From positions 2,418,001-2,482,000 of the forward strand of contig NZ_CP029192.1 in the NCBI RefSeq assembly GCF_008642315.1: 64,000 bases of DNA, read 5' to 3'. This DNA is from Streptomyces venezuelae (GTDB taxonomy: Bacteria; Actinomycetota; Actinomycetes; Streptomycetales; Streptomycetaceae). The notes under the pieces are model-generated. The model did not search any database, was not told the origin of the DNA, and saw only the letters and a list, made by a program, of their open reading frames with translations. Made by a program: the position numbers and the translations under genes. This document shows, one piece after another, positions 1 to 64,000 of this stretch (its first letter is position 1; each line of letters starts with the position of its first letter).

Positions 1-1211
1 CTGGTCGGGTCCACCCGCTCGTCGTCGGCGCCGTCGGACGGCTCCTCCGAAGGAGGAGCGTAGGGATTGTGCAGGGTGACGACGCCCGCTTCCGCGACCT
101 GGTGCATCTGGTGCGTGCGGATGAGGACTTCGGCGACCTCTCCGTCGGACCGGGTCACGGCCGTGTGCAGCGACTGATAGAGGTTGAACTTCGGTACGGC
201 GATGAAGTCCTTGAACTCCGAGACGACCGGGGTGAAGCAGGTGTGCAGCTCGCCCAGGACTCCGTAGCAGTCGGCGTCCTCGTTGACGAGCACGAGGAGG
301 CGGCCGAAGTCGGAGGCGCGCAGTTCGCCGCGCTTGCGGTGCACGCGGTGGACCGAGACGGAGTGCCGGGGCCTGATGAGCACTTCGGCGGTGATGCCCG
401 CGTCGCGCAGCACACTGCGCACCTCGCCCGCGATGTCCCCGAGAGGGTCGCCCTCGCTCTCGGCGTTGGCGGCGATCATGGCCTTGACCTGCGCGCAGTC
501 CTCCGGGTGGAGGATCGCGAAGACGAGATCCTCCAGCTCGGTCTTGAGCGCCTGCACACCGAGGCGCTCGGCGAGCGGAATGAGCACGTCCCGGGTGACC
601 TTGGCGATGCGGGCCTGTTTCTCGGGGCGCATGACGCCGAGCGTGCGCATGTTGTGCAGGCGGTCGGCGAGCTTGATCGACATGACGCGCACGTCGTTGC
701 CGGTGGCGACGAGCATCTTGCGGAAGGTCTCGGGTTCGGCCGCCGCTCCGTAGTCGACCTTCTCCAGCTTCGTGACGCCGTCGACCAGATAGCAGACGTC
801 GTCACCGAACTCGGCCCGCACCTGGTCCAGCGTGACGTCGGTGTCCTCGACGGTGTCGTGGAGCAGGGAGGCGGTCAGGGTCGTGATCTCCGCGCCGAGC
901 TGGGCGAGGATCAGGGTCACCGCGAGCGGGTGTGTGATGTACGGCTCACCGCTCTTGCGCATCTGACCGCGGTGCGAGGACTCCGCGAGCACGTACGCGC
1001 GGCGCAGCGGCTCCAGATCGGCGTCCGGATAGTGGTTCCGGTGGGCCTCCGCCACATGGCCGATCGCGTCGGGCAGACGGTCCCGGGTGCCGGATCCGAG
1101 CAGGGCGGCCCTGCCGAGCCTGCGCAGGTCGAGACGCGCACGACCGCGCTTGCGCTGGACCCCGGGCACGGCGGGGACGGGCGTGGCAGGGTTCGTGGCC
1201 TCCGCACTCAT
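1..1211 (-). CDS. rshA: RelA/SpoT homologue (p)ppGpp synthetase/hydrolase, 3' end outside window
   Basis: Bifunctional stringent-response enzyme family making or degrading (p)ppGpp in the cytoplasm. The reading frame starts at ATG 1211 (MSAEATNPATP) and runs off the left edge, so about 403 residues are visible. Residues 80-130 hold the HD hydrolase signature (LLHDTVEDTD, H118-D119 and E122-D123). A synthetase-like domain follows around residues 290-390, with a RelA-like FKDFIAVPKFNLYQSLHTAV stretch. It lies upstream of dapF on another transcript start or as a loose cluster (142-nt gap). The position beside dapF matches rshA of S. coelicolor, which is distinct from its main relA. Whether both activities are intact cannot be judged because the C-terminal regulatory part is missing. 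Confidence 0.9.
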   Translation of the reverse strand, partial: MSAEATNPATPVPAVPGVQRKRGRARLDLRRLGRAALLGSGTRDRLPDAIGHVAEAHRNHYPDADLEPLRRAYVLAESSHRGQMRKSGEPYITHPLAVTLILAQLGAEITTLTASLLHDTVEDTDVTLDQVRAEFGDDVCYLVDGVTKLEKVDYGAAAEPETFRKMLVATGNDVRVMSIKLADRLHNMRTLGVMRPEKQARIAKVTRDVLIPLAERLGVQALKTELEDLVFAILHPEDCAQVKAMIAANAESEGDPLGDIAGEVRSVLRDAGITAEVLIRPRHSVSVHRVHRKRGELRASDFGRLLVLVNEDADCYGVLGELHTCFTPVVSEFKDFIAVPKFNLYQSLHTAVTRSDGEVAEVLIRTHQMHQVAEAGVVTLHNPYAPPSEEPSDGADDERVDPT

Positions 1212-1353
1212 GAGCACCTCCGGCTGCTTCGACCGGCGGTGTGCGGACGGCGGCGTACTCCGTCCGGGCCGGTGCTTGATGCTACCGAGCCCATCACGTG
1301 GCGCTGACCGCCTCTCGCCGAGCGTGAAACGGATCACCCATTCGAGCGACAGT

Positions 1354-2232
1354 TCATGCGCTTGCCGTTTCGAACCATTCGGACGCGATCTCGCCCTCCG
1401 CGACGATCACGGCTCCGCCCGTCATCTCGATCTCGCCGTCGGGCCGCTCGGTGATCACCAGGCGCCCACCGGGCAGATCGACGGTGTACGTGGCCGGGGT
1501 CCCGGTCACGGCCGGGTCCACGCCGTCCTTGCGGGCCGCCGCCACGGCCACGGCGCAGGCACCGGTGCCGCAGGAGCGGGTCTCGCCCGCGCCGCGCTCG
1601 TGCACGCGCATGGCGACGTGCTGCGGGCCCCGCGGGACGACGAATTCGACGTTGACCCCGTCCGGGTAGGCGGAGGCGGGGCTGAAGGGGGGTGCTTCGT
1701 AGAGGTTGCCCGCTTCGGAGAGGTCGTCGACGAAGGCGACCGCGTGCGGGTTGCCCATGTTCACGTTCCGCGCGGGCCATCGGTGGTCGCCGACCGAGAC
1801 GGTGACGTCCCCTTCGGGGAGGACCGCCTTGCCCATGCCGACGGTGATGTCGCCGCCGGACTCCTCCTTGGCGATGTGCACGGTCTTCACGCCACCGCGG
1901 GTGGCCACCGCCAGATCGCCTTCGGCGGCGTGCCCCGCGCGTTGCAGGTAACGGGCGAAGACCCGCACTCCGTTGCCGCACATCTCCGCGACGGATCCGT
2001 CGCCGTTGCGGTAGTCCATGAACCACTCGGCGCGGTCCGCCAGGTGGCGGGCGTCGGGGTGGGCCGCGGAGCGTACGACGTGGAGGAGGCCGTCGCCACC
2101 GATGCCCGCGCGGCGGTCGCACAGGGCGGCCACGGCCGACGGGGACAGCTCGATGGCGTTGTCGGGGTCGGGGATGATCACGAAGTCGTTCTCGGTCCCG
2201 TGCCCCTTGAGGAAGGCGATCCGCGTGCTCAT
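1354..2232 (-). CDS. dapF: Diaminopimelate epimerase
   Basis: Converts LL- to meso-diaminopimelate in lysine and peptidoglycan precursor synthesis. The 292-residue protein begins at ATG 2232 (MSTRIAFLKGHGTENDFV, the typical DapF start); a longer frame to 2304 lacks conserved sequence. The two catalytic cysteines are visible: C85 in MCGNGVRVF and C221 in RSCGTGACAV. Asn/His substrate-binding segments (NMGNPHAV) are present. A GAGGA sequence abuts the start very closely. It lies 47 nt downstream of a small membrane-protein gene and upstream of rshA, all on the minus strand. Length and motifs are normal for the family. Confidence 0.96.
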   Translation of the reverse strand: MSTRIAFLKGHGTENDFVIIPDPDNAIELSPSAVAALCDRRAGIGGDGLLHVVRSAAHPDARHLADRAEWFMDYRNGDGSVAEMCGNGVRVFARYLQRAGHAAEGDLAVATRGGVKTVHIAKEESGGDITVGMGKAVLPEGDVTVSVGDHRWPARNVNMGNPHAVAFVDDLSEAGNLYEAPPFSPASAYPDGVNVEFVVPRGPQHVAMRVHERGAGETRSCGTGACAVAVAAARKDGVDPAVTGTPATYTVDLPGGRLVITERPDGEIEMTGGAVIVAEGEIASEWFETASA

Positions 2233-2279
2233 TCCTCGATCGTACGGTGTGGGTAGGACACCCGGTCCAGGCGGTGCGC

Positions 2280-2780
2280 TCAGCGGAGCCTGGCGACCCG
2301 CCACACGGCGAGGACCACGGCGCCCAGGAACAGCACGGCGTACCCGGAGACGACGCGCCAGTCCGGGCGGTCCCCGGAGCCGCGCTCGGGCAGTCCCGGC
2401 CAGGTGTGGCCCACGCGGCGGGCGGCCATCATGCCCCAGCCGGCCGCGCAGCAGCTGATCAGCAGGCCGAGCATGGCGACCACGGCGCCGCCGTCGCCGA
2501 ACTCGAAGGCGAGCGGAAAGGCGAACATCAGGGAGCCGACGGCGGCCAGGATCACAATGGGCGCGAGCTGCCAGATGCGCAGACGCGGCTGGGGACGCAG
2601 CTCTACCTCGACCTCGACCTCGGCCGCTGCCGACATCTCGTCGGGGTCGGGACCGTCGTCCGTCACGCCACTCGACGTCACGCCGCCCGACGTCTCGTCG
2701 GGACCGTCGGGGCTGAGCTGCTCTCCGCCGTCATGTGCGGTGTCACGAGGGCCGGCCTCCATCGCCACGCGCCCTCCCAC
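2280..2780 (-). CDS. Small integral membrane protein, unknown function
   Basis: A 166-residue protein not assigned to a named family. The first ~75 residues are acidic and low-complexity, rich in D, E, G, S and T (likely cytosolic and disordered). Three hydrophobic segments follow, roughly residues 80-97, 100-120 and 146-160, ending in a basic VWRVARLR tail. ATG 2780 is used here; ATG 2762 (MEAGPRDT) is an alternative. It sits between miaA and dapF in the same direction with short spacers, so it is probably co-transcribed. Conserved position in this Streptomyces cluster is the main support for it being real; no function is evident. Confidence 0.75.
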   Translation of the reverse strand: MGGRVAMEAGPRDTAHDGGEQLSPDGPDETSGGVTSSGVTDDGPDPDEMSAAAEVEVEVELRPQPRLRIWQLAPIVILAAVGSLMFAFPLAFEFGDGGAVVAMLGLLISCCAAGWGMMAARRVGHTWPGLPERGSGDRPDWRVVSGYAVLFLGAVVLAVWRVARLR

Positions 2781-2870
2781 TTCGGACTTTCACCGGTCGA
2801 TCGATGGTCGATGATGGCACGCTGTCAGGTGCCGGGATGACCGCCGGAGCGTCCCGATGCCATCACGTGA

Positions 2871-3809
2871 TCAGGCTGTGACCGGTCGTTCGACCAACGC
2901 CAGCGCGCGTGCCGGGAGTTCCTCGTGGTCGGTCAGTGCCCCGCTGAGCCAGTGCACCCGTGGGTCACGGCGGAACCAGGAGTCCTGACGGCGTGCGAAG
3001 CGCTTGGTGGCGCGCACGGTCTCGGCACGCGCCTCGTCCTCGGTGCACTCTCCCGCGAGCGCCGCGAGCACCTGCTGGTAGCCGAGCGCACGGGCCGCCG
3101 TACGCCCCTCGCGCAGCCCCTGGGCCTCCAGCGCGCGCACCTCGTCGACCAGGCCGCGCTCCCACATGCGGTCCACGCGCGTGGCGATGCGTTCGTCGAG
3201 TTCGGGGCGCGCCACGTCGACGCCGATCTGGATCGTGTCGTACACGGATTCGTGGCTGGGGAGGTTGGCGGTGAAGGGTTTGCCGGTGATCTCGATGACC
3301 TCGAGGGCGCGGACGATCCGGCGGCCGTTGCTGGGCAGGATGGCCCGGGCCGCGTCGGGGTCGGCGGCGGCGAGGCGGGCGTGCAGAGCACCGGAGCCGC
3401 ACACCGTGAGCTCCTCCTCAAGGCGGGCCCGCACCTCGGGGTCGATGCCGGGGAACTCCAGGTGGTCCACGGCCCCCCTGACGTAGAGACCGGAGCCGCC
3501 GACGAGGATCGGCCAGCGCCCTTCCGCGAGGAGTCGGTCGATCTCGGTGCGGGCCAGCTTCTGGTACTCGGCGACGCTGGCGGCCTCCGTGACGTCCCAG
3601 ATGTCGAGGAGATGGTGGGGTACGCCGCCGCGCTCCTCGGGCGTCAGCTTGGCGGTACCGATATCCATCCCTCGGTAGAGCTGCATCGAGTCGGCGTTGA
3701 CGATTTCGCCGCCGAGACGCTGGGCGAGGAAAACGCCCAGATCGGACTTTCCTGCCGCGGTCGGACCGACGACGGCGATGACCCGCGGGGCGGGGGCTGC
3801 GCTACTCAC
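2871..3809 (-). CDS. miaA: tRNA dimethylallyltransferase
   Basis: Adds the isopentenyl (dimethylallyl) group to A37 of tRNAs reading U-initial codons; the product is the substrate of MiaB, also encoded here. The 312-residue protein begins at GTG 3809 (VSSAAPAPRVIAVVG). The open frame extends much further upstream but loses similarity. The P-loop GPTAAGKS is at residues 15-22, followed by NADSMQLYRGMDIGTAK and further conserved DSWFRRDPRVHWL near the C-terminus. Length is typical for Streptomyces MiaA. It is followed by the small membrane protein and dapF. Confidence 0.95.
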   Translation of the reverse strand: MSSAAPAPRVIAVVGPTAAGKSDLGVFLAQRLGGEIVNADSMQLYRGMDIGTAKLTPEERGGVPHHLLDIWDVTEAASVAEYQKLARTEIDRLLAEGRWPILVGGSGLYVRGAVDHLEFPGIDPEVRARLEEELTVCGSGALHARLAAADPDAARAILPSNGRRIVRALEVIEITGKPFTANLPSHESVYDTIQIGVDVARPELDERIATRVDRMWERGLVDEVRALEAQGLREGRTAARALGYQQVLAALAGECTEDEARAETVRATKRFARRQDSWFRRDPRVHWLSGALTDHEELPARALALVERPVTA

Positions 3810-3991
3810 TGCCTCAGTCTCGCAAACATCTGCCCCCGTCCCCGAACGAGCTACGTGACGGCACGGCTCTGGGGTCGTTGCCTGTTGCGAGGTTCCGGCC
3901 GCCGGTTTCGAGAACCGATGACCCGGGCGGCGCAATGGGACGCACCGGGTGGGGCGGGATTTCGCCCACACGAGTAACGTATGGAGTAGAT

Positions 3992-4291
3992 ATGGGCGTT
4001 TTTGCACGTTTCCGCCGGAAGTCCAAGGACAGCGATGAGGCGTCGACGACCGACGCGGCAGCGGCCACGCTGACGGCCGAGCCCGAGGGAGCCGAAGAGG
4101 CCGCCTCGGAGGCCGACAGCGACGCGAAGCCCGCCGCCGAGGCCAGTGCCGATACCGACACCGAGAGCGCTGCCGAGGACAAGTCAGCGGACGCCGCCGA
4201 AGCGGCTGATGCGGAGGGTGTGGACATTCCGAAGCAGCAGTCCGCGGAGGAGGCGGCCGACAACGAGGCCGGCGAGGGCGCCCGCAAGTAG
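3992..4291 (+). CDS. Small acidic alanine-rich protein, unknown function
   Basis: A 99-residue protein starting at ATG 3992 (MGVFARFRRKSK), with GGAG a few bases upstream. After a short basic, amphipathic N-terminus it is almost entirely A, E, D, S and T (repeated AAEA/ADAE patterns). It is therefore likely intrinsically disordered and strongly acidic. It is the first of two small plus-strand genes placed between miaA and the LigB-like gene; the next gene begins 25 nt after its stop, so they probably share an mRNA. No family is recognised. The composition resembles proteins whose basic N-terminus docks on membranes, but that is speculation. Confidence 0.7.
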   Translation: MGVFARFRRKSKDSDEASTTDAAAATLTAEPEGAEEAASEADSDAKPAAEASADTDTESAAEDKSADAAEAADAEGVDIPKQQSAEEAADNEAGEGARK

Positions 4292-4316
4292 ATCCCCAGC
4301 GAGGGAAGGTGGACCC

Positions 4317-4601
4317 ATGGGCTTCCTGGACCAACTGAAAGCCAAACTCGCCCCTGCGAAGGGCAAGGTCTCGGACCTGGCGCAGCAGCACGGGGGCAAG
4401 ATCGACCAGGGCCTCGACAAGGCTGCCAAGGTGGTCGACGAGAAGACCAAGGGCAAGTACAGCGACAAGATCCAGGCGGGCACGGGGAAGGCGAAGGACG
4501 CCCTCGACCGCATCGCCGGGACCGACGGGGAGAAGGACGCGGGCGGCAGCGCCGGCCCTTCCACTCCTCAGTCGCCTCCGTCGCCCCCGCCGGCTTCCTG
4601 A
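4317..4601 (+). CDS. Antitoxin-family (MT0933/Rv0909-like) small protein
   Basis: A 94-residue lysine-rich protein (MGFLDQLKAKLAPAKGKVSD). Start ATG 4317 is preceded by GAGGGAAGGTGG. It has the pattern of the MT0933-like antitoxin family: an amphipathic helical N-terminal half with evenly spaced K/A, then a Ser/Pro-rich tail. In mycobacteria, related proteins are antitoxins paired with a toxin gene, but no toxin gene adjoins here. The upstream neighbour is an acidic protein of opposite charge and the downstream gene is convergent. It may act in another way (for example as a CsbD-like stress protein); the antitoxin name is a family label only. Confidence 0.72.
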   Translation: MGFLDQLKAKLAPAKGKVSDLAQQHGGKIDQGLDKAAKVVDEKTKGKYSDKIQAGTGKAKDALDRIAGTDGEKDAGGSAGPSTPQSPPSPPPAS

Positions 4602-4610
4602 ACCGCAGCG

Positions 4611-4651
4611 GCGGACGGCCGCGAAGCACTGCGCTTCGCGGCCGCCTCCGC
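4611..4651. terminator. Bidirectional intrinsic terminator hairpin
   Basis: A perfect 11-bp stem (CGGCCGCGAAG / CTTCGCGGCCG, 4616-4626 and 4634-4644) with a 7-nt loop, extended by GCGGA/TCCGC outside. It lies between the convergent antitoxin-like and LigB-like genes. There is no clear U tract, as is usual in Streptomyces. Confidence 0.7.
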
Positions 4652-4686
4652 GTGTCCGCGCGCGCCGAACCGCCGTGGGAGCCCGG

Positions 4687-5424
4687 CTACGACCAGGCAG
4701 CCACCACGTACCCCACGCCGTACGGCGCGTCCTCGTAGAGCAGCTCGCCACTCAGACCCGCGCCGTCCGCCGCCCCGGCGAGCACCTGCCAGGAAGCACG
4801 GCCCGCCGCCTTCAGTTCATACGCGAGGCCCACGTCCAGCGCCTTCAGCGCCTCGACGTCGGCCCCTCCGAGCGCACGCCCGACCTCCGCGTCGAAGCCG
4901 GCGGCCCGCTCGTCGAGGTACCCCGGCGCCTTCAGCGTGCGGCACGCGCTGGCGTCGCCCATCACCAGCAGTGCCACTCGGTCGGCTCGGGCCCCGATGC
5001 CCCCTCCGACTTGGATACACCGCTCGGCCTCGAGTGGTTCCCCCACGCCGAGACCTTCCACGGGCGCGGCCGACCAGCGCGCACGCTCGAGCAGCCGGCC
5101 CCCGACCGCGAGCGACGGCGGAAGCTCACGCCGCACGGCATCGGAAGCGGTTTCCGCTTCCCCTCCGGGCGGCACCGGCCCGAGACGGACGTCCACGTCC
5201 ACGCCGAAACCCCGGAACGACCCGCGCGCGCCCTGCGGATGCGGTCCGCGCCCGCTCTCCTCGGCGGGACCGATCACGACGAGGAGGTCGGGCCGGGCGG
5301 CGGCGAGCACCGCGATGGCGTCCGAACAGGCCGCACGCGCGGCATCGAGCTCAGGAGCGGCACCCGCGGCGACCTCGGGAACGAGCACCGGCGGACAAGG
5401 GCAGACGGCTGCGGCGACAAGCAT
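4687..5424 (-). CDS. LigB-like (class III extradiol dioxygenase fold) protein, probably not catalytic
   Basis: A 245-residue protein (MLVAAAVCPCPPVLVPEVA) that aligns by eye with the class III extradiol dioxygenase subunit B / Memo fold. In active members the N-terminal segment reads PHPP, giving a metal-ligand histidine. Here it is PCPP (C10 in place of His). A second usual His position after GD(G/L)S is also not His (GDASACRT). The catalytic iron site is therefore probably absent. It starts 39 nt after miaB and is co-directional, so it is likely co-transcribed with miaB and perhaps linked to tRNA modification. The same arrangement is known in S. coelicolor. Function unknown. Confidence 0.8.
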   Translation of the reverse strand: MLVAAAVCPCPPVLVPEVAAGAAPELDAARAACSDAIAVLAAARPDLLVVIGPAEESGRGPHPQGARGSFRGFGVDVDVRLGPVPPGGEAETASDAVRRELPPSLAVGGRLLERARWSAAPVEGLGVGEPLEAERCIQVGGGIGARADRVALLVMGDASACRTLKAPGYLDERAAGFDAEVGRALGGADVEALKALDVGLAYELKAAGRASWQVLAGAADGAGLSGELLYEDAPYGVGYVVAAWS

Positions 5425-5463
5425 GATCCGCAGCGTAACGCCCCCTGGTGGGCCCCGACTCCG

Positions 5464-6954
5464 TCAGTCGCAGCCGCAGCCGCTGCCCGTCGCCACCGGC
5501 AGCGGTGCCGGGGCGCCGATCTTCGGCAGACCCAGCATCACGCCCGCGGGCTTCGCTGCCGCCTCGGTGTTCCGCTTCTCCCAGGCGTCGCCCGCGCGCG
5601 TGGGACGCACGTTCAGGACGGCGCCCTCGGCGAGCAGGTGGTGCGGCGCCGCGTAGGTGATCTCGACGGTCACGACGTCGCCGGGGCGCACCTCGGTGTC
5701 CGGCTTGGTGAAGTGGACCAGGCGGTTGTCGGGCGCACGGCCGGAGAGGCGGTGGGTGGCGCCGTCCTTGCGGCCCTCACCCTCGGCGACCATGAGGTCC
5801 AGGGTGCGGCCGACCTGCTTCTTGTTCTCCTCCCAGGAGATCTCCTCCTGGACGGCCACCAGGCGCTCGTAGCGCGACTGGACGACCTCCTTGGGGATCT
5901 GGCCCTCCATGGTGGCCGCCGGGGTCCCGGGGCGCTTGGAGTACTGGAAGGTGAAGGCGCTCGCGAAGCGGGCCTCGCGGACCACGTGCATCGTCTGCTC
6001 GAAGTCCTCCTCGGTCTCGCCGGGGAAGCCCACGATGATGTCGGTCGAGATGGCCGCGTCCGGCATGGCCGCACGGACCTTCTCGATGATGCCCAGGAAA
6101 CGATCCTGCCGGTAGGAGCGGCGCATCGCCTTGAGGATCGGGTCCGAGCCGGACTGCAGCGGCATGTGGAGCTGCGGCATCACGTTCGGCGTCTCGGCCA
6201 TGGCGGCGATCACGTCGTCGGTGAAGTCCCGCGGGTGCGGGGAGGTGAAGCGCACGCGCTCCAGGCCGTCGATCTTGCCGCAGGCCCTCAGCAGCTTGCT
6301 GAAGGCCTCGCGGTCGCCGATGTCCGAGCCGTACGCGTTCACGTTCTGGCCGAGGAGGGTGATCTCGGAGACGCCCTCGCCGACGAGCGCCTCGATCTCC
6401 GCGAGGATGTCGCCGGTCCTGCGGTCCTTCTCCTTGCCGCGCAGCGCGGGCACGATGCAGAAGGTGCAGGTGTTGTTGCAGCCGACGGAGATGGAGACCC
6501 AGGCCGCGTACGCGCTCTCGCGGCGGGTCGGCAGCGTCGACGGGAAGGCTTCCAGCGACTCGGCGATCTCTACCTGCGCCTCTTCCTGGACGCGGGCGCG
6601 CTCCAGGAGGACCGGCAGCTTGCCGATGTTGTGCGTGCCGAAGACGACGTCGACCCAAGGGGCCCGCTTGACGATGGTGTCGCGGTCCTTCTGGGCCAGA
6701 CAGCCGCCGACGGCGATCTGCATCCCGGGACGCTTGGTCTTCATCGGAGCCAGGCGGCCGAGATTGCCGTACAGACGGTTGTCGGCGTTCTCGCGCACGG
6801 CGCACGTGTTGAAGACGACGACGTCGGCGTCGCCATCGGCTCCTTCGGGCGCACGTTCGTAGCCGGCGTCCTCCAGCAGCCCGGAGAGCCGCTCGGAGTC
6901 ATGGACGTTCATCTGGCACCCGTAGGTGCGCACCTCGTAAGTCTTCGCGCTCAT
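5464..6954 (-). CDS. miaB: tRNA-2-methylthio-N6-dimethylallyladenosine synthase
   Basis: Radical-SAM methylthiotransferase converting i6A37 to ms2i6A37 in tRNA, acting after MiaA. The 496-residue protein starts at ATG 6954 ([16 protein letters not shown]). UPF0004 domain cysteines are C13, C51 and C85 (auxiliary 4Fe-4S cluster). The radical-SAM CxxxCxxC is C159, C163 and C166. A TRAM domain follows near residues 380-440. An extended C-terminal tail ends in GSGCGCD, with two extra cysteines of unknown role. The upstream gene runs divergently from about 150 nt away. Assignment as MiaB rather than RimO follows from the YGCQMN motif and its operon context; a separate rimO lies at about 38 kb. Confidence 0.97.
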
Positions 6955-7103
6955 CTCGCCCCCCAGGGTACGGGGTCGCCACGCGCGCGTGCCCGCGGAT
7001 TGCGACTGCGGCGCCCGGGGGCCGGGGACGACCGGGCTCCGCGACCGCCCGGTGTGACCTCTCCCCTGGTCATCACGGTGAGTGGGCTGGCAGGATCGCG
7101 CGC

Positions 7104-8099
7104 ATGCTCAAGGCACTCCCCCAGATCAGCAGGCGCCGCGCCCTGCAGGGTTCCGCCGCGGCCCTCATCGTGTTCGGCCTGCTGATGTGGTGGCTGCTGC
7201 CCGTGGGCGAGGAGTCTCCGAGCGGGCGGATCGCGTTCAGCACGGGCGTGAGGGAAGGCGTCTACGAGCGGTACGGCAAGCTCCTGGAGACGGCGATCTC
7301 CAAGGACATGCCGGACGTCGACGTCAAGCTCCTCAACAGCGAAGGATCGCAGCAGAACGTCGCGCGCGTGGCCACCGGCAAGTCCGACTTCACGATCGCG
7401 GCCGCCGACGCGGTGGAGACGTACCGCCTGGACGCCGCACCGGGCTGGTACCGGCTGCGGGGCTGTACGCGCCTGTACGACGACTACGTGCAACTCATCG
7501 TGCCCCGGTCCTCGAAGATCAAGAACGTCGCCGATCTGCGCGACAAGCGCGTTGCGGTGGGCCAGGACCACTCAGGGGTGCGGCTGATAGCCGACCGGGT
7601 GCTGGACGCCGCGGGCCTCGAACCGAAAACCGACATCAAGCCGGTGGCCGCCGGGATAGACACCATGCCCGGCCTCCTGAAGAGCGGCTCCATCGACGCG
7701 TTCTTCTGGTCCGGCGGTCTGCCGACCAACTCCGTGCGTGCCCTCTCCGAGGAGATGGACATCAAGCTCGTGAAGCTGGGTTACCTCGTAGAGGCGCTGC
7801 ACAAGCAGGGCGGCGGCTCGCGGTACTACCGGGCCGCGACGATGCCGGCCGACGCGTATCCCGAGGCCCAACAGGGCTCCGCCGTACCGACGCTGGCCGT
7901 GGCGAACCTCCTGGTGACCACGGACCGCACCGATCCCGAGCTCACCGAGCAGCTGACCCGCACCGTCATCGACAGCCGCGACCACATCGGCGACCAGGTG
8001 CACGCGGCGCAGGTGGTGGATCTGCGCACCGCACTGTTCACGGACCCGCTCCCGCTGCACGACGGGGCGCGCCGCTACTACCGCTCGGTCAAGCCCTGA
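7104..8099 (+). CDS. TAXI-family TRAP-type solute-binding protein, membrane-anchored
   Basis: A 331-residue extracytoplasmic binding protein of the TAXI family ([46 protein letters not shown]). Members usually deliver solutes such as glutamate to a fused TRAP permease, but no TRAP membrane subunit is nearby. The N-terminus (SRRRALQG then a hydrophobic run at residues 17-32) looks like a Tat-type or uncleaved signal anchor; there is no lipobox cysteine. It converges with gluK (28-nt gap). The position suggests a binding partner for the GluK sensor rather than a transporter, which is inference. A CAGGAT hexamer seven bases before ATG 7104 could be a -10 for a leaderless mRNA. Confidence 0.88.
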
Positions 8100-8127
8100 C
8101 CCGTCGTCCGCGGCGCCGAGCCGCCCG

Positions 8128-9543
8128 TCAGGCCGCCCCCAGGGGCTCGCTGCGCGGGACGCTGACCGTCACCCGCAGGCCGTGCGGCTCGTGACGTGCG
8201 TACGCGATGGAGCCGCCGCCCGCCGCGAGCAGGGTCCGTGAGATGGACAGGCCGAGCCCCGAACCCCGCACGTTCTGGTGGCGGTTGCTGCGCCAGAAGC
8301 GGTCGCCGACACGGGCGAGCTCGTCCTCGGTCAGGCCGGGCCCGCCGTCGGCGACCACGACGGTCGTTGTTCCGTTGCCGGACGCGACCGCCACCTGCAC
8401 GGCGCCTCCTTCCGGCGTGAACTTCAGGGCGTTGTCGATCACCGCGTCCAGCGCGCTGGAGAGGGCGATCGGGTCGGCCCAGCCGGTGGTGGCCGGGCAG
8501 TCGCCCGTCAGCCGCACGCCCCGCTCGTCGGCGAGCGGCCGCCAGGAGGCAACGCGCTCGGCGGTGAGCTCTCCGATGTCGACGACGCACAGGTCCGCCT
8601 CGGCGTGCTCGGCGAGCGCGAGGTCGAGCAGGTCGTCGAGGACCTGGGCCAGCCGCTTGCCCTCGGTGCGGACCGAGGCGACCTCTTCGTTGCCCTCGGG
8701 CAGTTCGAGGGCGAGGAGCTCGATGCGGAGCAGGAGCGCCGAGAGGGGGTTGCGCAGTTGGTGGGAGGCGTCGGCGACGAAGGCGCGCTGCTGCTCCAGG
8801 ACGTCCTGGACGTTGTCGGCCATCTCGTTGAACGAACGGGCGAGGCGCCGCAGTTCCGGTGGGCCGCCCGCCGCCGCGACCCGGGACTTGAGGCGTCCCG
8901 TCGCTATGTCGTGCGTGGTCGCGTCCAGGATGCGCACCGGGCGCAGCACCCAGCCGGTGAGCCGCAGGGCGGCGCCCACGGCCAGCAGCATCGCCGCCGA
9001 CTCGCCCGCGGCGATGAGCAGCCAGCCGCGCAGCGTCTCGGAGCGCATGCGTCCGGTCGGCGAGTCCGTGACGACGACCGCGATGACGTCGCCGTCCTTG
9101 ATCACCGGTGAGGCGACGGCGAGCCGCCCCCGCTGCCACGGCCAGACCTGCTCCGGGTCGTGGCTGCCGCGCGAGCGCAGCGCCTCCTCGAAGGCGCTGC
9201 GCAGGGCTCCGTGGCGGGGCAGGAACCAGTCGTTCGGGGACTGGGCCATGGCGCCGTCGTCGCGGTAGAAGACGCCCGCGCGGATGCCGTAGACGTCGTA
9301 GTAGTCGTCCAGTTCGTTCTGCAGTGTCTCGCGGCGCTCGTCCGTGCCGCCCAGACCAAGGGGGCCGGTGGGCCGTTTCGTGACGAACTGCGCGAGCGAG
9401 GCGAAGCGGGCCGTGTCGTCGATCCGGTCGACGACCACCTTCTGCTGCTGGGCCGCGGCGACGCTGACGGCGAGCGGGAAGCCGAGCGCGAGCAGTACGC
9501 CCGCCATGAGGACGATCAGCAGCGGGAGGAGGCGGGAACGCAC
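8128..9543 (-). CDS. gluK: Sensor histidine kinase of the glutamate two-component system
   Basis: A 471-residue membrane sensor kinase. TM1 is at about residues 5-25, an extracytoplasmic sensor lies near 30-160, and TM2 near 168-190. HAMP (LRPVRILDATTHDIATGRL) is followed by HisKA with ASHQLRNPL, then the N box (IDNALKFTPEGG) and G boxes (DGGPGL; GSGLGLSI). It phosphorylates the response regulator encoded just upstream (16-nt gap, same strand). Location divergent from gluABCD matches GluK of S. coelicolor, reported to sense extracellular glutamate and control its uptake; the symbol rests on that synteny. Start GTG/ATG at 9543 gives a normal short cytosolic N-terminus. Confidence 0.9.
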   Translation of the reverse strand: MRSRLLPLLIVLMAGVLLALGFPLAVSVAAAQQQKVVVDRIDDTARFASLAQFVTKRPTGPLGLGGTDERRETLQNELDDYYDVYGIRAGVFYRDDGAMAQSPNDWFLPRHGALRSAFEEALRSRGSHDPEQVWPWQRGRLAVASPVIKDGDVIAVVVTDSPTGRMRSETLRGWLLIAAGESAAMLLAVGAALRLTGWVLRPVRILDATTHDIATGRLKSRVAAAGGPPELRRLARSFNEMADNVQDVLEQQRAFVADASHQLRNPLSALLLRIELLALELPEGNEEVASVRTEGKRLAQVLDDLLDLALAEHAEADLCVVDIGELTAERVASWRPLADERGVRLTGDCPATTGWADPIALSSALDAVIDNALKFTPEGGAVQVAVASGNGTTTVVVADGGPGLTEDELARVGDRFWRSNRHQNVRGSGLGLSISRTLLAAGGGSIAYARHEPHGLRVTVSVPRSEPLGAA

Positions 9544-9559
9544 CTGTCCTTGCTCCTGG

Positions 9560-10249
9560 TTACGCGGCCGGGGCGACGAGGCGGTAGCCGACGCCGCGCA
9601 CGGTCTCGATCAGGGCCGGCATGTGCAGTTTGGAGCGCAGGGAGGCCACGTGCACCTCCAGCGTGCGCCCGGTCCCTTCCCAACTGGTGCGCCACACTTC
9701 GCTGATGATCTGCTCCCGGCGGAAGACCACTCCGGGGCGCTGTGCGAGGAGAGCGAGCAGGTCGAATTCCTTGCGGGTCAGTTGGACGACCGAACCGTCC
9801 ACGGTGACCTGCCGCGTGGGCAGCTCGATGTGCACGGATCCGAGCCGAAGATCGCTGCCCTCCGAAGCCGGCGCACTGCCGGGGGTGGGCCGCCGGATGA
9901 CGGCGTGGATGCGGGCGATGAGCTCCCCGGTGTCGTACGGCTTCACTACGTAGTCATCGGCCCCGAGGTTGAGGCCGTGGATCCGGGAGCGTACGTCCGA
10001 GCGGGCCGTCACCATGATCACGGGTGTCGAGCCACGCTTGCGGATCTTGCCGCACACCTCGTAGCCGTCCTGGTCGGGCAGACCCAGGTCGAGGAGCACC
10101 ACTCCGAAGGGGGGCGTTTCCGCGGGCAGCAGGGCCTGCAGAGCCTCCTCGCCGTTGCGGGCGTGCTTGACGTCGAAGCCGTGCCGGGCCAGGACCGCGG
10201 ACAGGGCGGCCGCCACATGGTCGTCGTCCTCGACGAGAAGCAGTCTCAT
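9560..10249 (-). CDS. gluR: OmpR-family response regulator of the glutamate two-component system
   Basis: A 229-residue regulator starting at ATG 10249 ([12 protein letters not shown]), preceded by GGAGGGGG. The receiver domain carries the acidic pocket (E7-D8-D9), phospho-acceptor D54 ([11 protein letters not shown]), T81-like (VTARSD) and the K of VVKPYD. A linker leads to an OmpR/PhoB winged helix (residues about 130-225, ending VRGVGYRLV). It is paired with gluK and divergent from gluABCD, whose promoter it most likely controls. A longer open frame to 10447 has no coding support. Confidence 0.92.
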
Positions 10250-10381
10250 AGGGGCCCCCTCCAGTTCATCGGTCGTTCCGTCGCGGCAGGTCATCATGGT
10301 CGATGCTCGGAGGCACCCCGGACACGCGCCGTCGGGGCACGAGCCATCAAGGCATCCACGCCGATGCATAAGGACCACGTC

Positions 10382-10455
10382 AAGAGGGTTCGGCTCACGA
10401 GCACGTTCCGTTACCCACCCGGTACGCACTCCGTGGACCCTCTTCACACGGAGTG
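10382..10455. promoter_or_regulatory. Interlocked inverted repeats in the gluR-gluA spacer (putative GluR operator)
   Basis: The 313-nt spacer between divergent gluR and gluA (10250-10562) holds no gene. It contains two perfect 8-bp inverted repeats that interlock: AAGAGGGT (10382-10389) with ACCCTCTT (10437-10444), and CACTCCGT (10427-10434) with ACGGAGTG (10448-10455). A weak -10-like TATGCT lies at 10476-10481 toward gluA. These are the best candidates for a regulator-binding region; no experimental motif is claimed. Confidence 0.4.
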
Positions 10456-10562
10456 TCCGGTTGCGGCCGGATCGTTATGCTCAATTTCCCCTCAGATGTA
10501 ATGACGCTGGTCGCACTGGGTTATTACTGTCCTCCCAACCGAGGAGGATGGAGCAACAAGCC

Positions 10563-11342
10563 GTGACCGAAGTATCGGTGACCAAGGACGCGATACCGCC
10601 CGGGGCGGACGACCTGGTCGTGCTGAAGAACGTCAACAAGCACTTCGGCGCTCTGCACGTGCTCCAGGACATCGACCTGACCATCGCCCGCGGTGAGGTC
10701 GTCGTCGTGATCGGCCCCTCCGGGTCCGGCAAGTCGACCCTGTGCCGCGCCGTCAACCGCCTGGAGACCATCGATTCGGGAAGCATCTCGATCGACGGCA
10801 AGCCGCTGCCCCAGGAGGGCAAGGAGCTCGCGAGGCTCCGCGCGGACGTCGGCATGGTCTTCCAGTCCTTCAACCTTTTCGCGCACAAGACCGTGCTCGA
10901 GAACGTGACGCTGGGCCAGACCAAGGTGCGCAAGATCGGCAAGGCGGAGGCGGAGGCGAAGGCACGCGGTCTGCTCGACCGTGTGGGCGTCGCCTCCCAG
11001 GCCGACAAGTACCCCGCGCAGCTCTCCGGCGGCCAGCAGCAACGCGTCGCCATCGCGCGTGCGTTGGCGATGGACCCCAAGGTGATGCTCTTCGACGAGC
11101 CCACGTCGGCGCTCGACCCGGAGATGATCAACGAGGTCCTCGAGGTCATGCAGCAGCTCGCCCGGGACGGGATGACGATGGTCGTCGTCACCCATGAGAT
11201 GGGCTTCGCGCGCTCCGCGGCCAATCGTGTCGTCTTCATGGCGGACGGTCGGATCGTCGAGGAGGCCGTGCCGGACCAGTTCTTCAACAACCCGCGCAGC
11301 GACCGGGCCAAGGACTTCCTGTCGAAGATCCTTAAGCACTGA
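10563..11342 (+). CDS. gluA: Glutamate ABC transporter, ATP-binding protein
   Basis: ATPase of a polar amino-acid importer. From GTG 10563 ([10 protein letters not shown]) it has 259 residues; GGAG at 10550-10553 gives good spacing. ATG 10548 sits directly on the GAGGAGG and is less likely. Walker [10 protein letters not shown] is at residues 51-59; the Q loop (VFQSFNLF), signature LSGGQQQR, Walker [13 protein letters not shown] and the switch His (VVTHEMGF) are all present. It leads the gluABCD operon and is followed 46 nt later by the binding protein. Regulation by the divergent GluRK pair is likely. Confidence 0.93.
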
Positions 11343-11388
11343 GGCTCCCACGCCGTCTCAACACCAGTCGAAACAGAGGATGTTCACC

Positions 11389-12309
11389 ATGAAGCTCCGC
11401 AAGTCCGCTGCTGCGGCGGCCGTCGTCGCCGCTCTCGCCCTGACCGCCACGGCATGCGGCGGCGAGGAGGGCACGGCCGGCGACAAGCCGAAGGACCCCA
11501 CCGGCGGCAAGAACGCGCCCAAGCTGCCCACGTACGACGTGAAGTCCGACGTCAAGGTCGACTCCTCGGTCCTGAAGAAGGCCCAGAAGGCCGGCAAGAT
11601 CGTGATCGGCGCCAAGGACGACCAGCCGTACCTGGGCTTCAAGGACAGTGCGGGCAAGCGCTCCGGCTTCGACATCGAGATCGCCAAGATGGTCGCCGCC
11701 GACCTCGGCTTCAAGCCCGACCAGATCGAGTTCAAGACGATCGACTCCGGCGTCCGCGAGACCACCATCTCCAAGGGCGACGTCGACCTCTACGTAGGCA
11801 CGTACACGATCAACGACGAGCGCAAGAAGCAGGTCGGCTTCGCCGGTCCGTACTTCATGGCGGGCGCCGACCTCCTCGTCCGCGCGGATGAGAAGGACAT
11901 CACCGGTCCGGACACCGTGAAGGGCAAGAAGGTCTGCTCGATCGTCGGCTCCACTCCGCTCCAGGAGATCAAGAAGTCGAAGTACGGCGCGAAGACCGTC
12001 GAGCTGGCCAAGTACTCCGAGTGCGTGCAGCAGCTCATCAACAAGGAGGTCGACGCCGTCACCACCGACGACGCCATCCTCAAGGGGTACGCGGCGCAGC
12101 AGCCGAAGGCGCTGAAGGTCGTCGAGAAGCCCTTCACCAAGGAGCCGTACGGCGTCGGCATGAGCAAGGACGACAAGGCCCTGCGCGATGCCATTGCGGA
12201 CGCCATCGAGGCGCACCAGAAGAACGGCGACTACAAGAAGGCGTACGACGCGACGCTCGGCCTGTCGAAGTCCAAGTACACCGAGCCGCCGGCCCTCGAG
12301 CGCTACTGA
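11389..12309 (+). CDS. gluB: Glutamate ABC transporter, substrate-binding lipoprotein
   Basis: Extracytoplasmic binding protein of the SBP_bac_3 family. Start ATG 11389 (MKLRKSAAAAAVVAALAL) is 8 nt after AGAGGA; the ATG nine bases earlier overlaps that site. A lipoprotein signal peptide ends in a lipobox-like LTATAC with the lipidated Cys near residue 25, then a low-complexity linker. The mature domain shows family motifs (KDDQPYLGF; GFDIEIAKMVAADLG; DLYVGTYTINDERK; CSIVGSTPLQEI). 306 residues. It feeds GluC/GluD. Confidence 0.93.
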   Translation: MKLRKSAAAAAVVAALALTATACGGEEGTAGDKPKDPTGGKNAPKLPTYDVKSDVKVDSSVLKKAQKAGKIVIGAKDDQPYLGFKDSAGKRSGFDIEIAKMVAADLGFKPDQIEFKTIDSGVRETTISKGDVDLYVGTYTINDERKKQVGFAGPYFMAGADLLVRADEKDITGPDTVKGKKVCSIVGSTPLQEIKKSKYGAKTVELAKYSECVQQLINKEVDAVTTDDAILKGYAAQQPKALKVVEKPFTKEPYGVGMSKDDKALRDAIADAIEAHQKNGDYKKAYDATLGLSKSKYTEPPALERY

Positions 12310-12429
12310 CCGCGCCGAACCGCTCGTCCCACTCCCCGGCAGTGAGTTGACCGGGTCCCCGTACGCATCACGGTGCGTACGGGGACCGGCTCACCCTGCC
12401 CGACCACTGCCGCCCACGAGGACATCCCC

Positions 12430-13077
12430 GTGAACGTACTGCTCGACCACTTCGCGGAATTCCGCGAGGGATTCATAGGCACGGTCTGGCTGACCGTGGC
12501 CAGCAGCGTGCTCGCGCTGATCCTTGGCGTCGTGCTCGCCGGCTTCCGGGTCTCGCCGGTACCGCCGCTGCGGTTCTTCGGCGCCGCCTGGGTCACCCTG
12601 TTCCGGAACACGCCGCTGACGCTGCTCTTCCTGACCATCTGGTTCGCCGTGCCGCAGGTCTTCGACTTCGGCTTCGACCCGTGGACCAAGGCGCTGATCG
12701 TGCTCAGCGTCTACACCTCGTCGTTCGTCTGCGAGGCCGTACGGTCCGGTATCAACACCGTCCCGCTCGGGCAGGCCGAGGCCGCCCGCTCGCTCGGCAT
12801 GACGTTCTTCCAGACCCTCGGAACGATCGTCCTGCCCCAGGCCGTGCGCACCGTTCTGCCGCCGCTGAGCAGCATCTTCATCGCCCTGACCAAGAACTCG
12901 GCCATCGCGGGCGCCTTCAGCGTCACGGAGCTGTTCGGGTGGCAGAAGGTCCTCAGCGACCAGGGCTTCGCCATCGCCTGGCTCTTCCTCTGGGTGGCGC
13001 TCGGCTACCTCGTGATCACATTCACCATCAGCGGCCTGTTCCGGCTGCTCGAGCGGAGCCTGGAGGTCGCACGATGA
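12430..13077 (+). CDS. gluC: Glutamate ABC transporter, permease
   Basis: Membrane permease of the HisMQ family, 215 residues from GTG 12430 (VNVLLDHFAEFREGF), 7 nt after GAGGA. About five transmembrane segments are visible, with the amino-acid permease signature TLFRNTPLTLLFL and the EAA loop EAARSLGMTFFQTLGTIVLPQA that contacts the ATPase. Its stop overlaps the ATG of gluD (ATGA), so the two permeases are translationally coupled and probably form a heterodimer. Confidence 0.92.
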   Translation: MNVLLDHFAEFREGFIGTVWLTVASSVLALILGVVLAGFRVSPVPPLRFFGAAWVTLFRNTPLTLLFLTIWFAVPQVFDFGFDPWTKALIVLSVYTSSFVCEAVRSGINTVPLGQAEAARSLGMTFFQTLGTIVLPQAVRTVLPPLSSIFIALTKNSAIAGAFSVTELFGWQKVLSDQGFAIAWLFLWVALGYLVITFTISGLFRLLERSLEVAR

Positions 13078-14042
13078 GCTCCAGCGTCCTGTACGACGCC
13101 CCGGGCCCCAGGGCCCGGATGCGCAACCGCATCTACTCGGTCATCGGAACGCTCGCGATCATCGGCCTGATCACCTTCGTGATCATGCGGCTGGCCGACC
13201 GGGGCCACTTCGCGTCCGAGGTCTGGAACACCTTCAACTACGCCAACGTGCGGATCGCCATCCGTGACGGCATCTTCACCACGCTGAAGGTCTTCGCGCT
13301 CGCCGGTGCGCTGTCCCTGGTGCTCGGCGCCCTGCTCGCGGTCGCCCGCGCGTCGGACCACCGGGCGATCCGCTGGCTGGCCACGGGATTCATCGAGCTG
13401 TTCCGTGCCATCCCGCTGCTGATCACGATCTACGCCCTCTGGGTGCTCTTCCTCACCTACAAGAGTGACCTGGGATTCGTCGGCGAGAACAACGGCTTCT
13501 GGGCCCTGGTCATCGGTCTGGCCGTCTACAACGGCGCCGTGCAGGCAGAGGTGCTGCGAGCCGGTTTCAACGCCGTGCCGCGCGGCCAGGTGGAGGCGGC
13601 GTACGCACTGGGACTGCGCAAGTCCCAGGTGATGACGATGCTGCTGCTGCCGCAGGCGGTCAGGTCCATGCTGCCGACGATCATCAGCCAGCTGGTGGTC
13701 ACGCTCAAGGACACCTCGCTCGGCTACATCATCACGTACGCGGAGCTCCTGTACGCGGCCCGACAGCTGGCCAACACGACCCTCGTCAACGGCCAGTACA
13801 TCTACGTCCCGGTGATCATGGTCGTCGGCACGATCTACGTGGCGATGTGCATGGCGCTCTCCGGCCTGGCCACCTGGGTGGAGAAGCGCGGACGCCGCGC
13901 CAAGACGGGCATCGCCGTCGCCGCGGCAGCCGAGCCCGCCGAGGCTCCGGGGGCGCTCGACCCGTCCGACCCGAAGGGCCCGACGGTCGAGGCCGAGCAG
14001 GCGGCCGCCAAGACCGACGAACCGCCCGGCAAATCGGGCTGA
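13074..14042 (+). CDS. gluD: Glutamate ABC transporter, permease
   Basis: Second HisMQ-type permease, 322 residues from ATG 13074, overlapping the gluC stop by 4 nt. TM1 is near residues 22-40, followed by a permease core with FIELFRAIPLLITIYALW and the EAA-type loop EAAYALGLRKSQVMTMLLLPQA. The C-terminal ~60 residues are hydrophilic (AAAAEPAEAPGALDP and onward), a longer tail than in most family members. It ends the operon; a strong terminator follows 24 nt after the stop. Confidence 0.92.
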   Translation: MSSSVLYDAPGPRARMRNRIYSVIGTLAIIGLITFVIMRLADRGHFASEVWNTFNYANVRIAIRDGIFTTLKVFALAGALSLVLGALLAVARASDHRAIRWLATGFIELFRAIPLLITIYALWVLFLTYKSDLGFVGENNGFWALVIGLAVYNGAVQAEVLRAGFNAVPRGQVEAAYALGLRKSQVMTMLLLPQAVRSMLPTIISQLVVTLKDTSLGYIITYAELLYAARQLANTTLVNGQYIYVPVIMVVGTIYVAMCMALSGLATWVEKRGRRAKTGIAVAAAAEPAEAPGALDPSDPKGPTVEAEQAAAKTDEPPGKSG

Positions 14043-14066
14043 GTGGGCCGCGGCTTACGAGTCGAG

Positions 14067-14107
14067 GTAAGGGGCGGCGTCCATGGGACGTCGCCCCTTA
14101 CCGTTTT
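14067..14107 (+). terminator. Intrinsic terminator of gluABCD
   Basis: A 16-bp stem (14067-14082 with 14086-14101, one G-T pair) around a 3-nt loop is followed by CGTTTT. It lies immediately after gluD and is one of the clearest rho-independent terminators in the window. Confidence 0.88.
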
Positions 14108-14321
14108 CGGACGGGCCCGTCGGCCTGCGATGTGACGATCGGACAGAGGGGTGGCGCCGTGGGTCCCGTCGGGGCCGCCGTCGCTTGACGCAAGCACCGG
14201 CAATAGGTTGCATACGTTCTGTGATCGTGCACCGGGCTCCAACTGCCAGTTCCTGTACGTACGTCCAGAGCATCCGGGCAGCCCGGACCCTCGGAGCCCG
14301 CCGGGCCGGAGGATGTGCGCC

Positions 14322-15977
14322 GTGGACCCGGTGATCGTCGTCGGCGCGGGCCCCGTCGGACTCGCGCTCGCACTCGCCCTCGCCCGCCACTCGGTGCCCA
14401 CCGTCGTCCTCGACGAGGGACCCGGCAAGGACGAACAGCGACCCGCGCGGACCGTCGTCCTCCGGGACGACACCGCGGCGTTCGCCGAGCGCCTCGCGGG
14501 TCACTCGTTCGGCGACGCGGAAACAGGCGCACGGTGGACGGGCTGGCGCTCGGTGCGGCGCAAGCAACTGATGCGGGAGCTCGACTTCGACGAGGCGACC
14601 CCGGCGCCCCTGCACCTGCCGCAGCACGAGCTGACCGCCGCGCTGCGCGAGGCCATCGCCGACGAGCGGCTGGTCAAGGTCGCGGTGGACAGCAAACTCG
14701 ACTCCCTGGAACAGGACGCCGGCGGCGTGACCGCCCACACCCGCGGCCCCAAGGGCACCTGGTGGCGCGGCAGTTACCTCGTGGGCTGCGACGGCTCGCG
14801 CTCCACGGTGCGCAAACTCCTCGACGTCCGCTTCCCGGGACGTACGGCCGTCGAACGACACGCCGTGGCCGCACTGCGCACGGAACTTCCCTGGCCCGGT
14901 CAGGCGTTGTTGCATCGGATGCCTCCGTGGCGCCACGGGGGCGCCGAGGTGGTGGGGCGGCCGCTGGCCGGCGGAGTGTGGCGGCTCGACTGGCTGCTGC
15001 CGCCGCGCGGCGACCTGGTGACGCCCGACGCCCTCGTCGTCCGCATCCGGGAGACCCTCGCGGGCTGGTGCGGGGGCTCCACACCGCCGTACGAACTCCT
15101 CGACACGGGCGTGCACACCGTCCACCACCGACTCGCCCGGCGGTGGCGGGTCGGCCGCGCCTTCCTCGCCGGTGACGCCGCGCACCTGCTCGGCGCGCTC
15201 GGCACCCAGGGGCTCGACGAAGGACTGCGGGACGCCGACAACCTGGCGTGGAAGCTGGGGCTCGCCTGGCACCACGGCGCGCGCGATGCGCTGCTCGACA
15301 GCTATCAGGTCGAGCGCCGGGCAGGTGTGGCCGCGCGGCTGCGCGCCGCCGACCAGTCGCTGCCCGCGCTGCGCGGCAGCAAGAACCTGCGCTCGTACGT
15401 CCCCGGAACCGCCCGCGGGCACGACACGCTCCTCACGGACGGTCACGTGGGGCGCGGCCCCCTGGGCGCCCCCTCGTCGTACGCCGATTCCCCGCTGGCA
15501 CCCGCTCCGTCGGAGTCCGTCACCGCGGTCGAGACGGAGCCGGGCGCTCCGGTCGCCGATGTACGGGTGACGGCGCCGGACGGGTCCTTCGTTCAGCTGC
15601 GCGACCGCCTCGGCCTCGGGCACCTGATCGTCGTCCTCGTCGCGCCGGGCACCATGGTGTGGGAGCGGCGGCACTGGGTGACCGCCGGGATCATGCCGCG
15701 GCTCGCCGCCGCGGTCACGGCCCTGCCGCACGCGGCCGAGCTGCTCGTCGCGGAGAGCTACCCCGGTGCCGCGGCCCACTCGGTCCTGCTCGTGCGCCCC
15801 GACGGCCACCTGATCACCGCACTGTCCGGGGTACGTCCGGCCGAGCTGTACGCGGCGGCCGAGACGGCACTGGGAGGTCCCGCTCCGACAGGGCGCGGGG
15901 ACGGCGCGGGGCAGTCCGACAGCACGGTCACGGGCGAGCAGGAGAGCTCGGCGGGGGCGGCACGGCATTCGGGATGA
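14322..15977 (+). CDS. FAD-dependent monooxygenase (aromatic hydroxylase type)
   Basis: A 551-residue flavoprotein of the PheA/TfdB/RdmE hydroxylase type. Start GTG 14322 (VDPVIVVGAGPVGLALAL) lies 9 nt after GGAGG; ATG 14313 is an in-frame alternative. The N-terminal GxGxxG FAD motif, the mid DG-type motif (LVGCDGSRSTVRK) and the GD motif (FLAGDAAHLLGALGTQGLDEGLRDADNLAWKL) are all visible. A thioredoxin-like C-terminal domain follows (residues about 400-530). Substrate is unknown; it is a stand-alone gene rather than part of a pathway cluster. Confidence 0.88.
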   Translation: MDPVIVVGAGPVGLALALALARHSVPTVVLDEGPGKDEQRPARTVVLRDDTAAFAERLAGHSFGDAETGARWTGWRSVRRKQLMRELDFDEATPAPLHLPQHELTAALREAIADERLVKVAVDSKLDSLEQDAGGVTAHTRGPKGTWWRGSYLVGCDGSRSTVRKLLDVRFPGRTAVERHAVAALRTELPWPGQALLHRMPPWRHGGAEVVGRPLAGGVWRLDWLLPPRGDLVTPDALVVRIRETLAGWCGGSTPPYELLDTGVHTVHHRLARRWRVGRAFLAGDAAHLLGALGTQGLDEGLRDADNLAWKLGLAWHHGARDALLDSYQVERRAGVAARLRAADQSLPALRGSKNLRSYVPGTARGHDTLLTDGHVGRGPLGAPSSYADSPLAPAPSESVTAVETEPGAPVADVRVTAPDGSFVQLRDRLGLGHLIVVLVAPGTMVWERRHWVTAGIMPRLAAAVTALPHAAELLVAESYPGAAAHSVLLVRPDGHLITALSGVRPAELYAAAETALGGPAPTGRGDGAGQSDSTVTGEQESSAGAARHSG

Positions 15978-16037
15978 AGGCGGTGTTCACTCTGAACGGC
16001 GTACGTGGACGGCCCCTGTTCGCATGTTGAGCCGGGG

Positions 16038-16073
16038 TTGACCGGTCTGCACCCCCGTGGTCTACTCCGGATC
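16038..16073 (+). promoter_or_regulatory. Promoter for a leaderless transcript (leader peptide-CDO-rhodanese)
   Basis: TTGACC (16038-16043), a 17-bp spacer and TCTACT (16061-16066) are followed seven bases later by GTG 16074. This is the geometry of a primary sigma-factor promoter whose transcript begins at the GTG of the leader peptide. Confidence 0.65.
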
Positions 16074-16160
16074 GTGACCGACACCGATGTGCACCTGTGG
16101 CGGAGGGTCCATATGGACCTCGTCCGCTACGCAGGCTGCGTGTGTCACCTGTCCTGCTGA
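16074..16160 (+). CDS. Cys-rich leader peptide (putative cysteine attenuator)
   Basis: A 28-codon open frame from GTG 16074 to TGA 16158-16160; the peptide contains LWRRVHMDLVRYAGCVCHLSC in its last part, with cysteines at codons 22, 24 and 28. Inner starts are GTG 16089 and ATG 16113. It resembles the short Cys-rich leader peptides described in actinobacteria (Ms5788A type in mycobacteria), which are often leaderless and lower expression of sulfur genes when cysteine is plentiful. It lies 81 nt upstream of the cysteine dioxygenase-like gene. A hairpin (CGCGCAC/GTGCGCG, 16177-16183 and 16207-16213) fills the spacer before the downstream ribosome-binding site. Function is inferred from sequence and context. 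Confidence 0.75.
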   Translation: MTDTDVHLWRRVHMDLVRYAGCVCHLSC

Positions 16161-16176
16161 ATTCGCACTCCTCCCT

Positions 16177-16213
16177 CGCGCACCGAGCACCTCTCCGGGG
16201 TGTGTCGTGCGCG
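16177..16213 (+). promoter_or_regulatory. Hairpin between leader peptide and cysteine dioxygenase-like gene
   Basis: A 7-bp perfect outer stem (16177-16183 / 16207-16213) encloses a weaker GCACC/GGTGT stem. It is positioned between the leader stop codon and the AGGA ribosome-binding site, as expected for coupling leader translation to downstream expression. Confidence 0.5.
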
Positions 16214-16241
16214 CTTTCCGCGAACCTCCAGGACGGTATCC

Positions 16242-16781
16242 GTGTCTGTTGCCCCTTCCTCCGCCGCGCCCGCGCCGACGCGCTCCTCGGCACCCACCGC
16301 CGCCGAACTCCTCGCCTTCGTCCGTCGCACCGCGGCGGACTCCGAACTCATCGCCTCCTTGCCCCTCGACCCCGAGGGCCGTACCTGGGTACGGCTGGAG
16401 GGGCCCGGCGGCAGCGAGGCCTGGCTGATCGGCTGGCCGCCCGGCACCGGCACCGGCTGGCACGACCACGCGGAATCAGTCGGCGCCTTCCTCACCGCGG
16501 CGGGCACCCTCAAGGAGAACTCCCTGGCCGCGCGCCTGCCCACCGATGGGTGGAAGACCCTGGAGCTCTCCGACGACGTGGACCGCGAACGGGAGTTGAC
16601 GCCCGGCGAGGGCCGCGCCTTCGGCCGGAACCACGTGCACGAGGTGCTCAACGAGTCGACGACCGAGCATGCCGTCTCCGTGCACGCGTACTACCCGCCG
16701 CTGCCACGGATCCGCCGCTACAGCCGTACCGGTGACGTGCTCCGCCTGGAGTCAGTCGAGCGCCCTGAGGACTGGCAGTGA
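16242..16781 (+). CDS. Cysteine dioxygenase type I-like cupin protein
   Basis: Probable non-haem iron dioxygenase oxidising cysteine (or another thiol) to the sulfinate. GTG 16242 (VSVAPSSAAPAP) follows AGGACG; 179 residues. The cupin core has the metal-binding HDH (H74, H76) and NHVHEV (H131, H133) segments, and a conserved AYYPPLPRIRRY segment contributes a Tyr. The N-terminal ~20 residues are low complexity. Its end overlaps the rhodanese start (GTGA), so the two are co-translated. The Cys-rich leader upstream supports a role in cysteine catabolism or sulfur balance. Substrate specificity cannot be read from sequence. Confidence 0.85.
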   Translation: MSVAPSSAAPAPTRSSAPTAAELLAFVRRTAADSELIASLPLDPEGRTWVRLEGPGGSEAWLIGWPPGTGTGWHDHAESVGAFLTAAGTLKENSLAARLPTDGWKTLELSDDVDRERELTPGEGRAFGRNHVHEVLNESTTEHAVSVHAYYPPLPRIRRYSRTGDVLRLESVERPEDWQ

Positions 16782-17197
16782 GCGACGAACAGGCAGTGGG
16801 CGACGACCGGCCGGTGGGCATCGACGAGTTGCTGGAGCGCGTACGGCTCGACCTCGACCGGCTCTCTCCGGAGGAGGCGTACCAAACCGCCGAGGCCGGT
16901 GGCCTGCTGGTCGACATCCGCTATGCGGCGCTGCGGGAGCGGGACGGGCTGATCCCCGGCGCACTCGTCGTCGAGCGCAATGAGTTGGAGTGGCGCCTCG
17001 ATCCCCAGGGCAGTCATCGTGCTCCGGAGGCCACGGGCCACGATCTGCCCGTCGTCGTCATCTGCAACGAGGGATACGCGTCCAGCCTCGCGGCCGTCTC
17101 CTTGCGGCAGTTGGGGCTCCGCCACGCCACCGACCTCACGGGAGGCTTCCAGGCGTGGCGGGCGGCGGGGCTGCCCGTGGTGACCACCGAGTCATGA
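16778..17197 (+). CDS. Rhodanese-domain sulfurtransferase
   Basis: A 139-residue single-domain rhodanese. GTG 16778 overlaps the stop of the preceding gene. The active-site loop VICNEGYASS gives the persulfide-forming C96; LVDIRYA and DLTGGFQAWRAAGLPV are typical rhodanese end motifs. The extended N-terminus (about 25 residues) is acidic. The pairing with a cysteine dioxygenase-like enzyme and a Cys leader suggests handling of sulfane sulfur from cysteine, by analogy with persulfide dioxygenase-rhodanese pairs. Confidence 0.9.
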   Translation: MSDEQAVGDDRPVGIDELLERVRLDLDRLSPEEAYQTAEAGGLLVDIRYAALRERDGLIPGALVVERNELEWRLDPQGSHRAPEATGHDLPVVVICNEGYASSLAAVSLRQLGLRHATDLTGGFQAWRAAGLPVVTTES

Positions 17198-17238
17198 GAC
17201 CGGCCCGCGCCGCCCGGCCCGGCCCCTGACCGCGCCGC

Positions 17239-19803
17239 CTACTCCTTGGCCGTCGCCACCGTGACAGGGCGCGGCCTCAGGGCGGCGCGGCCCGGCAGGG
17301 CGGTCGCGGTCAGGGCGAGCAGGCCGGCGACGGCGAGCACGGAGACGTACACCAGAGGGACGACCGTCGGCGCCGCGCTCCCGGTCATGCCGATGCTGAA
17401 CGCGGTCAGGACGGCGAGCGCCACCCCGCTGCCGAGCGCGGTGCCGATCAACAGGACGGCCAGAGCCTCGGTCCGGAGCATCCGCAGCACCTGGCGGCGC
17501 GTCGCCCCGGCCAGGCGCAGCATCGCGAACTCACGGATGCGTTCCGAGACGGACATCGCCAGCGTGTTGACGACGGCGATGGCGGTGAAGGCGAGGACGA
17601 GCCCCATCGCCAGCAGGTTCACCTCGGCGTTGGTGCGGCGGCTCTCCGTCTGAAGGCTGTCCGCGGCTGCCGGAGTGAGCACACTCAGGCCCGGGAACTC
17701 ATCGACGGCCGCCGCGAGTTGTTCCTGTGTACGGTCGCTCCTGACGAGGACCGTGGCGGCGAGCGGGTTGTCCACGTGCCCGGCGACCAGGTCGTGCGCC
17801 ATGGTCAGATCCCCGAAGCCGAGCCCGCGTGCGTAGATGGCGCGCACGGTGAGTTCGGTCTTCGTGCCGTCTCCCAACGTGAGCTTCAGCGTGCTGCCCG
17901 GCTTCAGCCCGAGCCGGTCGGCGGCCAGTTCACTGACGGCGACGTCTTCCGCGCCGAGGTCCTCGATCGATCCGGCGGTGACGTCCGGATCCCAGGTCCG
18001 GGCGAGGTTCTCGGGAGTGACGCCCTGCGCGGGGTACTTGTCGAGCCCCACGCGCACTGTCGTGCGGACGACCTCGGTGGCGGCTTCCACCCCGCCGGTC
18101 GTACGCAGCTTCCGCGCGGCCTGCGCCGGAACGCCGGGGCCCTGGGCGGCCAGCACCCAGTTCGCGCGGATGCCGTCGCGGGCCTGGGCGCGGGCCGCGT
18201 CGTCGAGGGTGGGCTGGACGAAGAGGACGGTGCAGGCCATGCCGGTGAGGAGGGCGAGCGGTGTCACGACGGCGGCCATGCGGGCCGCGTTTCCGCGTAG
18301 GTTGGCGTGGGCGAGCTTGCCGCCGGGACCGGTCATCCGCAGCGGGCCCCGCAGGAGTGCGGCCGCCGCTCGGACGACGAACGGGCCCAGGAGTGCGATG
18401 GCGCCGGCGAAGACCACGACCGTCAGGAACGTCACGGGGGTCGACGCCGCCTCGGTGCGGAGCACGCTCAGCACGGCGACCAGGACGACGCCACCGACAA
18501 GCAGCACCAGACCGGCGACGATCCTGCTCCAGGCGGGCCGTCGGCGCTCGACCCGCGCCTCGGAGAGGGCCTGCGCCGGGCGGATGCGGACGACCCTTCT
18601 CCCGGCGATACGTGCGGCGGCCCAGGCGCCCAGCACGGCGGCCCCGACTGCGACGAGGGGCGGGAAGACGCTGACGGTGCGCTCGAGGGTGGCGGGCACG
18701 GCGCCCGTCGCCACGAACCGCTCGTGCAGCCAACCGCCGAGCGGGAGCCCGGCGAGGGCACCGACGGCGCCCGCCACCCCACCGACGATCACTGCCTCAC
18801 GGCCGAGAAGCCTCCGGATCTGCTTCGGGGTCGCGGCGACGGCACGCAGCAGTGCGAGTTCGCGGTGGCGTTGCTGGATGGAGAGGGCGAAGGTGCCGAC
18901 CACCACGAGGACGGCGACGAGGAGGGAGGTGCCGCCCATGGCCCCGCCCATACTGACGAGCTTGACGCGCGCTCCCGCCGCGTCCAGGAACTCCACGGGA
19001 CCCCGGTCGTCCTCGGCGCTGACCTGCGCCGACGTTCCTTCGACGGCCTGCTCCACCGCCTTCTTCAGCTCGGTGACGGTGGTGCCGTCGGTCGGTACCA
19101 CGCCGAAGGCGGTGATCTTTCCGGGGTGTGCGGCGAGCCGTTCGGCCTCCTCGGAGGAGAAGAAGAGCGACGTCTGGTGCCGCAGGGCGCCGTTCTCGGG
19201 CGCGGCCACTCCGGTGATGCGGTAGTCGCGCGGGCTCTGCGTCGACTGGACGGTGAGGCGGTCGCCGGGGCGCAGCCCCGCCCGTTCGGCGAGGCCGCGG
19301 TCGATCACGAGATCGTGCGAGGTCCGCGGGGCCTTGCCGTCGACGAGACGGAAGGGGGTGAGGGCGGCGGACTCCCAGGCGTGCCCGTACGTGGGTGTGT
19401 CGCCCCCGTCGGCAGGCCCCGCTCCCGTGGTGGATCCGGGCTTCATCGGCTGCGCGATGAAGGTGAGTTCGGGGACGACCGAGCCGACTCCCGGGGCGCT
19501 CTTGATCCTGCGCTCGATGGCGTCGGCCCGCAGCCACGCGCGTTCGGCGATCGGTTTCGCCTTGTGCTTGACCTTGGTCTTGCCCTTCTTGTGCTTGATC
19601 GTGGTCTGGTGCACGTTCTGATCGGCGGAGACGATCACGGGGGCCGCGGCGTAGCGCTCGGTCTTGATCGTGCCGCGCAGACCGGTTTCCAGGAGAGTGC
19701 CGCAGGCCGTGATCAGGGCCGCGGCGCACATCAGCGCGAGGAAGGCGCCGACGAATCCGCCCTTGCGGTCCCTGACGGTCTGCAGTGCGTAGCGCAGCAT
19801 CAT
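17239..19803 (-). CDS. ABC transporter permease, FtsX/MacB type
   Basis: An 854-residue membrane protein starting at ATG 19803 (MMLRYALQTVRDRK), which overlaps the stop of the regulator gene (ATGA). It has two FtsX repeats, each with an extracytoplasmic MacB-like domain and the typical permease helices: a TM near residues 15-38, a cluster around 295-420, a mid cluster at 450-560, and a C-terminal cluster at 720-850 (SERIREFAMLRLAGATRRQVLRML). A Lys-rich stretch (HKKGKTKVKHK) lies in the first outer domain. No ATPase subunit adjoins it, unlike most such permeases, so its ATPase must be elsewhere or another regulator-permease arrangement applies. Confidence 0.9.
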   Translation of the reverse strand: MMLRYALQTVRDRKGGFVGAFLALMCAAALITACGTLLETGLRGTIKTERYAAAPVIVSADQNVHQTTIKHKKGKTKVKHKAKPIAERAWLRADAIERRIKSAPGVGSVVPELTFIAQPMKPGSTTGAGPADGGDTPTYGHAWESAALTPFRLVDGKAPRTSHDLVIDRGLAERAGLRPGDRLTVQSTQSPRDYRITGVAAPENGALRHQTSLFFSSEEAERLAAHPGKITAFGVVPTDGTTVTELKKAVEQAVEGTSAQVSAEDDRGPVEFLDAAGARVKLVSMGGAMGGTSLLVAVLVVVGTFALSIQQRHRELALLRAVAATPKQIRRLLGREAVIVGGVAGAVGALAGLPLGGWLHERFVATGAVPATLERTVSVFPPLVAVGAAVLGAWAAARIAGRRVVRIRPAQALSEARVERRRPAWSRIVAGLVLLVGGVVLVAVLSVLRTEAASTPVTFLTVVVFAGAIALLGPFVVRAAAALLRGPLRMTGPGGKLAHANLRGNAARMAAVVTPLALLTGMACTVLFVQPTLDDAARAQARDGIRANWVLAAQGPGVPAQAARKLRTTGGVEAATEVVRTTVRVGLDKYPAQGVTPENLARTWDPDVTAGSIEDLGAEDVAVSELAADRLGLKPGSTLKLTLGDGTKTELTVRAIYARGLGFGDLTMAHDLVAGHVDNPLAATVLVRSDRTQEQLAAAVDEFPGLSVLTPAAADSLQTESRRTNAEVNLLAMGLVLAFTAIAVVNTLAMSVSERIREFAMLRLAGATRRQVLRMLRTEALAVLLIGTALGSGVALAVLTAFSIGMTGSAAPTVVPLVYVSVLAVAGLLALTATALPGRAALRPRPVTVATAKE

Positions 19804-20591
19804 GAGGGCTCGGACTCTTTTCGGTTGTCGGAGGAGGGGGCCGAGGAGGCCGCGGGCGCGGGGAAGGCCAGGAAGCGGGTGAGGACGGTGCGAGCGCCGT
19901 CCGGGGTGTCGGCATCGGACCGCTTGTAGCGGTTGAGCAGCGCGATGTACTCCTCGAAGAACTCGCGGAGTTCGGGGAGGGTCAGCCGGATCGTGCCGCG
20001 TGAGTAGGGCAGTGCGTCGGCCCACTCGGCGGGGCTGGGGCCGGTGCGGGTGCCGGTGCTGATGCCGGTGGCAGTGCCGGTGCTGGCGTCGATGCCGGTG
20101 CCGGTGGTGACCCTGGTGCTGGAGGCGTCCGGCCGCTCCTGTCCCCGGCTGCGCTCCCGCTGCAGTTGCGCGAAGAGCTCCAGGTCGGCCGCGTACGAGA
20201 GGCGGTTGAGCTCGTCCATGACTAGCCGCATCTCGGGGCTCTGCCTGCTGCGCGGCGGAAATCGCCGGTCGCCCGGGACGGCGCGCCACCAGCGCTCACG
20301 TCCGTGCCCTGAGCCGCGCGTCTCCTCGACGAAGCCATAGCGGGCGAGTTCGCGCAGGTGGTAGCTGGTCGCACCGGTGTTGAGCCCGAGGGCTCGGGCG
20401 AGCGTCGCGGAGGTGGCCGGTCCGTGCACGGTGAGGTGCTGCAGCATCTGCTGCCGCCGAGGCTGCGCGAGCGCCCTCAGGACGCGCAGGTCACTCAGCT
20501 CTCGCGGGCCCTCGGCCTCGCTCGATTCGTGCGGGCCGTCGGCCCGGGTCGCGGGCCGTTCCGCGCGGGACCTGCCAGGTTCCTCTGCCAT
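19800..20591 (-). CDS. ArsR-type winged-helix transcriptional regulator
   Basis: A 263-residue regulator starting at ATG 20591 (MAEEPGRSRAERP). The HTH is near residues 35-115 (LRVLRALAQPRRQQMLQHLTVHG; LGLNTGATSYHLRELARYGFVEE). A C-terminal helical part follows, split by a Thr-Gly-rich linker (TGTGIDASTGTATG) encoded by hexamer repeats at about 20040-20110. It is coupled to the FtsX-type permease gene and probably controls that operon and itself, since palindromic sequences lie just upstream. Effector unknown. Confidence 0.85.
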   Translation of the reverse strand: MAEEPGRSRAERPATRADGPHESSEAEGPRELSDLRVLRALAQPRRQQMLQHLTVHGPATSATLARALGLNTGATSYHLRELARYGFVEETRGSGHGRERWWRAVPGDRRFPPRSRQSPEMRLVMDELNRLSYAADLELFAQLQRERSRGQERPDASSTRVTTGTGIDASTGTATGISTGTRTGPSPAEWADALPYSRGTIRLTLPELREFFEEYIALLNRYKRSDADTPDGARTVLTRFLAFPAPAASSAPSSDNRKESEPS

Positions 20592-20593
20592 GC

Positions 20594-20630
20594 GTACACA
20601 GTCGCCTGTGCACAGGTTGCTGTGCACTGC
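20594..20630 (-). promoter_or_regulatory. Palindromic operator candidate upstream of the ArsR-type regulator
   Basis: A perfect palindrome CTGTGCACAG (20606-20615) is followed by a second CTGTGCAC (20620-20627), with a related GTACACAG (20594-20601) nearer the start codon. Repeats of this kind directly before an HTH gene suggest autoregulation. Confidence 0.5.
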
Positions 20631-20735
20631 GGCAACCCGGCGTCTCCGCAGGGGGGTTACCCCCACCCTGCGGAGCCCGAGCCGAGGCACGCGGAGCGTT
20701 CCGGCTGCCGCCCCACCCCCGTGGGGGCGGCCCGC

Positions 20736-21569
20736 TCAGAACCCCTCGTACCCCAGGTCGTCGGTCTCTTCGCCCTCTTCCTCGAGCGCCTGCCGGACCA
20801 CGCGGAGCGCCATGCCCTCGGCGTACCCCTTGCGGGCGAGCATGCCCGCGAGGCGGCGCAGGCGCTTGTCGCGGTCGAGGCCCCGCGTGGAGCGGAGTTT
20901 GCGGGCGACGAGCTCGCGCGCGGTCGCCTCTTCCTGCTCCGCGTCGAGCTGGCCCACGGCCTCGTCGATCAGCGTGGACTCCACGCCTTTGGTGCGCAGC
21001 TCCCGCGCGAGCGCACGGCGGGCCAGACCCCGGCCGTGGTGCCGGGATTCCACCCAGGCGTCCGCGAAGGCGCTGTCGTTGATCAGGCCGACCTCTTCGA
21101 AACGGGAGAGGACCTCTTCCGCGATGTCGTCGGGGATCTCCCGCTTGCGCAGCGCGTCGGCGAGCTGCTTGCGCGTGCGGGGGGTCCCGGTGAGGAGGCG
21201 CAGGCAGATCGCCCGCGCCCGCTCCGCCGGATCCGTGGGCGGCTCCCCCTTCTCGGCCCTCGACGAGGAAGGGGAACCGCTGTCCTGGTGGCCGCCGGGG
21301 CTGTCGGAGTCCCCGAATCGACCGCGGCGGCGTCGGCGCCCACGGCTGCGGCCGCCACCGTCCTGGAAGCCTCCACCGTTTTGGAAGCCTTCGCCGTCCT
21401 GGTATCCCCCGCTCTCCTGGAAGCCTTCGTCCTGGAAACCGTCACCGTCACCCCGGTCGGCGTACCGGCCCGCGCCGTCCTGATCCACACCGCCCCCGTG
21501 GCCCCGCCCGGCAGCACCGGTGCGGCTTTCGGGGGCGGTGTGGTCCGCCCAGTCGGTTCGTCGCGTCAC
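20736..21569 (-). CDS. recX: RecA regulator RecX
   Basis: Modulates RecA filament activity. The 277-residue protein starts at GTG 21569, 3 nt after the recA stop, so it is co-transcribed and translationally linked with recA. The conserved RecX three-helix repeats occupy residues about 115-275 (ARAICLRLLTGTPRTRKQLADAL; LARRALARELRTKGV; RLRRLAGMLARKGY). The first ~110 residues are a Gly/Asp/Gln-rich extension with imperfect FQDGG/FQESGGYQDG repeats and an Arg-rich patch, likely disordered. Such extensions occur in streptomycete RecX. Confidence 0.95.
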   Translation of the reverse strand: MTRRTDWADHTAPESRTGAAGRGHGGGVDQDGAGRYADRGDGDGFQDEGFQESGGYQDGEGFQNGGGFQDGGGRSRGRRRRRGRFGDSDSPGGHQDSGSPSSSRAEKGEPPTDPAERARAICLRLLTGTPRTRKQLADALRKREIPDDIAEEVLSRFEEVGLINDSAFADAWVESRHHGRGLARRALARELRTKGVESTLIDEAVGQLDAEQEEATARELVARKLRSTRGLDRDKRLRRLAGMLARKGYAEGMALRVVRQALEEEGEETDDLGYEGF

Positions 21570-21572
21570 GGA

Positions 21573-22697
21573 CTAGCTCTTGGCCGCCGCGGCCTTGGAC
21601 TTGGCGGCCTTGGCCGCCGGTGCGGGCACCGTCTTGGCGTCGTCGGCAGCCGGGGCAACGGCCGCCGCGTCCGTGCTCGGCTCCTCGGTCGGAGTCTCGG
21701 GCTTCACGCCGACGCCCAGCTTCTCCTTGATCTTCTTCTCGATCTCGTTGGCGAGGTCGGGGTTGTCCTTCAGGAAGTTGCGGGCGTTCTCCTTGCCCTG
21801 ACCGAGCTGGTCGCCCTCGTACGTGTACCAGGCGCCCGCCTTGCGGACGAAGCCGTGCTCGACTCCCATGTCGATCAGGCCGCCCTCGCGGCTGATGCCC
21901 TGGCCGTAGAGGATGTCGAACTCGGCCTGCTTGAAGGGCGGCGCGACCTTGTTCTTGACGACCTTGACGCGGGTGCGGTTGCCCACCGCGTCCGTGCCGT
22001 CCTTCAGGGTCTCGATGCGGCGGATGTCCATGCGCACCGACGCGTAGAACTTCAGCGCCCGGCCACCGGTCGTGGTCTCCGGAGAACCGAACATCACGCC
22101 GATCTTCTCGCGCAGCTGGTTGATGAAGATCGCGGTGGTCTTGGACTGGTTGAGCGCGCTGGTGATCTTTCGCAGCGCCTGGCTCATCAGGCGGGCCTGC
22201 AGACCCACGTGCGAGTCGCCCATCTCGCCCTCGATCTCCGCGCGCGGCACCAGGGCGGCCACGGAGTCGATGACGATCAGGTCGAGGGCGCCGGAGCGGA
22301 CCAGCATGTCGACGATCTCGAGAGCCTGCTCGCCGTTGTCCGGCTGGGACAGGATGAGGTTGTCGATGTCGACGCCGAGCTTCTTCGCGTACTCGGGGTC
22401 GAGGGCGTGCTCCGCGTCCACGAAGGCCACCGCGCCGCCCGCCCGCTGGGCGTTGGCCACGGCGTGCAGGGTGAGGGTCGTCTTACCGGAGGACTCCGGT
22501 CCGTACACCTCCACCACACGGCCGCGGGGGATGCCGCCGACGCCGAGCGCGACGTCGAGCGCGGTCGACCCGGTGGGGATGACCTCGATGGGCTCGTTCG
22601 GCCGCTCGCCCATGCGCATCACTGCGCCCTTGCCGAATTGCCGTTCAATCTGTGCGAGCGCGGCGTCGAGCGCCTTCTCGCGGTCGGTTCCTGCCAT
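21573..22697 (-). CDS. recA: Recombinase RecA
   Basis: Homologous recombination and LexA co-protease. 374 residues from ATG 22697 ([18 protein letters not shown]). Walker A GPESSGKT is at residues 66-73; Walker B ([10 protein letters not shown]), loop L2 and the [13 protein letters not shown] motif are present. The C-terminus is an Ala/Lys-rich tail ([14 protein letters not shown]) typical of Streptomyces RecA. recX follows directly. Upstream lie a LexA box and a RecA-NDp-type promoter, so expression should respond to DNA damage by two routes. Confidence 0.99.
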
Positions 22698-22740
22698 GGG
22701 TTCCACCCGATTTGCTTGAGTCGATCGCTTCACGTCAAAG

Positions 22741-22763
22741 ACGCTAACGCCTGCCACTGACAA
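22741..22763 (-). promoter_or_regulatory. RecA-NDp (PafBC-type) promoter of recA
   Basis: On the minus strand: TTGTCAGTG, 8 bp, TAGCGT. This fits the tTGTCRgtg-N8-TAnnnT consensus of mycobacterial LexA-independent DNA-damage promoters activated by PafBC. The predicted start is about 37 nt upstream of the recA ATG. Confidence 0.8.
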
Positions 22764-22879
22764 TCCGCCCCGACGCCCGTCCAGCCTGTGGATAACTCGA
22801 GGTCATCACCTACCGAAATCCTCTGGAGCGTCCCGGGGACGCCCCCGCCCGCCCCGCAGAATCGCCGCCGGACAACCCA

Positions 22880-22908
22880 TGAGAATGGATGTTCGAATTT
22901 AGTGTCAA
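22880..22908 (-). promoter_or_regulatory. Distal recA promoter with LexA (SOS) box
   Basis: The minus-strand sequence GAACATCCATTC (22883-22894) is the Streptomyces SOS box. It lies between TTGACA (22903-22908) and a -10-like TCTCAT, so LexA bound here would block the promoter. It is about 190 nt upstream of the recA start. Confidence 0.88.
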
Positions 22909-22980
22909 GCGTGGCACGCCGGGGACGGCGGCGCTCGCCGCTGCTCCCCGGCACTCACCGCTACCGGCTCCCGCTCTCCC

Positions 22981-24258
22981 CTACCGGCGCTTGCCCGGCT
23001 TCGGCGAAGAGCCGCCGGGCTCCGCCGGGGCCTCCGGCCGGTTCGGCCCCCGCAGCGCTCGCCGCATCCGGGCGAGGAGAGGCGCTCCGACCCGGCGCCG
23101 GTGCCCGTGCACCCGGGGGTCGTCCGTCACGTCGTACCTCTTCACGTACGCCCCGAGGAACGCCTGCAGCGTCGCGACGGCGGGGATGGCGATGAGCGCC
23201 CCGACCGCGCCGAGGAGCGCCGTGCCCGCGATGACCGAGCCGAACGCGACCGCGGGGTGGATGTCCACGCTCTTGGCGGTGAGCTTCGGCTGCAGCACGT
23301 AGTTCTCGAACTGCTGGTAGATGACCACGAAGACCAGCACCCATAGCGAGTACCAGGGGTCGACCGTGAAGGCGATCAGCATCGGCAGAGCGCCCGCCAG
23401 ATACGTGCCGATGGTGGGGATGAACTGGGACACGAGGCCCACCCACACGGCGAGCACCGGCGCGTAGGGCACTTCGAGCACCTGGAGCAGGATGTAGTGC
23501 GCGATCCCGGAGATCAGCGCCATCAGGCCGCGCGAGTAGAGGTAGCCGCCGGTCTTGTCGACCGCGATCTCCCAGGCCCGCAGCACCTCGGCCTGCTTGG
23601 CGGGCGGCAGCACCGAGCACAGCGCGCGCCGCAGCCTCGGCCCGTCGGCCGCGAAGTAGAACGAGAACAGCAGGATCGTCAGGAGCTGGAAGAGGCCGCC
23701 CAGCACCTGCGCGGAGACGTCCAGGACACCGCTGGCACTGTTCTGCACGTACTTCTGCAGCCAGTCGGAGTGGACCAGGCTGTCCTGGACCTCGACGCGG
23801 GAGAGGTCCGTGTGGAAGGTCTGGTTGATCCAGCTGATGACCTTGTCCAGGTAGTCCGGGAAGTCCTCGACCATGTCGACGATCTGGCCCGCGAGCATCG
23901 ACCCCATCAAGGCGACGAAGCCGGCGCTGGCGATCACGACGCCCAGGAAGACCAGGAACGTGGCGAAGCCCCTGCGCATCCCGCGCGCAGCCATCCAGCT
24001 CACCGCGGGCTCGACCGCGAGCGCCAGGAAGAACGCGATCAATACGTTGATCAACAGCCCGGTCAGCTGATGGAACGCCCAACTGCCCAGCTGGAAGCAG
24101 GCGACGAGCGCGAGGGCGAGAACCATGGCGCGCGGCAGCCAGCGCGGCATGCGGGCGCCGTGCCCTGCCTCGGCCCCGGCGGGGGGCTGTGCGGGCGGCG
24201 TCGTGCCGGGCGGAGCGGTGTCCTGGGTGACCTGCGCGGTCTCGTCTGTCGGTGCCAC
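22981..24258 (-). CDS. AI-2E family (PerM-type) membrane transporter
   Basis: A protein of about 425 residues (GTG 24258, VAPTDETAQV; GTG 24276 is a possible earlier start). A Pro-rich cytosolic N-terminus is followed by about eight transmembrane segments: an N-terminal cluster at residues 45-125, then the characteristic middle soluble region with amphipathic helices (IVDMVEDFPDYLDKVISWIN). The C-terminal cluster holds the conserved FIPTIGTYLAGALPMLIAF and GALIAIPAVATLQ. A basic C-terminal tail ends SPKPGKRR. Family members export autoinducer-2 or other small molecules or act in ion antiport. The substrate here is unknown. It lies downstream of DUF3046 and upstream of recA's promoter, same strand. 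Confidence 0.88.
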   Translation of the reverse strand: MAPTDETAQVTQDTAPPGTTPPAQPPAGAEAGHGARMPRWLPRAMVLALALVACFQLGSWAFHQLTGLLINVLIAFFLALAVEPAVSWMAARGMRRGFATFLVFLGVVIASAGFVALMGSMLAGQIVDMVEDFPDYLDKVISWINQTFHTDLSRVEVQDSLVHSDWLQKYVQNSASGVLDVSAQVLGGLFQLLTILLFSFYFAADGPRLRRALCSVLPPAKQAEVLRAWEIAVDKTGGYLYSRGLMALISGIAHYILLQVLEVPYAPVLAVWVGLVSQFIPTIGTYLAGALPMLIAFTVDPWYSLWVLVFVVIYQQFENYVLQPKLTAKSVDIHPAVAFGSVIAGTALLGAVGALIAIPAVATLQAFLGAYVKRYDVTDDPRVHGHRRRVGAPLLARMRRALRGPNRPEAPAEPGGSSPKPGKRR

Positions 24259-24373
24259 GGAGCAAGTCTCGCCCACGTCGGCGTCGATCGGACGCCACCC
24301 TCACATCTTGGGACGGGCTTGGGACGGCCCACGCGCGCGTGGAGCTTCCCCGGCGTCACCGAACCGCCCCTGG

Positions 24374-24568
24374 TCAGCGCTTTTCGGCGGGTACGTCCAT
24401 GGCCGTGCACACCGCACGCCAGACGTCCTTGGCCTCCCAGCCCGCCTCCAGCGCCTCATGGACCGTACGGCCGCCCAGTTCCGCCATCACATGATCGCGC
24501 GCGAAGGAGTCGGCGTACCCCGCACCGAAGTGGGCCGCCATCCGCTGCCAGAAGACCGTCAACCGCAT
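24374..24568 (-). CDS. DUF3046 family small protein
   Basis: A 64-residue protein (MRLTVFWQRMAAHFGAGYAD) matching the actinobacterial DUF3046 family, whose genes sit near recA in this phylum. It has a helical pattern with conserved FGxxYADSxARDHV and WRAVCTAMDVP. Function unknown. It is followed by the AI-2E transporter gene. Confidence 0.88.
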   Translation of the reverse strand: MRLTVFWQRMAAHFGAGYADSFARDHVMAELGGRTVHEALEAGWEAKDVWRAVCTAMDVPAEKR

Positions 24569-24647
24569 GACTCCAGTATCACGCCCCTGAGGGTGCAGCC
24601 GGGCGCAGGGGGCTCGTCGAGAACGCTTTCCGTCCTACGGTCGGTGC

Positions 24648-25610
24648 ATGGCCGAAACCGGAGCATCCCCCGCAGTGCCCTCACCCGACGCGGCGCTCTC
24701 CCCGCTCGCCCGCGCCGAGCGCTTCGTCTGGCTCACCGCGCGCGTCCTGGAACAGCGACGGTTCGCGTACCACTTCCTCGAAGGCGCGGGCGGCGACGCG
24801 GCCGCGGACGCGGTGGAGACCGCCCTGACCTCGTACGCCACCGCGGACGGCGGGTACGGCTACGCGCTCGAGCCCGATCTCCGCGGCCCCGTGAGCCAGC
24901 CGCTGCACACCGGGCACGCGCTGGGCGTCCTGGACTCGATCCGCCGCTGCGGCGGGCAGCGGGTGGAGCGCGTGTGCCGCTACCTGACGTCGGTGTCGAC
25001 GTCGGAGGGCGCCCTTCCCGCGATCCATCCCAGCCAGCGCGGGTACCCCTCGGCGCCCTTCATGCCGATCGTGGACGACCCGCCCAGCGAGTTGCTCGCC
25101 ACCGGTCCCGTGGTGGGTCTGCTGCACCGCAACGAGGTGTGGCACGCCTGGCTCTTCCGGGCCACGGACTTCTGCTGGACGGCCGTCGAGTCACTGGAGA
25201 AGTCGCATTCCTACGAGATCCAGGCGGCCGTCGCCTTCCTGGACGGTGCGCCGGACCGCCCACGCGCGCGTGCCGCCGCCGACCGTCTGGGCCGCCTCGT
25301 GCGGGCGCAGCGGCTCGTGGCGCTGGATCCGGACGATCTCGACGCCTGTCCGGTGCAGCCCGGCTACGCACCGGGAGAACACCACTTTCCGCACGACTTC
25401 GCGAAAGACCCGGAATCGCTCGCGCGCTCGTGGTTCACCGACGCGGAGATGGAACGCTCCCTCGACTTCCTGGTGCGGGACCAGGCGGCGGACGGCGGCT
25501 GGCCGGTGCGCTGGCGGCAGTGGGCACCCGGCACGTCCATGGAGGCGCGGCCCATCGTCACCATCCAGGCGCTGCGCACGCTCCGGGCGTACGGACGGGA
25601 CATCGCCTGA
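24648..25610 (+). CDS. Hypothetical protein with terpene-cyclase-like alpha/alpha-toroid repeats
   Basis: A 320-residue soluble protein from ATG 24648 (MAETGASPAVPSPDA). Two segments resemble the QW-type repeats of prenyltransferases and squalene-hopene cyclases (ATADGGYGYALEPDL near residue 66; QAADGGWPVRWRQW near 281), within helix-rich sequence. No catalytic DxDD motif is visible, so it is not an evident cyclase. Divergent from DUF3046 (79 nt). I do not recognise a named function; the fold guess is moderate. Confidence 0.75.
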   Translation: MAETGASPAVPSPDAALSPLARAERFVWLTARVLEQRRFAYHFLEGAGGDAAADAVETALTSYATADGGYGYALEPDLRGPVSQPLHTGHALGVLDSIRRCGGQRVERVCRYLTSVSTSEGALPAIHPSQRGYPSAPFMPIVDDPPSELLATGPVVGLLHRNEVWHAWLFRATDFCWTAVESLEKSHSYEIQAAVAFLDGAPDRPRARAAADRLGRLVRAQRLVALDPDDLDACPVQPGYAPGEHHFPHDFAKDPESLARSWFTDAEMERSLDFLVRDQAADGGWPVRWRQWAPGTSMEARPIVTIQALRTLRAYGRDIA

Positions 25611-25631
25611 GAGCGCACCAGGGCTCGTCCC

Positions 25632-25937
25632 TCACCCCGTCAGCGCCCGCAGCCCCGCTGTGACGGCGACGGCCGCGGCGATGACGAGGAACGGCGCGCG
25701 CAGCAGCAGCGCCACGGCCGCTGCCGCGAGCCCTCCCGCCCTCGCGTCCAGGACGAGCGCCCGTCCGTCGGCGAAGGCCTGTTGGGCCGTGAGCGCCGCG
25801 AGGAGAGCGACGGGCAGCAGGGCTGCCATCCGGCGGACGAGCGGGCGTTCCAGTGCCCCCGCCGGCACGAGCAGCCCCGCGAGCTTGACGAGGTAGCAGC
25901 CCACGACGGTCGCTCCGATGGCGATCCAGATGTTCAA
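25632..25937 (-). CDS. azlD: AzlD family branched-chain amino acid exporter subunit
   Basis: A 101-residue protein with three or four hydrophobic helices (LNIWIAIGATVVGCYLVK; RRMAALLPVALLAALTAQQAF). The start is TTG 25937, preceded by GGAGGGAGG. Its TTGA overlaps the azlC stop, so the pair is translationally coupled. AzlC and AzlD together form branched-chain amino acid exporters in known systems. Confidence 0.88.
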   Translation of the reverse strand: MNIWIAIGATVVGCYLVKLAGLLVPAGALERPLVRRMAALLPVALLAALTAQQAFADGRALVLDARAGGLAAAAVALLLRAPFLVIAAAVAVTAGLRALTG

Positions 25938-26743
25938 CGGTCCTCCCTCCGCGCGCCGTTGCGGTGTGCCCGTCGGCCTTCGACGTAGAGAACGATCGGC
26001 ACCGAGAGCGCCGCCACGAGCACAGGCACACCCACCGGCAGGACCGGCAGCAGACCGAGCCCGAGGAGGACGGCGATGCCCGCGACGGCGCGTTCCGTCG
26101 CGGTCCGCAGCATCGGTGCGAGCAGCGCCAGGAAGACCGCGGGCCCCGCCGCGTCGAGTCCCCACGCGTCGGTGTCACCGATCGCCTCCGCGCCCAGGGC
26201 TCCGAGCAGTGTGGTGATGTTCCACAGGGCGTACAGGCTGATTCCGGTGACCGTGAAGCCGATGCGGGCACTGCGCCGCGTGGGCTGGGCGAGCGAGACG
26301 GCCGTGGTCTCATCGATGACCCAGTGCGCGGCGAACGGCCGCACCGCGCGGGGTAGGGCGAGCAGCTGGGAGAGGCGGAGCCCGTAGAACGCGTTGCGCA
26401 CCCCCAGGAAGAAGGCGCCGGCGGCGGCCGTGAACGGGTTCCCGCCGCCCGCGAGCGCGCCGACCAGGGCGAACTGCGAGGCGCCGGTGAACACCAGCAG
26501 GCTGAGCGCACAGGTCTGGAGCAGGGTGAGGCCGCTGCCCGCGGAGGTCACCCCGAAGGCGAAGCCGGAGAGGCCGACGGCGACGCCGACACCGAGCGCG
26601 TCTCGGACGACAGCGGCATCCGGCTTCTCCTTGTCGGCTTCTGCCGCCGCCAGGGAGGCCTGCTTCCATGCCTGTGAGGAGGCACCCTCCGCCCGGCAGG
26701 GCTCTTCTTGGTCTATGCCCGCAAGGGGCCTCTGTTCTGCCAC
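25934..26743 (-). CDS. azlC: AzlC family branched-chain amino acid exporter
   Basis: A membrane protein of about 269 residues. The likely start is GTG 26743 (VAEQRPLAGIDQ), which overlaps the 3' end of the AraC gene by 31 nt; a later start is possible because the first 40 residues are poorly conserved. The AzlC core (VGVAVGLSGFAFGVTSAGSGL; LLVFTGASQFALVGALAGGG; GVRNAFYGLRL) has about seven helices. Exports amino acids such as leucine analogues with AzlD. It is downstream of, and probably controlled by, the AraC-type regulator. Confidence 0.88.
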   Translation of the reverse strand: MAEQRPLAGIDQEEPCRAEGASSQAWKQASLAAAEADKEKPDAAVVRDALGVGVAVGLSGFAFGVTSAGSGLTLLQTCALSLLVFTGASQFALVGALAGGGNPFTAAAGAFFLGVRNAFYGLRLSQLLALPRAVRPFAAHWVIDETTAVSLAQPTRRSARIGFTVTGISLYALWNITTLLGALGAEAIGDTDAWGLDAAGPAVFLALLAPMLRTATERAVAGIAVLLGLGLLPVLPVGVPVLVAALSVPIVLYVEGRRAHRNGARREDR

Positions 26744-27606
26744 GCGTCGGACGGTACGAGCAGGTCCGCCGCCGGGTCTTGTACGTTCTTGCGCTCGCGC
26801 CGGTACGCCCCCGGCGGCACCCCCACGATGCGGGTGAAGTGCCGATTGAGGTGTGGCTGGTCGGTGAAGCCCACGGCGACAGCCGTCTCGGCGGGTGAGG
26901 TGCCCGCGTCGAGCAGATGGCGGGCCCTGCGCACGCGCGCGTCGGTGAGCCAGGCGTGCGGCGGCATCCCGTACGTGTCCCGGAAGGCGCGCAGCAGAGC
27001 GAAGGGGCCCGTGCCGAGTTCCGTGGCGAGCCGCTCCAGACTCGGTGGGTCCGTGAGGTTCTCCTGGAGGACGGTACGCGCGCGTGCCGCGGTCCTGGCG
27101 CCCGCCGTGCGCACGGTGCGCTGCGGCAGGTTCCCGCCGTTGAGCCGCAGCAGCCGGGTCACCGCGACCCGGAGCAGCGTGTCGGCGGCGAGCGCGTTGC
27201 CCTCCTCCGCCGCGCGCAGCACGTGGTGCACCAGGGCCACGGCGTACGGGTCGTCGAGCACCGGACGGATGAAGCCGGGCGTACCGCGGAGGTCCGTCGT
27301 CTCGGCCGCGATGGCGGCGACCACGTCCGGTGCCGGGTAGACCGCTCCGTAGCGCCAGCCCCCGGGGTCGCCGGCCCGGCCCGTGTGCGGAGTGTCGGGG
27401 TTGACCAGGGCGAGGGAGCCCGGCCCCGCGTGCCGGTCGGCACCGCTGTGGTGGAAGACGTCGACGCCCTCGGCGATCGCCGCGATCACGAAGTGCTCGT
27501 GGGTGTGCCGCGCGAAAGTCCGGCTGACATAGCGGGCCCGCAGCAGATCGACGTCGGGCAGCGCCGCGTACCGCCAGTGCCGCGCCTGCTCCGCCGAACC
27601 CGCCAT
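26713..27606 (-). CDS. AraC-family transcriptional regulator
   Basis: A 297-residue regulator from ATG 27606 (MAGSAEQARHWRYAALPDVD). An AraC-type cupin effector domain covers residues about 15-150 (FARHTHEHFVIAAIAEG; LALVNPDTPHTG). A double-HTH domain covers about 180-285 (LERLATELGTGPFALLRAFRDTYG; ETAVAVGFTDQPHLNRHFTRIVGVPPGAYR). It overlaps azlC and is divergent from lhr, so it most likely regulates azlCD in response to an amino acid. Confidence 0.9.
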   Translation of the reverse strand: MAGSAEQARHWRYAALPDVDLLRARYVSRTFARHTHEHFVIAAIAEGVDVFHHSGADRHAGPGSLALVNPDTPHTGRAGDPGGWRYGAVYPAPDVVAAIAAETTDLRGTPGFIRPVLDDPYAVALVHHVLRAAEEGNALAADTLLRVAVTRLLRLNGGNLPQRTVRTAGARTAARARTVLQENLTDPPSLERLATELGTGPFALLRAFRDTYGMPPHAWLTDARVRRARHLLDAGTSPAETAVAVGFTDQPHLNRHFTRIVGVPPGAYRRERKNVQDPAADLLVPSDAWQNRGPLRA

Positions 27607-27656
27607 GCCTCCATTCTGCGACGGACGCGCAACCTCTTTTCCGCAGGTCGGCGCCG

Positions 27657-27685
27657 ATGTCAGTGGCGGGGTGCACGATGGGGTC
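27657..27685 (+). promoter_or_regulatory. RecA-NDp (PafBC-type) promoter of lhr, leaderless
   Basis: ATGTCAGTG (27657-27665), 8 bp and CACGAT (27674-27679) match the tTGTCRgtg-N8-TAnnnT pattern apart from the first base and the first base of the -10. The lhr ATG follows six bases after the -10, so transcription would start at the ATG. Confidence 0.6.
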
Positions 27686-30600
27686 ATGGTCAGCTCCGCG
27701 TCCAGTGCTTCCGGCGCCTCCAGCGCTCCCAGCCCCCTTGACGGCTTCTCCCCCGCGACCCGCGGCTGGTTCACGGGGGCCTTCTCGGCGCCCACGTCCG
27801 CCCAGGCCGGGGCATGGCAGGCCATCAGCGAGGGCTCGGACGTGCTCGTCGTCGCGCCCACGGGCTCCGGAAAGACCCTGGCCGCGTTCCTCGCCGCCCT
27901 CGACCAGCTGGCGTCGACGCCACCGCCGGCCGACGCGAAGAAGCGCTGCCGGGTGCTGTACATCTCGCCGCTGAAGGCGCTCGCCGTCGACGTGGAGCGC
28001 AATCTGCGCAGCCCGCTGACCGGCATCCGTCAGGAGGCGGTGCGCCTCGGCATGACCGAGCCGGAGGTGCGGGTCGGGATCCGTTCGGGCGACACTCCGG
28101 CCGCCGAGCGGCGTGCGCTGTCCACGCGCCCGCCGGACATCTTGATCACCACGCCCGAGTCGCTCTTCCTGATGCTCACGTCGGCGGCGCGGGACGCGCT
28201 GACCGGTATCGAAACGGTGATCCTCGACGAGGTGCACGCGGTCGCGGGCACCAAGCGCGGCGCCCATCTCGCCCTGTCCCTGGAGCGGCTCGACGAGCTG
28301 CTGCCCAAGCCCGCGCGCCGCATCGGCCTGTCGGCGACGGTGCGGCCGGTGGACGAGGTGGCGCGCAATCTGTCCCCGAAGCGCAAGGTGGAGATCGTCC
28401 AGCCGGACTCCGGCAAGGAGTTCGACCTGTCGGTGGTCGTCCCGGTCGAGGACCTCGCGGAGCTGGGCGGGTCCCCGGTCAGCGACTCCGGTGACGGGCC
28501 GGGGGCCGAGGCGGAGCGCCCGTCGATCTGGCCGCACGTCGAGGAGCGCATCACCGATCTCGTACAGGCGCATCGCTCGACGATCGTGTTCGCCAACTCC
28601 CGCCGTCTCGCCGAGCGCCTGTGCAACCGCCTCAACGAGATCGCGTACGAGCGGGCGACCGGCGAGGCGCTCCCCGAGGACCACTCCCCCGCGGAGCTGA
28701 TGGCGGAGTCGGGCGCCGCCAAGGGCGCCCCGCCAGTTCTGGCACGCGCCCACCACGGATCGGTCTCCAAGGAGCAGCGCGCGCAGGTCGAGGAGGATCT
28801 GAAGGCGGGCAGGCTGCCGGCCGTCGTCGCCACGTCCAGTCTGGAGCTGGGCATCGACATGGGCGCGGTCGACCTGGTCGTGCAGGTCGAGTCGCCGCCG
28901 TCGGTCGCGTCCGGCCTCCAGCGCGTGGGCCGCGCGGGCCACCAGGTCGGCGCCGTCTCCACAGGAGTCGTCTTCCCGAAGTACCGGGGCGACCTGGTGC
29001 AGGCCGCGGTGGTCACCGAGCGGATGCGGACCGGCTCCATCGAGTCCCTGCGCATCCCGGCGAACCCACTCGACGTCCTGGCGCAACAGCTGGTCGCGAT
29101 GGTCGCGCTCGACACCTGGCAGGTCGACGACCTGCTGGCGGTGGTCCGTCGCGCGGCCTCCTTCGCCTCGCTGCCGGAGTCCGCGTTCACCGCCGTGCTG
29201 GACATGCTCGCGGGGCGGTATCCCTCCGACGCCTTCGCCGAGCTGCGGCCGCGCGTGGTCTGGGACCGCGTCGCGGGCACGGTCACCGGGCGGCCGGGGG
29301 CGCAGCGCCTCGCGGTCACGTCCGGGGGCACGATCCCCGACCGCGGTCTCTTCGGAGTGTTCCTCGCGGGCGCCGACCCCAAGAAGGGCGGCGGCCGCGT
29401 AGGAGAGCTCGACGAGGAGATGGTGTACGAGTCGCGGGTGGGTGACGTCTTCACCCTCGGCACGAGCTCGTGGCGCATCGAGGACATCACGCGCGACCGG
29501 GTCCTCGTCTCCCCCGCGCCCGGCGTTCCGGGCCGCCTTCCCTTCTGGAAGGGCGACCAGTTGGGCCGCCCGCTCGAACTGGGCCGTGCTCTGGGGGCGT
29601 TCCTCCGCGAGGTCGGCGCGCTCTCGCAGGAGGCGGCGCGCGAGCGCCTCCTCGCCACCGGGCTCGACACGTGGGCCGCCGACAACGTCCTGGCGTACCT
29701 CGGCGAACAGCGCGAGGCCTGCGGGCACATCCCCGACGACCGCACCATCGTGGTCGAGCGGTTCCGCGACGAGCTGGGCGACTGGCGGGTCGTCGTGCAC
29801 TCCCCCTTCGGCGCCCAGGTGCACGCTCCGTGGGCCCTGGCCCTCGGCGCCCGCCTCACGGAGCGGTACGGCATGGACGCCCAGGTCATGCACGCCGACG
29901 ACGGCATCGTTCTCCGGCTCCCGGACGCCGACCTCATGGGCTTCGACCTGCTCGACCAGGAGCCCAAGGCTCCCCCTGTGGAGTACGACGCCGACAAACC
30001 CCCCGTGGGCGCCGGTGACGTCACCTTCGACAAAGGCGAGGTCAACCAGATCGTCACCGACCAGGTGGGCGGCTCGGCGCTGTTCGCCTCGCGATTCCGT
30101 GAGTGCGCCGCCCGGGCGCTGCTGCTGCCGCGCCGCAGCCCCGGCAAGCGCACCCCACTGTGGCAGCAGCGCCAGCGCGCCGCCCAGCTTCTGGAGGTGG
30201 CGAGCGAGTTCGGTTCCTTCCCCATCGTCCTGGAGGCGGTCAGGGAGTGCCTCCAGGACGTTTTCGACGTACCGGGGCTCACCGAGCTGATGGGCGACAT
30301 CGAGTCGCGCCGCGTCCGGCTCGTCGAGATCACCACCCCCGAGCCCTCCCCCTTCGCCCGCTCCCTCCTGTTCGGGTACGTGGCGCAGTTCCTGTACGAG
30401 GGCGACTCCCCCCTCGCCGAGCGGCGCGCGGCAGCCCTCTCCCTGGACTCCCGGCTGCTCGCCGAGCTCCTGGGCCAGGCGGAGCTGCGCGAACTGCTCG
30501 ACGCGGACGTCCTGGCGGAACTGGAGCAGGAGCTCCAGTGGCGTACCGAGGACCGCCGCGTCAAGGACGCCGAAGGCGTCGCCGACCTGCTGCGGCTCCT

Positions 30601-32380
30601 CGGCCCGCTCACCACGGCCGAGCTGACCGAGCGCGGCGCCGAACCGGAGTGGGCCGAGGAACTCGCGGCCGCACGCCGTGTCATCCGCGTCCGCATCGCG
30701 GGAGCCGAGCACTGGGCGGCCATCGAAGACGCGGGACGGCTGCGCGACGCCCTCGGCACCGCCCTGCCCGTGGGCGTCCCCGAGGCCTTCACCGAGCCCG
30801 TCAAGGACCCCCTGGGCGACCTCCTCGCCCGCTTCGCCCGCACGCACGGCCCGTTCACGTCCGCCGCGGCCGCGGCCCGTTTCGGGCTTGGGGCGGCGGT
30901 CACGGAGGGCGCGCTGCAACGCCTCGCGGCCAACGGGCGTGTGGTGCAGGGCGAGTTCCATCCGGCGGGCATCGGACAGGAGTGGTGCGACGCCGCCGTA
31001 CTGCGCCGGCTGCGCCGCCGCTCCCTCGCCGCCCTGCGGCACGAACTCGAACCGGTGCCGCCCGCCGCTCTGGCCCAGTTCCTGCCCCAGTGGCAGAACC
31101 TGAGCAAGCACAGCCTGCGCGGCATCGACGGCCTGGTGCGCGCCGTCGAGCAGCTCCAGGGCGCCACAGTCCCGGCCTCCGCCCTGGAGAAGCTCGTCCT
31201 GCCCTCGCGCGTGACGGGCTACAACCCGGCCATGCTCGACGAGCTGACGGCGGCCGGCGAAGTCATCTGGGCGGGCGCCGGTTCCCTCCCGGGGAAGGAC
31301 GGCTGGGTCTCATTGTACCTGGCCGACACCGCGCCCCTGCTCCTGCCGCCCCCGCACCCCCTGGAGCTCACCGCCCTGCACCAGTCGATCCTGGACACCC
31401 TCTCCGGGGGGTACGGGCTGTTCTTCCGCCAGATCGCCGACCAAGTGCGTGCCACGACCCACCCGGACGCGCTCGACCCCCAACTGGCCGACTCCATCTG
31501 GGAGCTGGCCTGGTCCGGCCTGCTCACGAACGACACGCTCGGCCCGATGCGCTCCCTCCTGGGCTCCGGGCGCACCGCGGGCTCCACGGCCCACCGCGCC
31601 AAACGCGGTGTCCCGCGCGGACGCTACGGAAGCCTGACCGCGGCCGCCCGGACCGCGTCCCGCACCGGTCCTCCCACCGTCGCGGGCCGCTGGTCCCTGC
31701 TCCCTCCCAGAGAACCCGACCCGACCCTGCGCGCCCACGCCCTGGCCCGCGCCCTCCTGGACCGGCACGGCGTCGTCACGCGCGGCGCGGTCGCGGCCGA
31801 GGGGGTCGAGGGCGGCTTCTCGGCGGTGTACCGCGTCCTGTCGGCCTTCGAAGACAGCGGTCAGGCGCGTCGTGGCTATGTGGTCGAGGGGCTCGGCGCC
31901 GCGCAGTTCGCCATGGACGGCGCGGTGGACCGCCTGCGCGCGACCGCGAACTCCCGCGACCGTACGGACGGTTCACGTCCCGCGGACGCCCAGGCCGCTG
32001 TGGTCCTCGCCGCCGCCGACCCCGCCAACGCGTACGGCGCCGCACTGCCCTGGCCCGAGCCGCCGAACGGCGCGAGCCACAAGCCGGGCCGCAAGGCCGG
32101 CTCCCTGGTCGTCCTGGTCGACGGCGAACTGACGCTCTACATGGAGCGCGGCGGCAAGACGCTCCTCGCCTGGCCCGCCGCCCCGGATGCCCCGATCGCC
32201 GACGATCCCCGCCTGCACGCCGCCTCCGAGGCGCTGGCCGGGGCCGCCCGCGCGGGCTCCCTCGGCACGGTCACGGTGGAGCGGGTCAACGGCGCCGCCG
32301 CGCTCACGTCCCCCTTCGCCCCACTTCTTGAGGGAGCCGGCTTCCACGCCACCCCGCGCGGTCTAAGGCTCCGCGCATGA
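27686..32380 (+). CDS. lhr: ATP-dependent helicase Lhr
   Basis: A 1564-residue superfamily 2 DNA helicase of the large bacterial Lhr type, implicated in DNA-damage responses in mycobacteria. Start ATG 27686 (MVSSASSASG). Motif I APTGSGKT is at residues 58-64 and motif II DEVH at 181-184. Motif III (SATVRP) and motifs V-VI (TSSLELGIDMGAVDLV; QRVGRAGHQVG) follow, then the winged-helix and Lhr-core domain. A long C-terminal half with winged-helix repeats and a terminal beta domain completes the usual length. ATG overlap with the repeat ORF downstream suggests readthrough into the glycosylase gene. Confidence 0.96.
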   Translation: MVSSASSASGASSAPSPLDGFSPATRGWFTGAFSAPTSAQAGAWQAISEGSDVLVVAPTGSGKTLAAFLAALDQLASTPPPADAKKRCRVLYISPLKALAVDVERNLRSPLTGIRQEAVRLGMTEPEVRVGIRSGDTPAAERRALSTRPPDILITTPESLFLMLTSAARDALTGIETVILDEVHAVAGTKRGAHLALSLERLDELLPKPARRIGLSATVRPVDEVARNLSPKRKVEIVQPDSGKEFDLSVVVPVEDLAELGGSPVSDSGDGPGAEAERPSIWPHVEERITDLVQAHRSTIVFANSRRLAERLCNRLNEIAYERATGEALPEDHSPAELMAESGAAKGAPPVLARAHHGSVSKEQRAQVEEDLKAGRLPAVVATSSLELGIDMGAVDLVVQVESPPSVASGLQRVGRAGHQVGAVSTGVVFPKYRGDLVQAAVVTERMRTGSIESLRIPANPLDVLAQQLVAMVALDTWQVDDLLAVVRRAASFASLPESAFTAVLDMLAGRYPSDAFAELRPRVVWDRVAGTVTGRPGAQRLAVTSGGTIPDRGLFGVFLAGADPKKGGGRVGELDEEMVYESRVGDVFTLGTSSWRIEDITRDRVLVSPAPGVPGRLPFWKGDQLGRPLELGRALGAFLREVGALSQEAARERLLATGLDTWAADNVLAYLGEQREACGHIPDDRTIVVERFRDELGDWRVVVHSPFGAQVHAPWALALGARLTERYGMDAQVMHADDGIVLRLPDADLMGFDLLDQEPKAPPVEYDADKPPVGAGDVTFDKGEVNQIVTDQVGGSALFASRFRECAARALLLPRRSPGKRTPLWQQRQRAAQLLEVASEFGSFPIVLEAVRECLQDVFDVPGLTELMGDIESRRVRLVEITTPEPSPFARSLLFGYVAQFLYEGDSPLAERRAAALSLDSRLLAELLGQAELRELLDADVLAELEQELQWRTEDRRVKDAEGVADLLRLLGPLTTAELTERGAEPEWAEELAAARRVIRVRIAGAEHWAAIEDAGRLRDALGTALPVGVPEAFTEPVKDPLGDLLARFARTHGPFTSAAAAARFGLGAAVTEGALQRLAANGRVVQGEFHPAGIGQEWCDAAVLRRLRRRSLAALRHELEPVPPAALAQFLPQWQNLSKHSLRGIDGLVRAVEQLQGATVPASALEKLVLPSRVTGYNPAMLDELTAAGEVIWAGAGSLPGKDGWVSLYLADTAPLLLPPPHPLELTALHQSILDTLSGGYGLFFRQIADQVRATTHPDALDPQLADSIWELAWSGLLTNDTLGPMRSLLGSGRTAGSTAHRAKRGVPRGRYGSLTAAARTASRTGPPTVAGRWSLLPPREPDPTLRAHALARALLDRHGVVTRGAVAAEGVEGGFSAVYRVLSAFEDSGQARRGYVVEGLGAAQFAMDGAVDRLRATANSRDRTDGSRPADAQAAVVLAAADPANAYGAALPWPEPPNGASHKPGRKAGSLVVLVDGELTLYMERGGKTLLAWPAAPDAPIADDPRLHAASEALAGAARAGSLGTVTVERVNGAAALTSPFAPLLEGAGFHATPRGLRLRA

Positions 32381-32616
32381 GCACCCCGCGCGAGATCACC
32401 CCACGCACAAGCACCCCGTCCATGAGCACCTCACGCATGAGCACCCCGTGCACAAGCACCTCGCACGGGACCGCCCCACGCACGAGCACCCCGCACGGGA
32501 CCGCCCCACGCACGAGCACCCCACGCACAAACACCCCGCCCGAGATCACCCGAGCGCCCGCCGCCCGCGCCCCCGTCACCCCCGCCATGCAACCCTGGAC
32601 CCATGCCCGAAGGTGA
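32377..32616 (+). repeat. Minisatellite-like tandem repeats (79-codon STP-rich ORF)
   Basis: A stretch of imperfect 15-bp units (AGCACCCCGCGCAC-like) runs from about 32383 to 32560 and contains a perfect 30-bp unit in two copies (32462-32491 and 32492-32521). It encodes Ser-Thr-Pro repeats (RTSTPHGTAPRTSTP) in a frame whose ATG overlaps the lhr stop (ATGA) and whose end overlaps the start of the glycosylase gene. All units are multiples of 3. It may be a translated spacer that keeps lhr and the glycosylase coupled, or non-coding; no known domain. Confidence 0.6.
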
Positions 32617-33403
32617 CACCATCTACCAGGCGTGCCGACGCCTGCACGCCGCCCTCGCCGGGCACACGATCACGCGCTCCGACCTCCGCGTCCCCAAACT
32701 CGCGACGGTCGACCTCACAGGACGCACCGTCCTGGACGTCACCCCGCGCGGCAAGCACCTCCTCACCCGCATCGAGGGCGGCCTCACCCTCCACTCGCAC
32801 CTGCGGATGGACGGCTCCTGGCAGCTGTACGCCCCCGGTGAGCGCTGGCGCGGCGGCCCCGGCCACCAGATCCGGGCGATCCTCGGCACCGCCGAACGCA
32901 CCGCCGTCGGCTACCGCCTGCCCGTCCTCGAACTGCTCCGCACCACCGACGAGGACAAGGCCGTGGGCCACCTGGGCCCCGACCTGCTGGGCCCGGACTG
33001 GGACCCGGAGCGCGCGCTGAGCAACATCCTGTCCGTGCCCGACCGCGCCCTCGGCGAAGCCCTCCTGGACCAGCGCAACCTCGCGGGCATCGGCAACGTG
33101 TTCAAGAGCGACATCTGCTTCGCGCTAGGCGTCACCCCGTGGCTCCCGGTGGGCGAGCTGACCGAGGAAACGGCCGCCCGGGCCCCCCTGATCTCCAAGA
33201 AGTTCCTGGAAGCCAACCGGAACCGCCCCAACCGCATGACCACGGGCCGTGACCGCCCGGGCCAGCGCCTTTTCGTCTACGGCCGTGCGCCCCGTCCCTG
33301 TCTGCGCTGCGGCACCCCGATCCGCCGCGCCCAGCAAGGAGACGGCTCCCGCGACCGTCCCACGTACTGGTGCCCCACCTGCCAGCAGGGCCCAACCCCC
33401 TGA
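32603..33403 (+). CDS. nei: Endonuclease VIII-like (Nei2/Fpg family) DNA glycosylase
   Basis: A base-excision repair glycosylase/AP lyase of 266 residues, from ATG 32603 (MPEGDTIYQACRRLHAAL). The catalytic P2 and E3, the LHSHLRMDGSW segment, the helix-two-turn-helix (DQRNLAGIGNVFKSD) and a C-terminal zinc finger (CLRC..CPTC) are present. MPEGD rather than MPELPE points to the Nei branch over MutM. It sits behind lhr, so two repair genes share the direction and perhaps a transcript. Confidence 0.92.
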   Translation: MPEGDTIYQACRRLHAALAGHTITRSDLRVPKLATVDLTGRTVLDVTPRGKHLLTRIEGGLTLHSHLRMDGSWQLYAPGERWRGGPGHQIRAILGTAERTAVGYRLPVLELLRTTDEDKAVGHLGPDLLGPDWDPERALSNILSVPDRALGEALLDQRNLAGIGNVFKSDICFALGVTPWLPVGELTEETAARAPLISKKFLEANRNRPNRMTTGRDRPGQRLFVYGRAPRPCLRCGTPIRRAQQGDGSRDRPTYWCPTCQQGPTP

Positions 33404-33443
33404 CCGAGCACCACCGACACCACGGGCACCAGCAACACCACCC

Positions 33444-33492
33444 ACCACCCACAGCCCGCAGCCCACAGCCCACAGCCCACGACCCACGGCCC
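33444..33492. repeat. Short CCCACAG-type tandem repeats
   Basis: About seven imperfect copies of a 7-8 bp unit (CCCACAG, CCCGCAG, CCCACGG) lie in the 163-nt spacer after the glycosylase gene. No gene or hairpin is evident. Confidence 0.6.
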
Positions 33493-33530
33493 ACGCTCGA
33501 CACCACCAACAACGCACACCAACGCGCCAG

Positions 33531-33566
33531 TTGACGCCCCGTCAGCTCCAGCCGTACCGTCCCCTC
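33531..33566 (+). promoter_or_regulatory. Promoter for leaderless SDR transcript
   Basis: TTGACG (33531-33536), an 18-bp spacer and TACCGT (33555-33560) are followed by ATG 33567 six bases later. The mRNA would have no 5' leader, and no Shine-Dalgarno sequence is visible. Confidence 0.6.
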
Positions 33567-34337
33567 ATGCCCGTCAAGGCGTACGACCTCACCGGACGCA
33601 ACGCGTTCATCACCGGCGCCGCGAGTGGCATCGGCCGTGCGACGGCCCAGCTCCTCGCCGAAGCGGGCGCCACCGTGCACTGCGCCGACCGTGACGAGCC
33701 GAGACTTCAGGAAACCGCCGCGCTCATCACCAAGGCGGGCGGCACCGCCCACACGTACTCCTTGGACGTGACCGACCGGGCACAGGTCGACCGGGCGATA
33801 GCCACGGCAGCCGTCCCGCGCCTGGACATCCTCGCCGCCATAGCCGGTGTCATGCACAGCAGCCCGGTCCTGGAGACCCGCGACGAGGACCTCGACCGCG
33901 TCCTGAACATCAACTTCAAGGGCGTCCTGTACGCCTGCCAGGCCGCCGGACGCATCATGGTCGACGCCGGCTCGGGGGGCAGCATCATCACGATGGCGTC
34001 GGGCGCCGTCGACACCGGCGCCCCCGGGCTCCTCTGCTACGGAGCGGCGAAAGCGGCCGTCGTCCAGCTCTCGAAAACGCTGGCCACCGAGCTCGGCCCG
34101 CACGGCATCCGCGTGAACGTCGTCGCGCCGGGTTGGATCCGCACGCCCATGACGACGCGCTTCGACGCCGAGGAACAGGCACACACCGAACGCACCATGG
34201 TCCGCATGTCACCGCTCGGCCGAGTGGGCGAACCGGACGACATCGCGCACGCCGTGCTGCACCTGGCGTCGGACGCCGCGTCCTTCACGACGGGCCAGAT
34301 CCTCCGCCCGAACGGCGGCGTCGCCATGCCCTGGTAG
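33567..34337 (+). CDS. Short-chain dehydrogenase/reductase
   Basis: A 256-residue NAD(P)-dependent SDR from ATG 33567 (MPVKAYDLTGRNAFITGAAS). The cofactor motif TGAASGIG, the acidic D after beta-2 (HCADRDE, suggesting NAD preference), the NNAG-equivalent IAGV, a catalytic Ser (ASGAVD) and Y-x3-K (YGAAK) are visible. The C-terminal segment RVNVVAPGWIRTPM is typical of classical SDRs. No pathway partner is adjacent and substrate is unknown. Its 3' end overlaps the convergent membrane-protein frame by 53 nt. Confidence 0.9.
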   Translation: MPVKAYDLTGRNAFITGAASGIGRATAQLLAEAGATVHCADRDEPRLQETAALITKAGGTAHTYSLDVTDRAQVDRAIATAAVPRLDILAAIAGVMHSSPVLETRDEDLDRVLNINFKGVLYACQAAGRIMVDAGSGGSIITMASGAVDTGAPGLLCYGAAKAAVVQLSKTLATELGPHGIRVNVVAPGWIRTPMTTRFDAEEQAHTERTMVRMSPLGRVGEPDDIAHAVLHLASDAASFTTGQILRPNGGVAMPW

Positions 34338-34695
34338 CCCGCACCCGCAGAGCGCGCCCCCGCACCCGCCCCGCCGAGACGGCGGCCCGTCCCCACCACG
34401 CGAGAGCCGTGCGTTCCCCGGGCCACCGCAGCTCTCCGTCGGGGCGCCGCGCGTACTGCGCGGGATCCGCTCCCCTGGCCGCCCTCGCCTCACCCAGCGC
34501 GCGGGCCCTCGGCACGCAGTGCACGGGCAGCACGCTCAGTCCCCACCCGCCGGCCGCGACGGCCCCCTCGAGAACTCCCGCGTCGGGCGAGAAGACGAGC
34601 CGCAGCACGCCCCACCACCAGAGCGAGCCGAGCACCAGGAAGGGCACCCACCGTACGGCCCGCCATGTCACGGCTGTCCCGCTCACGGCTGCCAC
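34285..34695 (-). CDS. Small membrane protein, unknown function
   Basis: A 136-residue frame from GTG 34695 (VAAVSGTAVTWRAVRW), 8 nt after GGGAGG; GTG 34704 is another start. Two hydrophobic segments (PFLVLGSLWWWGVLRLVF; a second weaker one near residues 45-60) are followed by a basic C-terminus. Codon-position GC bias appears consistent with coding up to about residue 105, and the last part overlaps the SDR gene, so the C-terminal end is less certain. No family recognised. Confidence 0.55.
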   Translation of the reverse strand: MAAVSGTAVTWRAVRWVPFLVLGSLWWWGVLRLVFSPDAGVLEGAVAAGGWGLSVLPVHCVPRARALGEARAARGADPAQYARRPDGELRWPGERTALAWWGRAAVSAGRVRGRALRVRATRAWRRRRSGGGSGPS

Positions 34696-34802
34696 AGATG
34701 CCACCTCCCGCCCAACGCGAGATCGACGCTAAACGGCGGGGTTCACCCCATGGGAGGGCGTATCGAAGGCGCCCGGAGTGCGGCCGAAGGCTTCCGCTTC
34801 AT

Positions 34803-34896
34803 CGCACACCCCTCGGTGCACGAGAGCGCACACCCCTCGGCACACGAACCGCACGCCCCTCGGGACACAAAACCGCATGCCTCTCCGCGCACGAAG
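34803..34896. repeat. Four imperfect ~24-bp tandem repeats
   Basis: Units at 34803-34826, 34827-34849, 34850-34873 and 34874-34896 share CGCACACCCCTCGGNNCACGAA with increasing divergence. They occupy the 270-nt spacer between the membrane-protein gene and dpsB. Short open frames across them in several phases look like repeat artefacts. Confidence 0.7.
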
Positions 34897-34965
34897 CAGC
34901 GCACGAACGGCCACGCCGTCCCGTCGGACCCAACCGTCCCATGGGGAGAACCCTCACGCGCGGGA

Positions 34966-35436
34966 TCAGCTGTTCTCCGCCTGGAACATCCAGTGGTGCT
35001 TCTCCAAGTCGGCCGTGATGCCGATGAAGATGTCCTGGCTGACCGGGTCGGCCTCGCCCGTCGCGTCGACGCGCTCACGCATCCGCGTGATCACCGCGCC
35101 GAGCGCGTCCACGAGCGTTCCGACCGCGTCCACGTCCTTGACCCAGCCCTCGGGGACCTTCCCGATGCCGCTGCTCTGGGACACGGTCGCCGCACGCCCG
35201 TCGGGCGAGACACCGAGCGTGGAGGCGCGCTCCGCGACGGTGTCCGAGTGCTGCCTGGCGGTGTCCACGACCTCGTCGAGCTGCAGGTGCACGGAGCGGA
35301 AGCGCGGGCCCACCACATTCCAATGGATCTGCTTGGCGACCAGCGACAGGTCGACCAGGTCCACGAGCGCGCCCTGCAGGGCCTCCGAGACCGCCTTGAG
35401 ATCCGCATCGGACAGCGGGCTCTTCACGACGTACAT
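34966..35436 (-). CDS. dpsB: Dps-family ferritin-like DNA-binding protein
   Basis: A 156-residue starvation/oxidative-stress protein forming dodecamers that store iron. ATG 35436 (MYVVKSPLSDADLK) follows GGAGGAG. Ferroxidase-site residues are visible (QIHWNVVGPRF; LQLDEVVDTARQHSDTVAER), and a C-terminal helix ends HHWMFQAENS. There is no long basic tail. Position beside clgR-cinA-pgsA corresponds to dpsB of S. coelicolor. A candidate promoter lies at 35463-35491. Confidence 0.93.
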   Translation of the reverse strand: MYVVKSPLSDADLKAVSEALQGALVDLVDLSLVAKQIHWNVVGPRFRSVHLQLDEVVDTARQHSDTVAERASTLGVSPDGRAATVSQSSGIGKVPEGWVKDVDAVGTLVDALGAVITRMRERVDATGEADPVSQDIFIGITADLEKHHWMFQAENS

Positions 35437-35462
35437 CTGTCTCCTCCAACACACGAGCGAAT

Positions 35463-35491
35463 GAGGTAAATCCCCACCAACCATGTCACAA
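35463..35491 (-). promoter_or_regulatory. Candidate promoter of dpsB
   Basis: On the minus strand TTGTGA (35486-35491), a 17-bp spacer and TACCTC (35463-35468) precede dpsB by about 26 nt. The -10 is weak. I see no perfect stress-sigma (GGGTA-type) -10. Confidence 0.4.
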
Positions 35492-35571
35492 AATAGCCAA
35501 ATAGGTCGATTCGCGACCGGCTGCCCTCAAACCATGCGGTAGAGGGCCCAGGCGGGCTTTCCTCAACAAAC

Positions 35572-35606
35572 GAAAGCCCCGACCGGGTACCCGGTCGGGG
35601 CTTCCA
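35572..35606 (-). terminator. Intrinsic terminator of clgR
   Basis: A long near-perfect palindrome (AAGCCCCGACCGG at 35574-35586 paired with its complement ending at 35603) has a 4-nt loop. On the minus strand it is followed by TTTCGTTTGTTG. It lies 36 nt after the clgR stop. Confidence 0.88.
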
Positions 35607-35641
35607 CACACTTCCCAGAGCTGCTCAGGAGCAGCGTCGCA

Positions 35642-36016
35642 TCACGCCGCGACGACGTCGACCGCCTCCGCGGGTGCCTTGATCGTGACCCGTTCCGGTG
35701 GCACGCCGGCCACGGACACGGAATTGAGCATCGAGCGAACCGGCGCACGCACCGGTTCCGGGACTGCTGCAGACTCAGCCAGCTCGGCGAGCGACAGTTC
35801 ATCGCTCACTTCACGCATGAGCTCGGACATCCGTACGTCAAGCGCGTCGCAGATCGCGGAAAGCAGCTCGGAGGAAGCCTCCTTCTGCCCCCGCTCCACC
35901 TCGGAGAGATAGCCGAGCGAGACTCGGGCGGACGAGGAGACTTCGCGCAGAGTACGGCCCTGGCGCTGGCGCTGCCGACGCAGCACGTCACCAAGCAGGC
36001 GACGGAGCAGAATCAT
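35642..36016 (-). CDS. clgR: ClgR, XRE-type activator of clp protease genes
   Basis: A 124-residue regulator from ATG 36016 ([20 protein letters not shown]). The HTH_XRE lies at residues about 8-65 ([30 protein letters not shown]). In Streptomyces and Corynebacterium, ClgR activates clpP/clpC and lon genes. The protein ends in Ala-Ala (DVVAA), matching the reported dependence of ClgR turnover by ClpP on a C-terminal AA. It is downstream of cinA, as in other actinobacteria, and ends at a strong terminator. Confidence 0.92.
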
Positions 36017-36125
36017 CGGTGGCTCCCTCCTCGGACCGCGTAGCCGCATCCTTCACGCCCCACCGTACCGCCTTGTGCGGCGGCCGTGCGGGGAGCGATG
36101 TCGTGTTCACTCAGGGCTGCAAACA

Positions 36126-36728
36126 TCAATTCCCCCCGTTCTGTTCCGTATCCTGTGCCCGCCCATTCCCGGAACGTTCTCCGGACAGCCGCTCACGGAG
36201 CAACGTGAGCACGCTCCGCACACTCTCCCTACGGATTTCCGAACGGTCACCGTTCAACCGCAGGGCGGCCACTTTCCCACGCGCTCCGCCATCGGCGTAA
36301 CCGCGCATGCTTTCGAAATCGGGTCCCGCCACCGCCACGAAGACGGTGCCGACCGGCTTCCCGTCCTGCGGTTCGGGCCCCGCGACGCCGGTGGTGGCGA
36401 TGCCCCAGTCCGCGCCGAGAACCCGGCGCACACCGTCCGCCATCTGCCGGGCGACCTCGGGATCCACGGCCCCGCGCTCCTCCAGCAGAGTGCCGTCGAC
36501 CCCGAGCACGTCCCGCTTCAGCTCCGTGGCGTACGCGGTGACCGACCCCCGGAAGACCTTCGAGGCCCCCGGCACCGACGTGATCTCGGCGGCCACCAGG
36601 CCTCCGGTCAGCGACTCGGCCACGGCAAGCGTCTCGCCGCGCGCGGCCAGCAGCCGCACCAGACCGGCGGCCGGAAGCTCCACGGCCGTCACCGGCGCCT
36701 CGTCGGCCGAGAGCCCGCGGGACGTCAC
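36126..36728 (-). CDS. cinA: CinA C-terminal domain protein (NMN deamidase type)
   Basis: A 200-residue protein containing only the CinA C-terminal (PncC, nicotinamide mononucleotide amidohydrolase) domain: ETLAVAESLTGGLVAAEITSVPGAS and WGIATTGVAGPEPQDGKPVGTVFVAVAG. The N-terminal molybdopterin-like CinA domain is absent, as is usual in actinobacteria. GTG 36728 overlaps the pgsA stop (GTGA), so it is coupled with pgsA. Role: pyridine nucleotide salvage. clgR follows after about 110 nt. Confidence 0.92.
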   Translation of the reverse strand: MTSRGLSADEAPVTAVELPAAGLVRLLAARGETLAVAESLTGGLVAAEITSVPGASKVFRGSVTAYATELKRDVLGVDGTLLEERGAVDPEVARQMADGVRRVLGADWGIATTGVAGPEPQDGKPVGTVFVAVAGPDFESMRGYADGGARGKVAALRLNGDRSEIRRESVRSVLTLLRERLSGERSGNGRAQDTEQNGGN

Positions 36729-37435
36729 TTCGCCGCCTCCCGAGCGGACTCCGCGGCAGCGGCCGCGGCCTCGGCCCGCGCCTCGGCCATGCCCTGCCTG
36801 CGGAGCACGACGGCCTGCTTCACATAGTCGAGCCCCGTCACCACGGTCAGCACGACGGCGACGGCCATCACCCAGAAGCGCAGGGTAGCGAGCGGCCCGG
36901 TCAGGGCGAGCACGTACATCCCGACCGCCGTGCCCTGCGCCAGCGTCTTCATCTTGCCGCCGCGACTGGCCGGAATGACGCCGTAGCGGATCACCCAGAA
37001 CCGCAGCAGCGTGATCCCCAGCTCGCGCCCGAGGATCACTCCGGTCACCCACCAGGGCAGATCGCCGAGCCAGGACAGACAGATCAGCGCCGCCCCCATG
37101 ATCGCCTTGTCGGCGATGGGGTCGGCGATCTTCCCGAAGTCCGTGACCAGGTTGTACGTGCGCGCCAGGTGACCGTCGAAGAGGTCGGTGATCATGGCGA
37201 CGGCGAAGGCGGCCCAGGCGAACGAGCGCCATGCCGGGTCGTACCCGCCGTTGCCGAGCAGCAGCATCACGAAGCCGGGCACGAGCAGCAGCCGCACCAT
37301 GGTCAGCAGGTTCGCGACGTTCCACAGGCTGGCCTGATTGACCGCCGCGGCGCCCAGCTTCCCGCCGCGCACCGGCTTGGCGCTCGACGCGCCCTGAGCG
37401 CCGGAGCCGCCCGCGGGTGCCGGGACTCCTGTCAT
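36725..37435 (-). CDS. pgsA: CDP-diacylglycerol-glycerol-3-phosphate 3-phosphatidyltransferase
   Basis: Makes phosphatidylglycerol phosphate in the membrane. 236 residues from ATG 37435 ([10 protein letters not shown]), overlapping the rimO stop. The CDP-alcohol phosphotransferase motif is complete (D84, D87-G88, A91-R92, G101, D105, D109 in [19 protein letters not shown]). Five to six TM segments are predicted by eye. The Gly/Ala-rich N-terminus and Ala/Glu-rich C-terminus are extra. The substrate could be another alcohol phosphate (PIP synthase-like), but PgsA is the syntenic assignment. Confidence 0.9.
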
Positions 37436-38904
37436 CTGCGGGCCTCCTCGAGACACTCGGCCACCAAGTCCACGCCCTCCGTGCCGACGACCTTTGCCAC
37501 GACCATACGGCCGACCTGCAAGGCATCCCCACCGATGGCGCCCGTCAAGCGGATCTGGCCGTCCGTCTCGGGGGCCTGGTGCGCGGCCCGGCCGAGCGGA
37601 CCCTCCTCCTCGTCGAGGGATTCGACGAGAACCTCGACGGTCTCGCCGAGCCGCTCGTCGGCGCGCTGCGAGGTGAGCTCCTCGGCGAGCCGGGAGATGT
37701 GGGCGAGCCGTGCGTCGACGACGTCCTGGTCGAGCTTGGCGTCGTACGTGGCCGCTTCGGTGCCCTCCTCGTCGGAGTATCCGAAAACGCCGATGGCATC
37801 CAGCCGCGCGCCCGTCAGGAAGCGCTCCAGCTCGGCGACGTCCGCCTCGGTCTCGCCGGGGAAGCCGACGATGAAGTTGGACCGGACGCCGGCCTGCGGC
37901 GCCTTGGACCGGATGGTGTCCAGGAGCTCCAGGAAGCGGTCGGTGTCGCCGAAGCGCCGCATGGCGCGCAGGACGCCGGGCGCGGAGTGCTGGAAGGACA
38001 GGTCGAAGTAGGGGGCGACCTTCTCCGTCGACGTGAGGACGTCGATGAGGCCGGGGCGCATCTCGGCGGGCTGCAGATAGCTGACGCGCACGCGCTCGAT
38101 GCCGTCGACGGCGGCGAGCTCGGGAAGCAGCGTCTCCAGGAGACGGATGTCGCCGAGGTCCTTGCCGTACGAGGTGTTGTTCTCGGAGACGAGCATGACC
38201 TCCTTGACGCCTTGCTCGGCGAGCCAGCGGGTCTCGCCGAGGACGTCGGAGGGGCGGCGCGAGATGAAGGAGCCGCGGAAGGACGGGATGGCGCAGAACG
38301 AGCAGCGCCGGTCGCAGCCGGAGGCCAGCTTCACGGAGGCGACGGGGTTGGTGCCGAGGCGGCGGCGCAGCGGGGCGCGCGGTCCCGATGCGGGCGCGAC
38401 ACCCTCGGGGAGGTCCGTGGGCGCCGCGGCGTCCGCGTGGCCCGGGAGCGCGACGTCCGCCTTGGCCAGCTGGCGCTCGGCAGGGCTGATCGGCAGCAGC
38501 TTGCGCCGGTCGCGCGGGGTGTGGGCCTCGACGCTGCCGCCGCTGAGGATCGTCTGCAGACGACCCGAGATGTCGGTGTAGTCGTCGAACCCGAGCACGC
38601 CGTCGGCCTCGGGCAGCGCCTCGGCGAGCTCCTTGCCGTACCGCTCGGCCATGCAGCCGACCGCGACGACGGCCTGGGTCTTGCCGTGACCCTTCAGGTC
38701 ATTGGCTTCGAGGAGGGCGTCGACGGAGTCCTTCTTGGCGGCTTCGACGAAGCCGCAGGTGTTGACGACGGCGACGTCCGCGTCCTCGGCATCCTCGACG
38801 AGCTGCCAGCCGTCCGCCTCCAAGCGGCCTGCGAGCTCCTCCGAGTCCACCTCGTTACGGGCGCAGCCAAGGGTGACAAGGGCGACAGTGCGGCGTTCGG
38901 GCAT
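37432..38904 (-). CDS. rimO: Ribosomal protein S12 methylthiotransferase
   Basis: Radical-SAM enzyme that methylthiolates Asp88 of ribosomal protein S12. 490 residues from ATG 38904 ([20 protein letters not shown]). N-terminal cluster cysteines are C14, C50 and C84; radical-SAM cysteines C197, C201 and C204 ([10 protein letters not shown]). A TRAM domain is at the C-terminus. An insertion of about 45 residues (around 135-182, Ala/Pro-rich) separates the domains. [11 protein letters not shown] distinguishes RimO from the MiaB at about 6 kb. It heads the coupled rimO-pgsA-cinA run. Confidence 0.96.
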
Positions 38905-39041
38905 GGTCTCAAGACTACTTCGTCCACGCCTCGGCCCCCGCCGCCAGGGTTACCCGGCGGTGGGCCGACGGCCGCCGTAGCGTCACCCTGACGTCACCAC
39001 GTCCCGCACGGAACCGCTGGTCAGCGGCGTACGGAGGGCGG

Positions 39042-39962
39042 TCAGCCGGCCTCGGGGTCGCCCTTCGTGTACGTGAGGCGCTCCACCTGGCCGGGCTCGA
39101 ATTCGTTCTCGACCTGCTTGCCGTTCACGTACAGCTCGATCGCGCCCGCGTCGCCCAGGACGAGGTCGACCTTCTGCTTGTCCTGGAAGGTCTTGTCCTG
39201 GCCCTGCTCGAGGACGCCGTCGAAGAGCGTGCGCCCGCTGTGGTCCTTGGCGGAGATCCAGCTGCGGCCGTCGGCGGCCTGAACCTTGACCGTGACCTTG
39301 TCGCGCGGGACTCCGGCGATGGCGCTGTCGGAGGGGTCGGGCTTGGGATCGGCGGGCTTGGAGGGCTTGGGCTTCTCGCTGGTCTTGGTGGGCGCCGCGG
39401 TGGCGCCTTCGGCGACGGACTTGGAGCCTTCGTCGCTGTCGTCGCCGCCGCCGAACGCGGTGAAGCCGACGAAGCCGATCACGGCGACGATCGCGGCGAC
39501 CATGGCCGCGGTCCAGTTCGGACGGCGCGGCTCGGAGCGGATGCGCTCGGCCTCGAAGAGGGGCGCCGCCGGCGTGGGCGCGGGCGGATGGCCGCCGTGG
39601 CCCTCGTCGTACTGGGCGACCAGCGGGGCCGGGTCGAGGCCGACGGCGCGGGCCAGCGTCCTGATGTGGCCGCGGGCGTACACATCGCCGCCGCAGCGCG
39701 AGAAGTCGTCCAATTCGATCGCGTGCACGATCGGGACGCGCACGCGCGTGGAGGTGCTCACTTCGTCGACGGTCAGGCCGGCGTCGATGCGGGCCTGCTG
39801 CAGGACGTGGCCGATCGAGGGCCGCTGCTCGGCCGGGCGGTCGTCCGCCGGGCGGTCGCCTGCCCGGCTCCCGTCTGCCGGACTCTCGTCCGTGACGCGG
39901 TCGGTGCGGTCGAGGCGGTCGTCCGAAGGTCGGTCTTCTTCAGGGGAGTTGCCGATGGACAC
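39042..39962 (-). CDS. RodZ-like membrane protein with HTH_25 and DUF4115 domains
   Basis: A 306-residue protein. GTG 39962 (VSIGNSPEEDRPSDD) has AAAGG seven bases before it, whereas ATG 40004 lacks a ribosome-binding site. A charged, Asp-rich N-terminus is followed by a Cro/RodZ-type HTH (residues 50-115, IGHVLQQARIDAGLTVDEVSTSTRVRV), a single TM near 155-175 (MVAAIVAVIGFVGFTAF), a Lys/Pro-rich linker and a C-terminal DUF4115 beta domain. Located between ftsK and rimO, as in related actinobacteria. Role in cell-shape or membrane-linked regulation is inferred. Confidence 0.88.
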   Translation of the reverse strand: MSIGNSPEEDRPSDDRLDRTDRVTDESPADGSRAGDRPADDRPAEQRPSIGHVLQQARIDAGLTVDEVSTSTRVRVPIVHAIELDDFSRCGGDVYARGHIRTLARAVGLDPAPLVAQYDEGHGGHPPAPTPAAPLFEAERIRSEPRRPNWTAAMVAAIVAVIGFVGFTAFGGGDDSDEGSKSVAEGATAAPTKTSEKPKPSKPADPKPDPSDSAIAGVPRDKVTVKVQAADGRSWISAKDHSGRTLFDGVLEQGQDKTFQDKQKVDLVLGDAGAIELYVNGKQVENEFEPGQVERLTYTKGDPEAG

Positions 39963-40040
39963 GGGGGCGCCTTTCGAGCGTGTAGCCACCTGCCGGAGGT
40001 TCATTTTAGGGGGGCCATGAAACGGTGGGGCAACCGGGCG

Positions 40041-40106
40041 GACGGACTTTGTACGCCATCAGAGACGGACTTTGTCAGCCATCAGAATGGCCGGACATCC
40101 TGATGG
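40041..40106. repeat. Adjacent 23-bp direct repeats plus inverted repeat between ftsK and the rodZ-like gene
   Basis: GACGGACTTTGTNNGCCATCAGA occurs twice head to tail (40041-40063 and 40064-40086, differing at two positions). The second copy's CCATCAG (40079-40085) pairs with CTGATGG (40100-40106). The 228-nt spacer 39963-40190 otherwise contains only the ftsK terminator-like hairpin. It could be an operator for the rodZ-like promoter. Confidence 0.65.
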
Positions 40107-40177
40107 TGGGACATCGTGCTCTTCTCTCCTCAACTTGACGTATGCCGAAGAGAAACGGTTGCCTGCCGTTCCCTTAC

Positions 40178-40196
40178 GGGTGAGCCTCGCTCACCC
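40178..40196 (-). terminator. Hairpin at the ftsK stop codon
   Basis: An 8-bp perfect stem GGGTGAGC/GCTCACCC (40178-40185 and 40189-40196) overlaps the ftsK TGA. No U tract; terminator role is likely but weak. Confidence 0.45.
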
Positions 40197-43007
40197 TTCT
40201 GGTTGAGCCTCCCCGCGGATCACCGCCAGCACGCCGTCCAGCTCATCAGGTTTCACAAGAACGTCACGTGCCTTCGAGCCCTCGCTTGGCCCCACGATGG
40301 AACGCGACTCCATGAGGTCCATGAGCCTGCCGGCCTTGGCGAAACCGACGCGCAGCTTGCGCTGCAGCATCGACGTGGACCCGAACTGGGTGGAAACGAC
40401 CAGCTCAGCGGCCTGGCACAGCAGATCGAGGTCGTCGCCGATATCCTCGTCGATCTCCTTCTTCTGCTTGGTGCCGACGGTGACGTCGTCGCGGAAGACC
40501 GGCGCCATCTGGTCCTTGCAGTGCCGCACCACGGCGTGGATCTCGTCCTCGGTGACGAAGGCGCCCTGCATACGGGTGGGCTTGTTCGCCCCCATCGGCA
40601 GGAACAGGCCGTCGCCCTTGCCGATGAGCTTCTCCGCGCCCGGCTGGTCGAGGATGACGCGGCTGTCGGCGAGCGAGGAGGTCGCGAACGCGAGCCTGGA
40701 GGGCACGTTCGCCTTGATCAGGCCGGTCACGACGTCCACGGACGGGCGCTGGGTGGCGAGCACCAGGTGGATGCCGGCGGCGCGCGCGAGCTGCGTGATG
40801 CGCACGATGGAGTCCTCGACGTCGCGCGGCGCGACCATCATCAGGTCGGCGAGCTCGTCGACGATCACGAGCAGATACGGGTAGGCCTTGAGCTCCCGCT
40901 CGCTGCCCTCGGGCGTCTTGAGCTTGCCCTCGCGCACGGCCTGGTTGAAGTCGTCGATGTGCCGGTAGCCGAACGCCGCGAGGTCGTCGTAGCGCAGGTC
41001 CATCTCGCGGACGACCCACTGGAGCGCCTCGGCGGCCCGCTTGGGGTTGGTGATGATCGGCGTGATCAGGTGCGGAATGCCCTCGTACGCGGTGAGCTCG
41101 ACGCGCTTGGGGTCCACCAGGACCATCCGTACGTCCTCGGGCGTCGCTCTTATCATGATCGACGTGATCAGGCAGTTGATGCAGGACGACTTGCCGGACC
41201 CGGTGGCTCCGGCCACCAGGATGTGCGGCATCTTCGCCATGTTGGCCATCACGTAGCCACCCTCGACGTCCTTGCCGAGCGCGACGAGCATGGGGTGGTC
41301 GTCCTCGGCCGCGTCGGCCAGGCGCAGCACGTCCCCCACGTTGACCATCTCGCGGTCGGTGTTCGGGATCTCGATGCCGACGGCGGACTTGCCGGGGATG
41401 GGGGAGATGATCCGGACGTCCGGGGACGCGACCGCGTACGCGATGTTCTTGGCCAGCGCCGTGATCTTCTCGACCTTCACGGCGGGGCCGAGCTCGATCT
41501 CGTAGCGCGTGACCGTCGGGCCGCGGGTGAAGCCGGTGACGGCGGCGTCGACCTTGAACTCGGTGAAGACGTTCGTCAGCGAGTTCACGACGGCGTCGTT
41601 GGCCGCGCTGCGGGTCTTGCCCGGGCCGCCGCGCTCCAGGAGGTCGAGCGAGGGCAGCGAGTAGGTGATGTCGCCGGAGAGCTGGAGCTGCTCGGCGCGC
41701 GGCGGCAGCTCGCGATGGGTCTCGGGCGTGGACTTGGTGAAGTCCGGGACGGCGCTGTCTGCGGCCGTCTGCGGCTTCTTCTTGAGCTTGCCGGGCACCG
41801 GGGCGTCCGTGGCGCGCGCGGTCGGTACGGGCGCCTTGCGCTCCTGCTCCTGCTGCCCGCTCTGCTCGTGCTGCCCGCTCCGTTCGAGCTGCCGGCTCTG
41901 TTCGCGCTCCTCACGCTCCCCGGAGACGCCCTGCGTCAGGTCGGCGACCAGCGGCGACGGGGGCATGCCGTGCATCACCGCGCCGTCCAGGGACGCGGCC
42001 GCGGCGGCCGCCACGTCCACGGCGTCCATGGGCCGGTCCATGTCCGGCTGTACGGGGGTGCGGCGCGGCCTGCGGCGCCTGGTGAGCGCCTCTTCCTCGG
42101 CGTGGTCGGGGTCGTACGCCTCGGGGGCGGCGGAGCGCCTGCGCGCGGGGCGTGCGGGCAGCGCCTCGCGCCACTGCTCGTCGTACCGCTCGTCGTCGTC
42201 CGTGAATTCGTAGGCCTCGGGTTCCGCCTGGACCACGCCGAGCTTCACGCCGAGCAGCCGCAGCCGCTGCGGGATGGCGTTGACGGGTGTCGCGGTGACG
42301 ACGAGCAGTCCGAAGACGGTGAGGAGCACCAGGAGCGGCACCGCGAGGATCTCGCCCATGGTGAAGGTCAGGGGTGTGGAGGCGCCCCAGCCGATCAGGC
42401 CGCCGGCGTCCCTTATCGCCTGCATGCCGTCGCTGCGGGCCGGCGAGCCGCAGGCCACGTGGACCTGGCCGAGGACGCCGATGACGAGGGCGGACAGGCC
42501 GATCACGATGCGGCCGTTCGCCTCGGGCTTCTCCGGGTGCCGGATGAGGCGTACGGCGATGGCGCCGACCAGCAGCGGCACCAGCAGGTCGAGGCGGCCG
42601 AACGCGCCGGTCACCAGAACCTCGACGAGGTCGCCGACCGGACCGCGCAGGTTCGACCAGGTGCCCGCGGCGACGATCAGCGAGATGCCGAGCAGCAGGA
42701 GCGCGAGGCCGTCCTTGCGGTGCGCCGGGTCGAGGCCCTTGGCGCCCCGTCCTATGCCGCGGAACATCGCCCCGACCCCGTGCGCCAGGCCGAGCCAGAC
42801 GGCGCGCACGAGCCGGTACAGGCCCCCGGTGGGGCTGGGCGCCGGCTTGGGTGCGGGCTTCTTGGCGACGACCTTCTTGGCCGGTGCCTTCTTCGCCGCG
42901 GCTTTCTTCGCGGGAGGTCTGGCGGCGGCCTTCTTCGCCGGAGCCTTCGTCGGCGCGGCCGCCTTCTTCGCGGGCGTCTTCTTGGCTGCGGACTGACGTG
43001 AGGCCAT
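40191..43007 (-). CDS. ftsK: DNA translocase FtsK
   Basis: A 938-residue chromosome-segregation motor acting at sporulation septa. ATG 43007 (MASRQSAAKKTPAKK). The first ~70 residues are Lys/Ala/Pro repeats (AAKKAPAKK) resembling histone H1 tails. An FtsK_4TM region at about 75-250 follows, then an acidic, Gln-rich linker. The motor has Walker A GATGSGKS near residues 600-606 and Walker B LLVIVDELADLMMV. The C-terminal gamma winged helix (LLCQAAELVVSTQFGSTSMLQRKL) should recognise polarity sequences. osaB lies upstream in the same direction. Confidence 0.97.
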   Translation of the reverse strand: MASRQSAAKKTPAKKAAAPTKAPAKKAAARPPAKKAAAKKAPAKKVVAKKPAPKPAPSPTGGLYRLVRAVWLGLAHGVGAMFRGIGRGAKGLDPAHRKDGLALLLLGISLIVAAGTWSNLRGPVGDLVEVLVTGAFGRLDLLVPLLVGAIAVRLIRHPEKPEANGRIVIGLSALVIGVLGQVHVACGSPARSDGMQAIRDAGGLIGWGASTPLTFTMGEILAVPLLVLLTVFGLLVVTATPVNAIPQRLRLLGVKLGVVQAEPEAYEFTDDDERYDEQWREALPARPARRRSAAPEAYDPDHAEEEALTRRRRPRRTPVQPDMDRPMDAVDVAAAAAASLDGAVMHGMPPSPLVADLTQGVSGEREEREQSRQLERSGQHEQSGQQEQERKAPVPTARATDAPVPGKLKKKPQTAADSAVPDFTKSTPETHRELPPRAEQLQLSGDITYSLPSLDLLERGGPGKTRSAANDAVVNSLTNVFTEFKVDAAVTGFTRGPTVTRYEIELGPAVKVEKITALAKNIAYAVASPDVRIISPIPGKSAVGIEIPNTDREMVNVGDVLRLADAAEDDHPMLVALGKDVEGGYVMANMAKMPHILVAGATGSGKSSCINCLITSIMIRATPEDVRMVLVDPKRVELTAYEGIPHLITPIITNPKRAAEALQWVVREMDLRYDDLAAFGYRHIDDFNQAVREGKLKTPEGSERELKAYPYLLVIVDELADLMMVAPRDVEDSIVRITQLARAAGIHLVLATQRPSVDVVTGLIKANVPSRLAFATSSLADSRVILDQPGAEKLIGKGDGLFLPMGANKPTRMQGAFVTEDEIHAVVRHCKDQMAPVFRDDVTVGTKQKKEIDEDIGDDLDLLCQAAELVVSTQFGSTSMLQRKLRVGFAKAGRLMDLMESRSIVGPSEGSKARDVLVKPDELDGVLAVIRGEAQPEG

Positions 43008-43117
43008 GGGTGTGAGGTTACCGGTGCGGGCCACCGTGGACACGTGTGCCCACTGCTTCACCCGTTCGTGTCGCCCCTGTGGAGGCCTGGAACTGACGGT
43101 GGTTCACCGGATGCCGA

Positions 43118-43151
43118 CGGCACGAAACCTCGTCAGTGAGGCTTCGTGCCG
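43118..43151 (-). terminator. Terminator hairpin after osaB
   Basis: A 9-bp outer stem (CGGCACGAA/TTCGTGCCG, 43118-43126 and 43143-43151) and a 4-bp inner stem separated by one mismatch begin just after the osaB stop, on the side of ftsK. Confidence 0.7.
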
Positions 43152-43153
43152 CG

Positions 43154-43837
43154 TCAGTTCTGCGAGGGCACCGAAGGGGCGCCGGTGCCGGTGCCCGGCT
43201 CCAGGGCGTCAAGGGCCCGCCGCAGACCGGTGAGTTTGCGTTCGAGATGGGCGGCCGTGGCCACAGCCGCCGCGTCCGCCGACTCGTCGTCCAGCTGTTT
43301 GGACAGCGCCTCGGCCTGCTCCTCGACCGCGGCGAGCCGCGCCGACAGCTCGGCGAGCAGCCCCGCGGGCTCCTTCGCGTCACCGACCGCCGCTTTGCCG
43401 CCGCCCTCCAGCTGGAGGCGCAGCAGAGCCGCCTGCTCCCGCAGTTGGCAGTTCTTCATGTACAGCTCGACGAACACCGAGACCTTCGCGCGCAGCACCC
43501 ACGGGTCGAACGGCTTGGAGATGTAGTCCACAGCCCCCGCGGCGTACCCACGGAAGGTGTGGTGCGGTCCGTGGTTGATGGCGGTGAGGAAGATGATCGG
43601 GATGTCCCGCGTCCGCTCCCGCCGCTTGATGTGCGCCGCGGTTTCGAAACCGTCCATTCCCGGCATCTGGACGTCCAGCAGAATGACCGCGAAGTCGTCC
43701 GTGAGTAGTGCTTTGAGCGCTTCCTCCCCGGACGATGCCCGCACCAGCGTCTGATCGAGCGCAGAGAGGATCGCCTCCAGCGCCAGCAGATTCTCCGGCC
43801 GGTCATCGACCAGGAGGATCTTGGCCTTCTGCACCAT
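43154..43837 (-). CDS. osaB: Response regulator OsaB (REC plus coiled coil)
   Basis: A 227-residue cytosolic response regulator from ATG 43837 (MVQKAKILLVDDRPENLL). The receiver domain has acidic D11/D12, phospho-acceptor D55 (VILLDVQMPGMDG), T (FLTAIN) and K (YISKPFD). The C-terminal ~90 residues are heptad-like (LREQAALLRLQLEGGG; LSARLAAVEEQAEALSKQLDDE), with no DNA-binding domain. In S. coelicolor, OsaB next to the hybrid kinase OsaA is required for osmoadaptation and development under osmotic stress. The 244-nt gap from osaA may hold its own promoter. Output is probably protein-protein. Confidence 0.9.
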   Translation of the reverse strand: MVQKAKILLVDDRPENLLALEAILSALDQTLVRASSGEEALKALLTDDFAVILLDVQMPGMDGFETAAHIKRRERTRDIPIIFLTAINHGPHHTFRGYAAGAVDYISKPFDPWVLRAKVSVFVELYMKNCQLREQAALLRLQLEGGGKAAVGDAKEPAGLLAELSARLAAVEEQAEALSKQLDDESADAAAVATAAHLERKLTGLRRALDALEPGTGTGAPSVPSQN

Positions 43838-44081
43838 GGCCCGCCCTCCTCGCCCCGGCGAAACACCGGGCGCCGCCCCAGGGGACGACTCCCTTGCGCC
43901 GCCCGTCCTTGTGCCGGTCATGGTAGCCGCACCCCGCCTGTCGCCACACCCTGTCACCGCGATGTCACTGTGCACGTAGCAGAAACGCGGTGGGAGACCA
44001 GAAGGTTCCCCGAATACCGCGGTTCTACACGGCCTCGGCCACACTCTGTCAGCAACTCCGTGTGACGAAGCCGTTTCTCGG

Positions 44082-49589
<5,508 letters not shown>

Positions 49590-49865
49590 TGTGTCCCTCC
49601 CGCAAGGGTCGACCGGTACTGCTCGGGTTGTTCTGACCTGTCTCCATGAAGCTTGCCCAGTGTTTCACCATGGCCGAACCAGGCCATAACAGTTCGGCAG
49701 CTTCGCACACCGTCCGCACACCCTCCGGGCGGAAACACTGACGACCGGCATCAGCATGGACGGCGAAGGTAAGTAACCTTGCATCCGGCTGTCCAACCAC
49801 CCCGGTCCTGCCCGGCCTGGGCGGTGGTACACGAAACAAGCGGGCATCGGAGGGGCGGCCGCACC

Positions 49866-52559
49866 ATGGGTTCGGGAGAACTGGGCGTCGATACAGTCGA
49901 CACACTCGATACTGTCGATACTCGTACGAGGAGTGCTGTGATCACCGCGCGCGCGGCTGCCACCTTCGAGCCGGTCGGACGTTCCGTCGCGACGGCCCGC
50001 TCCTTCGTGCGCGACACCCTCCAGGGGTGGGGGTTCTCCGACGTCATCGACGACGCCGTCGTCCTCACCAGCGAGCTGGTCACCAACGCCGTGGTGCACG
50101 CCGGCACGGCCGCCGACGTCGAGTGCCTGCGCAGCGAGGACGCCGTCCGCATCGAGGTCTCCGACCGCTATCCGGAACGCGAGATCCCGCTCCAGCAGTC
50201 CTCCGTGAACATGGGCAGCCCCGACCGCGAGGGCGGCCGCGGCCTCCAGCTCTGCGCCGCGCTGGCCACCCGCTGGGGCGTCGACTACACCCCCACACAC
50301 AAACAGGTCTGGTTCCAGCTCGACCTGCCCCAGCGCTCCGTCGGCACCCGCGCCGCGGGACCCTCGCTCCCCGCCGACCTGCTGCCCATCGCCGACGGCA
50401 GAGTCCGCGTCGCCGTCATCCAGATCGACCGCCTGGGCGCCATCTCCGCCTGGAACGAGGACGCCGAGGAACTCTTCGGGTACGTGGCCGAGCAGGTCAT
50501 GGGCAAGCCCCTCAACGACCTCGCGGCCTGGCCCCACACCCCCGGCACCAGCACAGGCATCGCAGAGGCCCTCCAGCTCTCCCGCTGGGAGGGCAGCTAC
50601 GGCGTCCGCAACGCCCACGGCCGAGTCGTCCCCGTCTACGCCTCGCACCTGCGCGTACGCGACGCCGACGGCGAACCCTCCACGGTCTGCCTCCTCGTAC
50701 GCGACGACGAGCGCGCCGTCCTCCAGACCCCGCTGCGCGGCACCGCCCCCGAGCCCGGCTCCCTCAGCGAGCCGCACGCCGCGGACCCCTTCGAGGTCTT
50801 CATCGGCTCCCCCGCCCCCGACGACCTCGACGGGCTGCTCCAGCGCACCGTCGAACGCGCCCGCGACATGCTCGACGGCGACGCGGCGTTCCTGCTCCTG
50901 GCCACCGACGACGAGACCGAACTCGAAGTACGCGCCTCCACGGGCCTCCCCTCGGCCCGCCAGCGCTTCGCCCGCGTCCAGGTCGAGTCGGCCCCGGGGC
51001 GCTACGGCTCCGCCCGCATGCCGGCCGTCCACGAGGACCTCACGGTGGTGCCGGGCGCGGTCCCCCTGCTCTCCGGCACCGGCATGCGCTCCGTCGTCAC
51101 CGTCCCGCTGAAGGTGGAGGGCCGCCTCACGGGCTCCCTCGGCGTCGCCGCCGAGGCCTCCGGGCGGTACTCGAACGAGGAGGCCCTGCGCCTACAGTTC
51201 GCCGCCGACCGCATCGCCCTGGCCGTGGAGTCCGCCCGCCTCGGCGAGCTGGAGAGGCTCCGCCGCGGTTCGCTCTCGTTCCTCGTCGAGGCCTCCGACC
51301 TTCTGGCGGGCACCCTCGACCGCGACCAGACGCTGGCCCTCATGGCACAGATGACAGTCCCCACGCTCGCCACTTGGTGCGCGGTCTACACGATCGCCGA
51401 CCAGTCCGCCGAGCCCTATCTTTCGTACGTTCTGCACGAGGACGAGGAGCGCATCGACGGCCTCAAGGCCCTCCTCTCCAAGATCTCCCCGCCCGACCCG
51501 GTCCCCACCCCCGGCGCCCGCGTCTGGGCGGCTCCCTCGGAAGCCGCCCACCAGGCCGCCCTGCGCACGTCCATGCGCAGCCTGGGCCTCGGCGAGCCGC
51601 CCGGCCTCGGCACGGGCATCGGCACGACGCTCTCCACCGCTTCGGCGGTGGGCGGCGAGACCGTGGTCCTCCCGCTGGTCGCCCGCAACCGCGTCATCGG
51701 CATGCTCACCCTCGGCAAGCCCGCCGACGAGCACTTCCGCCAGGAGATCCTGGAATTGGCCGAAGATCTCTCCCGCCGGGCGGCCCTCGCCCTCGACAAC
51801 GCCCGCCTCTACTCGGAGCGCATGGCCATCAGCCAGTCCCTCCAGCGCAGCCTGCTGCCGCCGGGACTGCCGCAGGTGCCGGGCGTCGAGGTCGACGTCA
51901 TCTACCGCGCGGCCGGCGAGGGCAACGAAGTCGGCGGCGACTTCTACGACCTCTTCCCCATCCGCGACGGCGCGTACGGCTTCGCCATCGGCGACGTCTG
52001 CGGCACGGGCCCGGAGGCCGCGGCCGTCACGGGCCTCGCCCGGCACGCCCTGCGCCTGCTCGCCCGTGAGGGCTTCGGCGGCCCCGCGGTCCTCGAACGC
52101 CTCAACGCCGCGATCCTCGACGAGGGAGCCCGCAGCCGCTTCCTCACTCTCCTGTACGGCGAGTTGTGGCCCCAGGAGGACGGCTCGGCGGTCCTGAAGA
52201 TCGTGTGCGCCGGCCATCCGCTGCCGCTGCGCCTGCGCCAGGACGGCACGGTCGAGCCGTACGCGGAACCGCAGCCCCTGCTCGGCGTCATGGACGACCT
52301 GGAGCTGTACGAGCAGACGGCGACGCTCGACCCGGGTGACGTCCTGCTGTGTGTCACCGACGGCGTCACGGAGCGCCGCGAGGGCACGCGCATGCTCGGC
52401 GACGACGGTCTGGCCGACGTCCTCACGACCTGCACGGGCCTGACGGCCGGAGCGGTCGCGGCCCGCATCATGCGCGCGGTGGAGCGCTTCGCGACGGACG
52501 CGCCGTCGGACGACATGGCGATCCTCGCGATGCGGGTTCCCGGCCTCCAGAAGGACTGA
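49866..52559 (+). CDS. osaC: OsaC: multidomain regulator with ATPase (RsbW-like), PAS, GAF and PP2C domains
   Basis: An 897-residue cytosolic protein divergent from osaA. ATG 49866 is 10 nt after GGAGGGG; GTG 49938, with a GAGGAG five bases before it, is an equally good start and would remove a VDT repeat region. Domains: anti-sigma-factor-type HATPase at about 40-165 (DDAVVLTSELVTNAVVHAGT; GGRGLQLCAALATRWG), PAS at about 180-290, two GAF domains at about 330-670, and a SpoIIE-type PP2C phosphatase at about 690-890 (GGDFYDLFPI; FAIGDVCGTG; DDMAILAMRV). In S. coelicolor OsaC acts on SigB after osmotic stress. Confidence 0.93.
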   Translation: MGSGELGVDTVDTLDTVDTRTRSAVITARAAATFEPVGRSVATARSFVRDTLQGWGFSDVIDDAVVLTSELVTNAVVHAGTAADVECLRSEDAVRIEVSDRYPEREIPLQQSSVNMGSPDREGGRGLQLCAALATRWGVDYTPTHKQVWFQLDLPQRSVGTRAAGPSLPADLLPIADGRVRVAVIQIDRLGAISAWNEDAEELFGYVAEQVMGKPLNDLAAWPHTPGTSTGIAEALQLSRWEGSYGVRNAHGRVVPVYASHLRVRDADGEPSTVCLLVRDDERAVLQTPLRGTAPEPGSLSEPHAADPFEVFIGSPAPDDLDGLLQRTVERARDMLDGDAAFLLLATDDETELEVRASTGLPSARQRFARVQVESAPGRYGSARMPAVHEDLTVVPGAVPLLSGTGMRSVVTVPLKVEGRLTGSLGVAAEASGRYSNEEALRLQFAADRIALAVESARLGELERLRRGSLSFLVEASDLLAGTLDRDQTLALMAQMTVPTLATWCAVYTIADQSAEPYLSYVLHEDEERIDGLKALLSKISPPDPVPTPGARVWAAPSEAAHQAALRTSMRSLGLGEPPGLGTGIGTTLSTASAVGGETVVLPLVARNRVIGMLTLGKPADEHFRQEILELAEDLSRRAALALDNARLYSERMAISQSLQRSLLPPGLPQVPGVEVDVIYRAAGEGNEVGGDFYDLFPIRDGAYGFAIGDVCGTGPEAAAVTGLARHALRLLAREGFGGPAVLERLNAAILDEGARSRFLTLLYGELWPQEDGSAVLKIVCAGHPLPLRLRQDGTVEPYAEPQPLLGVMDDLELYEQTATLDPGDVLLCVTDGVTERREGTRMLGDDGLADVLTTCTGLTAGAVAARIMRAVERFATDAPSDDMAILAMRVPGLQKD

Positions 52560-52623
52560 CGCCCCGGGGCACCGCAGGGTGCCCCGGCCCCCTCCGGGAA
52601 ACTCCTGACACACCGGATACGCG

Positions 52624-52655
52624 AAAGGCCCCCGCCCAACTGGGCGGAGGCCTTT
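52624..52655. terminator. Bidirectional terminator between osaC and tRNA-Thr
   Basis: AAAGGCC..CCGCCC pairs with GGGCGG..GGCCTTT around AACT. It is followed by TTTCC on the plus strand and by TTTCG on the minus strand, so it can end both osaC and the tRNA transcript. Confidence 0.88.
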
Positions 52656-52663
52656 CCTGTTTG

Positions 52664-52736
52664 AGCCCCCAAGCGGAATCGAACCGCTGACCTTCTCCTT
52701 ACCATGGAGACGCTCTACCGACTGAGCTATAGGGGC
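52664..52736 (-). tRNA. tRNA-Thr (anticodon GGU)
   Basis: A 73-nt cloverleaf. Acceptor GCCCCTA/TGGGGGC, D arm GCTC/GAGC, anticodon stem TCTCC/GGAGA with loop ATGGTAA (anticodon GGT, reading ACC/ACU), and T arm AGCGG TTCGATT CCGCT. Discriminator T; CCA not encoded. Confidence 0.96.
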
Positions 52737-52853
52737 CTGCTGCCCTTCGGGGGTTTTCCCCGCGGCAACGGAATAGATCATACCCGAAATCGAAGGTGCC
52801 TCGAACCGCTTCTTCCTCTGGACCGCCCCTTCCGACGCTGCCACTCTGCGCCC

Positions 52854-53774
52854 ATGCCGAGCCAACGCGGTACGCCTGCGCGGTACGCCCGTTCCCTGGC
52901 CCTCGCCGCCATGTTCCTCTCCCTGGCTGCCTGCGGATCGGGAGCCGACAAAGCCTCGACCGGGACACCCACCGAGAAGCGGCCGCGCGCGGAGAGCCCA
53001 CGCCCGGGAGACCAGAAGGTCACGCTCTCCTGGAAAGGCGAGAAGCGCGTCTACACAGTCCACGCCCCACCCACTTACTCCCGCACCAAGAACCTCCCGC
53101 TCGTCGTCGCGATGCACCCGTATCCGGGCGACGGCAGAGCCGCGGCAGCCATCAGCGGCCTCAACAAGAAGGCGGACGACGAGAACTTCCTCGTCGCCTA
53201 TCCGGACGGCCTCAACAAGGGTTTCAACGCGATGATCTGCTGCGGCACGGAAGACGACGTGGGATTCATCCGTACGCTCACACAGCGGCTGACCCGCACC
53301 TGGAACGCCGACCCGGACCGCGTCTACGCCACCGGCATCTCCAACGGCGGCGACATGACGTACAAGCTAGCCGTCGAACTCCCCGACAGGTTCGCGGCCA
53401 TAGCCCCGGTCAGCGGCGGATTCCTCGGCGCGGACGCCGAGAAGGCCTCCTACACACCGAAGACCCCGGTCTCCGTGATCACGTTCCTCGGCGGCGCGGA
53501 CCAGTACTTCCCCGCGATGGACAAGGGCATCAGGACCTGGCAGGAACGGCTGTCCTGCACGACGGGAAACCCGCGCGGAGTCCGGCAGACCAACGTCAAG
53601 AAGACCGAGGCCAAGTGCCGCGACGGGTCGGACGTGATCGTCTACCGGCTGCCCGACATGGGCCACGCGTGGCCGGAGGGTGCGGGCGGCGGAATGTCCG
53701 ACCCGACGGCAGGCATCAACGCGACCGACCTGATGTGGGAGTTCTTCAAGTCCCACATCAGGAAGGCCGGATAG
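52854..53774 (+). CDS. Secreted lipoprotein esterase, PHB-depolymerase (LpqC) family
   Basis: A 306-residue exported alpha/beta hydrolase. ATG 52854 (MPSQRGTPARYARSLALAA). The lipoprotein signal ends with LSLAAC (Cys near residue 27). The catalytic domain shows the family pattern: oxyanion region VVAMHPYPGD, nucleophile ATGISNGGDM (GxSxG), Asp in the FLGGADQYF region and His in DMGHAWP. Four or five further cysteines (ICCG, SCTTG, KCRDG) may form disulfides outside the cell. Substrate may be a polyester or feruloyl-type ester. It converges with the DegT-like gene (3-nt gap). Confidence 0.88.
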   Translation: MPSQRGTPARYARSLALAAMFLSLAACGSGADKASTGTPTEKRPRAESPRPGDQKVTLSWKGEKRVYTVHAPPTYSRTKNLPLVVAMHPYPGDGRAAAAISGLNKKADDENFLVAYPDGLNKGFNAMICCGTEDDVGFIRTLTQRLTRTWNADPDRVYATGISNGGDMTYKLAVELPDRFAAIAPVSGGFLGADAEKASYTPKTPVSVITFLGGADQYFPAMDKGIRTWQERLSCTTGNPRGVRQTNVKKTEAKCRDGSDVIVYRLPDMGHAWPEGAGGGMSDPTAGINATDLMWEFFKSHIRKAG

Positions 53775-53777
53775 GGC

Positions 53778-54440
53778 TCAGAAGGCCGGCTGCAGAAGCC
53801 CACCCAGCGCATTGCACGCGGACACGACGCGCTGCAGTTCACGCCGCGTCATGGAGGCCCCGACGGGAAGCGCCAGCGTCTCGTCCGCGGCACGTTCGGT
53901 CTCGGGCAGCCGCACATCCCGCCAGAACCGCGGCATGCGGTGCACGGGAGTCTTCACCGGCACCCGGCAGTCGACGCCCTTGGCCCGTACGGCTCGTGCG
54001 AACGCGTCCCGGTCGGGCCGCCCGTTCCCGGGCACCCGCACGACGTACTGCTCGTAGCTGTGCCCATCACCGCCGTCGGGCGTGACGACGCCGTTGAGCC
54101 GCCCGCTGAGATACGCGGCATGCTGCCGTCGGAGCGACAGCCCGTCGCGCGGGGTCTCGGACTCCCCTTGCTCCAGGACGAGCAGCCCGTGCCGCTGTCC
54201 TACGTCTCTCAGCCGCCGTACGTCGGCCTGGTTGCCGAAGCGGTGCACGACGACGACGGCGGCCGTGCGCGAAGTGACCGCGGCGGCGACGGCGTCGGGG
54301 TCGAGGCAGTACGTGGTGGGCTCTATGTCCGCGAAGACGGGCACCGCTCCGGTGAGCATCACGGCTTCGGCCACCTCGGTGTTCCCGTAGGCCGGTACGA
54401 CGACTTCGTCACCGGTACCGACGCCGGCGGCGCGCAACAT
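53778..54440 (-). CDS. DegT/DnrJ/EryC1/StrS-like protein lacking the PLP-lysine segment
   Basis: A 220-residue protein starting at ATG 54440 (MLRAAGVGTGDEVVVPAYGN), with GGGGA 8 nt upstream; ATG 54455 is possible. It matches the sugar aminotransferase family at the start of the large domain (VFADIEPTTYCLDPDAVAAAV; RTAAVVVVHRFGNQADV) and at the small domain (HSYEQYVVRVPGNGRPDRDAF; CRVPVKTPVHRMP). The usual region with S-x-x-P-x-K-N and the Schiff-base lysine is missing, as are the first ~60 residues. It is therefore probably not an aminotransferase, but the frame is intact and I believe similar short forms occur in other Streptomyces. It lies downstream of the rRNA operon terminator. Confidence 0.75.
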   Translation of the reverse strand: MLRAAGVGTGDEVVVPAYGNTEVAEAVMLTGAVPVFADIEPTTYCLDPDAVAAAVTSRTAAVVVVHRFGNQADVRRLRDVGQRHGLLVLEQGESETPRDGLSLRRQHAAYLSGRLNGVVTPDGGDGHSYEQYVVRVPGNGRPDRDAFARAVRAKGVDCRVPVKTPVHRMPRFWRDVRLPETERAADETLALPVGASMTRRELQRVVSACNALGGLLQPAF

Positions 54441-54494
54441 TGCAACTGTCCCCATACAGCGGATCGTGGCTGCACAACGTGAACGGCAAGTGAC

Positions 54495-54545
54495 GGAAAA
54501 CAAAAAAGAGCTGGTCCCTGAACCGAAGTTCAGGGACCAGCTCTT
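54495..54545 (-). terminator. rRNA operon terminator
   Basis: An 18-bp perfect stem (54506-54523 with 54528-54545) around CGAA; on the minus strand it is followed by TTTTTGTTTTCC. It ends the rRNA operon just after the 5S gene. Confidence 0.95.
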
Positions 54546-54555
54546 ATCAAAAGGA

Positions 54556-54674
54556 GTTCGGCGGCGTCCTACTCTCCCACAGGGTCCCCCCTGCAGTACC
54601 ATCGGCGCTGTGAGGCTTAGCTTCCGGGTTCGGAATGTAACCGGGCGTTTCCCTCACGCTATGACCACCGAAAC
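54556..54674 (-). rRNA. rrf: 5S ribosomal RNA
   Basis: About 119 nt; the minus strand reads from GTTTCGGTGGTCATAGCG to GGACGCCGCCGAAC, with complementary ends and the conserved CCGAACCCGGAAGCTAAG core. Ends are estimated to within a few bases. Confidence 0.95.
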
Positions 54675-54760
54675 ACTATGAAACTGTCAACCGCACCATG
54701 CGTGACCTTGCATGGGGTTGTTCGTGGTTTCAGAACCAACACAGTGGACGCGAGCAACTG

Positions 54761-59717
<4,957 letters not shown>

Positions 59718-60171
59718 ATGTGTACCGGTAATCCGGTGCTCACACACGAGAGCGGAACGGTCGGGAGGAATAATCCCGTCCGTTCACAGCGTCCTCGCTG
59801 TGTTTTTTCAAAGGAACCTCCAACTCACCGAAGTGAGCCGGGGTTATCAACATATCTGGCGTTGACTTTTGGCACGCTGTTGAGTTCTCAAGGAACGGAC
59901 GCTTCCTTTGTACTCACCCTTTCGGGCTTTCCTCCGGGCGCTTCCCTTCGGTGTTTCTTTTGTTCTTGCGTTTCCGACTCTATCAGACTCTTTCGTGTCC
60001 GATTTCCTCGGCGCCTTTCCGGTTCCCGCTCCGGCCTTTCGGCTTTCGCGTTTCCCTTTCCGGCGGCTCCGACTTTATCAGAAGTTCTGAGTCGGATTTC
60101 CCGCCCCGCTCGGTCGGTCCCAGGCACGTGAGTGCTCGGGGCTTCCCTCGCTGGCGGAGCCGTAAACCTAA
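59718..60171 (-). promoter_or_regulatory. rRNA operon leader and promoter region
   Basis: A roughly 450-nt stretch with no gene. A boxA-like antiterminator (minus strand GTTCCTTGAGAACTCA) lies at 59881-59896. Two related 34-35 bp elements at 60068-60101 and 59973-60007 share GGAAATC-GAC and CTGATARAGTCGGA. They give -10 boxes TAAAGT (60072-60077) and TAGAGT (59977-59982), most likely tandem promoters as known for Streptomyces rRNA operons. -35 boxes are not clear. Confidence 0.65.
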
Positions 60172-60172
60172 C

Positions 60173-60212
60173 GGAGCGGGGCGCCCCGATGCAAATCGAG
60201 GCGCCCCGCTCC
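60173..60212. terminator. Terminator between rnj and the rRNA operon
   Basis: GGAGCGGGGCGCC (60173-60185) pairs perfectly with GGCGCCCCGCTCC (60200-60212), extended inward by CGAT/ATCG. It should end rnj transcription before the rRNA promoters. Confidence 0.88.
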
Positions 60213-60235
60213 GGAGTTGACTGCGGTCGTGAGGG

Positions 60236-61921
60236 TCAGACCTCGACGACCACCGGCAGGATCATCGGCCGTCGGCGGTAGTTGTCCGAGACCCATTTGC
60301 CCAGCGTGCGGCGGATGAGCTGCTGCAGCTGGTGGGGTTCGACGACGCCGTCCTGGGCCGACTTGCCCAGTACTTCGTGGATCTTCGGCATCACGGCACT
60401 GAACGCCGAGTCCTCGATGCCGGAGCCGCGCGCCTGGATGGTCGGACCGCTGGTGATCTTGCCGGTGCTGGAGTCCACCACCACGAAGACCGAGATGATG
60501 CCCTCGTCGCCGAGGATCTTGCGGTCCTTCAGAGCCGGCTCGCCGACATCGCCCACGGAGAGGCCGTCCACGTAGACGTAACCCGCCTGGACCTTGCCGA
60601 CGATCTTCGCCTTGCCCTCGACGAGGTCGACGACGACGCCGTCCTCGGCGATCACGATGCGGTCGTGCGGGACGCCGGTGAGGGCGCCGAGCTCGGCGTT
60701 GGCGCGCAGGTGGCGCCATTCGCCGTGGACCGGCATCAGATTCTTGGGCTTGCAGATGTTGTAGAAGTACAGGAGCTCGCCGGCCGACGCGTGGCCGGAG
60801 ACGTGCACCTTCGCGTTGCCCTTGTGGACGACGTTCGCTCCCCAGCGGGTCAGGCCGTTGATCACGCGGTACACCGCGTTCTCGTTGCCGGGGATGAGGG
60901 ACGACGCCAGGATCACCGTGTCGCCCTGGACGATCCGGATCTGGTGATCGCGGTTGGCCATGCGGGAGAGCGCGGCCATGGGCTCTCCCTGCGAACCCGT
61001 GCAGACGAGGACGACCTGGCTGTCGGGCAGGTCGTCGAGCGTCTTGACGTCGACGACCAGGCCCGGCGGCACGCGCAGGTAGCCCAGGTCGCGGGCGATG
61101 CCCATGTTGCGGACCATCGAGCGGCCGACGAAGGCGACCCGGCGGCCGTACTCGTGGGCGGCGTCCAGGATCTGCTGGATGCGGTGCACGTGGCTGGCGA
61201 AGCTCGCCACGATGATCCGCTTCTGGGCGCCGGCGAAGACACCGCGGATCACGTTCGAGATGTCGCGCTCGGGCGGCACGAAGCCCGGGACCTCGGCGTT
61301 CGTCGAGTCGGAGAGGAGAAGGTCGATGCCTTCCTCGCTCAGCCGCGCGAACGCGTGCAGGTCGGTCAGGCGGCCGTCCATCGGGAGCTGGTCCATCTTG
61401 AAGTCGCCGGTGGCGACGACCATGCCCGCGGGGGTGCGGACGGCGACGGCCAGGGCGTCCGGGATGGAGTGGTTGACGGCGACGAACTCGCAGTCGAACG
61501 GGCCGAGGTGCTCGCGGTCGCCCTCGACGACCTCGAGCGTGTACGGACGGATGCGGTGTTCCTGGAGCTTCGCCTCGATCAGCGCGAGGGTCAGCTTGGA
61601 GCCGATCAGCGGAATGTCGGGCTTCTCGCGCAGGAGGTACGGGACACCACCGATGTGGTCCTCGTGCCCGTGCGTGAGCACGATGCCCTCGATGTCGTCG
61701 AGGCGGTCCCTGATGGACGAGAAGTCCGGCAGGATCAGGTCGATTCCGGGCTGCTCCTCCTCAGGGAAGAGCACTCCGCAGTCGACGATCAACAGACGAC
61801 CGTTGTACTCGAAGACGGTCATGTTGCGGCCGATCTCGCCGAGGCCGCCCAGCGGGGTGACCCGCAGGCCACCCTTCGGGAGCTTCGGCGGAGCACCGAG
61901 TTCAGGATGCGGATGACTCAA
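60236..61921 (-). CDS. rnj: Ribonuclease J
   Basis: A 561-residue metallo-beta-lactamase/beta-CASP nuclease with 5'-3' exo- and endonuclease activity in rRNA maturation and mRNA decay. The start is TTG 61921 (LSHPHPELGAPPKLPKGGLR), 6 nt after GAGGAG; the longer frame to ATG 61957 contains that ribosome-binding site. Metal-binding HGHEDH is at residues 84-89 and further ligands occur at NHSIPDA, ATGDFKMD and SGHAS. It has beta-CASP and C-terminal domains and the family-typical length. It is downstream of dapA. A 10-bp hairpin lies in its 5' leader. Confidence 0.96.
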   Translation of the reverse strand: MSHPHPELGAPPKLPKGGLRVTPLGGLGEIGRNMTVFEYNGRLLIVDCGVLFPEEEQPGIDLILPDFSSIRDRLDDIEGIVLTHGHEDHIGGVPYLLREKPDIPLIGSKLTLALIEAKLQEHRIRPYTLEVVEGDREHLGPFDCEFVAVNHSIPDALAVAVRTPAGMVVATGDFKMDQLPMDGRLTDLHAFARLSEEGIDLLLSDSTNAEVPGFVPPERDISNVIRGVFAGAQKRIIVASFASHVHRIQQILDAAHEYGRRVAFVGRSMVRNMGIARDLGYLRVPPGLVVDVKTLDDLPDSQVVLVCTGSQGEPMAALSRMANRDHQIRIVQGDTVILASSLIPGNENAVYRVINGLTRWGANVVHKGNAKVHVSGHASAGELLYFYNICKPKNLMPVHGEWRHLRANAELGALTGVPHDRIVIAEDGVVVDLVEGKAKIVGKVQAGYVYVDGLSVGDVGEPALKDRKILGDEGIISVFVVVDSSTGKITSGPTIQARGSGIEDSAFSAVMPKIHEVLGKSAQDGVVEPHQLQQLIRRTLGKWVSDNYRRRPMILPVVVEV

Positions 61922-61939
61922 AAGACTCTCCTCACCACA

Positions 61940-61970
61940 CGCGCCACGTACCTCCAAGGCACGTGGCGCG
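61940..61970 (-). promoter_or_regulatory. Hairpin in the 5' leader of rnj
   Basis: A perfect 10-bp inverted repeat CGCGCCACGT/ACGTGGCGCG (61940-61949 and 61961-61970) with an 11-nt loop ends a few bases before the ribosome-binding site of rnj. It is placed to affect translation or to be a cleavage site. Confidence 0.6.
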
Positions 61971-62069
61971 CATGACGTTCGTGCAGTAGCAGTTGTTGTG
62001 TGGGGTGCGGGCGGCTGTTCGATTGGGACGCGCCCGCGGGTTTCGCTTATTCAGTTGTGAAGTCTGTGG

Positions 62070-62969
62070 TTACAGCTGTACCCCGCCGGCCGCGAGATCG
62101 ATCTTGAGCTGGGCCGTCTCGTCGGGTGACAGTTCCACCATCGGGAGGCGGAGCGGGCCCGCGGGGCGTCCCTGGAGGGCCAGTGCCGCCTTGGTGGTGA
62201 TCACGCCCTGGGTGCGGAACATGCCGGTGAAGACAGGGAGCAGCTTCTGGTGGATCTCCGTGGCCTTCTGTACGTCACCGGTGAGGTGCGCCTCGAGCAT
62301 GGCGCGCAGCTCGGGGGTGACGACGTGGCCGACGACGGAGACGAAGCCGCACGCGCCGACGGACAGGAGCGGAAGGTTGAGCATGTCGTCGCCGGAGTAC
62401 CAGGCCAGGTCCGAGCGGGCGATGGCCCAGCTGGCGCGGCCGAGGTCGCCCTTGGCGTCCTTGTTGGCGACGATCCGGGGGTGCTCGGCGAGCCGGACGA
62501 GGGTTTCCGTGTTGATCGGAACGCCGCTGCGGCCCGGGATGTCGTACAGCATGACGGGCAGGTCGGTGCTGTCGGCGATGGCGGTGAAGTGCCGGAACAG
62601 GCCCTCTTGCGGGGGCTTGTTGTAGTAGGGCGTGACGGTCAGCAGGCCGTGGGCGCCTGCCTGCTCGGCGGCGCGGGCGAGCTCGAGACTGTGGCGGGTG
62701 TCGTTCGTGCCGACGCCCGCGACGATGTGGGCGCGGTCTCCGACGGCGTCCAGTACGGCTCGTACGAGATCGTTTTTCTCCGCGTCACTGACGGTCGGGG
62801 ACTCACCGGTGGTGCCGTTGATGACCAGGCCGTCATTGCCTGCGTCCACCAGGTGGGCGGCGAGCTGTTGCGCGCCGTCGAGGTCAAGTGCGCCGTCCGC
62901 CGTAAAGGGCGTGACCATGGCGGTGAGGACCCTCCCGAAGGGGGTCTGCGGAGTGGAGGTCGGAGCCAT
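62070..62969 (-). CDS. dapA: 4-hydroxy-tetrahydrodipicolinate synthase
   Basis: Condenses pyruvate with aspartate semialdehyde in the lysine/DAP pathway. 299 residues from ATG 62969 (MAPTSTPQTPFGRVL), with GGAGG nearby. The TIM-barrel motifs are NGTTGESPT (51-59), TPYYNKPPQEG, the Tyr of VMLYDIPG (Y142) and the Schiff-base lysine K170 (IVANKDAKGD). dapF of the same pathway is at the other end of the window. Between thyX and rnj, same strand. Confidence 0.97.
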   Translation of the reverse strand: MAPTSTPQTPFGRVLTAMVTPFTADGALDLDGAQQLAAHLVDAGNDGLVINGTTGESPTVSDAEKNDLVRAVLDAVGDRAHIVAGVGTNDTRHSLELARAAEQAGAHGLLTVTPYYNKPPQEGLFRHFTAIADSTDLPVMLYDIPGRSGVPINTETLVRLAEHPRIVANKDAKGDLGRASWAIARSDLAWYSGDDMLNLPLLSVGACGFVSVVGHVVTPELRAMLEAHLTGDVQKATEIHQKLLPVFTGMFRTQGVITTKAALALQGRPAGPLRLPMVELSPDETAQLKIDLAAGGVQL

Positions 62970-63042
62970 GGGTAACACGCTACTCGCTGCTCAGCGCGGG
63001 GTCGCCCCTCGGGGGATGTGTGGGGACCTGACAAGTGTGGAG

Positions 63043-63080
63043 CCCGGCACTGCCTGCTCGGGGGTTCAAGCAGTGCCGGG
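63043..63080. terminator. Hairpin between thyX and dapA
   Basis: An 11-bp perfect stem CCCGGCACTGC/GCAGTGCCGGG (63043-63053 and 63070-63080) with a 16-nt loop. No strong U tract; likely ends thyX transcription in part. Confidence 0.65.
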
Positions 63081-63159
63081 TCCGTTTGATCAGGCTAGAT
63101 GAACTTCACGAAGTGCCGCAAACCGGACACTTCGCTCGGTGCACCCGCACATCAGTGCC

Positions 63160-63900
63160 TTACGGCGCCACTCGTCCGTTCTTGTTGAAGGCCGCGTGGG
63201 TGAGGGGCATCAGCTCGGCCCACTGCTGCTCCATCTTCTCGCCGACCATCTCGATCTCCCGCTGCGGGAAGGACGGGACCTTGGCGAGCTCGTGCTGCGT
63301 GCGCAGGCCGAGGAAGTGCATCAGCGAACGCGCGTTGCACGTCGCGTACATCGAGGAGAAGAGGCCGACCGGGAGCACCGAGCGGGCCACCTCGCGGGCG
63401 ACACCGGCGGCCAGCATCTCCTGGTACGCCTCGTACGCCTGGCGGTACGAGTCCTCCATGACGCGGCCCGTGAGCTCCTGCTGGGCCTCGGTGCCCTCCA
63501 CGAAGACGTACTTTCCCGGGCGGCCCTCCTGGACGAGCTTGCGGGAGGCGTCGGGAATGTAGAACGTCGGCTGGAGCTCCCTGTAGCGACCCGACTCTTC
63601 GTTGTACGACCAGCCGACGCGGTGTCGCATGAACTCACGGAAGACGAAGATGGGGGCGCTGATGAAGAACGTCATCGAGTTGTGCTCGAAGGGGCTGCCG
63701 TGGCGGTCCCGCATCAGGTAGTTGATCAGGCCCTTGGAGCGCTCCGGGTCCTTCTGGAGCTCCTCCAGGGACTGCTCGCCCGCCGTGGAGACGCGGGCGG
63801 CCCACAGGACGTCGGAGTCGGTGGCGGCGTGCTTCACCAGCTCGACGGTGACCTCGCTGCGGAAGCTGGGCTTGAGGTCTTCGGTGGGGGTCTCGCTCAC
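63160..63900 (-). CDS. thyX: Flavin-dependent thymidylate synthase
   Basis: Makes dTMP from dUMP using FAD and methylene-tetrahydrofolate. 246 residues from GTG 63900 (VSETPTEDLKPSF), the length known for Streptomyces ThyX; longer frames lie upstream. The ThyX motif RHR...S is at residues 92-103 (RHRVGWSYNEES), followed by R/Y-rich RYRELQPTFYIP. The C-terminal NARSLMHFLGLRT supplies nucleotide contacts. A damage-type promoter lies upstream. Confidence 0.97.
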   Translation of the reverse strand: MSETPTEDLKPSFRSEVTVELVKHAATDSDVLWAARVSTAGEQSLEELQKDPERSKGLINYLMRDRHGSPFEHNSMTFFISAPIFVFREFMRHRVGWSYNEESGRYRELQPTFYIPDASRKLVQEGRPGKYVFVEGTEAQQELTGRVMEDSYRQAYEAYQEMLAAGVAREVARSVLPVGLFSSMYATCNARSLMHFLGLRTQHELAKVPSFPQREIEMVGEKMEQQWAELMPLTHAAFNKNGRVAP

Positions 63901-63940
63901 TGGCGGGGGTCCTTCCATGTGCATCACTCGGGCGGCGCCC

Positions 63941-63963
63941 ACTCTATGGCCCGGCACTGACAA
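63941..63963 (-). promoter_or_regulatory. RecA-NDp (PafBC-type) promoter of thyX
   Basis: Minus strand TTGTCAGTG (63955-63963), 8 bp and TAGAGT (63941-63946): a full match to tTGTCRgtg-N8-TAnnnT. The predicted start is about 34 nt before the thyX GTG. Confidence 0.8.
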
Positions 63964-64000
63964 TCCGCCGTTCGGTGACCCGCCACGACATTCTTCGACT

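Follow-up and report, generated by a model that had tools for sequence, protein, structure and literature searches.

A 28-codon open reading frame that precedes a CDO-fold thiol dioxygenase gene (hereafter CDO) in Streptomyces venezuelae is a real, conserved and most likely functional leader. Its coding end contains an anti-Shine–Dalgarno (anti-SD) sequence complementary to the CDO Shine–Dalgarno (SD) region, an arrangement that is new here. Modelling of ribosomes on the leader leads us to think it probable that the leader is a cysteine-responsive translational attenuator that would switch CDO on when Cys-tRNA is short. Positions throughout are those of the window, the whole 64,000-nt stretch of contig NZ_CP029192.1 that was analysed, in which the relevant features are as follows.

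16038–16066, + strand: promoter-like elements, TTGACC (16038–16043), 17 nt and TCTACT (16061–16066).
16074–16160, + strand: leader open reading frame, 28 codons encoding VTDTDVHLWRRVHMDLVRYAGCVCHLSC, with a GTG start and a TGA stop at 16158–16160.
16098–16129, + strand: hairpin PA, over codons 9–19, with the perfect dyad GGTCCATATGGACC at 16106–16119.
16137–16139, + strand: Cys22 codon, TGC; the SD is predicted to be closed with a ribosome here.
16143–16145, + strand: Cys24 codon, TGT, the family-conserved Cys; the SD is predicted to be open with a ribosome here.
16149–16156, + strand: anti-SD CTGTCCTG, within leader codons 26–28, pairing with 16229–16236.
16155–16157, + strand: Cys28 codon, TGC; Cys in 114/127 loci.
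16162–16166, + strand: TTCGC after the leader stop, pairing with GCGAA at 16220–16224.
16220–16224, + strand: GCGAA, 3′ arm of an inner stem in the window's own minimum-energy fold.
16229–16236, + strand: CDO SD region CAGGACGG, located at 127/127 loci.
16242–16781, + strand: CDO-fold thiol dioxygenase gene, GTG start, Pfam CDO_I 165 bits.
16778–17197, + strand: rhodanese-domain gene, Pfam Rhodanese 50 bits, overlapping CDO by 4 nt.

The original prediction had described a TTGACC-17-TCTACT promoter, a GTG at 16074 and a 28-codon frame with Cys at codons 22, 24 and 28, and direct reading of the sequence finds every one of these coordinates right, with 7 nt between TCTACT and the leader GTG. As had been proposed, a Cys-codon leader, here seen to be conserved, and a promoter of the leaderless type lie ahead of a CDO-fold/rhodanese pair, and folding predicts a hairpin structure between leader and CDO, where the original prediction had noted one. 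From the promoter spacing we infer leaderless initiation close to or at GTG 16074. Against such a start, TCTACT agrees poorly with the −10 consensus for Streptomyces, TAnnnT, given in the available part of PMC8079986. A strict consensus scan demanding A at position 2 returned no sigma-70 promoter in 15950–16300. Upstream, a FAD-dependent monooxygenase-type gene (14151–15977, Pfam FAD_binding_3, start codon uncertain) ends 96 nt before the leader. The leader peptide scores 38.9 bits against the NCBIfam model NF042934 ("putative leader peptide", cis_reg_atten), exceeding the curated cut-off of 27, and its peptide family is therefore already known. Against NF042933, the Ms5788A Cys-rich leader, it scores 17.1 bits, below the curated cut-off of 45, and the single Rfam match, on the opposite strand, was at chance level, with none to the leader.

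A CDO homologue (E value 1e-30 or better) was found for 131 of the 150 Streptomyces genomes searched, S. venezuelae among them, and we read 130 loci, leaving out a match at a contig end (G130). The leader is found at 127 of these; the remaining three are a locus whose CDO match has just 24 nt of sequence before it (L106), one in which the CDO match begins at residue 37 and the upstream sequence differs (L146) and a CDO homologue of 50% identity (L147). The length from W9 to the stop codon is identical in 127/127 leaders, and most codons are near-invariant at the nucleotide level (V12 is GTC in 127/127, S27 is TCC in 123/127). Comparison of the Cys codons across Streptomyces, proposed earlier as a check, shows that Cys22 is kept in 126/127 leaders, 120 of these 126 using TGC, Cys24 in 127/127, always as TGT, and Cys28 in 114/127. 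The start codon occupies the aligned place in 119/127 leaders and lies 3 nt upstream in 5/127. Among these 124 loci, the other 3 not being assessed, TTGA occurs at −40 to −31 in every case, and the hexamer at −13 to −8 is TGTACT in 76, TCTACT in 19, TTCACT in 16 and another sequence in 13. A rhodanese match follows in 125 of the 127 leader loci, with a gap of at most 60 nt in 108. A degenerate 57-nt pattern matches at least 120 stretches in the genome collection; the 80 matches listed comprise 78 from Streptomyces, one from Kitasatospora and one from an "Actinobacteria bacterium".

At its end the leader carries CCGTCCTG, which reads CTGTCCTG in the window, and this stretch can base-pair with the CDO SD region CAGGACGG. 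The search for the SD region tolerated up to two mismatches, and most of the listed variants match it exactly. In the window the two form seven Watson–Crick pairs and one G-U pair, and at least 7 of 8 pairs are retained in 115/127 loci. Across the 127 Streptomyces loci, 94.7% of cells in this helix are paired, and the helix is present in the consensus fold. Both arms hardly vary within the genus, so covariation is weak and a permutation test nearly uninformative (0.947 observed against a permuted mean of 0.939, with 1 of 500 permutations reaching the observed value). Hairpin PA is supported by its register: over its 13 pairs and 98 distinct sequences, 96.9% of cells hold standard pairs, against 34.5–53.8% when the helix is slid by 1–3 nt, and 88.5% are paired in the 20 other-genus loci whose leader is equally long. 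This support is for pairing rather than proven covariation, because its 3 double changes and 9 pair types do not exceed those of all slid versions (0–3 and 3–9, respectively).

Conservation of the CDO leader purely at the peptide level was set aside, as variation within PA is confined to its loop, its bulge and positions where pairing is kept; peptide and RNA causes are not fully separated, because three of these positions are also third codon positions. The dyad at 16106–16119 was also considered as a DNA operator and judged the less likely reading, since the stem outruns the dyad and the pattern at pair 27–54 (G-C or G-U in Streptomyces, C-G in 12 of 20 other-genus loci) favours RNA. Against the RNA reading, pair 25–56 is lost in 16 of these 20 loci and pair 26–55 in 7, and the dyad may yet be a protein site. 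Three further candidate helices lie nearby. The TTCGC/GCGAA stem occurs in the window's minimum-energy fold and is absent from the 127-sequence consensus fold; TTCGC lies within 6 nt of the leader stop in 72/127 loci, and CGCGAA or GCGAAC is at the anchored place in 103/127, the anchor itself having sought such a motif. A competing helix at Cys22–Cys24, CGGGC/GCCCG, has its pairs in 111–123 of 127 loci, with an apparent A-T replacing a G-C pair in the window; the consensus fold pairs this stretch otherwise, and we do not rely on it. Each pair of a 5′ helix, CGACAC/GUGUCG, is present in 106–127 of 127 loci, and this helix may partly account for the use of UGU as the Cys24 codon of the CDO leader.

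To model the effect of a translating ribosome, we placed each codon in turn in the A-site, folded only the RNA beyond the ribosome's downstream edge and calculated the energy needed to open AGGA in the SD. Median costs across the 127 loci are 8.0 kcal/mol with no ribosome, 8.7–11.4 kcal/mol at codons 14–21 and 8.5 kcal/mol at codon 22, and then fall to 4.6 kcal/mol at codon 23, 3.4 kcal/mol at codon 24 and 3.2 kcal/mol at codon 28. The window alone behaves alike, at 7.9 kcal/mol with no ribosome and 8.8, 4.6, 3.3 and 2.6 kcal/mol at codons 22, 23, 24 and 28. Among 22 distinct sequences, codon 24 stays at or below 5.5 kcal/mol for all ribosome edges from +11 to +18, and codon 22 is at or above 8.3 kcal/mol up to edge +16, reaching 5.5 kcal/mol at +17 and 4.6 kcal/mol at +18. 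The switch at CDO is not a product of the method, because the same computation gives flat curves, with no SD switch, for family members that precede nirA (24 of 30 loci computed), cysO (26 of 30) and cysA (22 of 30); loci were omitted for an uncertain gene start, an unparsed leader, a distance above 200 nt or a maximum of 26 loci.

A candidate leader also precedes 29 of 32 CDO loci read from other genera of the family, one of them (L217) doubtful. Read by eye, 29/29 of these leaders have Cys at the place of Cys24, Cys22 is lost in 6, Cys28 is retained in few and often replaced by Arg, and the tail after Cys24 varies between genera. Where sister genera have the SD GGGACGG, the opposing leader base is C in three loci (L204, L206 and L213) and T, forming a G-U pair, in two (L199 and L203); a mismatch stands opposite the changed SD base in L202. 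Across 17 loci outside the genus, moving the ribosome from codon −7 to codon −5, counted from the stop, lowers the opening cost by 2.8–4.2 kcal/mol in 6 of 7 loci with a CRPS tail, L213 being flat, and by less than 1 kcal/mol in 9/9 loci with other tails; in L192, no SD was found. Leaders at L190–L198 and similar non-Streptomyces loci end in CTAAR; an inverted, CG-rich sequence surrounds their stop codon, their SD is of another, CAGGGTGG-like type, and CCACC/GGTGG pairing is possible downstream.

These results suggest a mechanism in which the mRNA would begin at or near GTG 16074 and ribosomes would translate the 28-codon leader, as its conservation implies. With the leader end free of ribosomes, codons 26–28 are predicted to pair with the CDO SD and keep CDO translation low. 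A ribosome at Cys24 (UGU), Cys28 or the stop codon is predicted to cover the anti-SD and free the SD, allowing CDO and the overlapping rhodanese gene to be translated. Shortage of Cys-tRNA would lengthen the waits and raise expression, according to a toy traffic model with a 10-codon footprint in which the SD counts as open once an A-site has reached codon 23 or a later one. Without drop-off and at the higher initiation rate, the open fraction of this model rises from 0.27 with fast to 0.67 with very slow Cys decoding at Cys22, Cys24 and Cys28 together, and from 0.27 to 0.99 for Cys24 and Cys28, and falls from 0.27 to 0.03 for Cys22 alone; with drop-off at all three Cys codons it goes from 0.26 to 0.59 and back to 0.26. 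These values give direction only, because the rates are assumed.

The original prediction suggested that control could be inverted, with cysteine inducing the operon. Such a switch would have a Cys shortage hold the leading ribosome at Cys22, leaving the anti-SD free and CDO off, and ample cysteine bring ribosomes to the stop codon, keeping the SD open and CDO on. It would suit a catabolic gene, and it gains from the predicted boundary between closed and open states just past Cys22, from the fall in open fraction when Cys22 acts alone and from the lowering that drop-off causes at extreme shortage. We nonetheless judge it unlikely, as the Cys conserved in the family is Cys24 (UGU in 127/127), stalls at Cys24 and Cys28 are predicted to open the SD, and all three Cys codons together, without drop-off, raise the open fraction on shortage. 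The ordinary sign, on at low cysteine, is on this modelling more likely than the inverted one, which would need dominance of Cys22 or heavy drop-off.

The idea of inversion had started from a role for the operon in cysteine catabolism, a premise that is weak and unproven. The nearest solved structures to the CDO-fold protein are of ergothioneine dioxygenase, and the substrate may therefore not be cysteine; for the same reason we no longer take the CDO fold as a sign of cysteine as the substrate. If the substrate is cysteine, making a cysteine-oxidising enzyme at cysteine scarcity would be odd. The S. venezuelae genome holds a second CDO-fold gene, 39% identical (L002, G000:C1:5424587-5424982, minus strand).

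The kinship to leaders of sulfur operons that had been suggested is supported at the level of the peptide family, which includes leaders before sulfur genes in the same genome. NF042934 has eight matches there at an E value of 0.01 or better, six of them over the cut-off, and the genes that follow the eight are those for CDO, cysO-cysM, sulfite reductase, thiosulfate sulfurtransferase, a sulfatase-like protein, an ABC permease, a symporter and a flavin-reductase-like protein; all downstream names except CDO come from reading translated neighbourhoods rather than from a family search. The family-conserved Cys is encoded by TGT in 8/8 of these leaders and in 127/127 CDO, 30/30 nirA, 29/29 cysO (from 30 loci, in one of which no leader was parsed) and 30/30 cysA leaders. 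It is also TGT in 28/28 parsed further loci of the genus (of 29) and in 27/28 parsed loci of the class (of 29), the exception (L321) having Cys-Cys at this place, coded TGT TGC, with the second picked by the script. There is partial overlap among these sets (loci L003–L010 in the S. venezuelae genome, L148–L176, L222–L311 for nirA, cysO and cysA, and L312–L340). Background usage is the reverse: in 20 open reading frames of the window, TGT accounts for 8 of 84 Cys codons, and TGC is about ten times commoner (76:8). Within the same peptides, the Cys of a DLC motif is TGC over TGT by 33:2, against TGT by 35:0 for the Cys seven codons further on (one third of the counts), and an optional Cys at codon 5 of the CDO leader is TGT in 34/38.

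The rare UGU codon is read by wobble, and it seems to be selected for itself, because flanking codons differ between operons. A tentative reading, to which we would give somewhat less than an even chance as a whole, is that the family senses cysteine through a single codon selected for the way it is decoded, namely the conserved UGU at a fixed place after a VDLxR peptide, that the peptide may help pausing and that the anti-SD in the CDO leader would make UGU the first Cys codon to open the SD. A nearly invariant UGU makes synonymous-codon choice in attenuators a testable question. Leaders of the same family also seem to work in different ways within a single genome, given SD masking at CDO and none found at nirA, cysO or cysA.

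Motif conservation bears on another possibility, arrest by the nascent peptide in the manner of TnaC, a point of comparison for peptide-dependent arrest by a free ligand; here free cysteine or another thiol would stall the ribosome near the end of the peptide and open the SD. VDLxR is kept in nirA, cysO and cysA leaders despite differing codons, and the Val codon is free in cysA leaders (GTA 16, GTG 7, GTC 6, GTT 1), so the peptide itself seems to be selected. The same Val is, however, GTC in 30/30 nirA and 29/29 cysO leaders, much of the conservation of the CDO leader also fits RNA pairing, and its tail after Cys24 differs from genus to genus; we regard arrest as distinctly unlikely. Less probable still is Rho-dependent control, in which leader translation would govern the exposure of a C-rich stretch to Rho and SD pairing would be secondary. 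The 50–60 nt past the leader stop are C-rich (C/G 0.47/0.25 at CDO, 0.48/0.23 at nirA, 0.48/0.32 at cysO and 0.44/0.29 at cysA), a consensus scan of the window found no intrinsic-terminator-like site in 15950–16300, and the available part of PMC1262725 proposes Rho for mycobacterial cys leaders. The precise, conserved SD helix weighs against Rho at CDO; the nirA, cysO and cysA leaders may work through Rho.

The attenuator that we favour resembles the mycobacterial polycysteine leaderless short open reading frames of Canestrari et al. (2020), in which RNA structure is reported to sequester the downstream SD until relieved by a ribosome on Cys codons. As far as the available accounts go, the two share a short, leaderless-type Cys-codon frame before sulfur genes and, at CDO by computation, an SD sequestered and then freed by a ribosome on Cys codons. 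They differ in that the CDO leader has C-V-C-x3-C rather than a contiguous Cys run near the stop and targets a thiol dioxygenase. The available parts of the mycobacterial literature describe Cys-rich leaderless frames (PMC4633059, PMC9094748, PMC9031893, PMC13236596), and ribosome speed on the Cys codons of a polycysteine frame is said there to control downstream translation (PMC9031893, PMC13236596, PMC9094748). PMC1262725, in its available part, reports cys leaders without terminators in mycobacteria and a few other species. Unlike a classical transcription attenuator, CDO has no intrinsic terminator with a T-run in the stretch scanned (15950–16300), a point in favour of translational attenuation. 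The leader uORFC-8-2 before cysS in Rhodobacterales, as the available part of PMC8632094 presents it, is likewise a conserved frame with Cys codons inside RNA structure, but has an intrinsic terminator, tandem Cys codons and dominant UGC in place of predicted SD sequestration and an invariant UGU. PMC8079986 also covers leader peptides of S. lividans; by eye, none of the eight in the table of its available part resembles the NF042934 family. The CDO leader is a member of that family by score and differs from its nirA, cysO and cysA relatives, which lack an SD switch, in encoding the anti-SD itself. The CDO leader, the SD switch and the UGU rule are undescribed in the titles and abstract openings of the literature matches listed. 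A leader that databases call "putative" gains a concrete, testable mechanism, a cysteine-gated SD switch for a thiol dioxygenase–rhodanese operon across the genus. Separately, a second cysO-like family of about 60% identity occurs in many genomes, and many of its matches contain one in-frame TGA, which may reflect alignments that overrun a short gene.
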